Assembly: GCF_000305935.1 (NCBI RefSeq)
Contig: NC_018870.1
Coordinates: 451,942-515,941, forward strand
Source of the DNA: Thermacetogenium phaeum DSM 12270
GTDB lineage: Bacteria > Bacillota > DSM-12270 > Thermacetogeniales > Thermacetogeniaceae
Direction of reading: 5' to 3'
DNA: 64,000 nucleotides
Position numbers and translations under genes: made by a program. This document shows positions 1 through 64,000 of the stretch, in pieces. How positions within the stretch are numbered: the stretch's first letter is position 1; every line of letters starts with the position of its first letter. Under the pieces are notes generated by a model. The model saw nothing but the letters and a program-made list of their open reading frames with translations. It searched no databases and had not been told where the DNA came from.

Positions 1-1715
1 TCTTCGGCGAGGCTGCCCTGCTTCACCTTGGGGTTCAATTCCTGCAGCTTTCCTATGTCCACGAGGCCGATATCGTAAAACTGGCGCTCGAATTTCAGCC
101 GGTCGTAGACCTTCAAAGCGGCGACGAAATACTCCGGCGGTACCAGCAGGTAGAATTTTTGGGTGTGCAGGTAGCCCTCCAGGGCGTCCTGCCACCTTTT
201 GTCGCGAACCTCGATCAGCTCGCAGAAGATCTCCACCGGCACCTCTCGACCGTACTGTTGTTGCAGTTGATTTTTGATTTCCCGGCGCAGCTCCAGGAGT
301 TTCGCGTCATAGGGTTTGATGCCCTTTTTTAAATTGGCGATTTCACTTGCCAGTTCTGCCGCCCGATTTCTGGCGGCTTCCAGCCGTGATCTGGTGTCAA
401 AGTAGAGGGCATCGACCTCATTGCGGAAGGCCTTCATCCGGGATCTGATCTCCTGCAACCGCTCGGCATCAAGTTCTCCTTGAGTTTCCGGACAAATCAG
501 GCCGTCCGGTTTGATGCCGGACAGATACGCCGCTTCCCTTTGCAATGAGGCATAGGCATGGGCCTTCTCCGGGGCGATATGTTTGGCGTAATCCTTGAGC
601 GCCCTTTTCCAGGTATTGCCTGTACGTGTTATCAGCTCGGCCAGCCGCTGGCGGACCCCGTCGAGCTGTTTCAGCTGCGCGGTCAGGTCGTCCAGCTGTT
701 TTTTCAGGCTTTCTGTTTTCTTGTACAGGTCGGACTCGAATTTTTCCTTGAGAAGGCGATCCCTTTTTTCGTCCAGCTTTTTTATTTCCTGTTCCTTTTT
801 CTCTAGTTGGGCGGCAAGGCTGACCATTTTTTCGTTATTTTGCCTGATTGCTTCCCGCAGGGCGTCGATCCTGTCGACCGACTCCTGCAGCTGTGCCCTG
901 TCCATGAGATAGGACTGCTGCAGCAGGCGTTCCTTTTCAATAAGGTAGTCCTGGTACTTCGCTGAGATAACGGTCAGGCGCTCGATCCGTTCCTTGACGA
1001 ACCCCGCTTCTAGTTCCAACTGTTTATAATGGCGGATGTTGGCCTGCATGTCGGAAATATCGATTCTGTTGCTGACATCACAGACGAATTCACAGATAAA
1101 CTTTTCGATGTCCATAATCGGGGAAAAGGGAACGGCTTTCTTGAAAAGGGTGAAGAATTTGTTGTTCAGGCCACCCATCTTCCCTAGAAAGGACTCCCTG
1201 TAGCTCCTGTTGCTGTCGAAAAACTGGTATTTGATCTTTCCGGTGCTGTTGAGGTGATTCCTCAGTGTATGGTAGTCCATTGGGGTGTTGTTGAGGATGA
1301 ACTGGTGCTCGGGAAGCGGAGCCTCCAGGAGGAAGAACTTGTGAGTGGGGTTGTCCTCTCCGTAGACATCAAAAACCACACCGAAGCAGAAGCTCTTTTT
1401 TTTGATGGTGTCGAAGAATTCCGCCACAATGTAGCTGGAAAAGACTCCGTCTCTCAGGTAGATAAACCCCGTCCCTCCATCATCGGCCACTTCTCCCCGC
1501 AGATAGCCTTTCAGGGTTCGCTGGGAGTAGTCGTTCGCCGCTTTGTTAAAGAAGTTTCCGCTGGTGTCCCCCAAGAACAGCAGCTGGAGGGCATCGATGA
1601 TGGTGGACTTCCCTGAGGCGTTTTTCCCCGTTAAAAAGTTGATGCCGGAGAACTCGATCAGTTCCCGCTCGATGTAGTGCCAGTTGATGAGAAGCAGTTT
1701 TTGCAGCAGCTTCAT
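1..1715 (-). CDS. jetC: Wadjet JetC-like SMC ATPase (5' part, runs off left edge)
   Basis: N-terminal about 571 residues of a large SMC/MukB-like ATPase; the gene continues beyond base 1. The start reads MKLLQKLLLINWHYIE, and a Walker A loop GKNASGKST lies near residues 29-37, followed by the leucine-rich helix usual after it. From about residue 210 the protein becomes a long heptad-rich coiled coil. In Wadjet, JetC dimers with JetA and JetB form a DNA loop-extruding complex, and JetD cleaves plasmid DNA. The gene begins 3 bases after jetB stops, so the two are translationally coupled. The identity rests on jetA-jetB-jetC order plus the ATPase head. The Walker B and signature motifs and jetD would lie outside the window. 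Confidence 0.82.
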   Translation of the reverse strand, partial: MKLLQKLLLINWHYIERELIEFSGINFLTGKNASGKSTIIDALQLLFLGDTSGNFFNKAANDYSQRTLKGYLRGEVADDGGTGFIYLRDGVFSSYIVAEFFDTIKKKSFCFGVVFDVYGEDNPTHKFFLLEAPLPEHQFILNNTPMDYHTLRNHLNSTGKIKYQFFDSNRSYRESFLGKMGGLNNKFFTLFKKAVPFSPIMDIEKFICEFVCDVSNRIDISDMQANIRHYKQLELEAGFVKERIERLTVISAKYQDYLIEKERLLQQSYLMDRAQLQESVDRIDALREAIRQNNEKMVSLAAQLEKKEQEIKKLDEKRDRLLKEKFESDLYKKTESLKKQLDDLTAQLKQLDGVRQRLAELITRTGNTWKRALKDYAKHIAPEKAHAYASLQREAAYLSGIKPDGLICPETQGELDAERLQEIRSRMKAFRNEVDALYFDTRSRLEAARNRAAELASEIANLKKGIKPYDAKLLELRREIKNQLQQQYGREVPVEIFCELIEVRDKRWQDALEGYLHTQKFYLLVPPEYFVAALKVYDRLKFERQFYDIGLVDIGKLQELNPKVKQGSLAE

Positions 1716-1718
1716 CCC

Positions 1719-2363
1719 TTATTCCTCCGCCTCCGGAAGTATTTCTTCCGTGTTCTCCTCTTCATCATTTGCATCTGCCCCTGCCAGCTCGTAGATTTCG
1801 CTGATTTTTTCGTTGGTGACCACGAACAGGATGGAAGGGTAGATGATGATTCCCGTCTCCGGTTGGGTGACATCGCTTTCCAGGCGTTCGATAATCTGAT
1901 ACCTGCTCAATGCCCCAAAGGCGTTGAGCAGATCCCTGTTGGGCGGTTTTTTGTCGATCAGACCGAGGTTGATCATCTTTTCGACGACCTCTCCTACCGA
2001 GGTGGTAATCTCCCGCTTTAAAGACAGCTTCTCCCGCTTCTCTTCATAGATGAGCCTCAAGACGTAGAGGATGAGGGTGGTTCTTTTATCCAAGCGCGCC
2101 CTGTTCAGGTCAAAGCGGTTGTAAAGGGCGATCACCCCATAGTTGTTGTCCTTTTGCAACTCCCACCCGGAGAGGCGCAGGTATTGCCGGAAGAGTTCCA
2201 GGTGTCTTTCTATGAAGCGGTAGTCCGGGTTCAATTTGAGGCACTTATCTTTGCTGCTGTACCGGTCCCTGACGATAAACGTCCTGCTCAGCAGTTGATT
2301 CGCTATTCGAATGAACTCTTCCTTTTCGGTATGGGTCAGCTGCTCGTATTCATCAAGCCACAT
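1719..2363 (-). CDS. jetB: Wadjet JetB-like protein (DUF4194 family)
   Basis: A 214-residue protein of the DUF4194/MukE-like class. This class is a kleisin-associated winged-helix subunit of Wadjet complexes that bridges the JetC ATPase and JetA. The sequence shows the helix-rich core (FRQYLRLSGWELQKD, then a conserved YNRFDLNRARLDKRTTLILY stretch). A very acidic tail follows, rich in Asp and Glu. Its ATG overlaps the end of jetA by 28 bases and its stop lies 3 bases before jetC, so the three genes form one tightly coupled operon. No membrane segments are visible. The family call is by recalled sequence character; the operon position makes it strong. Confidence 0.82.
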   Translation of the reverse strand: MWLDEYEQLTHTEKEEFIRIANQLLSRTFIVRDRYSSKDKCLKLNPDYRFIERHLELFRQYLRLSGWELQKDNNYGVIALYNRFDLNRARLDKRTTLILYVLRLIYEEKREKLSLKREITTSVGEVVEKMINLGLIDKKPPNRDLLNAFGALSRYQIIERLESDVTQPETGIIIYPSILFVVTNEKISEIYELAGADANDEEENTEEILPEAEE

Positions 2364-3757
2364 GGGGCAGCATCCTTTCTGCTCAACCGCATCATGGGCA
2401 GCCTGTATCCGTTAACCAGCAGGTAACCTGGGAGAAACTCGATCCGGTAAAAGGCCGCGGCCTCATCGTGCTTCAAGATTCCCAGTATGACCATGATAAA
2501 GTCTTCATCTCCCCGGATGATCAGGTCGCCGGTCTCGATCACCTGCCGACCGGCAAACTGCCGCTCCATGAAGTTCATGATGCGCCTGGTGCTGTAGCTG
2601 TTCTTAGCCCGGTTCAAAAGGTCGTCCAATTCCTTCTCCAGTAAGGTGTCGTCAACTGCCTGGGACATCTTGAGCGGTTGCCCCGGTTCCCTGGCCCTTG
2701 GCTTTTGCCTGCTGTAAAGGGAGGCTTCATCCAAAAAGCGCTGGGGGAAAAGGTTCAGGGACTCCTGCATCATTTGCTGCAACCGGCTTTCTTCCCCTTT
2801 TTCCCCTGCTGCTTTCAGGATTTCCACCAGTTTGCCTTTGATGCTGCGGTCGGTGTTCAGCAGATACTCCATCTTTTCCACTGAAGCCCGCGTATAAGCG
2901 GCCTTTTTTCTGTCGATCTCCTTGAGAAGGATGTCAATCCCTTCATAGACGCCGATGATTTCCTCGATCATCACGATGGTTTCTTCTAGTAATGCATCTT
3001 CATCTTTGTCCTGCCTGCGCCTCCGGGCGGATGTCACCAAAAGGTCGAGTATTGCCGGGTCGGCAAGCCAGCCTTTTAAAATATTGATGATCGGGGCTTT
3101 AAAGCGCGGCACGGAGTCAAAGGTTTTCAGTGGATGGTAAATCTTATCTTCAATCATCTCTTTAAAGCTGTCGAAGTGCTCTTTGAGGATCCCCTTAACC
3201 TCGGTCTGATCCAGCAACGCCTGGTGGTAACGCCGGATATTGTTGAGCAGGCTTTTCAGTTCATCCACCAGCGAGTTCGTGTTTTTATACGCCTGGATCA
3301 GGGCGTTGTATGTGTACATATCCCTCTCTTCATTGGCCGTCTTCAATAACGAGTAGGTGGAGTAGACCAAAGAGTTGTATTCCCTGGGTGTTGTATCCAG
3401 CAGATCGTGGAGGGTGTTGAGGATTTTGATGGAGTAGTCGTACAGCGTAATCTGTTCCTCAAAGGAATCGGTGGCGTATTCCAGGGCGATCCAGCCGGTT
3501 TGGTGGAACTTTCGGATGAGGAAGTGAGCCAGGGCGGACAAATTGCGCTCCGGTACCATCTCTTCACCCTCCAGGTCCATCTCCATGATTTTGTCTTCCA
3601 GCTCTGAAATGAGCATGGATACGACCTGGTCCTTGGTGAGGATCATCTCCTGTTTATAGGCTCGGTGCAGCACGAACAACCCGTCCAGATAGGTCTCCTT
3701 GTTTTTGGATGATAGAAGGGAAAACAGGTTTTCGGGGATTACTTGAAAAAGGCCCAC
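2336..3757 (-). CDS. jetA: Wadjet JetA-like protein (DUF5716-type)
   Basis: A 473-residue, almost entirely helical cytoplasmic protein resembling the JetA family annotated as DUF5716, the kleisin-like subunit of one Wadjet type. It starts with GTG (VGLFQVIPENLFSLLSSKNKE) five bases after a strong AGGAGGGG ribosome site; no ATG is available nearby. The middle, about residues 100-330, holds long amphipathic helices, and the C-terminal third resembles a winged-helix region. It is the first gene of the jetA-jetB-jetC operon. Wadjet systems restrict plasmid transformation. I infer the type from JetA sequence character rather than from a search. Confidence 0.8.
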   Translation of the reverse strand: MGLFQVIPENLFSLLSSKNKETYLDGLFVLHRAYKQEMILTKDQVVSMLISELEDKIMEMDLEGEEMVPERNLSALAHFLIRKFHQTGWIALEYATDSFEEQITLYDYSIKILNTLHDLLDTTPREYNSLVYSTYSLLKTANEERDMYTYNALIQAYKNTNSLVDELKSLLNNIRRYHQALLDQTEVKGILKEHFDSFKEMIEDKIYHPLKTFDSVPRFKAPIINILKGWLADPAILDLLVTSARRRRQDKDEDALLEETIVMIEEIIGVYEGIDILLKEIDRKKAAYTRASVEKMEYLLNTDRSIKGKLVEILKAAGEKGEESRLQQMMQESLNLFPQRFLDEASLYSRQKPRAREPGQPLKMSQAVDDTLLEKELDDLLNRAKNSYSTRRIMNFMERQFAGRQVIETGDLIIRGDEDFIMVILGILKHDEAAAFYRIEFLPGYLLVNGYRLPMMRLSRKDAAPCGLMNTSS

Positions 3758-3989
3758 TTTACCCCTCCTGCAGCCGGAGCTTACAGCAATATTCTATCAT
3801 AACTGCGGGAAGGCGGGGTATGGCGTGCGCTGGATGCCGGGGAATCTTCTTTTGTTCAATTATTGATTCTCGTTACCGGCGGCATTGTTTTTGTTGCTGC
3901 ATAGAATATGGCAGATGACTTTTCGGGTCTTGAGGCTGCTTTTTCTTCCGGGGGGAAGCATCCTTTTAAAGAAGAAAACGCAAGGAGTG
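3758..3989. other. Divergent intergenic region jetA / LysM gene
   Basis: About 230 bases separate the minus-strand Wadjet operon from the plus-strand LysM gene. Both promoters must lie here. The jetA ribosome site (AGGAGGGG) is clear at the left edge. No confident -35/-10 pair and no repeat was found. Confidence 0.4.
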
Positions 3990-4337
3990 ATGAAAGTGCA
4001 GGAAAGAAGACCACCTTGCCCGTCCGGCCGCTACTGGCAGGTGAGGGCCGGCGATACACTTTATTCCATCGCCCGGCAGTTGGGCACTACATTAGATGAG
4101 CTGTTGCGCTTAAATCCGGGGGTAGACCCCTCGAATCTGAGAATCGGGCACTTTCTCTGCCTGCCGGAGGAGTTCCCTCCCTGCCCTTCAGGCGTCTACT
4201 GGGTGGTGGCGCCTGGGGACACCCTCTACCGGATCGCCCAGGCGACAGGGACAACTGTAGATGCGCTGCTGAAGGCAAACCCGGGAATTGACCCCTTGAA
4301 CCTCCAGGTAGGACAGAAGATCTGTTTGCCGGGATAA
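3990..4337 (+). CDS. Small double-LysM protein
   Basis: A roughly 115-residue protein made of two tandem LysM repeats. Each has the pattern W-x-V-x-x-GDTLY-x-IA followed by L-x-x-NPGIDP and ending in G-x-x-x-CLP. LysM domains bind the N-acetylglucosamine backbone of peptidoglycan; in spore formers, small two-LysM proteins are often spore-coat or spore-morphogenesis proteins. No signal peptide is visible with the ATG at 3990. An AAGGAG lies only two bases before this ATG, so the in-frame GTG at 3996 (eight bases from the site) may be the real start. The paired Cys residues in each repeat (PPCPSG and CLP) are conserved between repeats. The role in spores is inference. Confidence 0.75.
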   Translation: MKVQERRPPCPSGRYWQVRAGDTLYSIARQLGTTLDELLRLNPGVDPSNLRIGHFLCLPEEFPPCPSGVYWVVAPGDTLYRIAQATGTTVDALLKANPGIDPLNLQVGQKICLPG

Positions 4338-4351
4338 TCGTTTCAAAATTC

Positions 4352-4375
4352 GCCTGATCCCGGCCGGGATCAGGC
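4352..4375 (+). terminator. Perfect inverted repeat after the LysM gene
   Basis: A 24-base perfect palindrome (arms GCCTGATCCCGG and complement) begins 14 bases after the LysM stop codon and is followed by a short pyrimidine run. It probably ends the LysM transcript, though the U tract is weak. Confidence 0.55.
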
Positions 4376-4498
4376 CTTTACCTTTAGTGTGGATGTCCCT
4401 TTTTCTGTCAATAAGATGACGCACATAAAGCGCGGATTGTGTGGCGAATTCGTGTTCCCCTGGTTGGCGGTCGGATTCTGGACATCATTCCGGGATAG

Positions 4499-4726
4499 GG
4501 CCATGGTTATCGTTTTGAGCTGTGGAAGGAGATATCTGAGATCCTTCAAGAACTCCTCAATAATCAATTTGTTATTGTTTATACTTGTTCCGATTTGCAG
4601 CTACTTGAATGCCCAAAAAAATGGCGTTGCCTGGTACAGCAGGAACGGTCTTTTAATATTAAAAGAAGGCCTGCTATCAACCTCAAGGGTGCAATTAATT
4701 ATTCTGTGTGCCGGACTGACTGCTGA
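4499..4726 (+). pseudogene. Protein-like open frame behind an in-frame TAG, unknown
   Basis: A 75-codon frame with protein-like composition (starting GHGYRFELWKEI, with FVIVYTCSDLQLLECPKKW and ending at TGA 4724). It lacks a start codon of its own. The same frame continues upstream through a TAG at 4496-4498 to a possible GTG at 4439 (VWRIRVPLVGGRILDIIPG). Read through the TAG it would be a 95-residue Cys/Trp-containing protein. I do not recognise the family. It is most likely a decayed small gene or a gene with one nonsense mutation. A different frame across the same bases is longer but looks less protein-like. Confidence 0.35.
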
Positions 4727-4791
4727 GAACGGATTTTTTTGAGGTGGTATAATGTAATTAAGGATTTATTATATTTCAAGTTTGGTTAAAA

Positions 4792-4821
4792 CCACCGGCC
4801 TCACCACGTACTGGCCGGTGG
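4792..4821 (+). promoter_or_regulatory. Hairpin upstream of the ClC gene
   Basis: A nine-base-pair perfect stem (CCACCGGCC / GGCCGGTGG) with a 12-base loop lies about 70 bases before the probable ClC start. It has no U run behind it. It could be a leader structure or an operator; nothing in the sequence decides which. Confidence 0.3.
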
Positions 4822-4890
4822 ATCATTTGATAACCGGCACGGAACATGGCGTGGACATTGCCGGGAAAGCGGCGATACCTGGGGGTGTTG

Positions 4891-6654
4891 ATGATGTTGG
4901 TCAAGATAAAGAACCTTGATTTACATCTGGATTATCTGCGAAAGTGGCTCCTGATCGCTACAGCTATTGGAGTGGTGGCAGGGGTGGGAGCCATCGCTTT
5001 TTACGAGGCCATCCATTGGTCTACCTACCTGTTTCTCCAATTGGGGGTTGGTTACACTCCGCCCGCGCCGCTGGGCGAAGGGAAGCTGGTAGTGACGGGA
5101 ATCTCCCGGCGCTGGATGATTCCGGTAGTGACAACCTTGGGAGGGTTGTTAAGCGGACTGATTGTCTTCCGGTTCGCCCCGGAGGCCGAAGGACACGGTA
5201 CTGACGCTGCGATTGAAGCCTTTCATTACAAGGATGGGATCATTCGGGCGCGGGTGCCTCTAATCAAGGTTATCGCCTCCGCCATCACTATCGGATCAGG
5301 CGGCAGTGCTGGCCGGGAGGGCCCGACAGCGCAGATCGCCGCCGGATTCGGCTCCCTTATGGGCCAGTTGCTCAGGCTCAATACTGACGACCGCCGCATC
5401 GCTCTGGCTACGGGGATCGGCGCCGGCATCGGGGCGATTTTCAAAGCTCCCTTGGGTGGTGCGTTATTGAGCACCGAGATACTGTACCTGGAAGGTTTTG
5501 AAATCCAGGCTCTGGTGCCATCTTTCATCGCCTCGCTGATTGGTTATACCATCTTTGCATCTTATGCAGGTTATACTCCCGTCTTCGGCTGGATGTCCCA
5601 GCAGGTGTCTTTTCACCCGATAACTCTCCTTTACTATTCCCTCTTGGGTGTATTAGGCGGCCTGATCGGTATTCTTTACGTGCGGACTTTTTATGCCACC
5701 CGGAACTATTTTAGGGAGCTTAACATGCCCAAATGGTTGAAACCGGCTGTAGGCGGCCTGCTGGCAGGCATTATCGGGCTGTTTTTGCCCCAGGTGTTGG
5801 GTATGGGCTACGGCTGGCTGCAACTGGGCATGCTGAATAACCCGCTGCCGCTGACCATAACACTGCTGCTCATTTTTGCTAAGATCCTGTCCACCTCCTT
5901 GTCTATTGGTTCCGGGGGCAGTGGCGGAGTATTTGCGCCCGGCCTGTTCATCGGAGGCATGTTGGGCACAGGCCTGTGGCAGTTGCTGCACAGAGTTGTT
6001 GCTTATGTGCCTGCTTCTCCTGCGCCCTTTATCGTGGTGGGAATGATGGCCCTGTTCGGTGCTGTCGCCCGCGCGCCGTTGGCAGTAATGTTCATGGTGG
6101 GTGAAATGACCGGTGGCTATGCCTTGCTGGTGCCAGCTATGATCGCGGTAGGGATTGCCTATGTCCTGGTGGGCAACAACACCATTTACGAAAGCCAGGT
6201 GCCTACACCGGCGGATTCACCTGCCCACCGCTTCGACTGCTACTTTCCGCAACTGGAGAAGGTAATGGTTAAAGAGGTTATGAGCACCGATATCCCGGTG
6301 GTAACTCCACGGGATTCCGTGAAGTACTGCTGGGAAATCCTAAAAAGGAGGAAGCTCAATGACCTGGCGGTGGTGGGCGGAAAAAACAACGCTCAGTTGG
6401 TAGGGGTAGTTGCTAAAGAGGATATTGTTCGCCTTCCGCTGCAGCAATGGCAGACAACATTAGTCGGCCAGGTAATGTCAGCCCCTCCAGTGGTGGTTGC
6501 ACCGGAGGTGACTCTCGACAGGGCCCTGACGCTTATGGCCGACAACGATATTGCTTTTTTACCGGTGTTGGCCGAGGGTAAACTGGTTGGTATGGTCACC
6601 CGGTCCAGGATCATCCGCCATTACCTCCTGGCTGTGCAACGGGTAAGCGCCTAA
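4891..6654 (+). CDS. ClC-family chloride channel/antiporter with CBS pair
   Basis: A roughly 587-residue integral membrane protein. The ClC selectivity-filter motifs are present: GSGGSAGREGPT with the gating glutamate, and GSGGSGGVFAPGLFIGG with the GxFxP loop. Ten or more hydrophobic helices run to about residue 455. Two CBS domains follow (about 470-525 and 530-585), which usually sense adenine nucleotides or ionic strength. ClC proteins move Cl- through the membrane, either as channels or in exchange for H+. I place the start at ATG 4891 or 4894, eight or so bases after GGGGG; an in-frame ATG at 4846 would add 15 residues without a good ribosome site. The gene appears monocistronic. Confidence 0.88.
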   Translation: MMLVKIKNLDLHLDYLRKWLLIATAIGVVAGVGAIAFYEAIHWSTYLFLQLGVGYTPPAPLGEGKLVVTGISRRWMIPVVTTLGGLLSGLIVFRFAPEAEGHGTDAAIEAFHYKDGIIRARVPLIKVIASAITIGSGGSAGREGPTAQIAAGFGSLMGQLLRLNTDDRRIALATGIGAGIGAIFKAPLGGALLSTEILYLEGFEIQALVPSFIASLIGYTIFASYAGYTPVFGWMSQQVSFHPITLLYYSLLGVLGGLIGILYVRTFYATRNYFRELNMPKWLKPAVGGLLAGIIGLFLPQVLGMGYGWLQLGMLNNPLPLTITLLLIFAKILSTSLSIGSGGSGGVFAPGLFIGGMLGTGLWQLLHRVVAYVPASPAPFIVVGMMALFGAVARAPLAVMFMVGEMTGGYALLVPAMIAVGIAYVLVGNNTIYESQVPTPADSPAHRFDCYFPQLEKVMVKEVMSTDIPVVTPRDSVKYCWEILKRRKLNDLAVVGGKNNAQLVGVVAKEDIVRLPLQQWQTTLVGQVMSAPPVVVAPEVTLDRALTLMADNDIAFLPVLAEGKLVGMVTRSRIIRHYLLAVQRVSA

Positions 6655-6774
6655 GGGGTCTCCGGGATATCAGGTGACTCCTTAGGTGGCATGTAGCCAG
6701 GACAGCAGATTGTCTTGAGAAATTGCCCTTTCGCACTGGACAGGGATGGCAGGGGCAGAAGATTTCCTTAATTT
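6655..6774. other. Intergenic region after the ClC gene
   Basis: No gene is supported between the ClC stop and the structured element that begins near 6775. No convincing terminator or sigma-54 site was seen here. Confidence 0.3.
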
Positions 6775-7035
6775 AGTAGCCCGCCATGCCGCTGGCGGCG
6801 GCACCAACGGAGGAACAAAAAAGAGTTTATCCTTGTGGGCGCAGCGACCTTATGAAAGTTGTTACTCCCCCTTGATGAAGGAGCGTAGCGAGCAGCCGAA
6901 TGGGGACAGGCGGCTCTGCGGCAGGGATGCCGTTAGAGGATCCGGTCGGCTGTTTATCTATCGACAAGTCTTAGGGCGAGTTAAACCGAAGGATCCGGGA
7001 GCAAGCCCAAGGATAAACCGAAACGTATTTTCAGG
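6775..7035 (+). ncRNA. Candidate structured RNA element A
   Basis: A gene-free stretch that shares ordered sequence islands with the element at 8769-8975. Both contain a short GC hairpin followed by GGCGGCACCAAC, then AGCGACCT(T)ATG, then AGCGAGC, then CGGGAG with AGC, then GTATTTTCA, in the same order and strand with different spacers. Here a long outer stem is visible, in which GTTTATCCTT and TGGGC pair with GCCC and AAGGATAAAC across about 170 bases. Conserved islands separated by covarying stems are typical of riboswitches and other structured RNAs. I do not recognise the class. On the plus strand no gene follows directly, so copy A may be displaced or a stand-alone RNA. Confidence 0.4.
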
Positions 7036-7045
7036 GGAGCTCTCT

Positions 7046-7855
7046 TTATTTGGCGGCTTTGATATAAGAAGCCGCAAAGGCACCGTCGATGCTCTCCCAT
7101 TCCGCATCGGTGATCTTCACCCTGTTTCCGGCCAGAGACTTTAGCATTTCTTTTGTGTAACTGCGTGCCGGCTGCACTTCTATTTTCTGAAAACCGGCCC
7201 GGGACAGCATTTCCCGGCAGGTGTCGATATGCAGTGCACCGGCTATACAGCCGACCCACATTTCCGTCATCCTTCTGATGCTGTCGGGAACTTTTTTTAA
7301 GGCGAGGATATCCGCAATTGCCAGTCTCCCTCCCGGTTTCAGAACCCGGTAGACCTCCCGGAAGGCCTTTTCCTTGTCCCCGGAGAGGTTGATCACGCAG
7401 TTGGAGATCACCACATCAACGGCCTCATCGGGAAGAGGGATCTCTTCAATAAAACCCTTCAAGAATTCAACGTTGGTTGCTCCCATCAGTTCCCTGTTTT
7501 GATTGGCCAGTTCCAGCATTTCCTCGGTCATGTCCAACCCGTACACCTTGCCGCTTTGGCCGACATAGCGGGATGCCGCCAGCACATCAATCCCCCCTCC
7601 GCTGCCCAGATCCAGAACCGTTTCCCCTTCCTTTAACCCGGCAATGGCCAGGGGGTTGGCGCAGCCCAGGGAAGCATTGACGGCTTCAGCCGGTAAACCG
7701 TCGAGGTGTTCTTTGTAAAGCGATTCCGGATCGACGATGGGCGTGCAGCAAGACGGCCCGCAGCAGCAGGAAGATTTGCCTTGTTGCAGTTTGGCGGCGA
7801 TTTCACCGTAGTAATCCTTAACCTGATCTCTTATCTCTTTGCTTTTTTCACTCAT
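7046..7855 (-). CDS. arsM: Arsenite methyltransferase (ArsM-like)
   Basis: A roughly 269-residue class I SAM methyltransferase. It has the N-terminal cysteine cluster CCCGPSCC near residue 32, SAM-binding DLGSGGGID near residue 83, and the two further conserved cysteines of ArsM in NCVINLS and GCIAGAL. ArsM methylates As(III) to mono-, di- and trimethyl arsenicals using S-adenosylmethionine; the cysteines coordinate the metalloid. ATG 7855 is preferred, seven bases behind AAGGGGGA; a GTG directly upstream is also open. It follows a MarR-type regulator by 15 bases, so the pair is probably one autoregulated unit. No arsB, arsC or arsR is adjacent. Confidence 0.85.
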   Translation of the reverse strand: MSEKSKEIRDQVKDYYGEIAAKLQQGKSSCCCGPSCCTPIVDPESLYKEHLDGLPAEAVNASLGCANPLAIAGLKEGETVLDLGSGGGIDVLAASRYVGQSGKVYGLDMTEEMLELANQNRELMGATNVEFLKGFIEEIPLPDEAVDVVISNCVINLSGDKEKAFREVYRVLKPGGRLAIADILALKKVPDSIRRMTEMWVGCIAGALHIDTCREMLSRAGFQKIEVQPARSYTKEMLKSLAGNRVKITDAEWESIDGAFAASYIKAAK

Positions 7856-7870
7856 CACAGTTCCCCCTTC

Positions 7871-8314
7871 TTAACAGCAGTGTTCGTTTTGTATGGCTTT
7901 GATGAGCAGTTCCAGGCTTTCCAGCACCTGTCTTCTCTTATCTTGAGGTAGAGCTTGATAAATGTTCCGGTAGCACTCCGCCATGCGTGATTCGATAGCG
8001 GACAGCATTCTGCTCCCGGCTTCGGTCAATCCGATTTTGACGTAGCGCCGGTCCTCCGGATCCTCTTCTCTCTTGACCAGGCCCTGCTCGACCATTGTGT
8101 TGACCGTTCTGCTGACCGTGCTTTTGTCCAACCCCAGCAGTTCGGCCAGATCGTTGAGGGAGAGGCACCCTTTTTCGCCTATTGCAACAAGAGCGTGACA
8201 CTGGCTGTAGGTTATCCCGCAGCAGGAAGACTCACTTTTGTCGAGCAGCCCGATTTTCCCGGTCAGCAGCCGGAGCAGTTGACGCAGGCGAAGCAGGTCG
8301 CTAGAAGTATCCAA
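7871..8314 (-). CDS. MarR-family transcriptional regulator, Cys-rich
   Basis: A 147-residue winged-helix regulator. The MarR core is clear: SLNDLAELLGLDKSTVSRTVNTM recognition region, then a wing with KREEDPEDRRYVKI. The start is TTG 8314, seven bases after a perfect AGGAGG. Upstream in-frame codons would run into the promoter. Cysteines lie just before the DNA-binding domain (SCCGITYSQC) and at the very C-terminus (HCC), so thiol or metalloid sensing is plausible given arsM 15 bases downstream. It probably represses its own promoter through the inverted repeat that overlaps the -10 box. Confidence 0.82.
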   Translation of the reverse strand: MDTSSDLLRLRQLLRLLTGKIGLLDKSESSCCGITYSQCHALVAIGEKGCLSLNDLAELLGLDKSTVSRTVNTMVEQGLVKREEDPEDRRYVKIGLTEAGSRMLSAIESRMAECYRNIYQALPQDKRRQVLESLELLIKAIQNEHCC

Positions 8315-8334
8315 AAGATCACCTCCTGCTAATA

Positions 8335-8364
8335 ATTGTACTACACAACAGATGTAAAATGCAA
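8335..8364 (-). promoter_or_regulatory. marR-arsM promoter with overlapping operator
   Basis: On the minus strand, TTGCAT and TACAAT are separated by 18 bases, ending about 20 bases before the TTG start of the regulator. An inverted repeat TTGTGTAGTACAA (8336-8348) covers the -10 box and is a good candidate MarR operator. Confidence 0.55.
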
Positions 8365-8366
8365 AC

Positions 8367-8537
8367 GTCCCTCTTCCTCTGGGCTTCTCTTTTGATGACT
8401 TCATCGAAGGGGTGGAGAGGGATGTGATCACCATGGCCTTTCAGCAGTACGGGAGCTCTCGCAGGGTTGCCAGGGCGTTGAAGATCAGCCAGACCAAAGC
8501 ATCACGGCTGATCCGGAAGTACTGTAGCCAGGCTTAA
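8367..8537 (+). pseudogene. C-terminal remnant of a sigma-54-dependent activator
   Basis: An open stretch with no start codon that encodes about 56 residues ending at TAA 8535. Residues read GFSFDDFIEGVERDVITMAF, then QQYGSSRRVARALKISQTKASRLIRKY. This is the Fis/TyrR-type helix-turn-helix found at the C-terminus of sigma-54 enhancer-binding proteins. The AAA+ ATPase part is missing, since the frame is closed by a stop at 8355. The marR promoter abuts it, so the rest was probably lost when the arsM-marR unit arrived. Immediately downstream are an intact inverted repeat and a sigma-54 promoter. Confidence 0.65.
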
Positions 8538-8598
8538 CGAGAAATTGCTCCTCTCTTATATTTAGGATTCTTTTCCGGGCAGTTTTCCCTCTCTTCAA

Positions 8599-8635
8599 TG
8601 AGCCGGTTTTGACTCATTGAGTTGAAACTGGCTCA
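8599..8635 (+). promoter_or_regulatory. Inverted repeat, candidate upstream activator site
   Basis: TGAGCCGGTTT and AAACTGGCTCA form an almost perfect inverted repeat about 80-115 bases upstream of the sigma-54 promoter, with a second dyad TGACTCA/TTGAGTTG inside. Position and symmetry fit an enhancer site for a sigma-54 activator. Confidence 0.55.
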
Positions 8636-8712
8636 CTTTTAGGCCGGCTGGGGGCAGCGGCAGTTTGCGATCAATCCAGTCCGGGCGCGGTTTTGCGGCG
8701 CTCCTCGAAATC

Positions 8713-8728
8713 TGGCACGGTATTTGCA
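8713..8728 (+). promoter_or_regulatory. Sigma-54 promoter for the mttB homologue
   Basis: TGGCACGGTATTTGCA matches the -24/-12 consensus, with GG at 8714-8715 and GC at 8726-8727 separated by exactly ten bases. Transcription would start near 8739, giving a leader of about 300 bases that contains element B. Confidence 0.85.
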
Positions 8729-8768
8729 TATTTAAATAGCCGGTGTGGTTCCTGCGAACTGGTTTGCA

Positions 8769-8975
8769 GTAGACCACCATGCCGCCATCGGCGGCACCAA
8801 CAGAGTATTAAAATACCCGACGGGTCTGCCGGCGAGCGACCTATGGAAGGCCGGGTAACAGGACAGGCAACTTGTTACGCAGCATCCCAGGGCTGTCCCA
8901 AAGCGAGCCGTCGTCCTGTCCGGCCTGGAATCGGGAGTCGAGCTAGACCGGCGGGTGAACTTGATGTATTTTCAT
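8769..8975 (+). ncRNA. Candidate structured leader RNA, element B
   Basis: The leader between the sigma-54 promoter and the mttB homologue. It holds the same ordered islands as element A at 6775-7035: the start AGTAGACCACCATGCCGCC, then GGCGGCACCAAC, AGCGACCTATGGAAG, AGCGAGC, CGGGAG and GTATTTTCA. Stems visible here include GCCGCC/GGCGGC, GTAT/ATAC, GGACAGG/CCTGTCC extended by GGCC/GGCC, and GGTCT/AGACC closing the multibranch. A 300-base leader with this organisation in front of a metabolic gene suggests a riboswitch. It does not resemble the cobalamin, TPP, FMN, glycine, SAM or c-di-GMP consensus I know. Confidence 0.5.
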
Positions 8976-9038
8976 AGCAGGTAAGGATAGCTGAGGGGAC
9001 TTCTCTTAGGTACGGCGAAAACCTTGGGAGGGAATAAT

Positions 9039-10529
9039 GTGACGAGGAGAAACAAGAAGGCAGGTATAACTTCTGTAAATGGATTTGGGCTGAATGTCTT
9101 TACAGAAGACGAGTTGGATATGATTCACTATGCCACATTGGAACTGTTGTGGGATACCGGAATTAAGGTTGAGTCCAGAGAGGCTTTCGAAATATTCCTG
9201 GGCGGTGGGGCAAAAGGGGAGTGGCATGGGAGTTACGGTATAGTAAAGATTCCATCTTACGTAGTTGAGGAGTGCATCCGCTGGGCGCCGAGAACGGTGG
9301 TTTTCTACGGGAGAGACGCTGAAAAAGATTACGCAGCAGAGCCCGGGCGTGTGGGATTCAGCACCTTTGGTGAATGTGTCCAGATTATCGACCCGGAAAC
9401 AAAAGAGGTCAGGAGGTCGGTGAAGAGCGATCTCGCTGGGGCTACTTTGATGTGCGACTACTTGGACGAAATGGTCGTGGTAGAACGGGCTCTCTGTTCT
9501 TCCGACCAGTATCCCGACACGCAGCCGCTGCACAACTACGAGGCAATGGTCGCCAACACCAGCAAGCACTGCTTTCTCGGCTTCGGCAGCGGTGAGAACG
9601 CCAAAAAGATCATTGCAATGGCCGCGGCATGCGCCGGAGGAATGGATAAGTTCCGAGAGCGACCCATTGTCACCGCTTTCGTCTGCCCCACCAGTCCTTT
9701 AACACTCGTTCAGAACTGCTGCGATGTTATAGTTGAGTGTGCCCGGGGAGGCGTTGGGCTCGCCATCATCCCAATGGCTCTTTCCGGCGCTACGGCACCG
9801 GTAACGCTGGCCGGAACTATTGTGCAGCACAATGCCGAAGTCCTAGGTGCTCTTATTCTGGCCCAGCTGACCAGAAGGGGCACCCCCTGCACCTACTCCA
9901 GCTGCAGCACGATCATGGACTTGAGATTTACTACCACAGCGGTGGGTGCCCCTGAATATGGCATTATCAGCGCCGGGCTGGCCAGGCTCGCCCGGTATTA
10001 CCGGCTGCCCAGTTGGGTGGGAGGCGGCCATTCGGACAGCAAGCTCCCCGACGCCCAGGCCGCCTACGAGTTTTCGCTCACTGCCGCAGTGGCGGCTCTG
10101 GCCGGAGCAAATATCGTTTACGGCGCCGGTTGCCTGGAGTCAGGGCTGACGTTCGATTACGCCAAACTGCTGATGGACGCCGAGCAGATCAGAAACATAT
10201 TTCAGGTCCTCAAAGGGATCGATGTGAGCGATGAAACGATTGCCTTGGATGTTATCAAAGCTGTGGGCCCCGGCGGCGAGTTTATGACTCATCAGCACAC
10301 CTTCCGGCACATGAAGGCCATGTCTATGTCCGTTCTGTTTGACAGGAGGAACCGCGCCTCCTGGATGGAGCGAACGAAGGGTAAGGACCTGACGGAGAGG
10401 GCCTACGAAGAGGCGAGGCACGTTTTGGCAACCCACAAGCCCGCCCCGCTTCCGGCAGGTGCGGCCGAAACCATGAGAACCATTATCGAAGAATATGAAG
10501 CGGAGCTCAAAGCCAGAAAAGGAAACTGA
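9039..10529 (+). CDS. MttB-family (trimethylamine methyltransferase-like) corrinoid methyltransferase
   Basis: A 496-residue TIM-barrel protein of the MttB superfamily. Members transfer a methyl group from a quaternary or tertiary amine to a corrinoid protein. There is no in-frame TAG: the segment GGGHSDSKLPD, where I believe archaeal MttB carries pyrrolysine, has His. It is therefore a non-Pyl member like the glycine-betaine, carnitine or proline-betaine enzymes; the substrate is not readable. GTG 9039 follows GGGAGG by six bases, and an upstream TTG at 9024 overlaps that site. No corrinoid protein or MtgA-type partner is adjacent. Expression should depend on sigma-54. It converges on the RuBisCO-like operon. 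Confidence 0.88.
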   Translation: MTRRNKKAGITSVNGFGLNVFTEDELDMIHYATLELLWDTGIKVESREAFEIFLGGGAKGEWHGSYGIVKIPSYVVEECIRWAPRTVVFYGRDAEKDYAAEPGRVGFSTFGECVQIIDPETKEVRRSVKSDLAGATLMCDYLDEMVVVERALCSSDQYPDTQPLHNYEAMVANTSKHCFLGFGSGENAKKIIAMAAACAGGMDKFRERPIVTAFVCPTSPLTLVQNCCDVIVECARGGVGLAIIPMALSGATAPVTLAGTIVQHNAEVLGALILAQLTRRGTPCTYSSCSTIMDLRFTTTAVGAPEYGIISAGLARLARYYRLPSWVGGGHSDSKLPDAQAAYEFSLTAAVAALAGANIVYGAGCLESGLTFDYAKLLMDAEQIRNIFQVLKGIDVSDETIALDVIKAVGPGGEFMTHQHTFRHMKAMSMSVLFDRRNRASWMERTKGKDLTERAYEEARHVLATHKPAPLPAGAAETMRTIIEEYEAELKARKGN

Positions 10530-10557
10530 GGCTTTGTGCTTGATCTTGGCATGGAAA

Positions 10558-10579
10558 GGAGGGGGTGCCGACCCCCTCC
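10558..10579. terminator. Bidirectional hairpin between convergent genes
   Basis: GGAGGGGGT and ACCCCCTCC form a perfect nine-base-pair stem with a four-base loop between the mttB homologue and the end of the minus-strand operon. U tracts are poor on both sides, so it may act mainly as a 3'-end stabiliser. Confidence 0.5.
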
Positions 10580-10604
10580 CGGACAGCGATTCCCGGACGT
10601 CGGT

Positions 10605-11444
10605 TCAGCCGGAGCCTTTTTTCATCCTCTTGTACCGTCTGGTGATCTCCGTAACGGCCGTTTCCGTCGGCATCCGTTCCCCGCTGGATCCGGAGGCGTA
10701 ACCGGCGGCGTCTGTGTGTAGGAGTGAGTATTCCGCAGTTTCGACGTCCTTGAAGGGCCCCCCGTGGGTGAGGACTATGATCTCGGGGTTCACTTCCCGG
10801 GCTGCCCTGCTGATTTCCCGCACTTGCCGGGCGGCTTCTTCCAGGGTCTGGGCTTTTTTAGCCCCTGTCAGCCCCCCGGCGGTGACACCGACGATGGCGC
10901 CGATGACATCCGCTCCGGCAGCGGCCATAACCCGTCCCTCCTCAGGGGTGAAGGCCCAGGCGACGGTAAACACATCCTTTTCGTGAGCGGTTTTGATCAG
11001 CTCTACCTCCCTGGAAAAACCCAACCCAGCCGCTTCCAGTTGGGCGGCGAATTCACTGCCGTAAATCCCCACAAAGGGCTCATTGGTGATCCCGGAGAAC
11101 CCCATCCCCAGCAGCCGGTCGATAATAGCCTCCATGTCCAGCCTGGGGTCGTGGGCGCCGACTCCTGCGATGCAGGGGGTTTCCTTGACGGCGGGAAGGA
11201 CTTCCGCGGCCATCCTGATAACAAGCTCGTTGGCGTTTTCGTAGGGAAGCCAGGCCAGTAAAGAGGGCTGTGCCTGCATCCGGTAGTAGGCGGTGGAGTA
11301 AACGGCGATGATATCCGCTCCCCCCAGTTCGGCGCACCGGGCCGTTAGTCCGGTGCCTGCCCCGAACATCAGGAGGGGACGTCCGGCATCGCTCTCTTTC
11401 CGCAGGCGTTCCAGCACCTGCCGGCGTGTGAAGCTTTTGGCCAC
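10605..11444 (-). CDS. PEP-hydrolase-like TIM-barrel protein (copy 1)
   Basis: A 279-residue protein of the phosphoenolpyruvate hydrolase-like/BtpA-type TIM-barrel family. It starts MAKSFTRRQVLERLRK, with GAGTGLTARCAELGGADIIAVY near residues 27-48 and THGGPF near residue 225. In plant Tm-1 proteins a domain of this type is fused behind an ATP-binding domain of the kind encoded by the neighbouring gene at 11485-12828. Here the two domains are separate genes 40 bases apart. It is the last gene of the RuBisCO-like operon and a paralogue of 13674-14516. The catalytic reaction of the bacterial family is not established; a C-C or phosphoenol chemistry role is inference. Confidence 0.78.
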   Translation of the reverse strand: MAKSFTRRQVLERLRKESDAGRPLLMFGAGTGLTARCAELGGADIIAVYSTAYYRMQAQPSLLAWLPYENANELVIRMAAEVLPAVKETPCIAGVGAHDPRLDMEAIIDRLLGMGFSGITNEPFVGIYGSEFAAQLEAAGLGFSREVELIKTAHEKDVFTVAWAFTPEEGRVMAAAGADVIGAIVGVTAGGLTGAKKAQTLEEAARQVREISRAAREVNPEIIVLTHGGPFKDVETAEYSLLHTDAAGYASGSSGERMPTETAVTEITRRYKRMKKGSG

Positions 11445-11484
11445 CGGGACCGCACCTCCTTTCTCCCGGTTGACTGAAGAGATG

Positions 11485-12828
11485 TTAAAATTTCAGTACG
11501 TAGGGGAGATCGTGATGGCTCCCCTTCCTCCATTTGCCGGCCAGCATCTCGTCGAGCAGCTCTGCCATGAGATCGGCGAATTCCGGTTCGTTCAGGTGCT
11601 TGTCGACGAGAAGCACATCCAGGTTCGGTTTGTTTCTGTCGATTACCTTGCGTAAGGCGGCTACGAAATGGCCGGCCCGCAGTGACCATTGGGGATGGTC
11701 GGGGTCGGAAGCCCAAACCGGCCCCGGCCCGGGGCCTGCCCATCCCAGAGCCTTGTTGGGAGCGGGGAGGTCGCAGGCCCCCCAGCCTCTCATCGGCACG
11801 CAAAGGACGGTGGGACCCGTGGCGGCGTTGAGCTTGTTGGCGATGTGTTCGCCGACCTTGTACGCCTCCTCTGCAGAGACGCCGACGCAGGTTACGGTGG
11901 GGTTGTGGATGTAAAGACCGCGGCCTGGCTGGTCCGTTTCTTTGAGCAGTCTTTCGGGAACCGTCTCCTTGGGCCCGAAGTTGATCAGGTCGAGGCCGCC
12001 GGGGGCGACGACCTGGGGAATACCCATCTGCGCTGCGGCGGTCAGCCGGTCGGGGCCTGCATCGAGAACACCTCCTAAAAGGTGATCTCCGATCTCGTGT
12101 GTTGTGATATCCAACACGCCGACGATGTAGCCGTCCCGGATCAGCTCTTCCAGCGACCGCCCGCCGCTTCCCACGGCGTGGTTGATCAGGACGTCGTAAC
12201 CCTTTTCCTCAAAGTACCGCGAGGCCCGCAGCACACAGGGGGTAGTTACCCCGAACATCATGCACCCGATCAGGGGGCGTTCCTCACCCGCCTCTAGCTC
12301 GGGTGCGCTTGCCATTCCGACAACGGCGCCGGCGGCGTTGTTGAGGATGCGGCGGGTCACTTTATTGAGCCCGGCCTCGGCGATAGGGTACATCATGCAG
12401 ATGTCCTTGGTGCCCACATAAGGGCTGACATCCCCGGAAGCCATGGTGGTCAGCATCAATTTGGGGATGCCGATGGGGAGCGACTGCATGATGCGGGTGG
12501 CCATGCTGGCGCCCATGGAACCACCGTAGGCGATCATCCCGTCAAGCTTCCCTTCCTCGAGGAGTTCGGCCGCAATCTTTTTGGCGCCCTCGACGATGAT
12601 ATCGGATGCCTTCCCGCGGTCCAGGGAAAAGACCTCCTCTTTGTTGCGCCCGATTTTCTGCAGCACTGCGCCCACACCGATATCCGCCCAGCCGACTTCA
12701 TCTCCGACGCTCAGTTCCAAAATGGTCGGTTCTCCTCCGGCAGCCTTCACCCGTTCGGCGAGGTACTTGATTTCCTGTCCTTTGGTGTCGAGGATGCCGG
12801 CCACGAGGATCTGTGGTTTTCCGGTCAC
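11485..12828 (-). CDS. Tm-1-like ATP-binding domain protein (UPF0261)
   Basis: A 447-residue protein of the UPF0261/Tm-1-like family, starting VTGKPQILVAGILDTKGQEI. Glycine-rich segments GGSMGASMATRIM and SGGRSLEELIRDG lie in the two Rossmann-like halves. GTG 12828 follows AAGGAGGAG by eight bases and overlaps the stop of the ComB-like gene in a GTGA arrangement. Members bind ATP and often sit beside, or are fused to, PEP-hydrolase-like barrels, which is what the downstream gene encodes. The pair may activate and then cleave or isomerise a small acid, but no reaction is proven. The upstream part of the open frame overlaps the ComB-like gene and is not coding. Confidence 0.8.
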   Translation of the reverse strand: MTGKPQILVAGILDTKGQEIKYLAERVKAAGGEPTILELSVGDEVGWADIGVGAVLQKIGRNKEEVFSLDRGKASDIIVEGAKKIAAELLEEGKLDGMIAYGGSMGASMATRIMQSLPIGIPKLMLTTMASGDVSPYVGTKDICMMYPIAEAGLNKVTRRILNNAAGAVVGMASAPELEAGEERPLIGCMMFGVTTPCVLRASRYFEEKGYDVLINHAVGSGGRSLEELIRDGYIVGVLDITTHEIGDHLLGGVLDAGPDRLTAAAQMGIPQVVAPGGLDLINFGPKETVPERLLKETDQPGRGLYIHNPTVTCVGVSAEEAYKVGEHIANKLNAATGPTVLCVPMRGWGACDLPAPNKALGWAGPGPGPVWASDPDHPQWSLRAGHFVAALRKVIDRNKPNLDVLLVDKHLNEPEFADLMAELLDEMLAGKWRKGSHHDLPYVLKF

Positions 12829-13601
12829 CTGGTGTTCTCCTCCTTTCGTGATCGATTTATGAAGCAGCAGGGAGATCTGGCGATGAGAATAGGGACTACT
12901 TCCGTAGTGTTGAGCCTGCTGCACAACTCAAGATCTACCGTGCGGTTGATCTCTTTGAGGCGCCGGCCGCTGAAGGATTCCGCGAAGGCTGCCATGATGT
13001 CCGGGTAGGATTGATAGAGCCGGCCGGCTGCCTGAGCGGCGTCGGATAGGGTGACTTCCAAACCATCTTTTTCTGCGAGCAGGCGCAGGGTTTCCACAAG
13101 GTATCCTGCGCAGAAGGCATCATCCAGCACAAACTTCCCCTTTTCTCCGGCGCAGACGATGCCGATGTCTGTAGAGTATCGGCGGGAGAGTTCCAGCGCG
13201 CTTTGGCAGCAGGCGTGGGCGTTGAGGAAGCACCCTATCAGCACCGCCGGAGCGGAGGCCACCGCGGCAACAGTTCTTGTGCCGTTGGTGGTGGTGAGAA
13301 CCGCAGCCCTGTCACCCGGCGGAAAACCCTCGACCTCGCTGGGGGAGTTGCCGAAGTCGAATCCTCGGACTGTGAGGCCGTTGCGCTCCCCTCCCAGCAG
13401 GAGCCCCTGAGACCGCGCCAGGGATCGGGCATCGGCGACCTCTTCGACGGTGTAAACCAGCCGGCATCTCTTATCGAGCAGGGTGACGATGGTGGAGCTG
13501 GCCCGCAGCACGTCCACCACAATGCAGGCCATTTCCAGAAACTCCGGGGAAACCTCCGCCGGTGCCAGAGCAACATCTATCGTCAGCTTATCTCTTCTCA
13601 T
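12825..13601 (-). CDS. 2-phosphosulfolactate phosphatase-like protein (ComB family)
   Basis: A 258-residue ComB-family protein with the characteristic CIVVDVLRASSTIVTLL, LGGERNGL and LTTTNGTRT motifs near residues 26, 69 and 102. ComB removes phosphate from 2-phosphosulfolactate in coenzyme M synthesis, but bacterial homologues occur without that pathway, and no comA, comC or comDE is visible here. It lies between the PEP-hydrolase-like paralogue and the Tm-1-like gene in a coupled operon. It may therefore dephosphorylate a related acid-phosphate intermediate of the RuBisCO-like pathway. The ATG at 13601 has AGGGAGA ahead of it. Family assignment is firm; substrate is open. Confidence 0.8.
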   Translation of the reverse strand: MRRDKLTIDVALAPAEVSPEFLEMACIVVDVLRASSTIVTLLDKRCRLVYTVEEVADARSLARSQGLLLGGERNGLTVRGFDFGNSPSEVEGFPPGDRAAVLTTTNGTRTVAAVASAPAVLIGCFLNAHACCQSALELSRRYSTDIGIVCAGEKGKFVLDDAFCAGYLVETLRLLAEKDGLEVTLSDAAQAAGRLYQSYPDIMAAFAESFSGRRLKEINRTVDLELCSRLNTTEVVPILIARSPCCFINRSRKEENTR

Positions 13602-13673
13602 TTCCAGTCTCCCTGTTCCTTACGTTCCTTTCCTGATTGCTTCTTATAAGGTCCTCTTAAGGTTAGCTTCTTC

Positions 13674-14516
13674 CTATTTGAGAGGGATGTCCTTAAACTT
13701 CTTGACCGCCTCTGCCAGGGGCTTCTCCACGGGAATCCGCTCGATGCTGGACGCTCCCAGGAACCCTACGGCTTCCGTGTTCTTGTAGATGTAGGCCGTG
13801 TCTTCAGGAAGGGCAATGGGGCCGCCGTGGGCAAAAATGAGAACATCGGGGTTCTTCTCCCGCGCCGCTTTGGTCATTTCGTTGATCAGGGCGGCGGCGC
13901 CTTCCAGGGTCATCTCTTCCTCTGCGTATTTAGACCCGATGGAGCCTCCCCTCGTCAGACCCATGTGGCAGATTAAAACATCCAGCTTGGCTTCCCCGAC
14001 GAGCGCCGCCTCTTCGACGTTGAAGGCGTAACCTAGAGTGAAGAATCCCAGCTCGGAGGCGAGTTTCAGGGCTTCGATCTCCTTGCCGTAGCCCATTCCG
14101 GTGTCTTCCAGTTCCCTGCGGAATCTCCCGTCGATCAGGCCGACGGTGGGGAAGTTCATCACACCTGAAAAGCCCAGCTCCAAAAGGTGCTTAAGGTATG
14201 GCCTCATCTCCCGGGTGGGATCGGTTCCGCAGATGCCGGCGATCATCGGCGTTTCCTTCACGACCGGCATGACGCGGTTGGCCAGATCGATGACGATCTG
14301 GTTGGCATTTCCGTAAGGCATTAATCCGGCCAGCGACCCGTTGCCGTCCATCCTGTAGAGGCCGGAGTTGTAGACGCCGATGAGGTCGGCACCCCCTCGC
14401 TCGGCGAACTTGCCGGAGATCCCCGTTCCCGCTCCGGCGATGATCACCGGTTTTCCCTCAGCGATGGTTTTTTTCAGCCGCTTCAGTACCTCTGCCCTGC
14501 TGTACTGCTTCGCCAT
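13674..14516 (-). CDS. PEP-hydrolase-like TIM-barrel protein (copy 2)
   Basis: A 280-residue paralogue of 10605-11444, aligning over its whole length: GAGTGISGKFAERGGADLIGVYNSG at residues 27-51, FAHGGPI near residue 229, and GASSIERIPVE near the end. Both copies begin MAK with similar spacing, so a duplication inside the operon is likely; divergence is substantial, which suggests separate substrates or a heteromeric complex. It lies 23 bases downstream of the RuBisCO-like gene and 72 bases before the ComB-like gene. The ribosome site GGAGGAGG is strong. Confidence 0.78.
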   Translation of the reverse strand: MAKQYSRAEVLKRLKKTIAEGKPVIIAGAGTGISGKFAERGGADLIGVYNSGLYRMDGNGSLAGLMPYGNANQIVIDLANRVMPVVKETPMIAGICGTDPTREMRPYLKHLLELGFSGVMNFPTVGLIDGRFRRELEDTGMGYGKEIEALKLASELGFFTLGYAFNVEEAALVGEAKLDVLICHMGLTRGGSIGSKYAEEEMTLEGAAALINEMTKAAREKNPDVLIFAHGGPIALPEDTAYIYKNTEAVGFLGASSIERIPVEKPLAEAVKKFKDIPLK

Positions 14517-14539
14517 GTTAATACCTCCTCCTTTGGATT

Positions 14540-15856
14540 TTATTGTTTGATTTCGAAAAGGGCCTGCTCCTCATCTTCCATGAGGCCCCAGGCCTCGATG
14601 GCGCTTTTCAGTTCGGGATGCTGCTCCGCCGCTTCCCGGATGGGGATTCCCTGCAGGGCGGCATCGATGGCCTGCCGCATGGCCTTTCCTCCTGCTACCG
14701 GCCCCATGGGGTGGCCGTGGATGGCTCCACCTGCTCCCAGGATGCAGTCTTTCCCCAGGTCGCGAATAATGGCAGGCACGACGGCCGGCATGACGCCTCC
14801 TCCTGGCATGGGGAAGGTCGGCTTGAAGTGGAGCCATTTCCCGAGAAGATGGTGCCCGATCTGGAGATAGCGCTCCCGCAGGAAGGGGAATTTTCCGAAG
14901 GGGCTGGGGTAGACCACGATATCCGCGCCGGCCAGGCGCGCCAGTTTCCCCAGGATCAGATAGGAACTGAGCCCGGAATAGGGGGATTCGTACATGGTTC
15001 CGGCAAAATCCAGATGGGCGAGGATGGGAACATTGATCTCCGGGTCCTCCGCTAAAGACTGGAGGGCGGTGATCCCCGCTGTGAGGTAGTTGATCATCAG
15101 GGCGTTGGCCCCGGCGTCAAGGGCGCGCTTGGCGTTTTCTTTTACTTTGTCCGCCCTGTCGGTGATGTTGACGGTGTAGAGGACCTTGTTGCCGGTTTCT
15201 TCATAGTAGCGCCTGGCTTCAGCCATATAGAGCTTAACCCTTTCCACCATCGGGCAGAAGGGGGGATCGGCGATCAACTCATCGTCTTTAACGATATCAA
15301 CTCCTCCGCGGATTGCCTGGGAGAAGAGCCTGGCTCCGACTTCAGGGGTGTAACCTGTGCACGGCTTGATCATGTTATTCAGGAGAGGACGCTCGGGGAT
15401 TCCCAGCAGTTCTCTGATCCCCTGGGTGCCGAATTTGGGCCCTTTGAAGGATTTAAGAAAGCTTTTGGGGAATTTCAGGTCCAGAAGCTTCAGCTTCCCC
15501 GACATGGAAATGTTGCCGATTACCGTGCTGAGGAGCATCGGGATTTGGGGGCCGAAGTTCACGGCGGGGTAAGCCAGCTGGAAGATGAACTGTCTCGCTT
15601 CCAGGTTACCCGGCACTTCGAATTCGTGACCGGGGACCTCGTAAATGCCCACCACCTTGGCGACGTGCTTTTCCCGCATCTCCGGCGTTTCCTCGGGAAC
15701 CGGTACCCAGGTGCCGGTCGTCTGCTCCACGGCAATGGCGCTGATTTTTTTGACGATATCGGCGCCCCTCCCCGTTTCCAGATAATAGGTGGCGATCACG
15801 TACCCTCCTTCTTCCTCGATTTGCTCATGTAGGGCGAGCATGGCAAGTTCGGACAT
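14540..15856 (-). CDS. RuBisCO-like protein (form IV)
   Basis: A 438-residue RuBisCO large-subunit homologue. The carbamylation/metal region GGVDIVKDDELI keeps Lys, Asp and Glu. The loop with the catalytic lysine reads MIKPCTGY, so the first Lys (Lys175 in plant numbering) is present, while the second (Lys177) is Cys. Loop 6 and the HRAMH segment are replaced (AHLDFAGT), and the phosphate-binding loops are MPGGGVM and AGGAIHGHPMG. It is therefore a RuBisCO-like protein, expected to enolise, isomerise or decarboxylate a phosphorylated or thio-sugar acid rather than fix CO2. It leads a five-gene operon with two PEP-hydrolase-like barrels, a ComB-like phosphatase and a Tm-1-like protein. No methionine salvage genes adjoin. 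Confidence 0.88.
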   Translation of the reverse strand: MSELAMLALHEQIEEEGGYVIATYYLETGRGADIVKKISAIAVEQTTGTWVPVPEETPEMREKHVAKVVGIYEVPGHEFEVPGNLEARQFIFQLAYPAVNFGPQIPMLLSTVIGNISMSGKLKLLDLKFPKSFLKSFKGPKFGTQGIRELLGIPERPLLNNMIKPCTGYTPEVGARLFSQAIRGGVDIVKDDELIADPPFCPMVERVKLYMAEARRYYEETGNKVLYTVNITDRADKVKENAKRALDAGANALMINYLTAGITALQSLAEDPEINVPILAHLDFAGTMYESPYSGLSSYLILGKLARLAGADIVVYPSPFGKFPFLRERYLQIGHHLLGKWLHFKPTFPMPGGGVMPAVVPAIIRDLGKDCILGAGGAIHGHPMGPVAGGKAMRQAIDAALQGIPIREAAEQHPELKSAIEAWGLMEDEEQALFEIKQ

Positions 15857-15970
15857 ACTGTTCTACCTCCTTGTACTTTAGAGTTAGTATGGTTTCTTTT
15901 TAGTAAAATAAATCGCGATCTCCAACAGCTGTAGTAAAACGGAAGATGCTGGCAGCCGGCCGAAGAAAGC

Positions 15971-16036
15971 AAAAAATCCCACCCTCCAGGCGAACAGCCC
16001 GTTAGAAGGTGGGACTCACTCTCCTCTCTTGTCCCA
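15971..16036 (-). promoter_or_regulatory. Terminator with overlapping antiterminator hairpin in the RLP operon leader
   Basis: On the minus strand a ten-base-pair stem with one G-U pair (TCCCACC...GGTGGGA, bases 15977-16014) is followed directly by six T residues, an intrinsic terminator about 115 bases before the RuBisCO-like gene. Just upstream, TGGGAC (16031-16036) can pair with GTCCCA (16010-16015), which overlaps the 5' arm of the terminator. The two folds exclude each other. This is the layout of an attenuator. A GlpP-type antiterminator is encoded immediately upstream. It could alternatively be only the terminator of that gene. Confidence 0.6.
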
Positions 16037-16199
16037 AACAGCCTATTCAATTTCTGGTACCGTCGGTTGCGGTATATCCGATTTACCTAATTCTATCTTC
16101 CTGAAGGAAAATCCTCTTTCTTGACCAAGAAAATTTTTTAGAATTTCTTCCTCAATATATAAATGTCAAATAACTTGCCTAACTTGCCCGGGCAGAGTG
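16037..16199 (-). other. Leader/intergenic region upstream of the RLP operon
   Basis: An AT-rich stretch with a minus-strand TTGACA near 16166-16171 but no well-spaced -10. It contains GGTA..TACC and CGGT..ACCG dyads that could be part of a folded leader. No gene is supported. Confidence 0.35.
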
Positions 16200-16799
16200 T
16201 TAAAGCTTCAAGTTCCAGAGAGCATCAGCGCTTGTGTTTACGGCTACGGCACCTGCTTTAAGGATCGCCATGACCTCCTCCGGGGTTTTGACCAACCCCG
16301 CTCCTATTAACGGCTGGCTGAAGTGCTGCCGGAGGAACGGTATCACCCTTGAGGCCATCATCCCGGGAAGAAACTCGATGAAATCGGGGTTGGACATCTG
16401 CAGGACTTTGAGACCGCTTTCGAGGGAAGGGGAGTCATGGGCAAAGAGGCGGTGGATGGTGATCAGATGCTCCTTTCGCCCCTCGGAGATCAAATGGCGG
16501 TTCGGCGTGACGATTCCGTCGGCTCCGGCCTTTTCCTTTAAGAACCTGACTGCCGCAGCATCACGGCCCAGCCCGTCGATCAGATCGATATGAACCAGGG
16601 CCACCTTGCCGGCCCTGTGCAGTTCCTGCACCAAGGATTCGATGTTGAAGATGCTCCCGGAGGAGAGCAGGGCTACCCTGGCGTTGCTTTTCAATAAGAA
16701 GGGGAGCTGTTCCTCCCGTCTGAGAGAGGGAATCACGGGATGGTTCTGGAGCAGATTCAGGAGCTGGGTCTTTCGTTCGGTGTGAGCCACGGCATCCAC
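16200..16799 (-). CDS. GlpP-family RNA-binding antiterminator
   Basis: A 199-residue protein of the glycerol-3-phosphate-responsive antiterminator (GlpP) family. Motifs are PVIPSLRREEQLPF, HIDLIDGLGRD, ADGIVTPNRHLI, IEFLPGMM and PLIGAGLVKTPEEV. In Bacillus, GlpP with glycerol 3-phosphate binds the glpD leader and prevents termination at an intrinsic terminator. No glpF, glpK or glpD lies nearby. Instead, the next feature on the same strand is a leader with a terminator and an alternative hairpin in front of the RuBisCO-like operon. I infer that this copy controls that operon and senses a phosphorylated intermediate of it. Confidence 0.82.
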   Translation of the reverse strand: MDAVAHTERKTQLLNLLQNHPVIPSLRREEQLPFLLKSNARVALLSSGSIFNIESLVQELHRAGKVALVHIDLIDGLGRDAAAVRFLKEKAGADGIVTPNRHLISEGRKEHLITIHRLFAHDSPSLESGLKVLQMSNPDFIEFLPGMMASRVIPFLRQHFSQPLIGAGLVKTPEEVMAILKAGAVAVNTSADALWNLKL

Positions 16800-16931
16800 T
16801 CCTCGAAGAATGACCGCTTTTCTCTTTGACGCATTCGAGAAAAGAGAGTTATGGCAATTGAGAAGGTCTTGCTCTTATTGTATCACGAATTTCACCGCAG
16901 TTCAGAAAAAAGTGCGCTCCCCAATTCACAA

Positions 16932-17384
16932 TCAATCTGCCGCACCTTTCTCTCCTTTCCGCACCAGGACGCTGGCAACGATATTGCCATCAGCCGTTAT
17001 TCTGGTGTTGCCAACCTGAAAAACGTAGGAGGGGGATTTTTGAAGCATCTTCACCGGCATCCCCGGAAGGATGCCCAGCGCCATCAGCTTGTTCAGGATG
17101 GCGGGGTTATCTGTGGCGATTCGGGAGACGATCCCCTGTTCTCCGCTGTTCAGCTCGGCCAGCAGCATCTCTTGACGTTGATAACCGTGCTGCTCCATCC
17201 ACCGTCTTTTCCCGGCGCCCCACCGATTCCGGTGCCGGTACCAGCGCCTGAAAAAGCTCTCTCCGGGCACCTCATAACCGCAGTTGGGGCACTTCACCTT
17301 GCCGCAGCCGGCCTTAAAAGGGCAGGCTGCGCAGGGGCGCAAACCCCCTTCGTTGAATTCATATCCGCAAAAGCTGCACTTCAC
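16932..17384 (-). CDS. feoA: FeoA-domain protein with N-terminal zinc-ribbon
   Basis: A 150-residue protein. The C-terminal half (about residues 72-145: LLAELNSGEQGIVSRI... MALGILPGMPVKML) is an SH3-like FeoA domain, which supports FeoB ferrous-iron uptake. The N-terminal part has nine cysteines in CSFCGYEF, CAACPFKAGCGKVKCPNCGYE, a double zinc-ribbon or iron-binding knuckle seen in some clostridial FeoA proteins. The start is GTG 17384, about ten bases after GGAGGGAG. It follows feoB's membrane half by 137 bases. The cysteines may sense or bind iron; that is inference. Confidence 0.8.
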   Translation of the reverse strand: MKCSFCGYEFNEGGLRPCAACPFKAGCGKVKCPNCGYEVPGESFFRRWYRHRNRWGAGKRRWMEQHGYQRQEMLLAELNSGEQGIVSRIATDNPAILNKLMALGILPGMPVKMLQKSPSYVFQVGNTRITADGNIVASVLVRKGEKGAAD

Positions 17385-17521
17385 CGAGAACCATCTCCCT
17401 CCCAGTGTTCACTTCCCAGAAGGCTGTCCGCAAAATGTATCGGAGCTAACGCCGGTTTCAAAGGGCGGACAGGGGCTTTCTATACTTCTCTTCCCACGAT
17501 TATAACTCCTCACGACTTTTT
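17385..17521 (-). other. feoB-feoA spacer with hairpin
   Basis: On the minus strand CTGTCCGC and GCGGACAG form a perfect eight-base-pair stem closing a loop of about 33 bases. It sits between feoB-C and feoA and may set relative expression or mRNA processing. Confidence 0.35.
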
Positions 17522-18988
17522 TCATAGGGAGAGCCCCAGCGTGGTGAGGACCAGGTTGAGGACAATTCCACAGAGAAAGGCAAATGGGAAGATAAACCCG
17601 GCGATGGCTAAAGCCGTTCTCCAGCCCCTCTCCTTGAGCATAATGGCAAACTGGGCGATACAGGGCACAAAAAGGGTCAGCGTCACGGCTGTGACCACCA
17701 GTTGAACCCCGCTCAACGCCCCGCTCTTTTGGAGGTCGTAGAGCCCGGCTGCCCCGTAGTCCCTGCGGAAGAAGCCGAAGAGAAAGACCTCTGCAGCCTG
17801 GGAGGGAAGGCCCAGGGCGTGCATGAGAGGCGCAGCGCCGTTGATGATGGCGTCGAAGACCCCGGTGATCTTGCCCGCCCAGATAAGCACGCTGGCCGCG
17901 ATGAAAAAGGGCACTATCTCCATAAAGTACCACTGCATGCGGGAAAGGGTCTTCTCCAGGATGTTGGCGAGCCGCGGCACCCTCAGCGGGGGGAGTTCCA
18001 TGTAGAATGCCGGCCCCTCCCCCGGCATGACCTTTGCCGACAGGTATCCCACCAGCAGAAAGACGAGAATAACGAAACCCGCCCAGGTCACCAGAGCCGC
18101 CGGCCTCTCTGCCAGCAGGCCGAGCATTACTCCGAGTTGGGCGGAGCAGGGGATGGCCAGGGCCAGCAGCAGGGTGGCGATTATCCTCTCCCTTTTGGTC
18201 TCCAGGGTCCTGCTCACTAAAGTAGCCATGGTGTCGCACGCAAACCCCAGGGTCAGAGGGATCACGGCTCTGCCGTTGAGGCCGATTTTTTTAAAGACAG
18301 CGTCCACCAGCAGGGCGAGGCGCGGCAGATACCCCGAGTCTTCCAGCAGCGAAAAGGCCAGGAAGTAAGTGCCGACAATGGGGAGGATGATGGCCACGGC
18401 GTAGCGAAGGCCAAGGGTAAAGATTCCGTAGTCAAAGGCCAGCAGGGCGCGGATGGACGGCCAGGGGATCGTCTCCGCCACCAACTGGTTGATCCAGGGG
18501 TTGATGTATCCTTCGAAGAGCCTTCCCTCGATGAAATCGACGAGCGTTCCCGCTCCGAACTGGCCGACGAATTTGTAGAGTCCGAAGTACATAATCAGCA
18601 GGAGCAGGGGCACGCCTGTTAGCGGCCGGATGGTGATGCCGTCGAGCCACTTATTAAGTCGCGACCCCTTCACGGGAGTGTCCTGCACTACCTGAGAGAG
18701 GATGGAGTTTGCATGTTGCTGGCGCTGCAGGGTGATCACGTAGCGAAGGTGTTCCCTGTATTTTTCCCTGGTGCTCCGGATAACGTTGAAGATTTGAGGA
18801 AAGTTGGGCTCCCTGCTCTTGACTGCTTTGAGGACTTCTTCGTCCTCCTGCAGCAGGAGCAGGGCGATCATGCGCCTGGAGAAGGCGTAGCGGGCGCGGA
18901 GGAGTTTTTCGATCTCCGTCAGGGCTTTTTCAATGGTTTCGTCGTAGCGCAGTTTAAAGCCCTGGTCAGGCAACACGCTTTCTGACAT
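17522..18988 (-). CDS. feoB: FeoB membrane half (ferrous iron permease)
   Basis: A 488-residue protein equal to the C-terminal part of FeoB. It begins with the helical linker after the GTPase (YDETIEKALTEIEKLL) and then carries eight or more membrane helices of the two Gate domains, with the FeoB core motifs GFACDTMATLVSRT and IPCSAQLGV and the second VPCIAQFA. FeoB moves Fe(II) into the cell. Here the G domain is encoded by a separate upstream gene that overlaps this one by 23 bases in another frame. Both have good reading frames, so either this is a true two-gene FeoB or a single frameshift has split it; the ATG at 18988 lacks an obvious strong ribosome site. Confidence 0.85.
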   Translation of the reverse strand: MSESVLPDQGFKLRYDETIEKALTEIEKLLRARYAFSRRMIALLLLQEDEEVLKAVKSREPNFPQIFNVIRSTREKYREHLRYVITLQRQQHANSILSQVVQDTPVKGSRLNKWLDGITIRPLTGVPLLLLIMYFGLYKFVGQFGAGTLVDFIEGRLFEGYINPWINQLVAETIPWPSIRALLAFDYGIFTLGLRYAVAIILPIVGTYFLAFSLLEDSGYLPRLALLVDAVFKKIGLNGRAVIPLTLGFACDTMATLVSRTLETKRERIIATLLLALAIPCSAQLGVMLGLLAERPAALVTWAGFVILVFLLVGYLSAKVMPGEGPAFYMELPPLRVPRLANILEKTLSRMQWYFMEIVPFFIAASVLIWAGKITGVFDAIINGAAPLMHALGLPSQAAEVFLFGFFRRDYGAAGLYDLQKSGALSGVQLVVTAVTLTLFVPCIAQFAIMLKERGWRTALAIAGFIFPFAFLCGIVLNLVLTTLGLSL

Positions 18989-19547
18989 ATTCTACTACCG
19001 CCTTCTTTAGCAGATCTAGACCATGGTGGCTGGTCGCCGCCGTTCCAACGACCGGAATGCCCAGGATTTCAGACAGCCGGAGCAGGTCGATCCGCCGTCC
19101 CATGGCCTCAGCTTCGTCCATCATATTGACGGTCAGTATTACCGGCAGGCCGGCCTCCAGCAGCTGTAGGGTTAAGGGAAGCATCCGTTCCAGGTTTTTG
19201 GCGTCCACAACATGCACCACGACGTCCGGTTTTTCCCGGAACAGGAGGGTTCTCGTTACTCGCTCCTCTTCGGTAATAGGGAAGAGGGAGTACATTCCCG
19301 GAGTGTCGACGACCTCGTACACCTCCTGATAGAACCTTCCTTTTCCCCTTGTGACCTCCACCGTAGTTCCCGGATAGTTGGAGACGGTCACGTAGGAACC
19401 GGTGAGGCTGTTGAAGATGACGCTTTTACCCACGTTGGGGGAGCCTACCAAAATTAGCTTTTTGGTTTTGCCGTTTGCTGGCTTTTTATCTGATCGCAGC
19501 AGACCGGCATTCCCACGAAGAGCCGGGTTTTCTTTTCTTGCGGTCAC
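18966..19547 (-). CDS. feoB: FeoB GTPase half (split FeoB)
   Basis: A 193-residue G protein corresponding to the N-terminal domain of FeoB. G1 is GSPNVGKS, G2 has the Thr of PGTTVEV, G3 is DTPG and G4 is NMMD. The start is GTG 19547, seven bases after GGGAGAG. A longer frame would begin inside the promoter and Fur-like box at 19582-19631, so it is not used. The gene overlaps the membrane half by 23 bases, which would favour coupled translation. The two halves together are about 680 residues, normal for FeoB. Confidence 0.85.
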   Translation of the reverse strand: MTARKENPALRGNAGLLRSDKKPANGKTKKLILVGSPNVGKSVIFNSLTGSYVTVSNYPGTTVEVTRGKGRFYQEVYEVVDTPGMYSLFPITEEERVTRTLLFREKPDVVVHVVDAKNLERMLPLTLQLLEAGLPVILTVNMMDEAEAMGRRIDLLRLSEILGIPVVGTAATSHHGLDLLKKAVVEYVRKRVA

Positions 19548-19581
19548 ATCGAATCTCTCCCGATAGTTTTTGTGGGGGGCT

Positions 19582-19631
19582 AAATGAGAATTATTATCAA
19601 TTATTATATCCGTCATCTCTTCCCAAAACAA
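19582..19631 (-). promoter_or_regulatory. feo promoter with Fur-like box
   Basis: On the minus strand TTGTTT (19626-19631) and TATAAT (19603-19608) are 17 bases apart. Directly downstream, TTGATAATAATTCTCATTT (19582-19600) resembles the Fur box repeat GATAATnATTATC. The layout fits iron-dependent repression of the feo operon by a Fur/DtxR-type regulator. Confidence 0.65.
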
Positions 19632-19803
19632 GGGGCAAATGGGAAGCTCTGTTGCCTGCTTTCGGAAATTACAACACAATTTTACCTTAGACTTCGATTA
19701 TTTTTATTTCCGAGGGATTGTCCACTTTTATAGAAAAGGAATATCTTTTTGATGATCCTATACATGACTTTATGATAATGTTTCTCAATTGTCAATAGCC
19801 GAG

Positions 19804-19873
19804 GAACGCCGGGTCGCTGCCGAACCCCCGGCCCTCTGAATGGTGCCTGCCGGTTTGCCCAGGCGTTCTTTTT
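19804..19873 (+). terminator. Branched hairpin with U tract (terminator or small RNA 3' end)
   Basis: GAACGCC and GGCGTTC close a GC-rich 65-base fold with inner stems and are followed by five T residues. No plus-strand gene ends here, so it may be the 3' end of a small RNA starting near 19700-19800 or a remnant terminator. Confidence 0.4.
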
Positions 19874-20028
19874 ACCCTCCGGCAGTGCCGTCTGCTGGTT
19901 TAAAAAGGTGCCCTGTTGTCGGGAGAGGAAGGGGTAGATAGAGGGTAGAATAAATAAGGTATAACCTGAACGGCATTCAAGCGGGCGCGCCCGGTTGTGG
20001 TAAGGATTTTTGATTGGGGCTGGAAACG
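19874..20028. other. Intergenic region
   Basis: No gene or clear site was seen between the hairpin and the ATPase remnant. Confidence 0.3.
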
Positions 20029-20118
20029 GTGATGATCACCGGCGACCACGAGCGAACCGCCGCGGCCATCGCCCAGGATCTCGGCGGCGGTAGAGAAATC
20101 CGACTGGGTGTTGCTTGA
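20029..20118 (+). pseudogene. P-type ATPase remnant
   Basis: Thirty codons read VMITGDHERTAAAIAQDLGGG before TGA 20116. This is the nucleotide-binding hinge motif TGDxxxTAxAIA of heavy-metal P1B ATPases (copper or cadmium exporters). Nothing else of the ATPase remains. It lies 31 bases before the DUF4405 gene. Confidence 0.6.
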
Positions 20119-20148
20119 GAAGCTCTGACAAAAGGAGGAAGGCGAGAG

Positions 20149-20427
20149 ATGCGTAAGGCTGAGGTTTGCTTTTGGCTGGATTGTGCCCTTTTTCTGACGG
20201 GGGTCGGACTGGCCTTATCCGGATTCGTCCGCTGGTCTATTTCACCCGGAAGTGGATGGGGATACGGCGGTGGACGGTGGTCTCATCCCGAGTTTATTTT
20301 TCCGTGTGTTACCTGGTTAAATATTCATAAGTTCCTTTCTATAGTTTTTATCTGCCTGGTCGTCCTCCATATTGCGCTGCACTGGGATTGGGTGGCAGCT
20401 ATGTTCCGATCTGTACTCCGCAAATAA
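20149..20427 (+). CDS. DUF4405-like small membrane protein
   Basis: A 92-residue protein with two membrane helices (about residues 8-26 and 60-80). Histidines lie in WSHPEF, NIHKF and LHIALHWDW, as in DUF4405 proteins, which resemble a cytochrome b561-type heme-binding half. A periplasmic Gly/Trp-rich loop (SGWGYGGGRW) separates the helices. AAAGGAGG stands ten bases before the ATG. Electron transfer through heme is an inference from the His pattern. No partner gene adjoins, since the next gene is disrupted by an insertion sequence. Confidence 0.65.
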   Translation: MRKAEVCFWLDCALFLTGVGLALSGFVRWSISPGSGWGYGGGRWSHPEFIFPCVTWLNIHKFLSIVFICLVVLHIALHWDWVAAMFRSVLRK

Positions 20428-20724
20428 ATGCTCCAACAAAAGAGGGTTGCAATATCATCTAGAATTGTCCTAATATAATAGGACAATATGACACATCTTG
20501 TTCCTCTACCGAACGCTGTTCTTTCTACTGGTGTCTTTCGCATGAAAAGGCAACTTTTCTTTGTTGTTGTTTCAAATGGCATTAGAGTTTGCATTCCCTA
20601 ATGACTGATTGTTCTCCCGCTTATTCTTTGTAATAATAAAATATTACAATTGTTGGCTGTAGCCAAATGGCAATTTGGCCTGTGGCCCTAGATAAGGCGC
20701 CAATTTATTGACCAATTAAAGGGG
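20428..20724. other. Gene-free AT-rich region
   Basis: About 300 bases with several dyads. The best is the 24-base inverted repeat at 20464-20487 (listed separately); TGTAATA/TATTACA near 20630-20650 and TTGGC/GCCAA near 20653 are others. It probably holds the promoter of the interrupted chemotaxis-like gene. Confidence 0.35.
20464..20487. promoter_or_regulatory. Perfect inverted repeat overlapping a TATAAT
   Basis: ATTGTCCTA and TAGGACAAT flank six A/T bases, and the centre contains TATAAT. The arrangement suits an operator on a promoter. The gene it serves is not clear; the DUF4405 gene ends 37 bases upstream and the chemotaxis-like fragment starts about 240 bases downstream. Confidence 0.4.
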
Positions 20725-20904
20725 GTGAAACCGGAGAAAAACAGAAGGAGAAGTGTTGAAGTCTGGAAAGGAGCGAAAACTTTAGGCTTTAAGGAGGTGC
20801 TTCCGGGGCAAAGTGTCGTTATTGGCCGGCTTCTAAAACAGTTGGAGTGTGTTCAAAAGGGAATTCTCCAGTGGAAAAACCGAATAACAGAAAATTTTTG
20901 GGGG
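20725..20904 (+). pseudogene. 5' fragment of a chemotaxis-receptor-like gene, cut by IS
   Basis: About 60 codons ending ...KNRITENFWG, where the frame runs into the insertion sequence and meets TGA. The protein resumes in the same frame after the element at 22753 ([12 protein letters not shown]). Read together, [15 protein letters not shown] fits the sensor domain that precedes the signalling helix in small soluble methyl-accepting-type proteins. The 5' limit is uncertain; a GTG at 20725 lacks a well-spaced ribosome site. Confidence 0.6.
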
Positions 20905-20961
20905 TGACGTGATACCTGAGCTCCAAACAAGTTGGGGTTGGCTAATTGCTATTTACGATCC

Positions 20962-21006
20962 CCCGCCGGGAAAGCCCACCCTTTCAAGGGTGGGATGAAA
21001 GGCGGG
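20962..21006 (+). repeat. IS left-end hairpin
   Basis: A two-tier hairpin: CCCGCC/GGCGGG outside, CCCACCC/GGGTGGG inside. It is the probable TnpA recognition structure and closely resembles the right-end hairpin. Confidence 0.7.
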
Positions 21007-21067
21007 CATCCTGGCTTAGACTGTTAGATATGGTGCAGAGAACTAATATTTGTAGTATAATAAAAAC

Positions 21068-21469
21068 ATGAACGGCAAACGATGGAAACGATCGGCCACA
21101 ACAGTATACAACATCGGCTACCACCTCATCTGGTGCCCTAAGTACCGGCGCAAAGTCCTGGTAAGTGAAGTAGCTGAGCGGCTGAAGGAGCTGCTGCTCC
21201 AAAAAGCCCGGGGAATTGGAGTGGAAATCGTTCAGATGGAGGTCATGCCGGATCATGTGCATCTCTTCGTAAAAACCGATCCTACCAATAGTCCTCATTT
21301 TATCGTCCATCAGTTGAAAGCCTATACCTCCAGGGTGCTGAGAAAAGAGTTTCCTTTCCTGAAAAGCCGGCTTCCGTCCCTGTGGACGCGCTCGTACTAC
21401 TGTGAGTCGGTCGGACACATATCGGAAGAGACCATCAGGAAGTACATTGAGGACCAGAAAGGAAAGTAA
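21068..21469 (+). CDS. tnpA: IS200/IS605 transposase TnpA (Y1 HUH)
   Basis: A 133-residue Y1 transposase. The HUH motif is DHVHLFV near residue 61, and the catalytic tyrosine is in IRKYIEDQ near residue 127. The start region YNIGYHLIWCPKYRRKVL is typical. It cuts and rejoins single-stranded DNA at the hairpin ends. tnpB starts five bases after its stop. The full length and intact motifs suggest it is active. Confidence 0.92.
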   Translation: MNGKRWKRSATTVYNIGYHLIWCPKYRRKVLVSEVAERLKELLLQKARGIGVEIVQMEVMPDHVHLFVKTDPTNSPHFIVHQLKAYTSRVLRKEFPFLKSRLPSLWTRSYYCESVGHISEETIRKYIEDQKGK

Positions 21470-21474
21470 CCGGT

Positions 21475-22713
21475 ATGACCAAGGCGGAACAGATAAAAAA
21501 TACTCTCCAGGAGACAAGGCAACGCAGAGAAACCCAAAAACCCGCTGTGTACGAGTTGAAGCTCCAGAACCTTTCCAAAAGGAAATCTGAGGTGCTCAGG
21601 AAAGCATTTCTAGAAGCAAAGTGGCTGTACAACTGGCTGGTATCGGACACGGAGCGGCTGGATACTCCCGCCAACAAGGTAAGCGCGGTTGAAGTCAAAG
21701 CGGGAGATAGTTATGAGGAGAGGGAGCTGACCGTCCTCGGCTCCCAAATAAAGCAGGAGATAGCAGACCGGCTCAAAGACAACCTCCGGGTGCTCGGGAA
21801 ACTGAAGAAAAACGGCCAGAAGGTCGGAGCTCTTAAATGTAAAAGGTTCGTCAATTCGATACCGCTCAAGCAGTACGGCGTGACGTACAGCTTAAACTTT
21901 GCCCGGAACAGGGTTAGGATTCAGAAGCTGGGGAAGTTCCGCGTGCTGGGTCTGCACCAGATACCTGCTGATGCGGAGATAGCGAACGCCGTGCTGGTGC
22001 GAAAGCCTAGCGGCTACTACCTGCACGTGACGTGCTACCTCCCGAAAGACAGTCGTACTTCCCCGAATCCGGTCGGCAAAGACATCGGGATAGACTTTGG
22101 CGTCGGCTCGAAGCTGACGTTATCCAACGGGATCAGGATGGACTTTGAAGTTCACGAAACGCCGAGGTTGAAGCAACTCCAGAGGAAGCTGGCCGGAACA
22201 CAAAAAGGCTCCAGAAACAGAGAAAGGATCCGGTTTCTTCTGAGGAAGGAATACGAAAAGCTGAACAACAGGCGTAAAGATGCTCAAAACAAGGCCCTGG
22301 CGTTTCTGAAGATATACCGGAAAGTAGTATTTCAGGACGACTGTGTGAAGGGGTGGTCGGTGCTTTTCGGCAGGCAGGTCTACTCCTCGGGGATAGGCGG
22401 ACTGAAGTCAAGGTTGAGGACCAGCCTTGAGACGCCTGTCGTTGTGGAGAGAACGGAGACCACCACCGGAGAGTGTTTTGCCTGCGGGAAAAGGCGCAAT
22501 CTCTCCCTGTCGGACAGGGTAATTGAGTGCGAGTGCGGCTGGAAGTGCGACAGGGACGTGAACGCCGCACTTGTCATTCTGAGAAAGGGGCTTGGCCTGG
22601 GTCCTGAACAGGCCGTAGGGCTGGACCGGCCCGAACTCAAGCCTCCGGAGAGGGAGGCCGCTGCGCGGATACTGGGGAGCAACCCCTACATCCGCGTAAG
22701 CTTTCCTCGGTGA
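21475..22713 (+). CDS. tnpB: TnpB RNA-guided nuclease-like protein
   Basis: A 412-residue TnpB. RuvC-I Asp is in GIDFGVGSKLTLS. The central acidic motif reads FQDDCVKGW, where most relatives have FQDEN, so the expected catalytic Glu is Asp. The zinc finger is CFACG...CECG, and the final Asp is in CDRDVNAA. TnpB proteins cut DNA next to a short target motif guided by an RNA from the element's right end, which favours element retention. The Glu-to-Asp change may weaken cleavage or be tolerated. The ribosome site AAAGGA lies about nine bases before the ATG. Confidence 0.88.
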   Translation: MTKAEQIKNTLQETRQRRETQKPAVYELKLQNLSKRKSEVLRKAFLEAKWLYNWLVSDTERLDTPANKVSAVEVKAGDSYEERELTVLGSQIKQEIADRLKDNLRVLGKLKKNGQKVGALKCKRFVNSIPLKQYGVTYSLNFARNRVRIQKLGKFRVLGLHQIPADAEIANAVLVRKPSGYYLHVTCYLPKDSRTSPNPVGKDIGIDFGVGSKLTLSNGIRMDFEVHETPRLKQLQRKLAGTQKGSRNRERIRFLLRKEYEKLNNRRKDAQNKALAFLKIYRKVVFQDDCVKGWSVLFGRQVYSSGIGGLKSRLRTSLETPVVVERTETTTGECFACGKRRNLSLSDRVIECECGWKCDRDVNAALVILRKGLGLGPEQAVGLDRPELKPPEREAAARILGSNPYIRVSFPR

Positions 22714-22752
22714 AAGAGGAAGCCCACCCCTTTAGGGGTGGGAGGAGGTCAC
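22600..22752 (+). ncRNA. Predicted TnpB guide (omega) RNA scaffold at IS right end
   Basis: By family analogy, the scaffold spans the 3' end of tnpB and the right-end hairpin (CCCACCCC/GGGGTGGG, 22723-22742), and the guide begins right after the tip at 22753 in the host gene. The 5' limit is a guess; only the hairpin is seen directly. Confidence 0.4.
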
Positions 22753-23340
22753 GGAGTCCCGATAAAAACTATGGTATTTCCTGTTTTTGGTGAAAACGAG
22801 GAAGTTATTGGAGCATACAGTATCGGTTTGCCGCGAGATAATGCTAGAAAAACTCAACAAATTGCCAAGGCTCTTAACGAAAGCACGTCTCAGATGGTTG
22901 TGGCTACACAGCAAAATGCGGAAGCGGCGACTGAGATAAGTGCAGCAGCTAAAAAGCTGTCGTCAGGAGCTGAGCAGACGGCAAAACTTATAAGCAATAT
23001 TGATGATGTTGCCAAATCTATCAAGGAAATTGCCAATGAAATTAGAATGATTGGACTAAATGCAGCAATAGAAGCAGCTAGGGCAGGAGAATACGGTAGG
23101 GGGTTCGCGGTAGTTGCTGATGAGGTGAGGAAGCTTGCAGTTAACTCTAAGGATCTAGCAGATCAAGTTAAGACTATAACCGTGAAAGTTAATGAAACGG
23201 TACTTCAATTTGTTGACATTGCTAAAAAGTTGGGAGAATCGACAGAGGAACAGGCTGCGTCTTGCCAAGAAATAACAGCCAATGCCGAGATGATATCAAT
23301 GCGAGCAGCTGAATTAGCGGAAATTTCAAAGAAACTCTAA
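22753..23340 (+). pseudogene. 3' fragment of the chemotaxis-receptor-like gene
   Basis: About 195 codons continuing the frame broken at 20904. After [18 protein letters not shown] comes a methyl-accepting signalling helix bundle whose hairpin tip reads [23 protein letters not shown] and then [15 protein letters not shown]. The protein ends soon after, so it was a short cytoplasmic receptor-like protein without membrane helices in this part. Its frame starts at the insertion point with no start codon of its own except one created inside the IS end. Confidence 0.75.
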
Positions 23341-23549
23341 ACTTGGGTTGTTTATAACGATTTTGTCTTCTATTCTAAGTATTTAAAGTTTATTACGCTT
23401 AATGGTCAGAGGCGGTGTCAAGGAGACAAAAGTAGCTTATTTCGGCAAAATATCTGCTTTAGCCATTCGCTTAATTGTGCCACTGTATCCCAATAAATGC
23501 TCTGATATCTTCAGCTATGCTCCAACTTAGCCGATGAAATGAAAGTCGC
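23341..23549. other. Intergenic region
   Basis: Nothing recognisable apart from AT-rich sequence; no gene supported. Confidence 0.3.
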
Positions 23550-23657
23550 TCAGGATGGAGGCTTGCGCAGAGGGTTGAACACGTTTGTGTAAAGGACGTA
23601 GAGGAGCGTCCCGCCCAAGATGATGAGGAGGAACCAGGCAAGAACTTTTTCTCCCAT
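23550..23657 (-). CDS. 35-residue single-pass membrane protein, unknown
   Basis: A short gene with a strong site AAAGGAG seven to eight bases before ATG 23657. It encodes MGEKVLAWFLLIILGG, a hydrophobic helix to about residue 23, then a basic tail ending RKPPS and TGA. Composition (one transmembrane helix, charged ends) and the good ribosome site argue that it is real. I do not recognise the family. It stands alone, opposite in strand to tRNA-Leu and tig. Confidence 0.55.
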   Translation of the reverse strand: MGEKVLAWFLLIILGGTLLYVLYTNVFNPLRKPPS

Positions 23658-23751
23658 CAGCACATCTCCTTTGGTTTTGCTCGGTATTTTTTCTTATGTT
23701 ATAATTCCGGCAATAAAGGTCGATTATTCAGATTCAGCAGGTTGTGTCCCC

Positions 23752-23775
23752 GCTGTTTGGCACCAGCCAAACAGC
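23752..23775. terminator. Perfect nine-base-pair hairpin
   Basis: GCTGTTTGG and CCAAACAGC with a six-base loop, in the gap between the small membrane protein and tRNA-Leu. There is no U tract. It may insulate the two transcription units. Confidence 0.4.
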
Positions 23776-23804
23776 CACTGAAATAATTTCCTCCAGCGGC
23801 CAAG

Positions 23805-23815
23805 TATGCTATAAT
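23805..23815 (+). promoter_or_regulatory. Extended -10 promoter for tRNA-Leu/tig
   Basis: TATGCTATAAT includes TGC before TATAAT (23810-23815), an extended -10. The -35 is weak. A dyad GGCCA-AGTA / TACT-ATGGCC surrounds it. It lies about 85 bases before the tRNA. Confidence 0.5.
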
Positions 23816-23899
23816 GTACTATGGCCGTTTGCAATCGCTTTTCTCGGCTTTTTTGCTTGACTTATTAACAAAGGCGGTGCTATTATTGCTAGGTGAGAT

Positions 23900-23982
23900 G
23901 CGGGAGTGGCGGAACTGGCAGACGCGCCGGACTTAGGATCCGGTGGGTAACCGTAAGGGTTCGAATCCCTTCTCCCGCACCA
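23900..23982 (+). tRNA. tRNA-Leu (anticodon TAG), CCA encoded
   Basis: Acceptor GCGGGAG pairs with CTCCCGC, then A and CCA. The anticodon stem CCGGA/TCCGG has loop CTTAGGA, giving anticodon TAG. The variable arm (GTGGGTAACCGT region) is of the long class II type, and the T arm has GGTTCGAATCC. This fits tRNA-Leu reading CUA/CUN codons. Confidence 0.95.
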
Positions 23983-24094
23983 ACCTTGCAGGTTTTCCTG
24001 GATGGCAGGCCCTGTAAGGCCACAGTCACCACGGGGCCTGCCTCTAAATATCATAAAGGCAAATGCAGCGAGTTTATGTTGAGGAGGAGCATAA

Positions 24095-25498
24095 ATGCGT
24101 GCAGCCCTGGAAAGTATAGAAAAAAACCAGGCGTCAATTCATGTGGAAGTGGAAGAAGAAAGAGTGGCCGAGGCTTTAGAGCAGGCCTACCGCAAAATCG
24201 TCAAGAAGACGGTTGTTCCTGGTTTTCGCAAAGGCCGGGTGCCGCGCCCGATTCTGGAGGCGCGTTTGGGGAAAGAGGTGCTTTATCAGGAAGCGCTGGA
24301 GATCCTCCTCGAGCAGGCTTATAGGGAAGCGGTTATTGAAACCGCCATCGAGCCCATCGACCATCCGGAAATCGATGTCATCCAGATGGAGGAAGGGAAG
24401 CCGCTGATCTTTAACGTCAAGGTGGAGGTCCTTCCCGAGGTCAAGCTGGGTGATAACTATAAAGGGGTGACTGCGGTTATCCCCGAGGTTAAGATAGGGG
24501 ACGACGAGGTTGAGGCCCACCTGAAATTACTGCAGCAGCGCCACGCCAGGCTTGTGGATGCCGGCGACAAGGCAATTGACGACGGGGATGTGGCGGTGAT
24601 CGACCTGGAGACCGTCGTTAACGGCAAGGTTGAGCAGCGCCTCTCCGGCAAGGATCAGATTATAGAGGTGGGGATGGCCAAGTTCATTCCCGGTTTTGAG
24701 GGTCACCTGATCGACATGAAGGCGGGGGAGAGGAAGGAGTTTACCCTCAATTTGCCCTCCGTATTTCAGTACAAGGACCTCGAAGGGAAAGAGGCCAAGT
24801 TTAAAGTGAAGGTTGTGGCCGTCAAGCGCAAAGAATATCCCGACCTCGACGATGAGTTCGCCCGCGATGTCAGTGAATTCTCCACCCTGGAAGAATTAAA
24901 GGAGCATTTAAGAAAAAAACTGGAAGAGACGGGGCAGCGTCAGGCCAGGCGCATTTTTAAGGAGCGCGTCGTTGCCAAAGTGGTGGATGATGCCAACGTT
25001 GAGATTCCGGAGCCCCTTCTCAAGCGCCAGTTGAATCTGGAATACAGCCAGTTTTTGCAGCGCCTGGCAATGCAGCGCCTCAACATGGACGACTATCTGC
25101 GGATGGTTAACAAGGATAAGGAGGCACTGCAGCGCGACCTGGAGGAGAGAGCGAGAAGGGTTGTGAAAACGAGACTGGTGCTGGGTGCCGTAGCCAAGGC
25201 CGAGGGGATCAAGGTAACCCCGGAGGAACTGGCGCAGGAGATCAACGACATGGCTGCACAGTATAATCTGGATGCGGAGAAGCTGCGGGCGGATCTGGAG
25301 GCCAGAGACCAGATTGGAGCAATCGAAGAGGACTTGCTGATGGAAAAGGTGAGCGACTTTCTGGCAGACAATGCAGTTCCTCTGACTGAACCGGAAAATA
25401 GGCAGGACGAGACAGAGGCGGAGGTGCAGGACGCTCAAGAGGGCGCTGCAGCGGAAGAAGAACAGGGAAAAGATAGTGGGGAAGGGCCTTCGGCCTAG
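24095..25498 (+). CDS. tig: Trigger factor (ribosome-associated chaperone)
   Basis: A 467-residue trigger factor. The N-terminal ribosome-binding domain has the signature GFRKGRVPRPILE near residues 44-56. A FKBP-type prolyl isomerase domain follows (about 150-245), then a long helical C-terminal chaperone domain. The last 35 residues are an acidic extension (many Glu and Gln), more pronounced than in most relatives. It binds nascent chains at the ribosome exit. GAGGAGG lies six to seven bases before the ATG. It precedes clpP and clpX, the usual order tig-clpP-clpX. Confidence 0.93.
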   Translation: MRAALESIEKNQASIHVEVEEERVAEALEQAYRKIVKKTVVPGFRKGRVPRPILEARLGKEVLYQEALEILLEQAYREAVIETAIEPIDHPEIDVIQMEEGKPLIFNVKVEVLPEVKLGDNYKGVTAVIPEVKIGDDEVEAHLKLLQQRHARLVDAGDKAIDDGDVAVIDLETVVNGKVEQRLSGKDQIIEVGMAKFIPGFEGHLIDMKAGERKEFTLNLPSVFQYKDLEGKEAKFKVKVVAVKRKEYPDLDDEFARDVSEFSTLEELKEHLRKKLEETGQRQARRIFKERVVAKVVDDANVEIPEPLLKRQLNLEYSQFLQRLAMQRLNMDDYLRMVNKDKEALQRDLEERARRVVKTRLVLGAVAKAEGIKVTPEELAQEINDMAAQYNLDAEKLRADLEARDQIGAIEEDLLMEKVSDFLADNAVPLTEPENRQDETEAEVQDAQEGAAAEEEQGKDSGEGPSA

Positions 25499-25534
25499 AA
25501 GGAGCGCTTACTGAAGGGGTGGTCTAATTCGGGA

Positions 25535-25573
25535 GAAGCCGCAGGCTTAGATTTATGCCGGGCGGTTTCTTTT
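25535..25573 (+). terminator. tig terminator
   Basis: GAAGCCGC pairs with GCGGTTTC (one G-U) and is followed by TTTT, 37 bases after the tig stop. Confidence 0.6.
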
Positions 25574-25600
25574 AACACACCGGATTATTTGATATATTAA
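25572..25600 (+). promoter_or_regulatory. clpP promoter
   Basis: TTAACA and TATTAA separated by 17 bases, about 28 bases before the clpP start. No clear CtsR-type direct repeat was seen. Confidence 0.5.
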
Positions 25601-25627
25601 AAGTAGAAAGGGAGCAGGTGAATCCTT

Positions 25628-26233
25628 ATGAATAGAGCCCAGTATCTCGTTCCCATAGTGGTTGAGCAGACGAGCCGCGGGGAGAGGTCGTACGACATCT
25701 ATTCCCGGCTGTTGAAAGACAGGATCATCTTTTTGGGGACCCCGATAGATGATAGCGTGGCCAACATCATCATCGCCCAGATGCTTTTCCTGGAAGCGGA
25801 GGATCCGGAGAAAGACATTTATCTTTACATAAATTCACCGGGCGGTTCGATCACAGCGGGATTGGCGATTTTCGATACCATGCGTTACGTCAAGCCAGAT
25901 GTTTCCACCATTTGCGTCGGCATGGCTGCGAGCATGGGCGCCTTTCTCCTGGCGGCAGGAGCTAAAAAGAAGCGCTTTGCCACCCCGAACAGCGAAATTA
26001 TGATCCACCAGCCGATGGGTGGCGCCCAAGGCCAGGCTACGGATGTCGAGATCCATGCCAGGCGCATAGTCAAGGTGCGGGATCGGCTTAACCGCATTCT
26101 GGCCGAACTGACCGGCCAGTCTGTGGAAAGGATCAGCCGGGACACCGACCGCGACACCTTTATGGATGCCGAGGAGGCCAAAGAGTACGGTATCATCGAT
26201 GAGGTGATTACCTCCCGCGTCGATAAGGTGTAG
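25628..26233 (+). CDS. clpP: ATP-dependent Clp protease proteolytic subunit
   Basis: A 201-residue ClpP with the serine-protease triad: Ser in GMAASMGAF (about residue 102), His in MIHQPMGG (about 127) and Asp further on in DRDTFMDA. The N-terminal region [28 protein letters not shown] is typical. Fourteen subunits form the barrel that degrades substrates delivered by ClpX. clpX starts 20 bases downstream, in one operon. Confidence 0.95.
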
Positions 26234-26253
26234 TTATCCTCTGGAGGAGGTGC

Positions 26254-27519
26254 GTGTACTTGTACAAGTTCGGTGACGAGAAAGGGCAGTTGAAGTGTTC
26301 CTTCTGCGGAAAGCTCCAGGATCAAGTGAAAAAGCTGGTTGCGGGTCCCGGTGTGTATATCTGTGATGAGTGCATCGAGCTCTGTAATGAGATCATCGAG
26401 GAGGAGCTGGGGGATGAAGCGGACTTCGAATTGAGCGATATCCCCAAGCCGAAGGAGATCAAGGAAATCCTCGACCAATACGTCATCGGCCAGGAAAACG
26501 CCAAAAAGATCCTCTCTGTGGCCGTATACAACCACTACAAGAGGATTAACATGGGGATGAAGTCAGATGATGTGGAGCTGCAAAAGAGTAACATCATCAT
26601 GCTTGGCCCCACCGGCTGCGGGAAGACCCTTCTCGCCCAGACACTGGCCAAGATCTTGAATGTTCCTTTTGCCATCGCCGATGCCACATCTCTGACCGAG
26701 GCCGGATATGTGGGAGAGGATGTGGAAAACATCCTCCTCAAGCTGATTCAGGCCGCTGACTACGATGTGGAAAAAGCGGAGAAGGGCATCGTTTATATCG
26801 ATGAGATCGACAAAATTGCCCGCAAGTCGGAGAATCCCTCGATCACGCGGGATGTTTCGGGGGAAGGTGTGCAGCAGGCTCTCCTAAAGATACTGGAGGG
26901 GACCGTTGCCAGCGTGCCTCCTCAAGGGGGAAGAAAGCATCCGCACCAGGAATTCATCCAGATCGATACCACCAACATCCTGTTTATCTGCGGCGGGGCT
27001 TTCGAAGGTATCGACAAAATCATTCAGAACCGCATCGGGAAGAAGACGATCGGCTTCGGCGCGGAGCTGAGCAGACAGGAGAAGGACATCGGTAAGATTC
27101 TGAGCCAGATCCTTCCGGTCGACCTCTTAAAGTACGGGCTGATACCGGAGTTTGTGGGACGGGTGCCCATCATCGTCACCCTCGATGCCCTGGATGAGGA
27201 AGCGTTGGTGAGGATCCTTACCGAGCCTAAAAATGCCCTGGTGCGCCAGTACCAGAAGCTTTTTGAGATCGACGGGGTGACTTTAGAGTTCAAAGAAGAT
27301 GCGCTCAGAGCGGTGGCCAAAGAGGCCATTCGAAGGAATACAGGGGCACGTGGTCTCCGGGCGATACTCGAAGATATTATGCTCAATGTAATGTACGAGG
27401 TGCCGTCACGCCACGACATAATCAAGTGCGTGATTACAAAGGATGTCATCGCCAAAAAAGAGGAGCCAATCCTGGTCACGGAGGACCGCAGCAAAAAGAA
27501 AAAAGAAGAGACGGCATAA
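26254..27519 (+). CDS. clpX: ClpX unfoldase
   Basis: A 421-residue AAA+ ATPase. The N-terminal zinc-binding domain has CSFCG and CDECIELC (residues about 12-42), then Walker A GPTGCGKT, Walker [10 protein letters not shown] and the ClpP-contacting IGF loop (KTIGFGAEL). It unfolds tagged proteins into ClpP. The start is GTG 26254, a few bases after GGAGGAGG. The C-terminus is a short Lys/Glu tail. Confidence 0.95.
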
Positions 27520-27521
27520 GG

Positions 27522-27546
27522 GGGTGCGCAGAGCACCCTTTTGATT
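27522..27546 (+). terminator. clpX terminator
   Basis: GGGTGC and GCACCC with a five-base loop followed by TTTTGATTTT, directly after the clpX stop. Confidence 0.7.
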
Positions 27547-27603
27547 TTCATGGGGTTCTCTTTTCCCCCCGTCCTATTGCCCTGCGACTGAGGGGAGTTG
27601 ACC

Positions 27604-27628
27604 ACCGGGATCTTTTCCCGGTTTTTTT
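27604..27628 (+). terminator. Second terminator after clpX
   Basis: ACCGGGA/TTCCCGGT with a four-base loop and seven T residues. This is a strong intrinsic terminator separating clpPX from lonB. Confidence 0.8.
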
Positions 27629-27819
27629 AATTTCGGGCCTGAAATGCGTTCCGGTTTATCCTGCATCCGGATTTCAGGGCAAGCGGCCGGGTATCCCGGG
27701 ATGCCGGAATTTCGCTCCGGGAAAATATTTTTCAGGGGAGCGGATGGCCGCCAGAAGGGTTAAAAGCCGCGGTTCCTGGCAATAATGAGGATAAATTTAG
27801 AAAAATACGGATAGGAGCC

Positions 27820-29493
27820 GTGGTCGTTGTGGCTGGTGAATTTCCCGGATTAAGCGGATTCAACGGTTTGATCGGGATCGTTCAGATCGTTTTTGTGATT
27901 ATTATCGGCCTTTACTTCTGGAATCTCCTGCGCAACCAACAGGGGACGCGTCTGGCCGTGGATAAAGAATCGAAAAAGGAGCTGGAGAAGATCCAGCGCC
28001 TGCGCCGTATATCCCTGGCAGAGCCGCTGTCTGAGAAGACCCGCCCCCGGCGCTTTGAAGAGATCGTCGGGCAGGAAGAGGGGCTCAAGGCGCTCCGTGC
28101 CGCACTCTGCGGGCCCAATCCCCAGCATGTCTTGATCTACGGCCCGCCGGGTGTGGGGAAGACCGCCGCTGCCCGCCTGGTGCTGGAGGAGGCCAAGCGC
28201 AACCCCGACTCCCCCTTTGGGATGAGTGCGGGTTTTGTGGAACTAGATGCCACCATCGCCCGTTTTGACGAACGGGGGATCGCCGACCCCTTGATCGGCT
28301 CGGTGCACGACCCCATCTACCAGGGGGCCGGACCATTGGGAATGGCGGGGATACCCCAACCGAAGCCGGGGGCCGTCACCAAGGCCCACGGAGGGATCCT
28401 CTTCATCGACGAGATCGGGGAGCTGCATCCGATCCAGTTGAATAAACTCCTAAAGGTATTGGAGGACCGGAAGGTTTTCTTCGAGAGCGCCTACTACAAC
28501 TCCGAAGACACCCATATCCCGGCTCACATCCACGACATCTTCCAGAACGGGCTGCCGGCGGATTTCCGCCTCATCGGGGCCACCACCAGGCTTCCCGAGG
28601 AGATCTCGCCGGCGATCAGGTCGCGCTGTGTAGAGGTGTTTTTCCGGGCGCTGCTGCCGGAGGAGATTGGGAAAATAGCCGGTAATGCCGCAGCCAGGAT
28701 CGGCTTCAGCTTCGGGGCGGGTGCCCTGGAGGTCGTGGCAAGATATGCCATCAACGGGAGGGATGCCGTCAACATCGTCCAGATCGCCGCCGGCATTGCC
28801 CATTCCCGGGGCGAAAGGGTGATTTTGGCCGCAGACGTGGAGTGGGTGGTGAGCAGCGGGCAGTACTCCCCGCGCCCGGAGAGCAAGATACCCCTACAGC
28901 CGGCGGTCGGGCGCGTTAACGGTCTGGCGGTGGTGGGGCCGAATATGGGGACACTACTGGAGATCGAGGTTGCGGTGGGGCCCCCTCTGGATGGAAGGGG
29001 AGAGATCACCGTTACGGGGATCGTGGAGGAGGAGGAACTGGGCGGCCTGGCCGGAAGGCGCGTGCGCCGCAAGAGCATGATCAGGAGTTCGGTGGAGAAT
29101 GCCCTCACAGTGCTCAGGCGCTTCCTCGATGTGGATCCCCGGCGCTGTGACATTCACATCAATTTCCCCGGTACGGTGCCGACAGACGGCCCTTCCGCCG
29201 GTGTTGCCATTGCGGTGGGCATCTACTCCGCTTTGACCGGGAGAGCGGTCAGCAATCAGGTTGCCCTGACCGGAGAGCTCTCCCTGCACGGAGAGGTCAA
29301 GCCGGTGGGGGGAATTATTGCCAAGGTGGAGGCCGCCCGGAGGGCGGGGGCGAAAAAGGTTTTGATCCCTCAGGAGAACTGGCAGGAGATTTTCAAAGAG
29401 ATGCCGCTCGAGGTGATTCCTATTGCACAGCTGAAAGATGCCCTGCGCCTGGCCCTGCTTCCCGGCGACTGCAGCAGGCAGGCATCGGCTTAA
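27820..29493 (+). CDS. lonB: LonB-type membrane-associated ATP-dependent protease
   Basis: A 557-residue protein with an N-terminal membrane helix (about residues 15-33, IVQIVFVIIIGLYFW), an AAA+ domain (Walker [10 protein letters not shown] near 109, FIDEIGEL near 195) and a Lon peptidase domain with Ser in DGPSAGVA (about residue 458) and Lys about 43 residues later in AGAKKVLI. In Bacillus, LonB is made in the forespore and helps control sigma factors, so it suggests a spore former. The start is GTG 27820 with ATAGGAG ahead. Next gene lon is 138 bases downstream with its own promoter. Confidence 0.9.
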   Translation: MVVVAGEFPGLSGFNGLIGIVQIVFVIIIGLYFWNLLRNQQGTRLAVDKESKKELEKIQRLRRISLAEPLSEKTRPRRFEEIVGQEEGLKALRAALCGPNPQHVLIYGPPGVGKTAAARLVLEEAKRNPDSPFGMSAGFVELDATIARFDERGIADPLIGSVHDPIYQGAGPLGMAGIPQPKPGAVTKAHGGILFIDEIGELHPIQLNKLLKVLEDRKVFFESAYYNSEDTHIPAHIHDIFQNGLPADFRLIGATTRLPEEISPAIRSRCVEVFFRALLPEEIGKIAGNAAARIGFSFGAGALEVVARYAINGRDAVNIVQIAAGIAHSRGERVILAADVEWVVSSGQYSPRPESKIPLQPAVGRVNGLAVVGPNMGTLLEIEVAVGPPLDGRGEITVTGIVEEEELGGLAGRRVRRKSMIRSSVENALTVLRRFLDVDPRRCDIHINFPGTVPTDGPSAGVAIAVGIYSALTGRAVSNQVALTGELSLHGEVKPVGGIIAKVEAARRAGAKKVLIPQENWQEIFKEMPLEVIPIAQLKDALRLALLPGDCSRQASA

Positions 29494-29539
29494 GGCGGTC
29501 TTGCCCCTCCTTTTCCAGAAGGTAGGAGGCGGGTATCTG

Positions 29540-29569
29540 TTGCAGGATATTCGCCGCTTGGGGTAGAAT
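29540..29569 (+). promoter_or_regulatory. lon promoter
   Basis: TTGCAG and TAGAAT separated by 18 bases, 62 bases before the lon start. Confidence 0.55.
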
Positions 29570-29631
29570 GTATCTGTAAGCGTTTAATCAGAAGCGAAAA
29601 ACGTCTTCCCAGGAAAAGGGGGTGGCATCAC

Positions 29632-32037
29632 ATGTCCCAGGAACAAGACCAGCGGTTCGAAGAACGCACCCAGGAGCGCTGCAGCCGGGAGGAAGGGCGC
29701 ATCCTTCCACTCCTTCCCTTGCGCGGTCTGTTGGTTTTCCCGTACATGGTCATTCATCTGGATGTTGGCCGGGAAAAGTCGGTCAGCGCCATTGATGAAG
29801 CAATGCTCCATGACCGGGAAATATTTCTGGTTACGCAAAAAGAAGCCCAGACCGATGAGCCCCAAAGGGACGACATCTACCAGGTGGGGACGATTGCTGA
29901 AATCAAGCAACTGCTCAAGCTGCCGGGAGGGACCTTCCGGGTCCTTGTTGAGGGCCTACGGCGCGGGAGAATCAAGGAGTACCTTGCCCAGGAACCTTTC
30001 ATCAAGGTCATGGTCGAGGAATTTGAGGATAGTTGCGAAATAACGCCGGAGATCGAGGCCTTGATGAGGAGCGTTATCGGGCAGTTTGAAGAATACGTGA
30101 AGACCGGGAAGAAGATACCTCCGGAGACCGCCGTTTCCATAGTTTCCATCGATGAACCGGGGCGGCTTGCCGACATCATCGCAGCGCATATCAACCTGCA
30201 TGTGGGGGACAAACAGGCCATTCTCGAGGCCTTTGACCCCAAGGAGAGGCTGGAAAGGTTGGCCGAAATTCTCTCCCGGGAGATGGAGATACTGGAGCTG
30301 GAGCGCAAGATCAACATGCGCGTCCGCAAGCAAATGGAGAGAACCCAAAAGGAGTACTACCTGCGGGAGCAGATGCGGGCGATCCAGAAGGAACTGGGAG
30401 AGAAGGACGAGAGGACGGCGGAAGTGGAGGAACTGCGGGAGCGCATCGCCGAGGCCAACTTCCCTAAGGAGGTCGAGGAGAAAGCCCTGAAGGAAGTTGA
30501 GCGGCTGGAGAAGATGCCGCCGATGGTGGCGGAGGCGGTAGTCGTCCGCAACTACATCGATTGGCTTTTGGCGCTTCCCTGGTCAAAGGAAACCAGGGAC
30601 CGCCTGAATCTGGGTAAGGCGGAAGAGATCCTGGAGGCCGACCACTACGGGCTGCAGAAACCCAAGGAAAGGATTCTGGAATATCTGGCCATCCGCAAGC
30701 TGGCGACCAAGATGCGGGGGCCGATCCTCTGCTTTGTGGGACCGCCCGGGGTGGGGAAAACATCACTGGCCCGTTCCATTGCCCGCGCCCTGGGGCGCAA
30801 GTTTGTGCGCATTTCCCTGGGTGGGGTGAGGGATGAGGCGGAGATCCGGGGGCACCGCAGGACCTATGTGGGAGCGCTCCCCGGCCGGATCATTCAGGGA
30901 ATGCGGCAGGCGGGAACGAAGAATCCGGTTTTCCTGCTGGATGAGGTCGACAAATTGAGCTCCGATTTCCGCGGTGATCCGAGTTCCGCTCTGCTGGAGG
31001 TGCTGGACGCCGAGCAGAACCACGCCTTCAGCGATCACTATATCGAGGTTCCCTTTGACCTCTCCAAGGTGATGTTTATTACGACCGCCAATGTGGAATA
31101 CAACATCCCTCGTCCTCTGCTCGACCGGATGGAGGTCATTCACCTTTCCGGTTATACCGAAGAGGAGAAGGTCAGGATTGCCGAACGGCACCTGATCCCC
31201 AAGCAGGTCAAGGAGCACGGGCTTAAAAGCCACCACCTGCAGATCTCGGAGAATGCCCTGCGCAGAATTATCAGGGAATACACCCGGGAGGCAGGGGTAC
31301 GCAACCTGGAACGGGAGATTGCCGCAATCTGTCGGAAAACGGCGCGCGAGGTTGTCAAGGATAAAAACTACCAGGTGAAGGTCACGGCTGCCAATGTGGA
31401 AGCTTTTCTGGGCATCCCGCGCTATCGTTACGGGGCTATTGAAAAGAAGAGTGAAGTCGGTGTGGCGGTAGGCCTGGCTTGGACGGAGGTCGGCGGCGAG
31501 GTGCTGAATGTAGAGGTGAGCATCCTTAAAGGGAAGGGAAACATTATGCTCACCGGAAAGCTCGGCGATGTGATGAAGGAATCCGCCCAGGCGGCCTTCA
31601 GCTATGTTCGCTCCCGGTCCTCAGAGCTGGGCATTACCGGGGAATTTCACGAGAAGTGCGACATCCACATCCATATCCCTGAAGGGGCAATTCCCAAAGA
31701 CGGCCCCTCTGCAGGGATTACCATGGCCACCGCTTTGGCCTCGGCCTTAAGCGGGAGGCCGACCAGGCATGATGTGGCCATGACCGGAGAAATAACCTTG
31801 CGCGGGCGGGTTCTCCCCGTCGGGGGCATCAAGGAGAAGGTGCTGGCGGCACACCGGGCGGGGATTAAGACGGTAATCCTGCCTGCTGAGAATAAAAAGG
31901 ATCTCGAAGAGATCCCGGCCAACGTCAAGAGAAAGCTCAAGTTTGTGCTGGTCGAAAACATGGATCAGGTCTTAAGCGAAGCCCTTCTTCCCGCTCAAGA
32001 CCACCGGGAGGTACTATCGGGAGGTGTCGGAGCGTAA
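29632..32037 (+). CDS. lon: ATP-dependent Lon protease
   Basis: An 801-residue Lon. The N-terminal LON substrate domain ([23 protein letters not shown]) is followed by a helical linker, an AAA+ module (GPPGVGKTS near residue 366, FLLDEVDKL near 430) and the peptidase domain with catalytic Ser in KDGPSAG (about residue 693) and Lys in AGIKTVILP. It degrades misfolded and regulatory proteins in the cytoplasm. GGGGGTGG sits before the ATG. The small membrane-protein gene follows by 23 bases. Confidence 0.95.
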
Positions 32038-32060
32038 GATAGGAAGAGGGGTGAGCGCAG

Positions 32061-32474
32061 ATGGTCGGTCGGAAAAGAAGGGGTTCTGCATCCCTGCTGC
32101 TGGGGATGGGAACCTCTTTTCTTCTGGTCATGGGTGGGGTTGGCGCCGCCGTTTTCTATGTTATAGCTTCCGGGGGTGCTGACTTCTACCTTAGCCGTTA
32201 TTTTACCTGGCTCCTTTTCGTGAGTGTGACTTGCGGGGGTATGGTTGCCGGATACAGCGGAGGGGTCGGCTGCTGGGTGCCCGCCGGGAGCATCGGCCTG
32301 CTGTGGGGAGGCCTGACGGCATTGCTGTTGACTGCTGCGGCTCCCTCCGGCCCCGGGATCCCTGCTCTCCTTGCTCTTCTGGTTCTACCTGCCCTCGTAA
32401 GCGGCACCGGGGCGCTCCTGGCCGCCAACAGGAGGGTGAAAAAGCGTAGGGAGGCCCCTCCGGAAGCAGGATAA
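32061..32474 (+). CDS. Four-helix membrane protein (TIGR04086-like)
   Basis: A 137-residue protein with a basic N-terminus (VGRKRRGS), four hydrophobic segments (about residues 11-35, 45-65, 70-92, 97-120) and a basic tail. Length, Gly-rich helices and topology match the TIGR04086/YrzE type of Firmicute membrane proteins of unknown function. It follows lon closely and may be cotranscribed. Family placement is tentative. Confidence 0.6.
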   Translation: MVGRKRRGSASLLLGMGTSFLLVMGGVGAAVFYVIASGGADFYLSRYFTWLLFVSVTCGGMVAGYSGGVGCWVPAGSIGLLWGGLTALLLTAAAPSGPGIPALLALLVLPALVSGTGALLAANRRVKKRREAPPEAG

Positions 32475-32606
32475 AAAGAGAACAAGGCCTGCAGAGGGAA
32501 CGCTCGACGACACCTGTTTCCGGAGCGACTCCATCAGGCTGCAGGGGATCAGCCAGTAAGCATGGAGTTGCCTTGCGGAGAAAAAGGATGATGGGTGGGG
32601 TATGAA

Positions 32607-33440
32607 ATGGGAGTGGTGAGGGTCGGCCTGATTCAGATGCTTGTGGAGGAGTCGAAGGAGAAGAACCTGAGCAGGGCGGAGGAGATGGTCAGGGAGGCGG
32701 CGGGGCGGGGGGCAGGGCTGGTTGTGCTGCCGGAGATGTTCAACTGCCCGTACAGCAACGAGTTCTTCCCCCCTTACGCCGAGCAGGAAGGGGGTTACAC
32801 CTGGCAGCGGCTCTCCCGCATGGCCGGAGAAAGGCGGGTCTTCCTGGTAGGGGGATCTGTCCCCGAAAGGGGTGAGGACGGCAGGATCTACAACACTTCT
32901 TACATCTTCGATGACAGGGGAAGGCAGATCGGGAAGCACAGGAAGGTGCACCTCTTCGACATCGATGTTGAGGGGCAGTATTTCAGGGAGTCAGAGATCC
33001 TGGCGCCGGGCAGCAGGGCGACAGTTTTCGCTACCCCCTACGGCAGGATGGGGGTGATGATCTGCTACGACCTGCGCTTTCCGGAGCTGGCCAGGCTCCT
33101 TGTCCAGAAGGGTGCGTTGGTGCTCGTCGTTCCGGCTGCCTTCAACATGACCACAGGCCCCGCTCACTGGGAGCTGCTCTTCCGCTGCCGGGCGCTGGAC
33201 AACCAGGTCTTTGCCCTCGGTGTCGCCCCGGCACGGGATGAGAAGGCATCTTATGTATCTTACGCCAATTCCCTGATCGCCGACCCCTGGGGAAGGGTTG
33301 TCGTCAGGCTGGGTGAGGAAGAGGGGATCCTTGTCGAAGACCTCGACCTGGGTGAGGTGGAAAAGATCAGAGCGGCATTGCCGCTCCTCAAGCACATCCG
33401 CAGGGATCTCTATGAAGTGAGGGAAAAACTCCAGGATTAA
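32607..33440 (+). CDS. Nitrilase-superfamily carbon-nitrogen hydrolase (omega-amidase-like)
   Basis: A 277-residue enzyme with the Glu-Lys-Cys triad: Glu in VLPEMFNCPY, Lys in HRKVHLFDID and Cys in MICYDLRFPELAR. The sequence resembles omega-amidases and branch 10-type amidases, which hydrolyse alpha-ketoglutaramate or related short amides. ATG 32607 lies six bases after GGTGGGG; the in-frame GTG at 32595 sits inside that site. It converges on the aminopeptidase gene. The exact substrate is not readable from sequence. Confidence 0.85.
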   Translation: MGVVRVGLIQMLVEESKEKNLSRAEEMVREAAGRGAGLVVLPEMFNCPYSNEFFPPYAEQEGGYTWQRLSRMAGERRVFLVGGSVPERGEDGRIYNTSYIFDDRGRQIGKHRKVHLFDIDVEGQYFRESEILAPGSRATVFATPYGRMGVMICYDLRFPELARLLVQKGALVLVVPAAFNMTTGPAHWELLFRCRALDNQVFALGVAPARDEKASYVSYANSLIADPWGRVVVRLGEEEGILVEDLDLGEVEKIRAALPLLKHIRRDLYEVREKLQD

Positions 33441-33456
33441 CAAGAAGGCTCAAGGA

Positions 33457-34572
33457 TCATACCAGATTCTCCGGGTTCAGGCCCTCGAGCTCCGGCAAGA
33501 CGAATCTGCCGTCCTTCCTGACCAGCACCCCGTCGAAGTAGATCTCCCCACCGCCGTATTCGGGGGTCTGGATCAGCACCAGGTCCCAGTGGACGGCCGA
33601 TCTGTTGCCGTTGAAGCAGTCGTCATAGGCGCTGCCGGGTGTGAGGTGGATCGACCCGGCGATCTTCTCGTCGAAGAGGGTGTCCCGGATCGGCCTGGTG
33701 ATGTGGGGGTTCAGGCCGAAGGAGAACTCCCCGACATACCTGGCGCCCTCATCGGTTTCGAAAATCCGGTTGATCCGTTCGGTGGCGTTGGCTGTCGCCC
33801 GGATGATCCTTCCGTGCCGGAACTCCAGCCGGATGTTCTCATAGGTGAAGCCCTGGTATTGGGATGGGGTGTTGTAGGTGATCCAGCCGTTGACCGAGTC
33901 CCTGACCGGTGCGGTGTAGACCTCTCCGTCGGGGATGTTTGCCTTGCCGTCGCACTTCACCGCCGGCAGCCCCTTAATCGAAAAGCTCAGATCGGTGCCC
34001 GGCCCTGTGATCCTCACCCGGTCGGTCCTGTTCATCAGCTCCACGAGGGGGTCCATCGCCCGCGACATCCTGGCATAGTCGAGGTTGCAGACACTGAAAT
34101 AGAAGTCTTCGAAGGCCTCCGTGCTCATTCCGGCTGCCTGGGCCATCGATGGAGAGGGGTAGCGCAACACCACCCACTTCGTCCTGGGGACGCGGATCTC
34201 CCCGTGCACCGGTTGCCAGAAGTATTTCTGGTAAAGCTCCATCTTATCCGGGGGGACGTCTGAGAGCTCTGCCGCATTGTCGCCGGAGCGGATGCCGATG
34301 TAGGCATCCATATCCCTCATTCTGGCCGCCTCGTATCTGGCCATGAGCCGGATCTGCTCAAGGGTGGCCCCGAGCAGCAGCGCCCTGTCCACCGCCCTGT
34401 CCTTGATGGTCACAAATGGGATGCCTCCCGCCCGGTAGACCTGGCGGATCAGCTCCCTCACCAGCGGCAGCTCCAGCCCCACGGCCTCGATCAGGATTTT
34501 CTCTCCCGGCTGTAGCCGGCAGGAATAGTGAACAAGGTTTTCGGCCAGACGGCTGACTCTCGGGTTGGTCAT
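33457..34572 (-). CDS. M29-family metallo-aminopeptidase
   Basis: A 371-residue protein like thermophilic aminopeptidases T/PepS (family M29). The metal ligands are in typical places: Glu in ANATERIN and GEFSFGLNP, His in GSIHLTPG, and HWDLV near the end. It trims N-terminal residues from peptides in the cytoplasm. The start is set at ATG 34572 (MTNPRVSRLAENLV) because family members begin there and length agrees. However, the frame stays open far upstream as a coiled coil (see 34573-34849). The ribosome site before ATG is mediocre (AAGGATGG). Confidence 0.85.
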   Translation of the reverse strand: MTNPRVSRLAENLVHYSCRLQPGEKILIEAVGLELPLVRELIRQVYRAGGIPFVTIKDRAVDRALLLGATLEQIRLMARYEAARMRDMDAYIGIRSGDNAAELSDVPPDKMELYQKYFWQPVHGEIRVPRTKWVVLRYPSPSMAQAAGMSTEAFEDFYFSVCNLDYARMSRAMDPLVELMNRTDRVRITGPGTDLSFSIKGLPAVKCDGKANIPDGEVYTAPVRDSVNGWITYNTPSQYQGFTYENIRLEFRHGRIIRATANATERINRIFETDEGARYVGEFSFGLNPHITRPIRDTLFDEKIAGSIHLTPGSAYDDCFNGNRSAVHWDLVLIQTPEYGGGEIYFDGVLVRKDGRFVLPELEGLNPENLV

Positions 34573-34849
34573 TGTGGTACCACCATCCTTACTCAATTTG
34601 GTTGCGCGTTCTTCCTGGGCGGTTAGCCTTCTATCGAGCTTGCCGATATCCTCCCAGACACAACGCAATTCCCTCTCGATCTCGGTGATATCCTTTTGTA
34701 TTTTCCTTTGGCCTTTTTCCCGCTTATCCAGGCGCCTGGAGATGGCATCAAAATGGGTGCCGACTTCGCTTGTGACCTGGTTGAGCTCTCCCTGGAGGTC
34801 GTCCCTGACCTGGTTGATTTGTAACTCTAAGTTAAGGCCCTGACCCGGC
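34573..34849 (-). other. In-frame coiled-coil extension upstream of the aminopeptidase
   Basis: The aminopeptidase frame remains open for about 92 codons before its ATG and encodes a strong heptad pattern (LNLELQINQVRDDLQGELNQ, then IQKDITEIEREL, then DIGKLDRRL). The only standard starts are a TTG at 34668 and others inside the coil; no ATG or GTG stands at the beginning. A TATAAT lies just upstream near 34882-34887 on the same strand. It may be a real N-terminal domain with an unusual start, or the remains of a coiled-coil gene fused to the leader. Confidence 0.4.
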
Positions 34850-34997
34850 CGGCTGCGTACCCCCGAGGTGGTGCTTCTGTCTTATTATAACAGAGACGGC
34901 AACGCCCAGATATCCCAGGCATTCAGCTTCTTCCCATTTTTCGATCAGAGATATATACTTATATACAAGGATTGCCAAACACTTTTTTGGCGGAGGG

Positions 34998-35555
34998 ATG
35001 ATGTTCATGAAGGTTGTGGGTATCGTCGGAAGCCCGCGCCGGGGCAGCAACACAGAGATCCTGGTGGAGCAGGTGCTGGCAGGGGCGGCCGCGGCAGGTG
35101 CCGAGACGCAGATTTTCAGGCTCAACGATCTCAACATCAGGGGCTGCCAGGCATGCAACTACTGCAAGGAGCACGACGGCTGCAGGCAGAAGGACGACAT
35201 GACGCAGATCTACGATGCCCTTTTCGCTGCCGACGGGATCGTGATCGGCTCACCGATCTACATGGGCTATTTTACCGCCCAGACCAAGCTGTTTATGGAC
35301 AGGCTCTTTGCCTTCTTCAGGCCGGGCGTCGGCAGCAGCCTGCCGAAGGGGAAGAAGGGTGTTGTGGTTTACTGCCAGGGCGGCGGTGACGACCGGAAGT
35401 TCGTCGAGGCGTTGGCCCGGCGGTTGGCAGGAGTCATGGGGTTGGAGCTGAAGGGGGTTGTAGGCGGCAACGGGATGAACGAATTAGGAGTCGTCAGAGA
35501 GAATAAAGAGCTGATGGATCGGGCCTTCAGGCTTGGAGAGGAACTGGTCAGTTGA
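34998..35555 (+). CDS. NAD(P)H-dependent FMN reductase / flavodoxin-like protein
   Basis: A 182-185-residue flavodoxin-fold protein with the FMN phosphate loop GSPRRGSNTE near the start and GSPIYMGYFTAQTK in the middle. Cysteines are spaced C-x2-C-x2-C-x5-C (CQACNYCKEHDGC), as in iron-sulfur flavoproteins and their relatives. It probably reduces FMN, iron or quinone-like acceptors with NAD(P)H. Starts at 34998, 35001 or 35007 are all in frame; GGAGGG lies just before the first two, so 35007 has the best spacing. Confidence 0.82.
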   Translation: MMFMKVVGIVGSPRRGSNTEILVEQVLAGAAAAGAETQIFRLNDLNIRGCQACNYCKEHDGCRQKDDMTQIYDALFAADGIVIGSPIYMGYFTAQTKLFMDRLFAFFRPGVGSSLPKGKKGVVVYCQGGGDDRKFVEALARRLAGVMGLELKGVVGGNGMNELGVVRENKELMDRAFRLGEELVS

Positions 35556-35572
35556 AGGCAAATGGTAAACGG

Positions 35573-35675
35573 GGACACAAATTCGTCCGCTATGCGGATG
35601 ACCGCAACATCTACGTAAAGAGCCGAAGGGCAGGACATCGCGTCATGGAAAGCATGAAGAAGTTTGCGGTGGTGT
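35573..35675 (+). pseudogene. Group II intron reverse transcriptase remnant
   Basis: About 33 codons read GHKFVRYADDRNIYVKS then RRAGHRVMESMKKF. The YADD box and its surroundings are the catalytic core of group II intron reverse transcriptases. No start, no further domains and no intron RNA ends were found, so only a fragment survives. Confidence 0.65.
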
Positions 35676-35684
35676 GGGGGGGAC

Positions 35685-35701
35685 GGGGGTTAGCCGCCCC
35701 C
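35685..35701. terminator. Hairpin between convergent units
   Basis: GGGGG and CCCCC with a seven-base loop, followed on the plus strand by a T-rich stretch, between the flavoprotein and the 3' end of the MFS gene. Confidence 0.5.
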
Positions 35702-35717
35702 TCCTACTCGATTTATT

Positions 35718-37004
35718 TTATTTTCTGAGGCTCTGCCAGATGTTTTTGCAGCCGGTTTCTTTGATCAGGAGGATGCAAAGGGTGCCGATAACCACGGCTA
35801 TAAAACCGTACATGAAGGTGTTGTGGTAGAGGGCTGTTGCCGCCAGCCCCTCGGCGCGATCCAGGTACATGCCCATGATCGCCGGGAGCAGCGCCGCCCC
35901 CAGGAAGCCGCCGGTGTTGACGGCAGCGGTGGAGACACCGGCGATCTGCGGGGGGTTGACCTCTTTGGCGACTGCAAAGGAGAGGATGAAGGTGGCGCAG
36001 CAGAACCCCATCATGAACAAGAGGGGGTAGAGGATTCCCTCCGGCGGCTTGCCGCCGTTGACGAAAACGAGCAGGGCCCACGTTGCCAGGTAAATGAACC
36101 CGAAAAGCAGCATGGGCTTTTTTCTGCTCTGGATCCGGTCGGAGATCACCCCGATGAGGACGCTGCCGACCATCAACCCGATGGTGGCGACCAGGGCGTA
36201 GTTGGCCGCGGCATTCTTGGACATGCCGTATACGCTCATCAGGTAGGTAACGCCCCAGGTTCCTGTAAAACTGACATAGGAGCCGAAGAAACCGGCAAAG
36301 AGAAAGAATCCCGGCCAGGTATGCCTGTTGGTGAGCACCTGAATGAATGATGCTGCAGTTAGTTTTTCGGCTTGGGCTTTGTTTTTGCCTCCGGCTGCCG
36401 CCGGTCCTGCTTCTGCGGGGTAGTCCCTGATTATCAGGTAGCAGAGCAGGGCAATGAGAAGGGTAGCAAGCCCGATGGCCATGAAGGTGTTTCTCCAGGT
36501 GAAGGCTGCCACCATCAGGGCGAGGGGGGTCTGGGCGAGGACGCCTCCCAGGTTGCCCGTAAAGGAGGTGATGCCGGACATAGTGCTGAATTCCTCAGGG
36601 CGGAACCAGACGGAGATGATCTTGAGAATGCAGACGAAGACCACGGAAACCCCGATACCTACCAGAAGCCTCCCAAGGAAGGCCAGAAGCACCCCCGGGG
36701 CAAGGCCGAAAAGGATGGAACCGATGCCTGCCAGAACGGTGCCGGCGGTCACCGTTTTTCTCGCTCCCCAGGTATCCGCAAGGACTCCTACCGGAATCTG
36801 CATGATCATGTAGGCGTAAAAGTAGGTCGCTCCCAGGTTGGCAAAAGTGGTCGCCGATATATGAAAGGCCTCCATCAAATCATCCCTGACGACACCTGCT
36901 GCCATCCGGTGAAAGAACACCACAATATAGGAAAGGGCCATGACGCTCCAGATCAGCCAGCGGTAGGCCCCGGCCGTTTTCACTGCATTGCTGTTGCTGT
37001 TCAA
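35718..37004 (-). CDS. MFS transporter
   Basis: A 428-residue major facilitator with twelve predicted helices. The helix 2-3 loop GVLADTWGARKTV fits the MFS signature D-x-x-G-x-R, and a Lys/Gln-rich central loop lies near residue 205. The start is TTG 37004, nine bases after AAAGGAG; an upstream ATG would overlap that site. It resembles the organic-anion (OFA/ACS-like) type, but substrate is unknown. The divergent IclR-family gene and its operator suggest regulation by an organic acid or aromatic effector. Confidence 0.82.
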   Translation of the reverse strand: MNSNSNAVKTAGAYRWLIWSVMALSYIVVFFHRMAAGVVRDDLMEAFHISATTFANLGATYFYAYMIMQIPVGVLADTWGARKTVTAGTVLAGIGSILFGLAPGVLLAFLGRLLVGIGVSVVFVCILKIISVWFRPEEFSTMSGITSFTGNLGGVLAQTPLALMVAAFTWRNTFMAIGLATLLIALLCYLIIRDYPAEAGPAAAGGKNKAQAEKLTAASFIQVLTNRHTWPGFFLFAGFFGSYVSFTGTWGVTYLMSVYGMSKNAAANYALVATIGLMVGSVLIGVISDRIQSRKKPMLLFGFIYLATWALLVFVNGGKPPEGILYPLLFMMGFCCATFILSFAVAKEVNPPQIAGVSTAAVNTGGFLGAALLPAIMGMYLDRAEGLAATALYHNTFMYGFIAVVIGTLCILLIKETGCKNIWQSLRK

Positions 37005-37143
37005 ATAAAAGCTCTCCTTTCCGGCAGAAAAGTATTTCCGGCCGGCCGGCATTTTCTCTGCGGTGAGGTGGCATCCATTTTTTTATAGATGATCACGGTG
37101 ATTTTGTCAATTAGCCAGCAATCGTTGGCCGACCCTGGTTCGG

Positions 37144-37164
37144 GCATACGATGTATGCTAAAAT
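37144..37164 (+). promoter_or_regulatory. IclR-type operator and -10 box
   Basis: GCATAC GAT GTATGC is a perfect inverted repeat (37144-37158) directly abutting TAAAAT, which has TGC before it (extended -10). It lies in the divergent region between the MFS and IclR genes, about 80 bases from the IclR start, and is a likely autoregulatory site. Confidence 0.55.
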
Positions 37165-37239
37165 ATTCTGCAAGACGCGAGAGAGTGTTAAGCAAATTTG
37201 AAGCGGATTCCCACCTTTGAAGGCGTGGAGGCAGAAACT

Positions 37240-38010
37240 ATGGGGAAGCCCAAGTATCCTGTTTCGGCAATAGAAAGGGCTTTGGAAATCCTGATGCTCT
37301 TGTTCCGGGAAAAGCGGGAGATGGGAATTACCGAGATCGCCGCTGCCATGGGCCTGCATAAGAGCACGGTACACCGCGCCCTGACCACCCTGCAGGAGTA
37401 CGGGTTTGTGGAGCAGAATCCGGTTACCAGCAAGTACTGGCTGGGCATCAGGCTCTTTTCTCTGGGGATGCTATACCGCGAGAAGATGAGAATCCAGGAC
37501 CTCGCCCGGCCGTTTACGGAGGAGCTCGCCCGTAAGTGCCGGGAGGTGGTGCATATGGGGATCCTGGAAAACCAGCATGAGGTCGGCAGGGTTCTCGTGA
37601 TCGATAAGGTGGAGACAGAACAGATCTTATCCCTGACCCCGAGGATCGGCTCGGGAACTCCTGCCCACTGCTCGGCGATGGGAAAGATGCTGCTGGCCTA
37701 TCAGAGTGATGAATATCTGGAAAAATTCGCCGCTCAAGGGCTGCCGCGCTACACCAAGAACACCATTACCGATCTGGAGGAGCTAAAACAGGAGCTGCGG
37801 AAGATAAAAGAGCAGGGTTATGCCCTGGACAGGGAAGAAATTGAAGTGGGGCTCACCTGTGTGGCGGCGCCTATTCTCGACGGGCACGGTAAGGCCATTG
37901 CAGCCGTCAGCGTTTCCGGGCCCGTTACCAGGATAACCCCCGAGCGCCTGCCCTTGATCATCAATGATGTTAAGGAAACTGCCGCCAGAATTTCAGAACA
38001 GATAAGGTAA
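37240..38010 (+). CDS. IclR-family transcriptional regulator
   Basis: A 256-residue IclR protein. The winged helix (residues about 8-70) has SAIERALEILMLLF and MGLHKSTVHRALTTL. The effector domain carries GSGTPAHCSAMGKMLLA and LTCVAAPILDGHGKAIAAVSVSGP, typical of small-acid sensing. ATG 37240 follows GGAGG by eight bases. It stands divergent from the MFS transporter and upstream of two inverted copies of an 18-base site, both plausible targets. Confidence 0.88.
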   Translation: MGKPKYPVSAIERALEILMLLFREKREMGITEIAAAMGLHKSTVHRALTTLQEYGFVEQNPVTSKYWLGIRLFSLGMLYREKMRIQDLARPFTEELARKCREVVHMGILENQHEVGRVLVIDKVETEQILSLTPRIGSGTPAHCSAMGKMLLAYQSDEYLEKFAAQGLPRYTKNTITDLEELKQELRKIKEQGYALDREEIEVGLTCVAAPILDGHGKAIAAVSVSGPVTRITPERLPLIINDVKETAARISEQIR

Positions 38011-38052
38011 GACCCCAGTCGGGGTGGGGAAGAACTCCCGGCCGGATATGTT

Positions 38053-38076
38053 CAAAAATTTTTTAAAAAATTTTTG
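38053..38076. repeat. Perfect A/T palindrome
   Basis: A 24-base perfect palindrome made of C, A5, T6 and the complement. It lies 42 bases after the IclR stop and may serve as a bidirectional terminator, since runs of T stand in both arms. Confidence 0.5.
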
Positions 38077-38139
38077 TAGAGGTGGCAGGAAAAAAAGTTT
38101 TCGTGAAGAAGTATTTTTTTGCGGTATTTATGGAACGGT

Positions 38140-38209
38140 GTTCTATTGCGCAGAATCCACATTGTTTTTTGTTAGTTGCTATTGAGAACAAGATTCTGCA
38201 TAATAGAAC
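38140..38209. promoter_or_regulatory. Two inverted copies of an 18-base operator
   Basis: GTTCTATTGCGCAGAATC (38140-38157) and its inverse with two changes (38192-38209, reading GTTCTATTATGCAGAATC on the other strand). The centres are 52 bases apart, about five helical turns, which would suit a looped regulator tetramer such as IclR. The target gene now appears to be the truncated stub at 38373. Confidence 0.55.
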
Positions 38210-38372
38210 ATCCAGCGGTTTTCAATATATTACTTTTCTCTGTCCTGACAAAATAGCGTGGGGTGGATGTTCCGGGTTATCCGGTCGGCAACGAAGGAAA
38301 GGTGGTGGGAGCGGCAATAACAAGGCTCTCTTTTAGGACCAAGCGGTAACCATTTGAAGAGGGGGTACCAGT

Positions 38373-38474
38373 TTGAAAAGGGAGATCATTGAAGAACTGA
38401 AGGGGATTGTCGGAGAGAAGCACGTCTGTACCAGCGATCGAGTTATCCGAATTCCCAACCATGTTTCTTGCTGA
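38373..38474 (+). pseudogene. glcD-like FAD oxidase, 5' stub
   Basis: TTG 38373 behind GAGGGGG starts LKREIIEELKGIVGEKHVC, which matches the N-terminus of GlcD/lactate dehydrogenase-type FAD-linked oxidases. After 33 codons the frame ends at TGA, and nothing of the FAD domain follows. It is the remains of a 2-hydroxyacid oxidase gene. Confidence 0.5.
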
Positions 38475-38704
38475 AAGATTAATTGGTGCTCTGTTTAATG
38501 AAACAAGGATTAAATTTGGAGTACTGGCCGATAGTATTTTGATATGGATGAATACTGGAAGTATAAAACCAGCAAAAGCATGTAAGTAAAGTGACACTTC
38601 TTAATATCGCCAGGTGACTTCTAATTTCACCAGGGGAACGTTTTTACAGAAAATTTTGTACTTGTTCTAATGCCACAGTTAGATTGTGAAGGAGGAGTTG
38701 TTCA
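38475..38704 (+). other. Remnant region before the dehydrogenase
   Basis: One frame from about 38461 reads MFLAERLIGALFNETRIKF and stops at 38587; it has no ribosome site and no family I recognise. AGGAGG stands before the dehydrogenase start at 38705. Confidence 0.3.
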
Positions 38705-39784
38705 ATGGGTGTTTTTGATATGATGGAAAAGTACGGACATGAGCAAGTAATTTTTAACTATGACAAGAGGACCGGGCTCAAAGCAATCATCGCTATCCAT
38801 GACACGACACTTGGTCCGGCTAACGGTGGTTGCCGCATGTGGGATTATAAGAGCGAGGAGGAAGCACTAGAGGATGCCCTGCGTTTGTCCTACGGGATGA
38901 CTTATAAGAGTGCCGCTGCCGGGATCATGTTCGGTGGAGGAAAGACCGTAATCATAGGTGATCCTACCAGGAAGACACCGGAAATGTTCTATGCCCTAGG
39001 GCGGTTTGTAGACACTTTGCACGGGCGTTACTACACAGGAACCGATGTTGGAACAACCCCTCAAGATTTTGTGGAAGCATCGAAGATAGCTCGCCGATTC
39101 ACCGGCCTCCCCGTGGAGTTCGGCGGCTGCGGTAACAGCGGAATGATTACTGCATATGGTGTTTTTCAGGGAATGAGGGCCTGCCTTAGGGAGTATTACG
39201 GTGAGGAATCCTTTAAGGGGCGTAAAGTAAGCGTTCAGGGTGTTGGAAAAGCAGGTGAACCCCTGATCAAGTACCTGCAGGATGCTGGTGCCGAGATTGT
39301 AGCTATTACTGATATTGATGAGAATAAACTGTATGCAGTCGCAAAAAAATACGGGGTTGAGGCTGTTGACCCTGAAGAGATCTATGAAGTGGAGTGTGAC
39401 ATATTCTCCCCTAATGCCTTGGGCGGTGTGATCAATGATAATACTGTTGAAAAACTAAATTGTAAGATCGTTGCTGGTGCTGCCAATAATGTTCTAGCAG
39501 AATCAAGGCATGGTGCGAGGTTAAAAGAGAGGAATATCCTATATGCTCCGGACTTCATCATCAACGCTGGGGGTATTATCGCAGTTGCCGATGAGTTTGA
39601 GCTTGGTGGCTTCAAACTGGAGCGAGCTTTAAAGAAAGCGGAGCAGATTTATGAGCGTTTATTGAAGGTATTTGCTTATGCCAAAGAAAAGGACATCCCT
39701 ACTCAGGATGCTGCAGAGTACCTTACTGAGCAATTGATTGAATCCCTTGCAGCCATCAAGAGGAGATGGGTCAACCCAGAGTAG
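38705..39784 (+). CDS. Leu/Phe/Val/Glu dehydrogenase (leucine dehydrogenase-like)
   Basis: A 359-residue amino acid dehydrogenase. The catalytic Lys region FGGGKTVI lies near residue 80, the NAD-binding fold VQGVGKAGEPLIKYL near 180, and the ITDID strand end suits NAD. These enzymes deaminate branched-chain or aromatic amino acids to 2-oxoacids. Length and motifs are closest to leucine dehydrogenase, but Phe or Val specificity cannot be excluded. It is more AT-rich than the buk-ptb-ior genes downstream that would process its product. GGAGGAG precedes the ATG. Confidence 0.85.
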   Translation: MGVFDMMEKYGHEQVIFNYDKRTGLKAIIAIHDTTLGPANGGCRMWDYKSEEEALEDALRLSYGMTYKSAAAGIMFGGGKTVIIGDPTRKTPEMFYALGRFVDTLHGRYYTGTDVGTTPQDFVEASKIARRFTGLPVEFGGCGNSGMITAYGVFQGMRACLREYYGEESFKGRKVSVQGVGKAGEPLIKYLQDAGAEIVAITDIDENKLYAVAKKYGVEAVDPEEIYEVECDIFSPNALGGVINDNTVEKLNCKIVAGAANNVLAESRHGARLKERNILYAPDFIINAGGIIAVADEFELGGFKLERALKKAEQIYERLLKVFAYAKEKDIPTQDAAEYLTEQLIESLAAIKRRWVNPE

Positions 39785-39821
39785 GATGGCTAGAAAAGCG
39801 GAGAATAAGGGGGTTCTCATC

Positions 39822-40287
39822 ATGGCAAGCAACAAAGTCTATCGCTAGCTGATTATCAACCCAGGTTCGACATCAACGAAGCTTGCGGTTTATGAGAATG
39901 AGTCTTGTGTATTCACCGAAAAAATCGAACACAAGGCAGATGAGCAAAAGAGGTTTGCCCGGGTTTACGGACCAGCTCCATTACCGCTTGGAGCCGGTCC
40001 TTCAAACCCTTGCATCCAGAGGTATTGATCTCACCTCATTTCATGCAGTAGCTGGTCGTGGTGGAATCGTGGGGCAAATGGAAAGCGGGACATACCTAGT
40101 AAATGAGCAGATGAAAAGGGATCTAGTTTAAGTGTCCGCTGGAAGAACATGCATACAACCTGGGGGCCTTGATAGCAGATGAGATTGCCAGAAAAGTGGG
40201 ATGGGAATTCCTTCTTATATTGTCGACCCGGTCTGTGCTGATGAAATGGATGATGTGACTTGCCTGACGGGGTTACCGGATCTGTAA
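39822..40287 (+). pseudogene. Butyrate kinase pseudogene
   Basis: Starts ATG 39822, meets TAG at 39846, then continues LIINPGSTSTKLAVYENES, with later pieces such as VAGRGGIVGQMESGTYLV in other frames. It is a decayed copy of the intact kinase at 44849, corresponding to about its first 160 residues, with stops and frameshifts, and lacks the rest. Nucleotide composition is like the AT-rich island, so it is not a recent copy of the intact gene. Confidence 0.85.
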
Positions 40288-40744
40288 AAAATATGGCTTA
40301 GGCATGCCTGGTGGTTTTGATGGCTGGCTACTATCTTGTCCCTTAAGGAATTCACGAAATGTTGACAAGAAAAGTTTTCTAAAATTCCTGTCATTTAAGT
40401 TATCACAAGTCAACCCAAGGCAATTTGGAATTGGTATGAATATTGCTATGTTGAAAAAAGAAGTAATGCCTGAGTCGAAATATCGAAAAGGCGTGATTAG
40501 TGAATGAAACATGAAATAAGTGAAAGGAGGGCCCCACATGCGTTAGATATATGTAGAACAGGTGGCGAAAGTTTATTTGGTTAGGTTTCAACCGTGGCCT
40601 GATTAGTCAAAGTTAAGAATTCTGTCATATGATGCTCCGGTAAAGCGATAGGGTGGTTGCTGAAGGTGGATTTAGTACTGTCGTTAAGTGGAGAAGGACA
40701 AATTTCAAATTTATTGATAATACCCAACATAGAGAAAGGATGGG
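40288..40744. other. Intergenic region before the symporter
   Basis: No gene supported. It holds a possible sigma-54 promoter (listed) and a GGAGGGCCC near 40527 not linked to any open frame. Confidence 0.3.
40432..40447 (+). promoter_or_regulatory. Possible sigma-54 promoter
   Basis: TTGGTATGAATATTGCT has GG (40433-40434) and GC (40445-40446) ten bases apart, as in -24/-12 promoters, but the -24 box lacks the usual CAC. It is about 300 bases before the symporter gene. Confidence 0.35.
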
Positions 40745-42181
40745 ATGCATGATATGGATAATAAAACTGTAAGTATCTTAGTCTGTATTGTTTATTTTGC
40801 TTGTCTTATCGGTGCCGGCATTTATGGTATGTTAAAAAATAAAAAGGCGTCGGACTATTTGGTTGCAGGAAGAAAATTAAACCTGTTGCTGACAACTGCA
40901 ACCTTAGCCGCAGTACAGATTGGCGCTGGAATTATACTGGGTGGAGCGGAGACCGGTGCCACATGGGGCATCTGGCCAGGTATGTATTATGCCCTCGGAT
41001 GCGGTGGTGGATTAATCCTGGCTGGTATATTGGTAGCCCACAGGATGAGGGATGAAGAAGGATATGTTCCAATGGACATTTTCGAGAAAAGGTTTGGGCA
41101 AAATAAATGGGTTAGAATATGGGCTTGGCTGAGTAATGTTCCTAGTATGTTAGGGATCTTTGTAGCACAGATGCTGGCATGTGGAAGTATTCTGGCCGGA
41201 TTCGGAGTGCCTTTTGGCACAGGTGTTTTGATGTGCTCTATCGTTATACTTATATACAGTTCTATCGGTGGAATGTGGGGGGTTGTTCTCGGTGATTTTG
41301 TCCAAATCGCCATAATGACGGTGGGTATACCCGTAGCAGCAGTTGCGTCACTTTTAAAACTCTCAGCAACTGGTATATCCCCAATGAGTATTTATAACAC
41401 ACCATTTATTCCAGATGGGCTTTTTACGAAATTTATTTACCTTGTTGTCCCTTTCCTCCTGGCCATATCAGTATCCTATGATGCTTTTATGAGATACCAG
41501 TCTGCTAAAGACGCTAAAACCGCTAGATTAGGATGTATCTTAGCTGGTATCTTCGTTATAATTTTCGGTATATTTGCTTCTACGATTGGTGCTGTTGCCA
41601 GGATCATTTTCCCAGAGATGGAGGAAGGCTTGTTTGCTGCAATGGTAATGAATAGTCTTCACCCTGTTGCTGCAGGTATAGTTCTTGCAGCGGTCTTAGC
41701 AGCTGCTATGTCAAGCGGTAACTGTCTGCTAATATCTATGTGAGCCTCTTTCTCCAGGGATCTTTATAATAAATTCTTTCATCCAGACAAAAATTTAGAC
41801 GAACTACCTTTATCTAAAATAATATCCCAGATTACGGTTGTAGTTGGGTGTATAGCTGGCATCTTACTGGCATTTAAAATGACCAGTATTCTCGATGCCA
41901 TTATAATCTTCAATTATCCCTATATGGGAAGCCTGCTTATCCCCCTGTTAGTAGCTGTTTTGTGGAAAGGTGCTACGAGAAAAGGTGCCTTTTCTGCAAT
42001 GATTGTAGGTGGCATCATTGGTGTGGGCGCGTTTTTGGCCGGTATACCTGGTCCTCTAAAGGATTGGGTTAATCCTGACATGGGATTGTTTTATGCCTAT
42101 ATTGCTTCATTAATTGTAATATACTTTGTTAGTAAAATGGACAAAGCAAAACAGCAAGATATCAAAAGTGACCAACAATAA
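40745..42181 (+). pseudogene. Sodium:solute symporter with in-frame TGA
   Basis: A 478-codon frame of the SSS (sodium/solute symporter) family, interrupted once by TGA at 41741-41743. The first 332 residues give helices 1-9 (VYFACLIGAGIYGMLK, KKASDYLVAGRKL, GGMWGVVLGD). After the stop the same frame continues ASFSRDLYNKFF and three more helices to 42181. The break lies in the conserved loop that normally reads S-x-x-x-x-RDIY. A nonsense mutation is the simplest reading; no selenocysteine hairpin is evident. The substrate is unknown. It lies 20 bases before the flavoprotein gene, so it probably once supplied that enzyme's substrate. Confidence 0.75.
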
Positions 42182-42201
42182 TCTAAGGGTGTGGTGAGAG
42201 C

Positions 42202-44148
42202 ATGTACAATATCGAATGGCCGTATCCTGTTGAATGGGGTAAAGAAAATAGGATAAAAGCGGATGTTTTAGTAATTGGCGGGGGCATAGCTGGCTGTATG
42301 GCCGCTATCGCTGCCGCAAGAAAGAGATTAAAGGTTGTCCTTGTGGAAAAGGGGGCATCCAAGAGGAGCGGTTCCGCTGGGTCGGGGTGCGATCACTGGG
42401 AAAACGCAGCAACCAACCCCTGCTGTAAAATTACACCTGAAGAATTAACGGCTGCGATGATCGATGACAACGATGGGTATAACAATGGGATTTCTCACTA
42501 CATTGAATGCAGGGAAGGATATGACAGGTTGCTGGATCTTGAAAAGATGGGCGCAAAAATAAGAGATACTGACGACGAGTTCAAAGGCGCGGAATTCAGA
42601 GACGAAAAAACTAAATTGCTCTTTGCCTATGATTATGAAAATAGGTATACGCTTCGGGTCTGGGGGACAACCTTCAAACCGGCTATGTATAAAGAGATGA
42701 GACGGTTAGGTGTGCAAGTTTTTGACAGGATTATGGCCACCAGTTTGCTAACAGAAAACGGTAAGCAAGGATCCCGGGTTATCGGGGCAACGGGAATTAA
42801 CACTAGGACAGGTAAATTCCTGGTATTTCAAGCTAAGGCTACTGTGATCTGTACATCCCGCCCGGCCAGAGTCTGGTTGTTTTCCGCGGGGCTTCCAGGC
42901 CTCTGTGAATTCCGTCCTCCCCAGTGTATAGGAGATGGACATGCTATGGGTTGGCGCGCCGGAGTTGAGTTTACCATGATGGAAAAATCAGTAAGGGCTG
43001 AATTCTCTGCAGCAGGCCGGAGTTACCCACCTTACGGCGCGGGCAACAATCATAACACCTGGTATGCTGCCACTCTGGTAGACGCTGAGGGGAGGGAAAT
43101 TCCTTATGTGGACAGGGACGGCAATATCCTTACCTCTGTATCCCAACGTTATCATCCCGCTCGGGGACAAAAGTTTTTCCTGATGGGTGGGGCCATCGAT
43201 AACCCCAAGTATGAATATAGAGGGCCAGAAATACTACGATGGGAAGAACTCCTGAAACAGGGTTACAAGCTTCCCTTCTTTGCCGACCTGGGGAGTATGC
43301 CGGAAATGGAAAGGAAAGCTATCTGGGGACTGATGGTCGGACAAGAAGGGAAAACCCAGGTTCCTATTTATGGCCTTTATACCGAAGCAGGATTTGATCC
43401 TAAACTGGACATGTTACAATGTTACGGGACCGGGTGGACGTCGGCTCAGTTCCTGCCTCAGGAACGCCAACTTTTTGGGCTTCCCGGCGGTATCCTCAAT
43501 GACTGGGAATTAAAGACTAATCTGGAGGGTCTCTATGCGGCCGGTGATGCCCTCTTTGCCTCGGATTGTGTTGGTCACGCGGCCGCAACCGGATATTATG
43601 CAGGTCGCCATGCTGCTAACTATGCTATGAAGGTTGAAGAGTTGCCAATTTGTGAACAACAGGTGGAAATTGAGAAACAGAGGGTATATGCTCCTTTGAA
43701 AAACAGCGACCAGAATGGTATCGGATGGAAGGAACTCAATATGGGTATTGCCAAGACGATGCAGAATTATTGCGGGGGAGTAAAAAGGGAAGAACTCCTA
43801 AATATAGGCCTAAAGACACTGAAAGACTATGAACAGAACGTTATCCCCATGCTCTATGCTCGTAATCCCCATGAACTGGTAAGAACCTTGGAGGTAGTGA
43901 ATATTTTGACGGTCGCTCAAATTATAATTCACGCTAGTCTGGCACGTAAGTCCAGTTCAAGAGCTTTATGCTTTGAAAGAGCTGATTATCCGGAAATGGA
44001 TCCACCCAGAGATCGTAAGTTTATCACTGTCAAGCAGGTCAATAATGAAGTGATAATTGGAGAGCTTCCTCTTGATTATTATGGTTCTCTGGCAGAAAAC
44101 TATGAGAAATATAATAAAGACTATATTAGGGGGGAAAATTATGAATGA
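42202..44148 (+). CDS. FAD-dependent oxidoreductase, AprA/fumarate reductase-like
   Basis: A 648-residue flavoprotein. The N-terminal dinucleotide fold reads VLVIGGGIAGCMAAIAAAR with the Glu of VEKG. The region KRSGSAGSGCDHW resembles the FAD loop of adenylylsulfate reductase alpha and fumarate reductase A, and the late FAD motif is LYAAGDALF. There is no signal peptide. It overlaps by 8 bases a gene for a two-cluster ferredoxin, the same pairing as AprA-AprB, but no sat or qmo genes are nearby. The reaction is unknown; a ferredoxin-linked reduction or oxidation of an organic acid taken up by the symporter is plausible. Confidence 0.75.
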   Translation: MYNIEWPYPVEWGKENRIKADVLVIGGGIAGCMAAIAAARKRLKVVLVEKGASKRSGSAGSGCDHWENAATNPCCKITPEELTAAMIDDNDGYNNGISHYIECREGYDRLLDLEKMGAKIRDTDDEFKGAEFRDEKTKLLFAYDYENRYTLRVWGTTFKPAMYKEMRRLGVQVFDRIMATSLLTENGKQGSRVIGATGINTRTGKFLVFQAKATVICTSRPARVWLFSAGLPGLCEFRPPQCIGDGHAMGWRAGVEFTMMEKSVRAEFSAAGRSYPPYGAGNNHNTWYAATLVDAEGREIPYVDRDGNILTSVSQRYHPARGQKFFLMGGAIDNPKYEYRGPEILRWEELLKQGYKLPFFADLGSMPEMERKAIWGLMVGQEGKTQVPIYGLYTEAGFDPKLDMLQCYGTGWTSAQFLPQERQLFGLPGGILNDWELKTNLEGLYAAGDALFASDCVGHAAATGYYAGRHAANYAMKVEELPICEQQVEIEKQRVYAPLKNSDQNGIGWKELNMGIAKTMQNYCGGVKREELLNIGLKTLKDYEQNVIPMLYARNPHELVRTLEVVNILTVAQIIIHASLARKSSSRALCFERADYPEMDPPRDRKFITVKQVNNEVIIGELPLDYYGSLAENYEKYNKDYIRGENYE

Positions 44149-44413
44149 TAAAGTATATGTAACACCGGAAACACCAGCTGCCAACCCAATAGTTTTCGAT
44201 CCCGAGCTATGTACTGGATGCAATAGATGTGTGGATATCTGCCAGGTAGATTTGTTTATACCAAACCCGGAAAAGGGCAAGCCTCCTATCGCGCTGTATG
44301 TCGGAGAATGCTGGTATTGCGGTTGTTGCGTTATGGAATGTCCGAAGCCTGGTGCCATAAAGTTAAGGCATCCTTTAATGAATCAAGTTCACTGGGAACG
44401 ACGAAAAAAGTAA
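44141..44413 (+). CDS. Two-cluster ferredoxin (AprB-like small subunit)
   Basis: A 90-residue protein with two 4Fe-4S motifs, CTGCNRCVDICQ and CWYCGCCVMECP, and the tail KLRHPLMNQVHW. The insertion between clusters and the tail resemble the AprB-type subunit and other ferredoxins paired with FAD reductases. It should deliver electrons to or from the flavoprotein. ATG 44141 follows AGGGGGG by about six bases and overlaps the flavoprotein stop. Confidence 0.82.
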   Translation: MNDKVYVTPETPAANPIVFDPELCTGCNRCVDICQVDLFIPNPEKGKPPIALYVGECWYCGCCVMECPKPGAIKLRHPLMNQVHWERRKK

Positions 44414-44508
44414 TTCAGGGTCTGCGCTACCAGTAATTGCCATTATCAAATTCCAACCACCACAGTGCTTCTAGCGACAACACCTGGTAAGGAGCGTAAA
44501 CATCACCT

Positions 44509-44575
44509 TTTCCCCGAATTAACTTATTTCGGGGAATGCTTTTAAATGCTCTTTTTTTGTCAAATGATCTTCTTT
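44509..44575 (+). terminator. Terminator after the ferredoxin gene
   Basis: TTCCCCGAA and TTTCGGGGAA form a stem with an eight-base loop, followed by a T-rich stretch including seven consecutive T residues near 44553. Confidence 0.55.
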
Positions 44576-44630
44576 TGTCATGGGGTCTGCTGCGGCGGAA
44601 CCGTTTTTGGGTCTTGAGGTGTTGTTTGGC

Positions 44631-44666
44631 GGGGTGACCCGAGGGTGCGTGCCCGCCGGTCACCCC
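44631..44666. promoter_or_regulatory. Strong hairpin in the buk upstream region
   Basis: GGGGTGACC and GGTCACCCC (nine perfect pairs) with an inner GGG/CCC stem, about 180 bases before buk. There is no U tract; it may be a leader structure or an operator. Confidence 0.4.
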
Positions 44667-44848
44667 GGCACTAACAAGGGTTAACTGCTGGCAAAAATCC
44701 GGTTTCTATCTTCAAGGGGTTCACTTGAGGAGGCCGGAGAGGGGGCGCTTCTCATTCCAAGAGATCGGAACAATGTTCTGTTGACAAGAACCCAATCCGG
44801 CTGGAACTTGAAGTAAAAAGGTGACACGAAAGGCAAAGGATGTTGATT

Positions 44849-45949
44849 ATGAGCGAGAAGAGGACCTTCAGACAGCTGGTAATAAATCCTGGATCGACCT
44901 CAACCAAGTTCGCGGTTTTTGATAATGAAAGGTGCATTTTTGAGAAGAAGGTGGAGCACGATGCTGCCGAGCTGAAACAGTTCACCCGTGTGGCGGATCA
45001 GAAGGATTACCGGACCGGGGTGGTGCTCAAGGCCCTGGAGGAGGCGGGGATCCCCCTGTCATCCTTTGATGCCGTTGTGGGGAGGGGCGGCATTTTGGGG
45101 CCTATGGAAAGCGGCACCTATCTGGTCAATGAGACCATGAAAGAGGAGCTTCAGAACTGCCCCCGGGAGGAGCATGCCTCCAACCTGGGGGGGTTGATCG
45201 CTGATGAGATCGCCGGCCGTAACGGTATCCCTGCTTACATTGTAGACCCGGTTTGCACGGATGAGATGAGCGATGTCGCCCGGATCACCGGGCTCCCCGA
45301 TCTGGAGAAGTTCAGCTTCTGCCACGCCCTGAATATGAAGGCGGTTGCCCGCAAGGTGGCGCAGAAGATGGGGCGTCGCCTGGAGGAGTGCAACTTTGTG
45401 GTGGCCCATCTGGGCAGCGGCATTTCCATTGCTCCCTTCCGGAGAGGCCGGATCGTGGATGTCAACGGGGCGACCCAGGAAGGGCCCTTTTCCCCGGAGA
45501 GGTGCGGGGGGCTCCCGGCCATGCAGCTGATGAAGCTCTGCTACTCCGGTAAGTACAGCTACGAGCAGATGCAGGAAATGCTGATGAAATCGGGGGGTAT
45601 GTATGCCTACCTGGGCACCAAGGATGTCCGGGAGGCGGAGGAGAGGGCGGCTGCCGGCGACGAAAAGGCGCAGCTGGTGCTGGAGGCGATGGCCTATCAG
45701 ATCGCCAAAGAAATCGGCGCCATGGCCGTGGTTCTGGAGGGTGATCTCGACAGGATTATCATTACCGGCGGTATTGCCCGTTCCGAGTTCATCACCGGCA
45801 GGGTGATCCGGATGGTCGGTTTTCTGGCACCTGTTGAAGTGGTGCCGGGTGAGGAGGAACTGGAATCCCTGGCCCTAGGCGGTTTGCGCGTTTTGCGCGG
45901 TGAGGAAAAACCGAAAGTTTACCGTGGGACGAGGAGGTTGGAGGAATGA
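44849..45949 (+). CDS. buk: Butyrate/branched-chain fatty acid kinase
   Basis: A 366-residue acetokinase-family enzyme: LVINPGSTSTKFAVF at the start, VGRGGILGPMESGTY, HLGSGISIAPF and IIITGGIARSEF. It forms ATP from acyl phosphate and ADP, giving butyrate, isobutyrate or isovalerate. ATG 44849 follows AAAGGATG at good distance; an upstream ATG at 44840 overlaps that site. The gene is coupled to ptb by an ATGA overlap. A decayed homologue lies at 39822. Confidence 0.92.
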   Translation: MSEKRTFRQLVINPGSTSTKFAVFDNERCIFEKKVEHDAAELKQFTRVADQKDYRTGVVLKALEEAGIPLSSFDAVVGRGGILGPMESGTYLVNETMKEELQNCPREEHASNLGGLIADEIAGRNGIPAYIVDPVCTDEMSDVARITGLPDLEKFSFCHALNMKAVARKVAQKMGRRLEECNFVVAHLGSGISIAPFRRGRIVDVNGATQEGPFSPERCGGLPAMQLMKLCYSGKYSYEQMQEMLMKSGGMYAYLGTKDVREAEERAAAGDEKAQLVLEAMAYQIAKEIGAMAVVLEGDLDRIIITGGIARSEFITGRVIRMVGFLAPVEVVPGEEELESLALGGLRVLRGEEKPKVYRGTRRLEE

Positions 45950-46878
45950 GCTACACCACATTCCGGGAGATGGCGGAAGAGGCCCGCAGCCTTGGGAGCA
46001 CGCGCCTGAGCGTTGCCGCAGCCGATGATCGGGACGTGCTGCAGGCCGTCAAAATGGGTGTGGAGGCCGGGCTGGTCACACCGGTGCTGGTGGGGGATGA
46101 GAGGAAGATCCGGGACATTGCTGCCGCAATCGGGCTCTCCCTGGAAGGCACGGAAATCGTCCACCGGCCCGACCCCCAGCTGGCCGCGCTGGAAGCCGTT
46201 AAGGTTATCAGTGACGGGGGTGCCGACATCCTGCTGAAGGGAATGGTGAACAGCAGCGATTTTATGAGGGCGGTGCTGCACCCGGATTGCGGGCTGAGGA
46301 CGGGGAGGATCTTGAGCCATCTGGCAGTGTTCGAGGTTCCCGGTTTTGACCGCCTGCTCTTCAATACAGATGGAGGCGTCAATATCAACCCGGATCTCAA
46401 TCAGAAGATCGAGATTTTAAAAAATGCCGTCGAGTTTATGCACGCTCTGGGCTGGGAAAAACCCAGGGTGGCCGTGATCACCGCCAACGAAGCCATTAAC
46501 CCGAAGATGGAATCAACCCTGGATGCCGCCATCTTAACTAAAATGGCCGAGAGCGGGCAGATCCGGGGGGCTGTAGTAGACGGACCACTGGCCCTGGATG
46601 TGGCCATCAGCCCGGAGGCCGCCGAACACAAGGGGATTAAGAGCCCTGTTGCGGGGCGGGCGGATCTTTTGCTGACCCCTACCATTGAAGTCGGGAATGT
46701 CTTCGGCAAGTCCCTGATTTATCTGGCCAAGGCCGTGATGGCAGGTGTGGTTTTGGGCGCCAGGGTGCCGGTGGTTCTCACCTCCAGGGCTTCCCGGCCG
46801 GAAGAGAAGCTTTACTCTCTGGCCATGGCCAGCCTGGCGCAATTGAGAACAGCCCGAAGAGCGATGAAGTGCGGATGA
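45946..46878 (+). CDS. ptb: Phosphate butyryltransferase
   Basis: A 310-residue phosphotransacylase of the Ptb type (ADILLKGMVNSSDFMRAVL, LLTPTIEVGNVFGKSLIY). It exchanges CoA in butyryl- or branched acyl-CoA for phosphate, producing the substrate of the adjacent kinase. It overlaps buk by four bases, giving stoichiometric expression. With the ior genes it forms the energy-conserving branch of amino acid oxidation. Confidence 0.92.
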   Translation: MSYTTFREMAEEARSLGSTRLSVAAADDRDVLQAVKMGVEAGLVTPVLVGDERKIRDIAAAIGLSLEGTEIVHRPDPQLAALEAVKVISDGGADILLKGMVNSSDFMRAVLHPDCGLRTGRILSHLAVFEVPGFDRLLFNTDGGVNINPDLNQKIEILKNAVEFMHALGWEKPRVAVITANEAINPKMESTLDAAILTKMAESGQIRGAVVDGPLALDVAISPEAAEHKGIKSPVAGRADLLLTPTIEVGNVFGKSLIYLAKAVMAGVVLGARVPVVLTSRASRPEEKLYSLAMASLAQLRTARRAMKCG

Positions 46879-46956
46879 CCTTTTAACTACGCTTCGTCCG
46901 ATCGGATAAAGCGGTAGAATTCGGCAGTCTAAGCAGTTTAATTAGTAGAGAGGGGA

Positions 46957-48732
46957 ATGGAATTGAAAACCAAAGCTGTTTTAACGGGTAATGAGGCCGT
47001 TGCCCGGGGTGCCTGGGAGGCCGGCGTCGGGCTGGGCGTCGGCTATCCCGGCACACCCAGCACGGAAATCCTGGAAAATCTGGCCCTTTACAAGGGCCCG
47101 GAAGTTGTCTGGGCGGTCAACGAAAAGGTGGCCCTGGAAGAGGCGTACGGCGCCTCCATCGGGGGGCTGCGCACCCTGGTAACCATGAAGCATGTGGGTC
47201 TCAATGTGGCCGCAGATCCCCTATTTACCGCCGCTTACATGGGTGTCAACGGCGGCATGGTGATTGCCGTGGCCGATGATCCGGGGATGCACAGTTCTCA
47301 AAATGAGCAGGACAACCGCTGGTATGCCCTCCATGCTAAGGTTCCCATGCTGGAGCCCTCCGACAGCCAGGAGTGTCTCCTCTATACCAGACTGGCCTTT
47401 GAGCTCAGCGAACGTTACGATGTTCCCGTTCTGTTGCGCCTGGTGACCCGCACCAGCCACGCCAGGGGTGTGGTCGAGCTCTCCGCCGATACCGAGTACG
47501 AAAGAGTCCGCTACGAGTACGTGCGAGACCCCAAGAAGTACATGTCTCTGCCGGCCAACTGCCGTCTCCGCAAGCAGATCCTGGAGAAGAACCTTGCTGC
47601 CGTCGTCTCTGATGAAGCGGTCAAGACGCTGGACGTGATGGATATCACCGGCACGGATGTGGGGATCATCACCGCCGGCGCCTCTTACAATTACGTCAGG
47701 GAAGTGTTCGGCGACAGATATTCGGTTCTCAAACTGGGGCTTGTTTACCCGCTCAACGAAGGAATCATCAGGGAGTTTGCCGGCAAGGTCAAGGAGATCT
47801 ACGTGGTGGAGGAGCTCGATCCCTACCTGGAAATGAGTATCAAAGCCCTGGGCATCAGGTGTGAAGGGAAGAAGTACATCACCTCCTTTTTTGAACTCAA
47901 TCCCCAGATCATCGCCGACTCCCTGGCAGAAGCCGGACTGGTTGTACCGGAGAGGGAGGCTGCGGTCGACGAACCCCTCGAGGTTCCGGCCAGGCCGCCT
48001 CTTCTCTGCGCCGGCTGCCCGCACCGCGGCTTTTTCTACGCCGCCAGGAGAGAAAAGGTGATGCTGACGGGAGATATCGGATGCTATGCCCTGGGAGGTG
48101 TGCCTCCGCTGGAGGCGATCGATGCCTCCATCTGCATGGGTGGGGGGTATACCCTCGCTCTCGGCCTGAGCCTCATCGCTCCGGAGGGGGAGAAGGTCTT
48201 CGGTTGCATGGGGGATTCCACCTTCTATCATTCCGGAATCACCGGCGCCATTGAAGCGGTATACAACAACCGCAGCATCATCCCTGTAGTCCTGGACAAC
48301 CGGATCACCGCCATGACCGGGCACCAGGAGAATCCGGGGACGGGGCGGCTGCTGAAGGGGGAAGCCGCCTACGAGCAGCAGCCGGAGAAGCTGTTGCAGG
48401 CCGTTGGATACGACCGGGTCCTTGTTGTGCACGCCTATGAGCTGGAATCCCTGAGAAAAGCCATCAGGGAGGCGAAAGAGGCGGCGGATCGGGTAGCCAT
48501 CGTCGTGAAAACGCCCTGCCGGTTGCTCAAAGGGGTTAAACCGGGTGTTCCCTACAAGGTGGATGCCGGGGTATGCAGAAAATGCAAGGCCTGCCTGAAG
48601 CTGGGCTGCCCGGCCATTTCCCTTAATCCGGAGGGGGTTCCTGCAATCGATCCCATAACCTGTTTCGGCTGCGGGCTCTGTGCTCAGGTATGCAGAAATA
48701 AAGCCATTGATGAAGTTGAGGAGGAAGAATAA
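46957..48732 (+). CDS. iorA: Indolepyruvate ferredoxin oxidoreductase alpha subunit
   Basis: A 591-residue thiamine-diphosphate enzyme. The N-terminal transketolase-like half begins LTGNEAVARGAWEAGVGLGVGYPGTPSTEI. The ThDP site CMGDSTFYHSGITGAI lies near residue 420. Two 4Fe-4S motifs end the protein (CRKCKACLKLGCP and CFGCGLCAQVC). It oxidatively decarboxylates 2-oxoacids from aromatic or branched amino acids to acyl-CoA, reducing ferredoxin. GAGAGGGGA precedes the ATG; it overlaps iorB by one base (TAATG). Confidence 0.92.
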   Translation: MELKTKAVLTGNEAVARGAWEAGVGLGVGYPGTPSTEILENLALYKGPEVVWAVNEKVALEEAYGASIGGLRTLVTMKHVGLNVAADPLFTAAYMGVNGGMVIAVADDPGMHSSQNEQDNRWYALHAKVPMLEPSDSQECLLYTRLAFELSERYDVPVLLRLVTRTSHARGVVELSADTEYERVRYEYVRDPKKYMSLPANCRLRKQILEKNLAAVVSDEAVKTLDVMDITGTDVGIITAGASYNYVREVFGDRYSVLKLGLVYPLNEGIIREFAGKVKEIYVVEELDPYLEMSIKALGIRCEGKKYITSFFELNPQIIADSLAEAGLVVPEREAAVDEPLEVPARPPLLCAGCPHRGFFYAARREKVMLTGDIGCYALGGVPPLEAIDASICMGGGYTLALGLSLIAPEGEKVFGCMGDSTFYHSGITGAIEAVYNNRSIIPVVLDNRITAMTGHQENPGTGRLLKGEAAYEQQPEKLLQAVGYDRVLVVHAYELESLRKAIREAKEAADRVAIVVKTPCRLLKGVKPGVPYKVDAGVCRKCKACLKLGCPAISLNPEGVPAIDPITCFGCGLCAQVCRNKAIDEVEEEE

Positions 48733-49316
48733 TGCCCAGAGAAACCAAAACCATCATGCTCACCGGTGTCGGCGGCCAGGGGATCATTTTGGCATCGACG
48801 ATTTTGATCAACGGCCTTTTGAAGGCGAATTATGACGTCAAAGGCTCCGAGGTCCACGGGATGGCCCAGCGCGGGGGCAGTGTGGTCACACAGCTGCGCT
48901 ACGGAGACAAGGTTTATTCCCCGCTCGTCGGCGCCGGAGCGGTCGATCTGCTGTTTGCCATGGAAAAGCTGGAGGCGGCTCGTTATGCCCACATGCTGAA
49001 AAAGAACGGCATCCTGCTGATGAACGAGATGGAGATTCCCTCGGCTCCCATCATGACCGGGAAGGTGCCCTATCCGCGGGATATCGAGGAGCGCCTGGCG
49101 GCCCTGCCGATATCATTCCATTCCATCCCGGCCGACGAGAAGGCCAGGGAGTTGGGGAACCCCCGTGTCGTCAACGTCATCATGCTGGGGGCGATGATCA
49201 AGTTGTGCGGCCTGGATCGGGAGCTTGACTGGAAGGAAGTTGTGGCTGCAGTCGTTAAACCCCGGTTCCGGGAGCTAAACCTGAAAGCATTTGAAGTGGG
49301 GATGAAGCTGGTTTAG
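48732..49316 (+). CDS. iorB: Indolepyruvate ferredoxin oxidoreductase beta subunit
   Basis: A 194-residue gamma-type subunit (IMLTGVGGQGIILASTIL, VKGSEVHGMAQRGGSVVTQLRYG). It completes the IorAB enzyme and holds the CoA-binding Rossmann-like domain. It is the last gene of buk-ptb-iorA-iorB and is followed by a strong terminator. Confidence 0.92.
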   Translation: MPRETKTIMLTGVGGQGIILASTILINGLLKANYDVKGSEVHGMAQRGGSVVTQLRYGDKVYSPLVGAGAVDLLFAMEKLEAARYAHMLKKNGILLMNEMEIPSAPIMTGKVPYPRDIEERLAALPISFHSIPADEKARELGNPRVVNVIMLGAMIKLCGLDRELDWKEVVAAVVKPRFRELNLKAFEVGMKLV

Positions 49317-49379
49317 TTTTTGTGCTTTGGAATTCACTGAAGTGACTTGGCGACCCCCCTATAACAAATACATTTTTTC

Positions 49380-49428
49380 GAACGGGAGCCACAAGAGTAA
49401 ATACAATTGGCTCCCGTTCAGTTTTTTT
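49380..49428 (+). terminator. Terminator of the buk-ptb-ior operon
   Basis: A twelve-base-pair perfect stem (GAACGGGAGCCA and complement) with a 16-base loop, followed by AGTTTTTTT. Confidence 0.85.
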
Positions 49429-49628
49429 CCGAATGCTGAAGCGCCTGTTTCAGGCAGCCTCCCCTTTCTTGCCTGCCGCCGTACCTGTACAATGTTCAGT
49501 TCAAGGGGGATGCCCGCCAGCGGGAGCGGCATATTGACCGGTTGTTTGGTGAGGATGTCTTCTCAAGAGCGGTGGTGCTTACCTCACCGGTGCGACGATG
49601 AAAGCGCGAACCTCTGTCGGATGACTTG
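49429..49628 (+). other. Intergenic region with possible gene remnant
   Basis: A frame at about 49479-49601 reads YLYNVQFKGDARQRERHIDR then LFGEDVFSRAVVLT and stops at TGA. It has no start codon and may be the tail of a lost gene that I cannot identify. Confidence 0.25.
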
Positions 49629-50456
49629 TCAGCACCTGTAGTTGCGGATCACCACTTCGTTGATGGGGCCGCGCCTGTCCGGGCGGCAGTTGATGGCGCG
49701 GCGCGCCTGCACCGCGCAGATGTCGTAGCCGGCGTACAGTTCCTTGATAAATGGGGTGTCGGAATTGCTGAGCATGACCAGGCAGCCGCGGCGGTCCAGT
49801 TCCCGGAAGACGGCGGCCAGGCGCTTCTGCTCCTCTTCCCCGAAGGCCGCAGCCGTATAGCCGGTGAAACATGATGTTTCCGATAGAGGATGGTAAGGGG
49901 GGTCGAAGTAGACGAAGTCCCCAGACTCTGCCCGGTCGAGGACCAGGGCGAAGTCTCCCAGTATGATTTCGGCATTTTTCAGGGAGGAGCTTACCAGGCG
50001 CAGGTTCGGTTCGTCGATGATTGTCGGATTTTTGTAGTTACCGAAGGGCACATTATGCTGACCCTTGCGGTTCACCCGCCAGAGGCCGTTGTAGGCCGTT
50101 TTGTTCAGGAAAAGGAAGCGGGATGCCCTGCGGACGGGGTCCATCTTGGCGGGGTCGAGGGCTCTGATCCTGTAATAATAGGAGCGTTCGTTGACGTGGC
50201 GCCGCAGGTCCTTTAGCAGCTCCTCCAGGTTGTCCCGTACCACCAGGTAAAAATTGATCAGTTCCTCGTTGCTGTCGATGAGTGAGGCCTGAGCCGGGAG
50301 CAGGTGAAAGAACACCGCCCCTCCCCCGACAAAGGGCTCATGATAGACGCAAAACCTTTTTGGGAAAAGGGGGATCAGTTGTGTGAGCAGCTGCCCCTTC
50401 CCCCCTGCCCACTTCACCGGTGGTCTGGGCTTCACCTTTTGGTTCGTGAGCGCCAA
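49629..50456 (-). CDS. DNA adenine methylase (D12 class, Dam-like)
   Basis: A 275-residue N6-adenine methyltransferase. SAM-binding PPVKWAGGKGQLL stands at the N-terminus, YHEPFVGGGAVFF near residue 38, and the catalytic DPPY in VYFDPPYHPLS. The enzyme class methylates adenine in GATC or a related site. No restriction endonuclease is adjacent, so it looks solitary. The start is TTG 50456, five bases after GGGTGAG. Confidence 0.88.
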   Translation of the reverse strand: MALTNQKVKPRPPVKWAGGKGQLLTQLIPLFPKRFCVYHEPFVGGGAVFFHLLPAQASLIDSNEELINFYLVVRDNLEELLKDLRRHVNERSYYYRIRALDPAKMDPVRRASRFLFLNKTAYNGLWRVNRKGQHNVPFGNYKNPTIIDEPNLRLVSSSLKNAEIILGDFALVLDRAESGDFVYFDPPYHPLSETSCFTGYTAAAFGEEEQKRLAAVFRELDRRGCLVMLSNSDTPFIKELYAGYDICAVQARRAINCRPDRRGPINEVVIRNYRC

Positions 50457-50869
50457 AATAACTCACCCGGTATTATTACTTCGCCGGCAGAGGGGAAAAT
50501 TCCTTGGTGCTGCTGCTAAAATCCCAAAGGGCTTCTCCCAGGCAGCCCCCTGCTGGGTGCTGCAGGCCCTGATACTCCTTGATGGCGGAAGAAAAATTTC
50601 TGTTATTCCCTCCAAAGTCAGCAACAAAAATGCAGGGGATTATTCGCTTATGCGGTCGCCGCGCCGGGTGGCAAAAGTGAGATGAGGTAAATGGTTGTTG
50701 ACTCAAAAGGCTTTTCAATGAGACATGCCGGGCGGTTGCCAGGGTATGTTTGATCTTCACATTATTTTAACATAAAAATAATGATTATTTCTCAAAAAGC
50801 AAAACCAGAATTAATAATCCGGTTGTAGATTAGATTACAAAGGAATCAAACTCTATGGGAGGGATTTGT
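50457..50869. other. Intergenic region before pstS
   Basis: About 400 bases without a supported gene, covering the dam-like promoter and the pstS promoter. An AT-rich inverted repeat (50760-50783) is the only clear feature. Confidence 0.35.
50760..50783. promoter_or_regulatory. AT-rich inverted repeat upstream of pstS
   Basis: CATTATTTT and AAAAATAATG surround AACAT, 87 bases before the pstS start. It could be an operator or an AT-rich terminator. Confidence 0.35.
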
Positions 50870-51709
50870 GTGAAGGCAGCGAAGTTCAGGTTGTTGGGTG
50901 TTGTGATGGCAGCTTTGCTGGTGCTGGGGATGCTTGCCGGCTGCAGCAGGGCAGAAAAAGCCCCCCAGGGAACGTCCGGTTTGAGCGGTACCATAGTTAT
51001 TGCCGGTTCCACTTCTGTACAGCCGCTCTCCGAGGAATTGGCAGCTGCTTTCAAAGAAAAGCATCCGGACGTTGATATCAGTGTTGCCGGGGGCGGTTCC
51101 TCAGCCGGGATCAAGGCGGCTCAGGAAGGAACAGCCGATATCGGAGCTTCCTCCAGAGAACTCAAGCCGGGTGAAAAGGGGACCCTTTTTGAAACCCTCA
51201 TAGCCAAGGATGGGATTGCAGTTGTTGTTCATCCGGGAAACGCTGTTAATGCCTTGAGCCTTGATCAGGTAAGAAAAATATTCGCTGGTGAGATTACCAA
51301 CTGGAAGGATGTTGGCGGCAGCGATGCCGCGATTAATGTGTACACCAGGGAAGAGGGTTCAGGAACCCGCGGCGCCTTTGAGGAGATTGTGATGGGGGAA
51401 GATATGAAAATCAGCAACAAGGCGGGCGTTCAGAACTCCACAGGTGCTGTTCGGACTGCTGTAGCAGGGGACCCAAACGGGATCGGGTATATTTCTCTGG
51501 GGAGTGTCAATAAAGCGGTAAAGGCTTTGAAAATTGATGGAGTTGAGCCGAGCAAGGAAACAGTCCTTAATGGTTCCTACAGGATCGCCCGTCCCTTCCT
51601 GTACCTGACAAAGGGGAAGCCGACCGGGCTTGTCAAGGCATATATCGACTTCGTGCTGAGCCCCGAAGGTCAGAAAATAGTAGAACAGGATTTTATTCCG
51701 GTAAAATAG
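50870..51709 (+). CDS. pstS: Phosphate-binding lipoprotein PstS
   Basis: A 279-residue substrate-binding lipoprotein. A basic N-terminus (VKAAKFR) and hydrophobic stretch end in the lipobox LAGC (Cys near residue 26). Phosphate-binding segments are GSTSVQPLSEELA, GGGSSAGIKAA and REEGSGTRGAF. It captures phosphate for the PstCAB transporter. GTG 50870, six bases after GGGAGGG, is preferred to the ATG at 50855, which overlaps that site. Confidence 0.92.
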   Translation: MKAAKFRLLGVVMAALLVLGMLAGCSRAEKAPQGTSGLSGTIVIAGSTSVQPLSEELAAAFKEKHPDVDISVAGGGSSAGIKAAQEGTADIGASSRELKPGEKGTLFETLIAKDGIAVVVHPGNAVNALSLDQVRKIFAGEITNWKDVGGSDAAINVYTREEGSGTRGAFEEIVMGEDMKISNKAGVQNSTGAVRTAVAGDPNGIGYISLGSVNKAVKALKIDGVEPSKETVLNGSYRIARPFLYLTKGKPTGLVKAYIDFVLSPEGQKIVEQDFIPVK

Positions 51710-51769
51710 TGCTTGACCGCCGGTTTCATGTAAAAGTGCAGACTACAAACAGGGATGAGAAATACCAGC

Positions 51770-51796
51770 CCGGCCGGATATTTAGGATCCGGCCGG
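51770..51796 (+). terminator. Hairpin after pstS
   Basis: CCGGCCGGAT and ATCCGGCCGG, ten perfect pairs with a seven-base loop, 60 bases after the pstS stop. It lacks U residues; it may partly end or protect the pstS transcript so that pstS is made in excess. Confidence 0.5.
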
Positions 51797-51880
51797 TATT
51801 ACAGGGGTGCCTGAAAGTGGAGGGAGAATAAAACTGTTCTCTTGACGGTTTTTCGATATACTTAAGGTAAGGGGGATTTC

Positions 51881-51940
51881 CTGAAGATAGCGGTAATTGC
51901 CGGTATTCATGGGAACTACCCGGTCCTGCAGCCGTCCTGA
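51881..51940 (+). pseudogene. Metallophosphoesterase N-terminal remnant
   Basis: Nineteen codons read LKIAVIAGIHGNYPVLQPS and stop. This matches the start of calcineurin-like phosphoesterases (KIAVISDIHGN), with the metal-ligand Asp changed to Gly. Only this piece remains. Confidence 0.5.
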
Positions 51941-51985
51941 GAGATATTCGATATTTGGGCAAGAAAGGATATAGGAGTGAGACTC

Positions 51986-52678
51986 ATGCCTCCCAGGATC
52001 CTTGTGGTTGATGACGAGGATGTGATTGTGAAACTTGTTTCCTATAATTTAAAGAAAGAGGGTTTTGAAGTCATTACTGCCGGTGACGGGCAGGAAGCCT
52101 GGGAAAAGATCCGCCAGGAAAAACCAGATCTGGTCATCCTCGATGTCATGCTCCCGGGGATGGATGGCTTTTCTCTGTGCCGCCTGCTGCGCCAGGAAAA
52201 GATGATGACCCCGGTTCTGATGCTGACGGCTAAGGATGAGGAGATCGACAGGGTACTCGGTCTGGAGATAGGGGCGGATGATTACCTGACCAAGCCCTTC
52301 AGCCCGCGGGAGCTGATTGCCAGGGTGAGGGCGATCCTGCGCCGCACCGGGGAACGGAGGACGGGCCAGGAGGAGCAGCTGGAATTTGGAGAACTGGTGG
52401 TTTATCCTGCCAGGTATGAGGTCCGGCGGGGCGGAGAGCAGATCGAACTCACACCCAGGGAATTTGAGCTGCTGTTGCTGCTGTTGCGGAATGCCGGCCT
52501 TGTCATGAGCAGGGAATACATCCTGCAAAAACTCTGGGGGGATGATTTTTACGGTGATGACCGGGTGGTTGACGTTCATATCAGGCACCTGCGGGAGAAG
52601 ATCGAGAGAGAGCCGGGTAATCCCGTCTACATAAAAACAGTGCGGGGGGTGGGTTACAAGTTCCAACCGCCAGAATGA
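51986..52678 (+). CDS. phoP: PhoP/PhoB-type response regulator
   Basis: A 230-residue OmpR-family regulator. The receiver has acidic DDED, the phosphoacceptor Asp in LVILDVMLPG (about residue 51), Thr in MLTAKD and Lys in LTKPFSP. The C-terminal winged helix (ELTPREFELLLLLL, VDVHIRHLREKI) binds DNA. ATG 51986 follows GGAG by eight bases. It lies with phoR (four-base overlap) inside the pst cluster and should drive it under phosphate starvation. Confidence 0.92.
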   Translation: MPPRILVVDDEDVIVKLVSYNLKKEGFEVITAGDGQEAWEKIRQEKPDLVILDVMLPGMDGFSLCRLLRQEKMMTPVLMLTAKDEEIDRVLGLEIGADDYLTKPFSPRELIARVRAILRRTGERRTGQEEQLEFGELVVYPARYEVRRGGEQIELTPREFELLLLLLRNAGLVMSREYILQKLWGDDFYGDDRVVDVHIRHLREKIEREPGNPVYIKTVRGVGYKFQPPE

Positions 52679-54117
52679 TGAACAGGATGGGAATCAAACT
52701 GGCCCTGGGGTTCCTTTTGATTCTGGGGTGTGCTCTGCTGGCCTTTGGCCTGGCTGCTCTTCGATATCTCCCGGCGAGGGGTAGGGAAGTGATTGTTGCG
52801 CAGGAATGGTGGCCGTTCCTGGCGGCGGCGTCGCTTGTTTTCGTGGTTAGCATCGCCGCGGTGCTGGTTTTGGTACGGGGGATTACCCATCCCCTGGGGG
52901 AACTTGCCGATGTGGCGCGGCGGCTTTCTCAGGGCAACTGGGGTTCCCGGGTCAAGCACCCGGCTGCGGATGAGTTGGGCGATCTGGCGTGTTCCCTGAA
53001 CAACCTCTCCGCTCGCATCAGGAAGACCGTCGGCGACCTGGAGGAAAGCAGAGGTCAGCTCGAAGCTGTTCTAGCTCATATGGGAAGTGGGGTTCTGCTG
53101 GTGGACGGCGGCGGGTGCATTGTTATGGTAAATCCTGTTGCCGAAGAGATCCTGGGGATACGTCAAGAGGAGGTCCGAGGAAGATCTCAGGTAGAAGTTG
53201 TCAGGAATTATTCCTTAAGCCAGCTGATCTCTGAAGTGCTTGGGGAATGGCGGCCGCAGCGCCGGGAAATCTCTATCATTTACCCGGAGGAGCGCATTCT
53301 GGAGGTAACGGCTGCTCCCGTCTGCGGGGAGGGGAGAGAAAGACGCGGTGTCCTGGTCGTGCTTTATGATATTACGGAGATCAGGCGGTTGGAAAGGGTG
53401 CGGGCGGAGTTTGTGGCGAATATTTCCCACGAATTGAAAACACCCGTCACCTCTATCAAGGGGTTCGCGGAAACTCTGCTTGAAGGCGCCCTTTACAACC
53501 ACCGGGCTGCTGAGGAATTCGTGTCTATTATCAATGAGGAGGCGGAACGCTTAAGCCGCCTCATCCAGGATCTGCTGGAGCTTTCCAAGATTGAATCCAG
53601 GGAGGTCAAACCACAGCCGGAAAATCTGGACTTAACTGCGGAGATCAAAGAGATTGTCGACCGCCTGCAGCCTCGTTTCCGGAAAAAGGGATTGGAGTTG
53701 AACACCGGTCTTCCTCCGGAGGCTGTTTATGTCCGGGCCGACAGCGACCACCTGGAGCAGATCTTATCCAATCTTTTAGACAACGCCTTGAAGTATACGC
53801 CGGAGGGTGGCAGGGTAGCTGTCGGTTTGCTTCCCGGGGAGATTGAGGTCATTGTCGTAGTTGAGGATAACGGGATCGGTATCCCGGCGGAGGACTTGCC
53901 GCGCATCTTCGAGCGCTTTTATCGGGTGGATAAGGCGCGGAGCCGTAAGCTGGGGGGAACCGGGCTCGGCCTGGCCATAGTTAAACACCTGGTCAGCGCA
54001 AACGGCGGGCGCGTTTGGGTGGAGAGTGAACCGGGTAGGGGCTCGAAATTTTATTTTTCTCTGCCTGCAGTAGAAGAAGTGGAGGAAACAGGAAATTATG
54101 GAAGAGATAAAATTTAA
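52675..54117 (+). CDS. phoR: PhoR-type sensor histidine kinase
   Basis: A 480-residue membrane kinase. Two helices (about residues 8-28 and 46-67) flank a short external loop, then HAMP, a PAS domain (about 120-225), HisKA with His252 in [12 protein letters not shown], and an ATPase with N box [13 protein letters not shown] and G boxes DNGIGIP and [11 protein letters not shown]. It phosphorylates the upstream regulator in response to low phosphate, through PhoU and the Pst transporter. Its end overlaps pstB by 20 bases. Confidence 0.92.
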
Positions 54118-54856
54118 GATCAGCAATCTGAATCTCTATTACGGCACCAACCGGGTGTTGAAGGATATCAACCTGGAAATCGTTGCTCACCAGGTAACGG
54201 CCCTGATCGGTCCTTCGGGATGCGGCAAATCCAGCCTGCTCAGGTCTTTGAACAGGATGAACGACCTCATTCCCGGGGCCAGAATTGAGGGCAGTGTCCT
54301 GCTCGATGGGGAGGATATTTACAGACCGGGGCTCGATGTGGCGGATCTGCGCAAGCGTGTGGGCATGGTCTTCCAGCGTCCGAATCCCTTTCCCAAGTCC
54401 ATCTTTGAAAATGTCGCTTACGGGCCGCGGCGGCACGGCATCCGCAACCGGCGGGTTCTCGCCGAGATTGTAGAGAAGAGCCTGCGTGAGGCCGCCCTCT
54501 GGGATGAGGTCAAGGACAGCTTGCACAAGCCCGCCCTGCAACTTTCCGGGGGCCAGCAGCAGCGTCTCTGCATCGCCCGGGCACTGGCGGTGGAACCGGA
54601 AGTTCTGCTGATGGATGAACCCTGTTCTGCGCTCGACCCTATTTCTACGGCCAGGGTGGAAGACCTCATCGATGAGCTTAAACGTGATTACACCATCGTT
54701 ATCGTCACTCATAACATGCAGCAGGCGGCGCGTGTCTCCCAGTACACGGCGTTTCTATGGGACGGGACGCTTGTAGAGTTTGGGGAAACGGGAAGGCTTT
54801 TCACCAATCCCGTCAGGAAAGAGACCGAGGATTACATCACCGGTCGGTATGGTTAA
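54098..54856 (+). CDS. pstB: Phosphate ABC transporter ATPase PstB
   Basis: A 252-residue ABC ATPase: Walker [10 protein letters not shown] near residue 36, signature LSGGQQQR, Walker [14 protein letters not shown] and the switch His in IVTHNM. It powers phosphate import by PstCA. The gene overlaps phoR and is followed after a few bases by phoU, whereas its membrane partners are encoded downstream in a separate unit. Confidence 0.93.
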
Positions 54857-54878
54857 ATGAAAGGTGGGAGACTGGAAG

Positions 54879-55535
54879 GTGGTCAGAAAATCCTATCGTG
54901 AGCAGCTTGCAGATCTGAAGGAAAATGTTTTAATAATGGGGACGATGGTTGAAGAGGCTATCTACAAAGCCGTTAAGTCGCTTAAAGAGCGCGATGAGGA
55001 GCTGGCGCAAAAGGTGATCGACGGTGATGATGCCATCGACGGTTACCTGGTGCAGATAGAGGACAGTTGTGTGAGGCTCCTCGCCCTGCAGCAGCCTATG
55101 GCACGTGACCTGCGCGTGATCAGCACGGCCATCAAGATCATCACCGACCTGGAGAGGATGGCCGACCTGGCCGTGGATATCGCCAGGGTTACCCTGCGGC
55201 TTTCCGGACAGCAGCTCATCAAGCCGCTAATCGATATCCCCCGGATGATGGAGATCGCCCAGAGGATGACCAGGATCAGCCTGGACGCTTATGTTCAGGA
55301 GGATCCCGAGCAAGTGCTCTGTTTGCGCGACTACGATCATGAGGTGGATGCTCTTTATAACCAGGTTTTCCGGGAACTCCTGACATTTATGATCGAAGAT
55401 CCCCGTACCATCACACAGGCCACCCAACTTCTTTTCGTCGCCAGGTTTCTGGAAAGGATTGCCGATCATGCCACCAATGTCGGGGAGTCGGTTTACTATA
55501 TGGTGAAAGGTGAACGCAAGGAACTCAATGATTAA
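54879..55535 (+). CDS. phoU: Phosphate regulator PhoU
   Basis: A 218-residue PhoU with two three-helix repeats: residues EQLADLKENVLIMGTMVEEA and later YDHEVDALYNQVFRELL, with ERMADLAVDIA and ERIADHATNVGES as the paired metal-binding E-R-x-A-D motifs. It damps PhoR signalling and Pst uptake when phosphate is plentiful. GTG 54879 is eight bases after GGGAG and matches family starts; GTG 54864 is also in frame. Confidence 0.9.
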   Translation: MVRKSYREQLADLKENVLIMGTMVEEAIYKAVKSLKERDEELAQKVIDGDDAIDGYLVQIEDSCVRLLALQQPMARDLRVISTAIKIITDLERMADLAVDIARVTLRLSGQQLIKPLIDIPRMMEIAQRMTRISLDAYVQEDPEQVLCLRDYDHEVDALYNQVFRELLTFMIEDPRTITQATQLLFVARFLERIADHATNVGESVYYMVKGERKELND

Positions 55536-55555
55536 ACTGTTGGCCCGATGAACGA

Positions 55556-55592
55556 CCGGGCCGGTGGATCCTCCTCCGGGCCCGGCTTTTTT
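55556..55592 (+). terminator. Terminator after phoU
   Basis: CCGGGCC and GGCCCGG with a 16-base loop, then C and six T residues. Confidence 0.8.
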
Positions 55593-55611
55593 ATGGAAAC
55601 GTAATATCACT

Positions 55612-55633
55612 TTAATAATTCCTTAATTATTGA
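55612..55633 (+). promoter_or_regulatory. Pho-box-like direct repeats before pstC
   Basis: TTAATAATTCC and TTAATTATTGA are adjacent 11-base direct repeats, the period typical of PhoP sites (TT-A-ACA type). A TTGACA begins inside the second copy (55630). This suggests that pstC and pstA have their own phosphate-controlled promoter. Confidence 0.5.
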
Positions 55634-55740
55634 CAGATAAAATAACGAAGGAAGACCGTGACGGGGGTACGAAAGGCAGCGGATCGCAGGAAGAGTTTTT
55701 TCTGCGGCTATTTTCACGGTAGCAAGGAGTTCGGAAACAG

Positions 55741-56631
55741 ATGCTTGTGAAAAAAGAAAGGTTTTACCCGGGACTTCTTCTGTTGTGTGCTTTGACCTCG
55801 ATCATGGTGGTCGTCTTAGTCGGTCTCTTCGTTTTCCTTCAGGGATACCCCCTGCTGTCAAAAACGGGATTTTTCTCCTTTCTCCTCGGGAGAAACTGGT
55901 CACCCGGGCAGGGGGATTTCGGCATCCTGCCGATGGTTGTCGGCACCTTTGCGGTGACCCTGGGTGCCCTTCTGGTGGGTGTACCCCTCGGGGTAACAAC
56001 GGCAATTTTTCTGGCCGAGTATGCTCCGGCAGGGATCGGCATTTGGACGCGGCGGGCTGTGGAGCTGCTGGCGGGGATTCCCTCTGTGGTCTACGGCCTG
56101 TTCGGCATGACCGTCATCGTTCCGTTAGTGCGCCAGGTGGCGATGAACTGGTTTGGAGCCATGCTGTCTCCTGAGATGAAAACAGGTTACTGTATTGTGG
56201 CCGCCTCTCTGGTTCTGGCCGTCATGATCCTTCCCACAATCGTCAGCATCTCCGAGGATGCCCTGCGCGCCGTACCCGGAGAATACAGGGAAGGCTCTTA
56301 CGCTCTGGGTGTTCCCCGTTGGGAGACCATTGTTCACTGCCTGCTTCCTGCCGCCCGCTCCGGAATTATTGCCGCGGTTGTTCTCGGCATGGGGCGGGCT
56401 GTCGGGGAGACCATGGCCGTTCTGATGGTTGCCGGGAACGCCCCTGCCCTGCCCAGGTCAATCTTCTCTCCTGTACGCACCTTGAGCGGTAATATCGGCC
56501 TGGAGATGGCTTATGCCTCTGGGGAGCATGCCCAGGCACTCTTTGCAACCGGGGTTGTCCTCTTTCTTTTGATTATGCTCTTAAACAGTTGCGTCCTCCT
56601 CTTTGCCGGAAAGGGGGTAAGAACCAGGTGA
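55741..56631 (+). CDS. pstC: Phosphate ABC transporter permease PstC
   Basis: A 296-residue permease with six membrane helices and the ABC-contact loop EDALRAVPGEYREGSYALGVPRWETI near residues 178-203. The N-terminal helix is followed by a 30-residue external segment as usual for PstC. It overlaps pstA in a GTGA arrangement. Confidence 0.92.
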   Translation: MLVKKERFYPGLLLLCALTSIMVVVLVGLFVFLQGYPLLSKTGFFSFLLGRNWSPGQGDFGILPMVVGTFAVTLGALLVGVPLGVTTAIFLAEYAPAGIGIWTRRAVELLAGIPSVVYGLFGMTVIVPLVRQVAMNWFGAMLSPEMKTGYCIVAASLVLAVMILPTIVSISEDALRAVPGEYREGSYALGVPRWETIVHCLLPAARSGIIAAVVLGMGRAVGETMAVLMVAGNAPALPRSIFSPVRTLSGNIGLEMAYASGEHAQALFATGVVLFLLIMLLNSCVLLFAGKGVRTR

Positions 56632-57482
56632 GCGGCCTTAAAAAAACCAGGGAGCGACTGGCGCAAGCGCTGGTCTGGAGCGCCGCCGTCATTACGGTTG
56701 GCCTGCTTCTTTTGATCATTATTTACATCATGATGCAGGGACTGGGGAAGCTCAGTATCGACTTTTTCCTGGAAAATCCTCGCCGCATGGGAAGCGCCGG
56801 GGGAATCTATTCACCCCTTATCGGCACCCTTTATTTTATCTTTGTGACAATGCTTCTGGCGGTGCCGGTGGGAGTTGGAGCGGCCGTTTATTTGACCGAA
56901 TTTACCCATGAGGGCCCCCTGGTGCGGGTGATCAGGTTCTTTACGGATGCTCTGGCGGGGATACCCTCCATCGTCATCGGGCTTTTTGGTTTTGCTTTCT
57001 TTGTGGTGATGCTGCAACCTCTGACAGGGGGATGGTCGATTCTCTCCGGATCCCTGACTGCTTTCTGCATGATTCTGCCAACTATTGTCCGGGTTTCGGA
57101 GGAGGCTCTGCGCGCAGTTCCCACCTCCTATAGGGAGGGAAGCCTGGCTCTGGGTGCCGGTAAGTGGGACACCGTCCTTCATGTGGTAATTCCCAGCGCT
57201 CTTCCGGGGATTCTTACCGGTGTTCTCCTGGGTGTTGGCCGGGTGATCGGGGAAACGGCACCTTTATTGCTGACCCTCGGCGGTTCCCTCCTCGTACCCA
57301 GGTCTGTATTCAGCCCGGCGCGCACACTTTCCATGCACCTTTATCTGGTGGCCATGGAGACCGGGGAATTTTCCGTCGCCTTTGCCACAGGGGCGGTGCT
57401 GGTCATGGTCGTTCTCCTGTTGAACCTGGCCGGTTATTGCCTTCTGCAGCGCTTGATGGGGCGAGTAGGCGGGAACAGATAG
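56628..57482 (+). CDS. pstA: Phosphate ABC transporter permease PstA
   Basis: A 284-residue permease with six helices and the coupling loop EEALRAVPTSYREGSLALGA. GTG 56628 overlaps the pstC stop and lies ten bases after AAAGGGGG. It pairs with PstC in the membrane. Followed by the convergent FapA-family gene after 50 bases. Confidence 0.92.
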   Translation: MSGLKKTRERLAQALVWSAAVITVGLLLLIIIYIMMQGLGKLSIDFFLENPRRMGSAGGIYSPLIGTLYFIFVTMLLAVPVGVGAAVYLTEFTHEGPLVRVIRFFTDALAGIPSIVIGLFGFAFFVVMLQPLTGGWSILSGSLTAFCMILPTIVRVSEEALRAVPTSYREGSLALGAGKWDTVLHVVIPSALPGILTGVLLGVGRVIGETAPLLLTLGGSLLVPRSVFSPARTLSMHLYLVAMETGEFSVAFATGAVLVMVVLLLNLAGYCLLQRLMGRVGGNR

Positions 57483-57531
57483 GGGGATCTGCTATAGCCG
57501 CTGAAGGGACGGTCAGGGAGCGGGAGTTTGC

Positions 57532-59337
57532 TCACCAGTAGGTTTTGTTGATCCGGTTTTCCGTCGGGTCGAGGGTGAGGACAACTTTTTCTTCGTTCCT
57601 CTCAAACTTATAAGAAGACTTCCCGAGGCGAATGAGGGAGCCTTCAAAGACGTAGCCAGCGGTTATGGACCCCTCGGTGGTGGCAACAGAGGTGGGTGTG
57701 CCCCGCGCTCCCAGAGTTCCGATGTACACATTCCCTCCTGCCAGGATTTTACCTCCGCGAAAAATGCCGTCTACCCTAACGGAATTACCGGCATGGAGTT
57801 CACAGTGGTAACAGCCTTTGCCCGTCACCTGGATCCGGTTGGCGGCCATGAGTGTTGAAGAAACGGCGTAGTGAATTATAATATTCCCCTCCTCTTGAGA
57901 GGGAGGGTTGACATCTTTGAAGAAGTTTGAAAGAGCATTTGCGGTTTTCTCCAGAAAAACCGGACTGGTTGCAGTCAAAGGGGAGCGCGCGATGGCGGTC
58001 AGGCTGTTCACCAGCAGCCGAAATTCTTCGATGGCCGTCAGCTGCGGGAACTGCCGAACCCCTTCGCTCAGAAGTGTTATTGCAGAGGTAAGGTCCTGGT
58101 AGTTCTTAAGGATCTCAGAACCGACCGGCAATTTCTCCTGCGGCTGCTTGCCGGCGAGAGTTTTCGTGACGCCAACCAGGTTCTGCAGTTCTTTTTCAAT
58201 TTTCTTAAGGACTTGAACGAGTTGCTGGGGGAAAACCTGATATAATCCGGCAATGAGTGTTGAAGAAAAGATGTTGTTGTGCACAATAATTGATCCCCCG
58301 GCCATGACCTCGCTGTGGGATACGATGCCTTTTACGGCGACATTCCCCCCGGCCTTGACGCGCATCTTCTCTTTGATCTGACCGGAGATACTGATGTCAC
58401 CGTTAAAAGAGATGTTGCCGGAAGAGATATCCACGTCCCCTTGATGCTGGAGAATAGGGAGGACGGAGATAAGAACCCTATTCTCTTTTCTTTTGGCAAC
58501 AGGGCGGCCGAAATTAATCGCTATTGCTTCCAATCCGTCATCACTGATAACGCAGCCCTGTCCGGCGAACAACTCAATATCTCGGGGTTCTGGTGGGGGG
58601 ATGACCTCCCCGCTGACGGCAATGCCCGGAGTTCCCTTGACGGCCGGCCGCTTCTTGGCCAAAACCGTCCCCGCTTCCACCGATATGTAGGAAAAAATAT
58701 CTCGAAAATCAACCGTGCTGTTTAAATCCTTTTCAACGGGCACCTTCGCCCGGTTTTCGAAGAAAAACTCGACATCAGCATCTGTGCCCGGTACGGGCTC
58801 CTTGCCTCGGGCAACAACTATGGAGGTTTCCTCAGTAGCGGTGAGGGCAAGGTTAAAGGCTGTCCGGTCAATACCGTATTTAATACCTTTTTGTGCAAGC
58901 TCCTCTGCCAGCTCCTTGAGGGTTAGCGGGGCAGAGGACTCTTTTACCTCTTGGAATTCCGGCCTCAAGTAGCGTGAGGGGGGCATATCTTTGACTATAC
59001 GCTTGATTACCAGTTCCGGTTTGATATGAAGAACGGCTTCCATTTTATCAGGTGAAACCTGAAGGTGCCAGGAGCCTTTCTCAATCTCAGTTGTTCCTCT
59101 TATCTCTACGTGATCGCTTGTTCTTACCGGTACCGGCTCGGTTTTTTCCTGACCGTTGATAAATAATCGCAGTCCTTTGCAGGGATGAAGGATGGGATAG
59201 GGGCCCCCTTCAGGATGACTGGCCACTACTATTCCACCGATGATTGCCAGCCAGCAGGGAAGATCGACTGCGTCATGGTCGGCCTGAGTATCGTTTTGTT
59301 TGGGAAGTTTTGAGTCTTGGTTGCCGCTTCGCAACAT
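57532..59337 (-). CDS. FapA-family protein (DUF342)
   Basis: A 601-residue protein of the DUF342/FapA family. The N-terminal third holds the conserved GIKYGIDRTAF segment and VARGKEPVPGTDADVEFFF. The middle, about residues 280-350, is a right-handed beta-helix-like repeat region (GDVDISSGNISFNGDISISG). A coiled-coil stretch follows near 365-395, and the C-terminus resumes beta repeats. Members are linked to polar landmark or flagellar/cell-envelope processes but the molecular function is not settled. GGAGG lies seven bases before ATG 59337. No flagellar genes adjoin. Confidence 0.85.
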   Translation of the reverse strand: MLRSGNQDSKLPKQNDTQADHDAVDLPCWLAIIGGIVVASHPEGGPYPILHPCKGLRLFINGQEKTEPVPVRTSDHVEIRGTTEIEKGSWHLQVSPDKMEAVLHIKPELVIKRIVKDMPPSRYLRPEFQEVKESSAPLTLKELAEELAQKGIKYGIDRTAFNLALTATEETSIVVARGKEPVPGTDADVEFFFENRAKVPVEKDLNSTVDFRDIFSYISVEAGTVLAKKRPAVKGTPGIAVSGEVIPPPEPRDIELFAGQGCVISDDGLEAIAINFGRPVAKRKENRVLISVLPILQHQGDVDISSGNISFNGDISISGQIKEKMRVKAGGNVAVKGIVSHSEVMAGGSIIVHNNIFSSTLIAGLYQVFPQQLVQVLKKIEKELQNLVGVTKTLAGKQPQEKLPVGSEILKNYQDLTSAITLLSEGVRQFPQLTAIEEFRLLVNSLTAIARSPLTATSPVFLEKTANALSNFFKDVNPPSQEEGNIIIHYAVSSTLMAANRIQVTGKGCYHCELHAGNSVRVDGIFRGGKILAGGNVYIGTLGARGTPTSVATTEGSITAGYVFEGSLIRLGKSSYKFERNEEKVVLTLDPTENRINKTYW

Positions 59338-59933
59338 TAGCGTTCCTCCAAGCAGGCTTTTCCCAAAGAATCCGGAGCTGCATCGAAGCGAGAATGTGGT
59401 GATAAAACTGCAGGGATGAGGTTACTGCTCATGTGTTTCCCTAGTTGTTCAGTTGACCGGGATGTAACACCGGATGAATCCGGCTCCTGGTTAGTGCCGA
59501 CAGTTGTTCCCCAAGATGTTCTTGAGAAGATGCTTACAACCGGTTTCTCGAGATCTGTTTTCTAGGACCATTTTCCCACACAGGCCGACCTGTGTCAAAT
59601 TAAAGGGCTGGCAACCCTGCGCCAGAACTACCTTATTAAATTGTGTAATCATATAGAATTATTTTGCTCTATTGTCCCCGGTTGGCGGATCTAAATGAGG
59701 AAACAGGATACAAGGACCGGCAGCGGCTTTGGTCCGAGGGCGCCGATGCTCTGATCGGCCGTTACCACCCCTCGAGTTGACAAATGCGGTGGCAGAACCG
59801 TACAATTATTGAGAATCAACTTATAGTTGCGTGCCTCTGCTGGTTGGGATTCTTAGGTGAAGTCTCTAACCCCGTTGGTCGCAAGAGTTGTTTTATTGCT
59901 TTTTCGGAGCAGTTTTTTATCGAGGGAGGAAAA
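59338..59933 (+). other. Intergenic region before valS
   Basis: About 600 bases. It holds a perfect seven-base-pair hairpin ACACAGG/CCTGTGT with a four-base loop (59578-59595). A short frame ending TGA 59778-59780 reads ETGYKDRQRLWSEGADALIG and looks like the tail of a lost gene. I looked for a valine T-box and found neither the GGTGGNACCGCG box nor a terminator directly before valS. Confidence 0.4.
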
Positions 59934-62594
59934 ATGAGGGACGAACAGCTGATTCCCAAGACATATGACCCTCATCGGGTTGAAAAGAAGTGGTACGAAT
60001 TCTGGCTGGAAAAGAACTTCTTTCACGCGGAGCCGGAGAAAGGGGGGAAGCCCTTTTGCATTGTCATACCTCCCCCTAACGTCACCGGTTCCCTGCACCT
60101 GGGGCATGCCTTGGACAACACCATGCAGGATGTCCTGGTGCGCTGGCGCCGGATGCAGGGTTACAACACACTCTGGCTGCCGGGCACGGATCACGCCGGA
60201 ATTGCCACCCAGGCCCGGGTTGAAGAGCAGTTGGCCAAAGAGGGCCTGAGCAAGTACGATCTCGGTAGGGAAAAGTTTTTGGAGCGCGTCTGGGCCTGGA
60301 AGGAGGCCTACGGCGGCAAAATCATCGAACAGCTGAAGAGGCTGGGGGCCTCCTGCGACTGGGAGCGGGAGCGCTTCACAATGGACGAGGGATGCTCCCG
60401 GGCGGTGCGGGAGGTCTTCTGCCGTCTCTACGAGAAGGGGCTGATCTACCGGGGGAGTTACATCATCAACTGGTGCCCCCGCTGTCGGACGACGATCTCC
60501 GATATCGAAGTGGAGCATACCGATGAGGAAGCTAAGCTCTACTATATCACTTATCCCGGTGTAGACGGCGGGCCGGGGATTACTGTGGCCACGACCCGCC
60601 CGGAGACCATGATGGGAGACACTGGAGTCGCCGTCAACCCGAATGATCAACGCTACCGCCACCTGATCGGCAAAAAGGTCATCCTCCCTCTGATGAACCG
60701 GGAAATCCCGGTGATCGCCGACGAGATCGTGGATCCCTCTTTTGGAACCGGCGCCGTCAAGGTAACGCCGGCCCATGACCCGAACGACTTCGAGATCGGC
60801 CGCCGCCATGGTCTCCCGGAAATAGTTGCCATCGGCAAGGATGGCATACTGACCGCCGAGGCCGGCAGGTACGCCGGGATGACCAGGGAGGAGGCCCGCC
60901 AGCGGGTTGTGCAGGACCTGGCCGAGGAGGGCCTGCTCCTGAAGGTCGAGGACTACACCCATGCCGTCGGCCACTGTTACCGCTGCGGCACTACCATCGA
61001 ACCGCTGGTTTCCGAGCAGTGGTTCGTGCGCATGAAACCGCTGGCGGAGCCGGCAATGGAGGCGGTAAAACAAGGGCGGATCCGCTTTGTGCCGGAGCGG
61101 TTTACCAAGATCTATCTGAACTGGCTGGAGAACATCAGGGACTGGTGCATCTCCCGGCAGCTCTGGTGGGGGCACCGGATCCCCGTCTGGTATTGCCGGG
61201 AATGCGGCGCCACCATCTGTGCGGTGAATGACCCCACGGAGTGTTCCCAGTGCGGCGGCACGGGGCTGGAACAGGACCCCGATGTGCTGGATACCTGGTT
61301 CAGTTCTGCGCTCTGGCCGTTCTCCACCATGGGCTGGCCGGAGTACACCAAAGATCTGGAATTTTACTACCCGACAACGGTGCTGGTTACCGGGAGGGAC
61401 ATCATCTTCTTCTGGGTGGCCCGGATGATCTTCATGGGCCTGGAATTCATGGATGACGTTCCTTTCCGGGAGGTGCTCATCCACGGGCTGGTGCTTGATG
61501 CCTTGGGGCGCAAGATGAGCAAATCGCTGCGCAATGGGATCGATCCCCTTGAGGTGATCGAGAAGTACGGCGCCGATACCCTGCGCTTTACCCTGCTCAC
61601 CGGGAACACCCCAGGCAATGACCTTCGTTTTTACTGGGAAAAGGTCGAGGGCGCCCGGAACTTCGCCAATAAGGTCTGGAACGCCTCCCGCTTCGCCATG
61701 CTCAACCTTAAGGATTTCCGGCCGGAAGAGGCCGGAGACCTGAAAAACGGAGAGGGTTTAACCCTGGCCGACAGGTGGATCCTGAGCAGGTTTAATAAAA
61801 CTGTGAGCGGCGTAACCGCCAATCTGGAGGCCTACGAATTGGGGGAGGCTGCCCGGCTGCTCTATGAATTCATCTGGAGCGAATTTTGCGACTGGTACAT
61901 TGAAGTTATCAAGCCGCGGCTTTACGGAAAGGAGAGCGAGGAGAGCAGGCGCACCGCCCAAGCCGTCCTGCACTACGTTCTCATCAATACCCTGGAGCTT
62001 CTGCACCCCTTCATGCCTTTCCTCACCGAAGAGATCTGGCAGCACCTTCCCCACCAAGGGGAGAGCATCGTGGTGGCTCCCTGGCCTGAAGTGCAGCAGA
62101 ACTTCGATGACGCGAAGAGCGAGGCGGAGATGGAATTTCTGATGGAGGTAATCCGCGGCATCAGGAATATGCGCGGGGAGATGAACATACATCCGGGGCG
62201 TTCCGTCAGGTGTGTTGCCATAGCCGTTCCGGAGCATGGCGCTCTCTTGCAGAGCTACAGGTCTTATGTGGAAAACCTGGCCAACTGCGATCCCCTTGAG
62301 GTCGTGGGACCTGGGCAGTCGAAGCCGAAGCAGGCTTTGAGCACTGTGGTCAGGGGCACGGAAATCTACCTGCCTCTGGCAGGGCTGGTGGATCTGGATA
62401 AGGAGCTTGCCCGCCTGGAGAAAGAGGCGAAGACCATTGAGGGGGTTTTGCAGCGGGTGCAGAAGAAGCTTTCCAATGAGCAGTTTCTTGCCAAAGCGCC
62501 GCCGGAGGTGGTAGAGAAGGAGCGGGAAAGGGAAGCCGAACTGAGAAGGACCAAAGAGGCCCTCAACCGCCGGCTGGCGGCCCTGAAGTCTTGA
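59934..62594 (+). CDS. valS: Valyl-tRNA synthetase
   Basis: An 886-residue class I synthetase. The HIGH-type motif HLGH is in [16 protein letters not shown] near residue 50, the editing domain occupies about 190-370 ([15 protein letters not shown]), KMSKS is intact in [11 protein letters not shown], and a C-terminal coiled coil (residues about 815-886) is typical of ValRS. It charges tRNA-Val. ATG 59934, four bases after GAGGGAGG, is the true start; a longer frame upstream is non-coding. Confidence 0.95.
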
Positions 62595-62750
62595 GTCCCG
62601 GCGGTTGCTGCTTCCGGCGGCTTTTTGGAAGCAATAGCCTACATGTGTCAATTATTGTTTTAAACATAATATTCCAGACATAATATTTAATGAGAGGTTA
62701 AGGCAGGACCGGCCTCGATTTAGTATTTTCCGGGCGCCCTTGTCCTTCCC
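62595..62750 (+). other. Intergenic region after valS
   Basis: A weak hairpin GCTTCC...GGAAGC spans a CTTTTT stretch just after the valS stop and may terminate it. Otherwise AT-rich with no gene. Confidence 0.35.
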
Positions 62751-62779
62751 TTGACACCTCGCTGCCCGTTCAGTATAAT
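62751..62779 (+). promoter_or_regulatory. cysE-cysS promoter
   Basis: TTGACA and TATAAT separated by exactly 17 bases, a consensus vegetative promoter. The transcript would start near 62787 and include the T-box leader. Confidence 0.9.
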
Positions 62780-62786
62780 GAATCAA

Positions 62787-63047
62787 CAAAGTAACCCTTT
62801 TGGTTTTAAAGACGGTGAACGAGAAGAGTAGGTACAGGGCGAAGCCCCAGAGAGGAACCGTCACCGGCTGGAAGCGGTTCCGGCAGAGCGGTACCGAAAG
62901 TGCGCTCGGGAGTCGCGGTGCCGAATTAAAGTAGGCATCGACGGGAGGGAACCGTTAGCATTCCCAGGCAGAGGGGTGTTGTTTTGCCCGAAGCAGAGTG
63001 GAACCACGGAAGAAATCCTTTCGTCTCTGAAGGCGAAAGGATTTTTT
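62787..63047 (+). promoter_or_regulatory. Cysteine T-box riboswitch with terminator
   Basis: A 260-base leader. The AGTA-type motif is in GAACGAGAAGAGTAGG. A specifier loop ACCGAAAGTGCGCTCGGG places TGC (Cys) at 62901-62903. The T-box AGAGTGGAACCACGG lies at 62995-63009. The terminator AAATCCTTTCG/CGAAAGGATTT with a U run is at 63013-63047. Uncharged tRNA-Cys would pair with the specifier and T-box and stabilise the antiterminator. The downstream genes cysE and cysS agree with Cys specificity. Confidence 0.88.
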
Positions 63048-63076
63048 ATTAAACGGAGAATCAGGAGGGGATAAGA

Positions 63077-63772
63077 ATGGAGCTATTCCGGAGAATCAAG
63101 CGGGATATCCAGGTTGTTTTTGAGCGGGACCCCGCAGCAAGAAGCATTCTGGAGGTTATCCTCTGTTATCCGGGTTTCCATGCCATCCTGTTGCATAGAA
63201 TTGCTCACTGGTTTTACAAGCGGGGGTTGGTGCTGCTCCCCAGGCTGATCTCCCAATTAAACAGGGCCTTAACGGGTATTGAGATCCATCCGGGAGCGAA
63301 GATTGGGGAGGGTTTGTTTATCGATCACGGAATGGGAGTGGTGATCGGTGAGACTGCGGAGATCGGTGATAATGTGACCATCTACCAGGGGGTCACCCTG
63401 GGAGGCACCGGCAAGGAGAAGGGAAAGCGCCATCCGACAGTCGGAAATAATGTGGTGATCAGCGCCGGCGCCAAGGTGTTGGGTTCGCTGGTGATCGGCA
63501 ATAACGTCAAGATCGGCGCCGGCTCCGTGGTACTCAAGGATGTGCCGGACAACTGCACCGTTGTGGGAGTACCCGGCAAGATAGTGAAGCGCGACGGGCG
63601 CAGGATACGGGAAGCAGGGGAGGAAGGTATCGACCTCAGGCACAATCAACTCCCCGATCCCATCGGTGAGATGCTCCTCTCCCTGCAGCGGAGGGTATTG
63701 CAGCTGGAAGGCAGGATTGCGGAACTGGAGGCTGAATGCAGTGGCTCTAATGGTGTACAACACATTGTCTAG
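63077..63772 (+). CDS. cysE: Serine O-acetyltransferase
   Basis: A 231-residue serine acetyltransferase. The N-terminal helices ([24 protein letters not shown]) precede a left-handed beta-helix of hexapeptide repeats ([33 protein letters not shown]). The catalytic His and acceptor pocket HGMGVVIGE are present. It makes O-acetylserine for cysteine synthesis. A C-terminal coil ([16 protein letters not shown]) is extra compared with short bacterial forms. Expression is controlled by the T-box. cysS overlaps its 3' end. Confidence 0.93.
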
Positions 63773-64000
63773 GAGAAAAGAGGAGTTTGTCCCGGGAGTG
63801 AACCAGGTCAGGATGTATGTCTGCGGCCCCACCACCTACAACTTCATCCACCTGGGAAATGCCCGTGCCCTGGTGGTTTTCGACACCATCAGGCGTTACC
63901 TGGAGTATAAGGGCTATAGAGTCAAGTATGTCCAAAACTTCACCGATATCGACGACAAGATCATCAATAGGGCGCGGGAAGAAAACACCAGCGCCCGGGA
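63741..64000 (+). CDS. cysS: Cysteinyl-tRNA synthetase (5' part, runs off right edge)
   Basis: The first about 86 residues of Cys[17 protein letters not shown], then [19 protein letters not shown] with the zinc-ligand Cys and the HLGN form of the HIGH motif, and [13 protein letters not shown]. It charges tRNA-Cys. GTG 63741 follows GGAGG by nine bases; ATG 63750 is the alternative. The gene overlaps cysE by about 30 bases in another frame and shares the T-box control. Confidence 0.92.

Follow-up and report, generated by a model that had tools for sequence, protein, structure and literature searches.

An operon built around an IKPCTG-clade RuBisCO-like protein, with a candidate GlpP-type leader switch, in Thermacetogenium phaeum

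Gene content of the locus

The window, a stretch of 64,000 nucleotides of the T. phaeum DSM 12270 genome, contains on its minus strand a GlpP-family gene followed by a leader with two competing hairpins and then by the genes of a RuBisCO-like protein (RLP), PEPh1, ComB, Tm1, and PEPh2, in this order (Table 1). All the genes named in the first-pass annotation of this DNA lie at the positions listed and show strong family matches in profile searches. Tm1 starts at a GTG (12828) that is preceded by a AAAGGAGG site and overlaps the stop codon of ComB by 4 bp (GTGA). Copy-number checks, made one protein family at a time, showed that the RLP, ComB, and the GlpP-family protein are each the sole member of their family in the T. 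phaeum genome. ComB matches its Pfam family, with a score below the cut-off of the TIGR00298 equivalog model (154.9 versus 175 bits).

Table 1. Features of the T. phaeum operon and its convergent neighbor (positions in the window)
Feature	Position	Strand	Evidence
GlpP-family (G3P_antiterm) transcription antiterminator	16200..16799	-	PF04309, E 1.4e-56, 191 bits
Leader RNA switch, antiterminator/terminator	15971..16035	-	Conserved competing hairpins
RLP, 438 aa, IKPCTG clade	14540..15856	-	PF00016/PF02788, E 8e-51
PEPh1, PEP_hydrolase-family TIM barrel, 280 aa	13674..14516	-	PF09370, E 3e-113
ComB-type phosphatase (2-phosphosulfolactate phosphatase family)	12825..13601	-	PF04029, E 4e-67
Tm1, UPF0261/Tm-1-like, putative kinase	11485..12828	-	PF06792/PF23189, two domains, E 4e-68 and 6e-52
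PEPh2, divergent second PEP_hydrolase-family barrel, 279 aa	10605..11444	-	PF09370, E 7e-101
MttB-family methyltransferase, outside the system	9039..10529	+	PF06253, E 4e-93; TIGR02369, 623 bits

The operon converges on an MttB-family gene, and it had been suggested that the pathway might follow a demethylation by this protein. Although the convergent geometry is correct, a functional link is not upheld, because MttB adjoins the operon in no relative examined, about seven MttB paralogues are encoded in the genome, and trimethylamine is not a growth substrate of T. phaeum (PMC3551663). We therefore excluded MttB from the pathway. The gene in the window has no in-frame TAG, and so does not qualify as a pyrrolysine-containing methyltransferase; two of the genomic paralogues carry one TAG each.

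Recurrence of the operon in other genomes

The order RLP-PEPh1-ComB-Tm1-PEPh2 is found at 21 orthologous loci in close relatives (mostly Syntrophomonadaceae, truncated contigs counted), and the same order without ComB at eight further loci. Because of this shared order, the recurrence of the operon is far beyond chance, and the co-occurrence of the five genes in other genomes, on which the first-pass reading depended, is borne out in many of them. Carriers are the thermophilic acetogen T. phaeum together with some 28 anaerobes related to it. More distantly, a Caldisericota operon likewise combines an RLP with Tm1, two PEPh proteins, and ComB. In the ComB-less operons, a HisJ-type PHP or HAD phosphatase often takes its place; two of these (L068 and L069) have no replacement phosphatase on the contig. 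At two other loci (L059 and L060), the RLP lies beside Tm1 with no PEPh detected, and at a third (L134) it lies beside PEPh with no Tm1 detected, so the steps of the pathway are not necessarily strictly sequential.

The PEPh1 proteins of both operon types, with and without ComB, group in a single clade, and so do the Tm1 and the PEPh2 proteins, whereas the RLPs of the two types do not (AU p 8e-5). A single PEPh1-Tm1-PEPh2 cassette has thus adopted two different RLP lineages. Plasmid-borne Tm1-PEPh pairs have mixed neighbors (sugar or branched-chain ABC transporters, cupin, SRPBCC, and fumarylacetoacetase-like proteins), which point to no single substrate. No link between an RLP and UPF0261, PEP hydrolase, or ComB was found in the literature searched, and the main texts of the T. 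phaeum physiology and proteome papers searched do not discuss the RLP, ComB, or UPF0261.

Clade and active site of the RuBisCO-like protein

Few reactions have been assigned to RuBisCO-like proteins. In our tree, the T. phaeum RLP falls within a large IKPCTG clade that spans Bacillota, Chloroflexota, Caldisericota, and archaea, apart from both MtnW and OiaX, as the first-pass reading required. To our knowledge, no activity has been described for the IKPCTG clade or for PEPh proteins. As first read, the metal site (Lys190/Asp192/Glu193) is retained and the IKPCTG motif puts Cys166 at the position of RuBisCO Lys177. When residue roles are carried over from RuBisCO by alignment, Glu60, Asn123, Lys175, the carbamate/metal site (Lys201/Asp203/Glu204), His294, and Lys334 are kept. 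The catalytic set is nevertheless incomplete (Lys177 is Cys166, Arg295 is Leu282, His327 is Val315, and Ser379 is Gly352), and RuBisCO's ligands to the second phosphate are missing.

One alternative is an OiaX-like acid-sugar pathway, in which a kinase and an RLP decarboxylase would lead into tetrulose-phosphate metabolism. OiaX decarboxylates 3-oxo-isoapionate-4-phosphate (PMC6302742), a mono-phosphate, as is probably the substrate of the T. phaeum RLP. In both systems the RLP gene lies beside a known or putative kinase gene (DUF1537 kinases, the family of OiaK, adjoin OiaX-type RLPs in three of four records), Lys334 is kept, and the P1 pocket is largely kept. RLPs near the IKPCTG clade that occur with triosephosphate-isomerase-like and RpiB/EryI-like genes also favor such a pathway, but Glu60 and the loop-6 Lys are no longer present in these RLPs. 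Moreover, neither a DUF1537 kinase nor tetrulose isomerases lie beside the operon, the kinase family is a different one, and the OiaX system lacks PEPh barrels, of which the T. phaeum operon has two. The RLP is only about 30% identical to OiaX, scores 186 bits against a cut-off of 700 for NF042437, and is separate from the OiaX/DUF1537 rows, which form a clade of their own. Model score and clade rule out membership in OiaX, and we consider an OiaX-like pathway unlikely.

A second alternative, an anaerobic variant of methionine salvage in which the RLP would be the 2,3-diketo-5-methylthiopentyl-1-phosphate enolase MtnW (form IV, YkrW type) and ComB would replace MtnX, is suggested by the pairing of an enolase with a phosphatase. 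MtnW proteins are also the closest solved structures (e.g. 2oek), MtnW-type rows are about 40-45% identical to the RLP and share its fold, its carbamate-Lys/Asp/Glu site, and the P1 phosphate pocket, and the closest NCBIfam model, PRK09549, is just passed (412 versus 409 bits). However, the TIGR03332 model is failed by far (378 versus 513.6 bits), and the RLP lies outside the MtnW-type clade (100% support) and has other partner genes. The general base of MtnW, Lys98 in Geobacillus kaustophilus numbering, is Asn115 in the RLP; this position is Asn in every row of the IKPC clade and Lys in all MtnW rows. Unlike MtnW, the RLP has the IKPC motif, and it keeps RuBisCO's Glu60 and Lys334 (Glu44 and the loop-6 Lys322 in the RLP), both of which MtnW has lost. 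Finally, about 0.6 Mb away the T. phaeum genome holds an IF-2B-family (MtnA-type) gene with a class II aldolase gene immediately after it, which suggests an RLP-free DHAP shunt. On residues, clade, and this separate gene pair we reject methionine salvage, which is very improbable.

Partner enzymes, proposed pathway, and regulation

IKPCTG-clade RLPs elsewhere are paired with FGGY kinases, or with a GAT-type PTS, class II aldolase, and dehydrogenases. A family search found no FGGY kinase in the T. phaeum genome. Since these RLPs usually have such a phosphorylating partner, it is probably Tm1 that supplies the phosphate here, as a kinase. Tm1, in which both UPF0261 domains are present, matches 9mpy (phmmer, E 8e-69; matched in the fold search too), the UPF0261 protein Saro_1862 crystallized with acetovanillone. 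In Novosphingobium aromaticivorans, acetovanillone is acted upon by the single-component kinase MarK (PMC13101465). Saro_1862 is very likely MarK, which argues for the kinase reading. Tm1 and 9mpy have the GGSMG, TMASG, DAGPDR, and HNP motifs in common, and the Tm1 model superposes moderately on 9mpy (TM 0.5-0.6), perhaps as a result of domain rotation; no further enzyme family was convincingly matched in the fold search. The family match behind the original label, ATP-binding Tm-1 domain, holds, and its reading changes to that of a putative kinase phosphorylating its substrate inside the cell, so that the imported phosphorylated or methylated acid first envisaged is not required. Plant Tm-1 (3wrw) belongs to the same two-domain family. 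In contrast to MarK, Tm1 would work alongside an RLP and a pair of PEPh barrels. MarK substrates are phenols, and the other partners of IKPCTG-clade RLPs point to sugar phosphates, which counts against the pathway favored below.

PEPh1 is the most conserved protein of the operon. Its model (pLDDT 88) best matches Mll9387 (PDB 2p10), a PEP_hydrolase-family protein of only putative function with the same barrel and about 48% identity, followed mostly by methylisocitrate lyase and PEP mutase structures (E about 1e-8 to 2e-10, TM about 0.6, 11-16% identity), which places PEPh1 in the superfamily with the PEP mutase/isocitrate lyase barrel fold. A point of difference from Mll9387 is that the operon encodes members of two subfamilies, PEPh1 and PEPh2, each in its own clade. 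Asp44, Glu137, and Asp179, candidate metal-binding residues by sequence, are invariant in PEPh proteins; the candidate metal-binding Asp of the GTDP motif is Asn in some PEPh2 proteins.

These findings support the first-pass view of an unassigned pathway centered on an enolizing-type RLP with phosphorylated intermediates, and the operon matches no RuBisCO-like pathway known to us. We propose, with roughly even confidence, a self-contained catabolic operon running from kinase to RLP to lyase to phosphatase under its own GlpP switch. Tm1 would phosphorylate a hydroxylated substrate with ATP, probably a small oxo- or hydroxy-acid or a polyol-derived compound rather than acetovanillone. The mono-phosphate would enter the RuBisCO-type P1 pocket of the RLP and be enolized with Mg2+ on carbamylated Lys190. 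Because Lys164 and the loop-6 Lys322 are retained, carboxylate chemistry would be most likely, either a decarboxylation like that of OiaX or a cleavage by hydrolysis. Both PEPh barrels would then cleave C-C bonds in the manner of isocitrate lyase/PEP mutase, and ComB would remove the phosphate. More tentatively, the retention of Lys334, Glu60, and Asn123 suggests that the RLP might be a true form IV carboxylate-handling enzyme, carboxylating or decarboxylating the mono-phosphate made by the Tm-1-type kinase, which would define a new RLP pathway and a metabolic origin for the Tm-1 family.

Tm1 could instead act as in an Hpe/Acv-like aromatic pathway, phosphorylating a phenolic ketone that the RLP, replacing a biotin carboxylase, would carboxylate before dephosphorylation by ComB. 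The family that Tm1 shares with Saro_1862/MarK, the retained Lys334, and the kinase-carboxylase-phosphatase order of Hpe (PMC9618137) favor this. Against it, the other partners of IKPCTG-clade RLPs act on sugars or polyols, the RuBisCO carboxylation residues are incomplete (Lys177, Arg295, and His327 are lost), and syringate does not support growth of T. phaeum. We know of no aromatic trait common to the operon hosts, and this pathway appears highly improbable.

The kinase-RLP-lyase-phosphatase pathway would give an enzymatic context to the UPF0261 and PEP_hydrolase families, as putative kinase and lyase of one pathway. In the plant virus-resistance protein Tm-1, a UPF0261 domain is fused to a PEPh barrel. 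The wide range of the IKPCTG clade, its retention of residues lost by known form IV enolases, and its recombination with different kinase modules make it well suited to testing how RuBisCO-type chemistry diversified.

The first-pass annotation did not name the GlpP-family gene or the leader. The gene adjoins the operon at six of the scanned loci. The leader contains an antiterminator stem-loop (GGGACnAGAGAnnAGAGTrAGTCCC) whose 3' arm is shared with an intrinsic terminator, GTCCCACC...GGGTGGGA-TTTTTT. Its MFE is -27.7 (z -2.8). Ten independent leaders preserve it, with changes that compensate for one another, and an Rfam search gave no match other than sub-threshold chance hits. The dedicated GlpP-like protein may sense a phospho-metabolite of the pathway and stabilize the antiterminator hairpin, turning the operon on. 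As with GlpP, the glycerol-3-phosphate antiterminator, the protein belongs to the same family and a terminator-containing leader lies downstream, but here it serves a single operon that has an RNA element of its own. An ordinary GlpP regulon for glycerol or lipid-derived glycerol-phosphate, which this adjacency could suggest, has very little probability, since T. phaeum has no FGGY glycerol kinase, Syntrophomonas-type and ComB-less operons lack GlpP (the latter mostly have a SorC-type sugar-phosphate regulator instead), and the leader is exclusive to this operon. The leader is a compact candidate GlpP-type RNA switch, probably for a ligand other than glycerol-derived glycerol-3-phosphate; its exact motif occurs in 10 of 399 genomes of the phylum, in one copy each and always at this operon.

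Operon conservation and the adjacent MttB gene

The T. phaeum genome consists of one chromosome of 2,939,057 bp, which contains the window. The RuBisCO-like protein (RLP) gene is followed by those of a PEP_hydrolase-family barrel (PEPh1), a ComB-type phosphatase, a UPF0261/Tm-1-like protein (Tm1) and a second barrel (PEPh2), with intergenic gaps of 23, 72, -4 and 40 bp, respectively. RLP, ComB and the antiterminator GlpP are each the sole member of their family in the genome, and PEPh1 and PEPh2 are its only PEP_hydrolase genes.

Genes and leader of the RLP operon (window coordinates)
Feature	Position or length	Strand
GlpP-family antiterminator	16200-16799	-
Leader, GlpP to RLP	343 bp	-
RLP	14540-15856	-
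PEPh1	13674-14516	-
ComB	12825-13601	-
Tm1/UPF0261	11485-12828	-
PEPh2	10605-11444	-

An RLP alignment, run against ~85,000 species genomes, yielded 80 loci. At an RLP identity of 71-90%, PEPh1 lies behind RLP in 21/21 loci, Tm1 and PEPh2 come next in all 19 with sufficient contig, and 17 of 20 loci have ComB. Eight more loci, with an RLP identity of 53-56% and a PEPh1 identity still at 75-81%, display RLP-PEPh1-Tm1-PEPh2 without ComB; their hosts include Formimonas warabiya, Desulfoscipio geothermicus and gut Bacillota. The five genes form a real unit, as the first-pass annotation proposed; confidence is high that this operon constitutes a genuine system, conserved but so far uncharacterised. 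The same annotation also tentatively linked the convergent corrinoid methyltransferase homologue MttB to the pathway. No MttB homologue was found close to RLP in these loci or in a further set of genomes searched, and a family search of T. phaeum gave seven full-length MttB matches and one fragment. MttB is therefore a chance neighbour. The window gene (9039-10529) scores above the NCBIfam trimethylamine (pyrrolysine) equivalog cut-off, yet lacks an in-frame TAG, one of which is found in each of two other T. phaeum copies (loci L192 and L193); the trimethylamine (pyrrolysine) name would be a mis-annotation here.

Leader RNA and regulators

The leader between GlpP and RLP holds GGGACAAGAGAGGAGAGTGAGTCCCACCTT...GGAGGGTGGGATTTTTT. 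GTCCC is common to a GGGAC...GTCCC stem and the terminator stem (-27.7 kcal/mol, z -2.8), so that the antiterminator and terminator stems, both of which need it, are mutually exclusive. Across ten leaders the loop AGAGAnnAGAGT is almost unchanged, and stem changes are compensated (A-U for G-C in locus L069; terminators of L069 and L014). Of 399 phylum genomes, 10 contain the exact motif, each of them once and always ahead of the RLP operon. Because it is confined to this operon and GlpP is the only one in the genome, the two are likely to be a dedicated regulator-RNA pair. The element is absent from Syntrophomonas-type subgroup operons; in most of the ComB-less group, a SorC-type regulator stands in for GlpP.

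RLP active site and phylogeny

Residue roles at the RLP active site are those of established RuBisCO enzymology. In the alignment, RLP keeps (RuBisCO numbers in parentheses) Glu44 (60), Thr49 (65), Trp50 (66), Asn115 (123), Lys164 (175), the metal site Lys190/Asp192/Glu193 (201/203/204), His281 (294), Lys322 (334), Gly354, Gly376 and Gly377, whereas Lys177, Arg295, His298, His327 and Ser379 of RuBisCO are replaced by Cys166, Leu282, Ala285, Val315 and Gly352. By these residues the P1 pocket is preserved whereas the P2 pocket has been lost, and a substrate with a single phosphate is therefore expected. The methionine-salvage enolase MtnW has lost Glu60 and Lys334, both of which the window RLP retains, and relies on Lys98 at a position held by Asn in the clade of the window RLP. 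Lys334 is kept in OiaX, a decarboxylase (PMC6302742), as in the window RLP, which suggests that the latter acts at a carboxylate. In an IKPC-motif subclade (L055, L056, L059, L060 and L167), Gly occupies the Glu60 position and the loop-6 Lys is lost; these RLPs may be plain isomerases. Some have triosephosphate-isomerase-like, RpiB/EryI-like, FGGY kinase or sugar ABC genes as neighbours, suggesting tetrulose-phosphate isomerisation. Elsewhere in T. phaeum, an IF-2B-family (MtnA-type) gene directly followed by a class II aldolase (chromosome positions 1051702-1053170) would fit a DHAP shunt that handles methylthioadenosine or 5'-deoxyadenosine without an RLP.

In the RLP tree, the MtnW-type clade (100% support), the OiaX/DUF1537 group and form I are separate from a 42-row set in which the window RLP stands with Chloroflexota, archaeal and other Bacillota RLPs, with modest support at the deepest node among these groups and several long branches. 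Three IKPC rows (L047, L049, L053) branch just outside this set. Partners within it differ by subclade: an FGGY carbohydrate kinase, a GAT-type PTS (also with class II aldolase and dehydrogenases) or the Tm1 cassette. A single clade of window-type and ComB-less-operon RLPs was rejected (AU p 8.3e-5); PEPh1 (99%), Tm1 (98%) and PEPh2 (99%) of both operon types are monophyletic. This is most simply explained if a single PEPh1-Tm1-PEPh2 cassette joined two RLP lineages, and that the pairing arose more than once speaks for a functional link. At loci L083-L140 (Chloroflexota, Baldrarchaeota, Bathyarchaeota and others), an FGGY (xylulokinase-like) kinase lies directly ahead of RLP, often with a saccharopine-dehydrogenase-like protein or GSA-aminomutase-like aminotransferase next, another RLP context without an assigned pathway.

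Partner enzymes and a candidate pathway

FGGY kinase and PTS are missing just where Tm1 is present, which points to Tm1 as the phosphorylating enzyme; the T. phaeum genome has no FGGY kinase. The nearest solved relative of Tm1 is Saro_1862 of Novosphingobium aromaticivorans with acetovanillone bound (9mpy). According to a 2026 paper (PMC13101465, citing JBC 2025), acetovanillone catabolism in this species begins with a single-component kinase, MarK, which we infer to be Saro_1862. In plant Tm-1, a UPF0261 domain and a PEPh-type barrel are fused, and in prokaryotes the two families co-evolve (PMC5028733). The PEPh1 model (pLDDT 88) best matches the fold of 2p10, followed by methylisocitrate lyase and PEP mutase (TM ~0.6), as would be expected of a lyase/hydrolase acting on C-C or P-C bonds. 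Since ComB does not reach the equivalog cut-off for 2-phosphosulfolactate phosphatase, its presence does not imply sulfolactate. ComB-less operons often have another phosphatase alongside, of the HisJ-type PHP family in five loci and of the HAD family in two; no substitute was seen next to some, and ComB is present again in a distant Caldisericota cluster. Although HAD genes are common, this swap supports dephosphorylation as a pathway step.

The most defensible mechanism would run from kinase (Tm1) through RLP and lyase (PEPh) to phosphatase, via a mono-phosphorylated intermediate. Our confidence is moderate for these enzyme roles and low for the substrate. Methanol, acetoin, 2,3-butanediol and ethanol support growth of T. 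phaeum, whereas trimethylamine and syringate do not (PMC3551663), so that the operon's natural substrate may be a minor compound or an internal one. A distant proteobacterial cluster (L134, 1440-8745) combines PEPh, an acetolactate-synthase-like TPP enzyme, a second PEPh, RLP and a TRAP-type solute-binding protein/transporter, a hint at organic acids. Also in the window, as read from sequence, are an ArsM-like methyltransferase gene preceded on its own strand by a MarR-type regulator (7046-8434) and an IS200/IS605-type transposase pair (TnpA-like and TnpB-like; 21068-22713).
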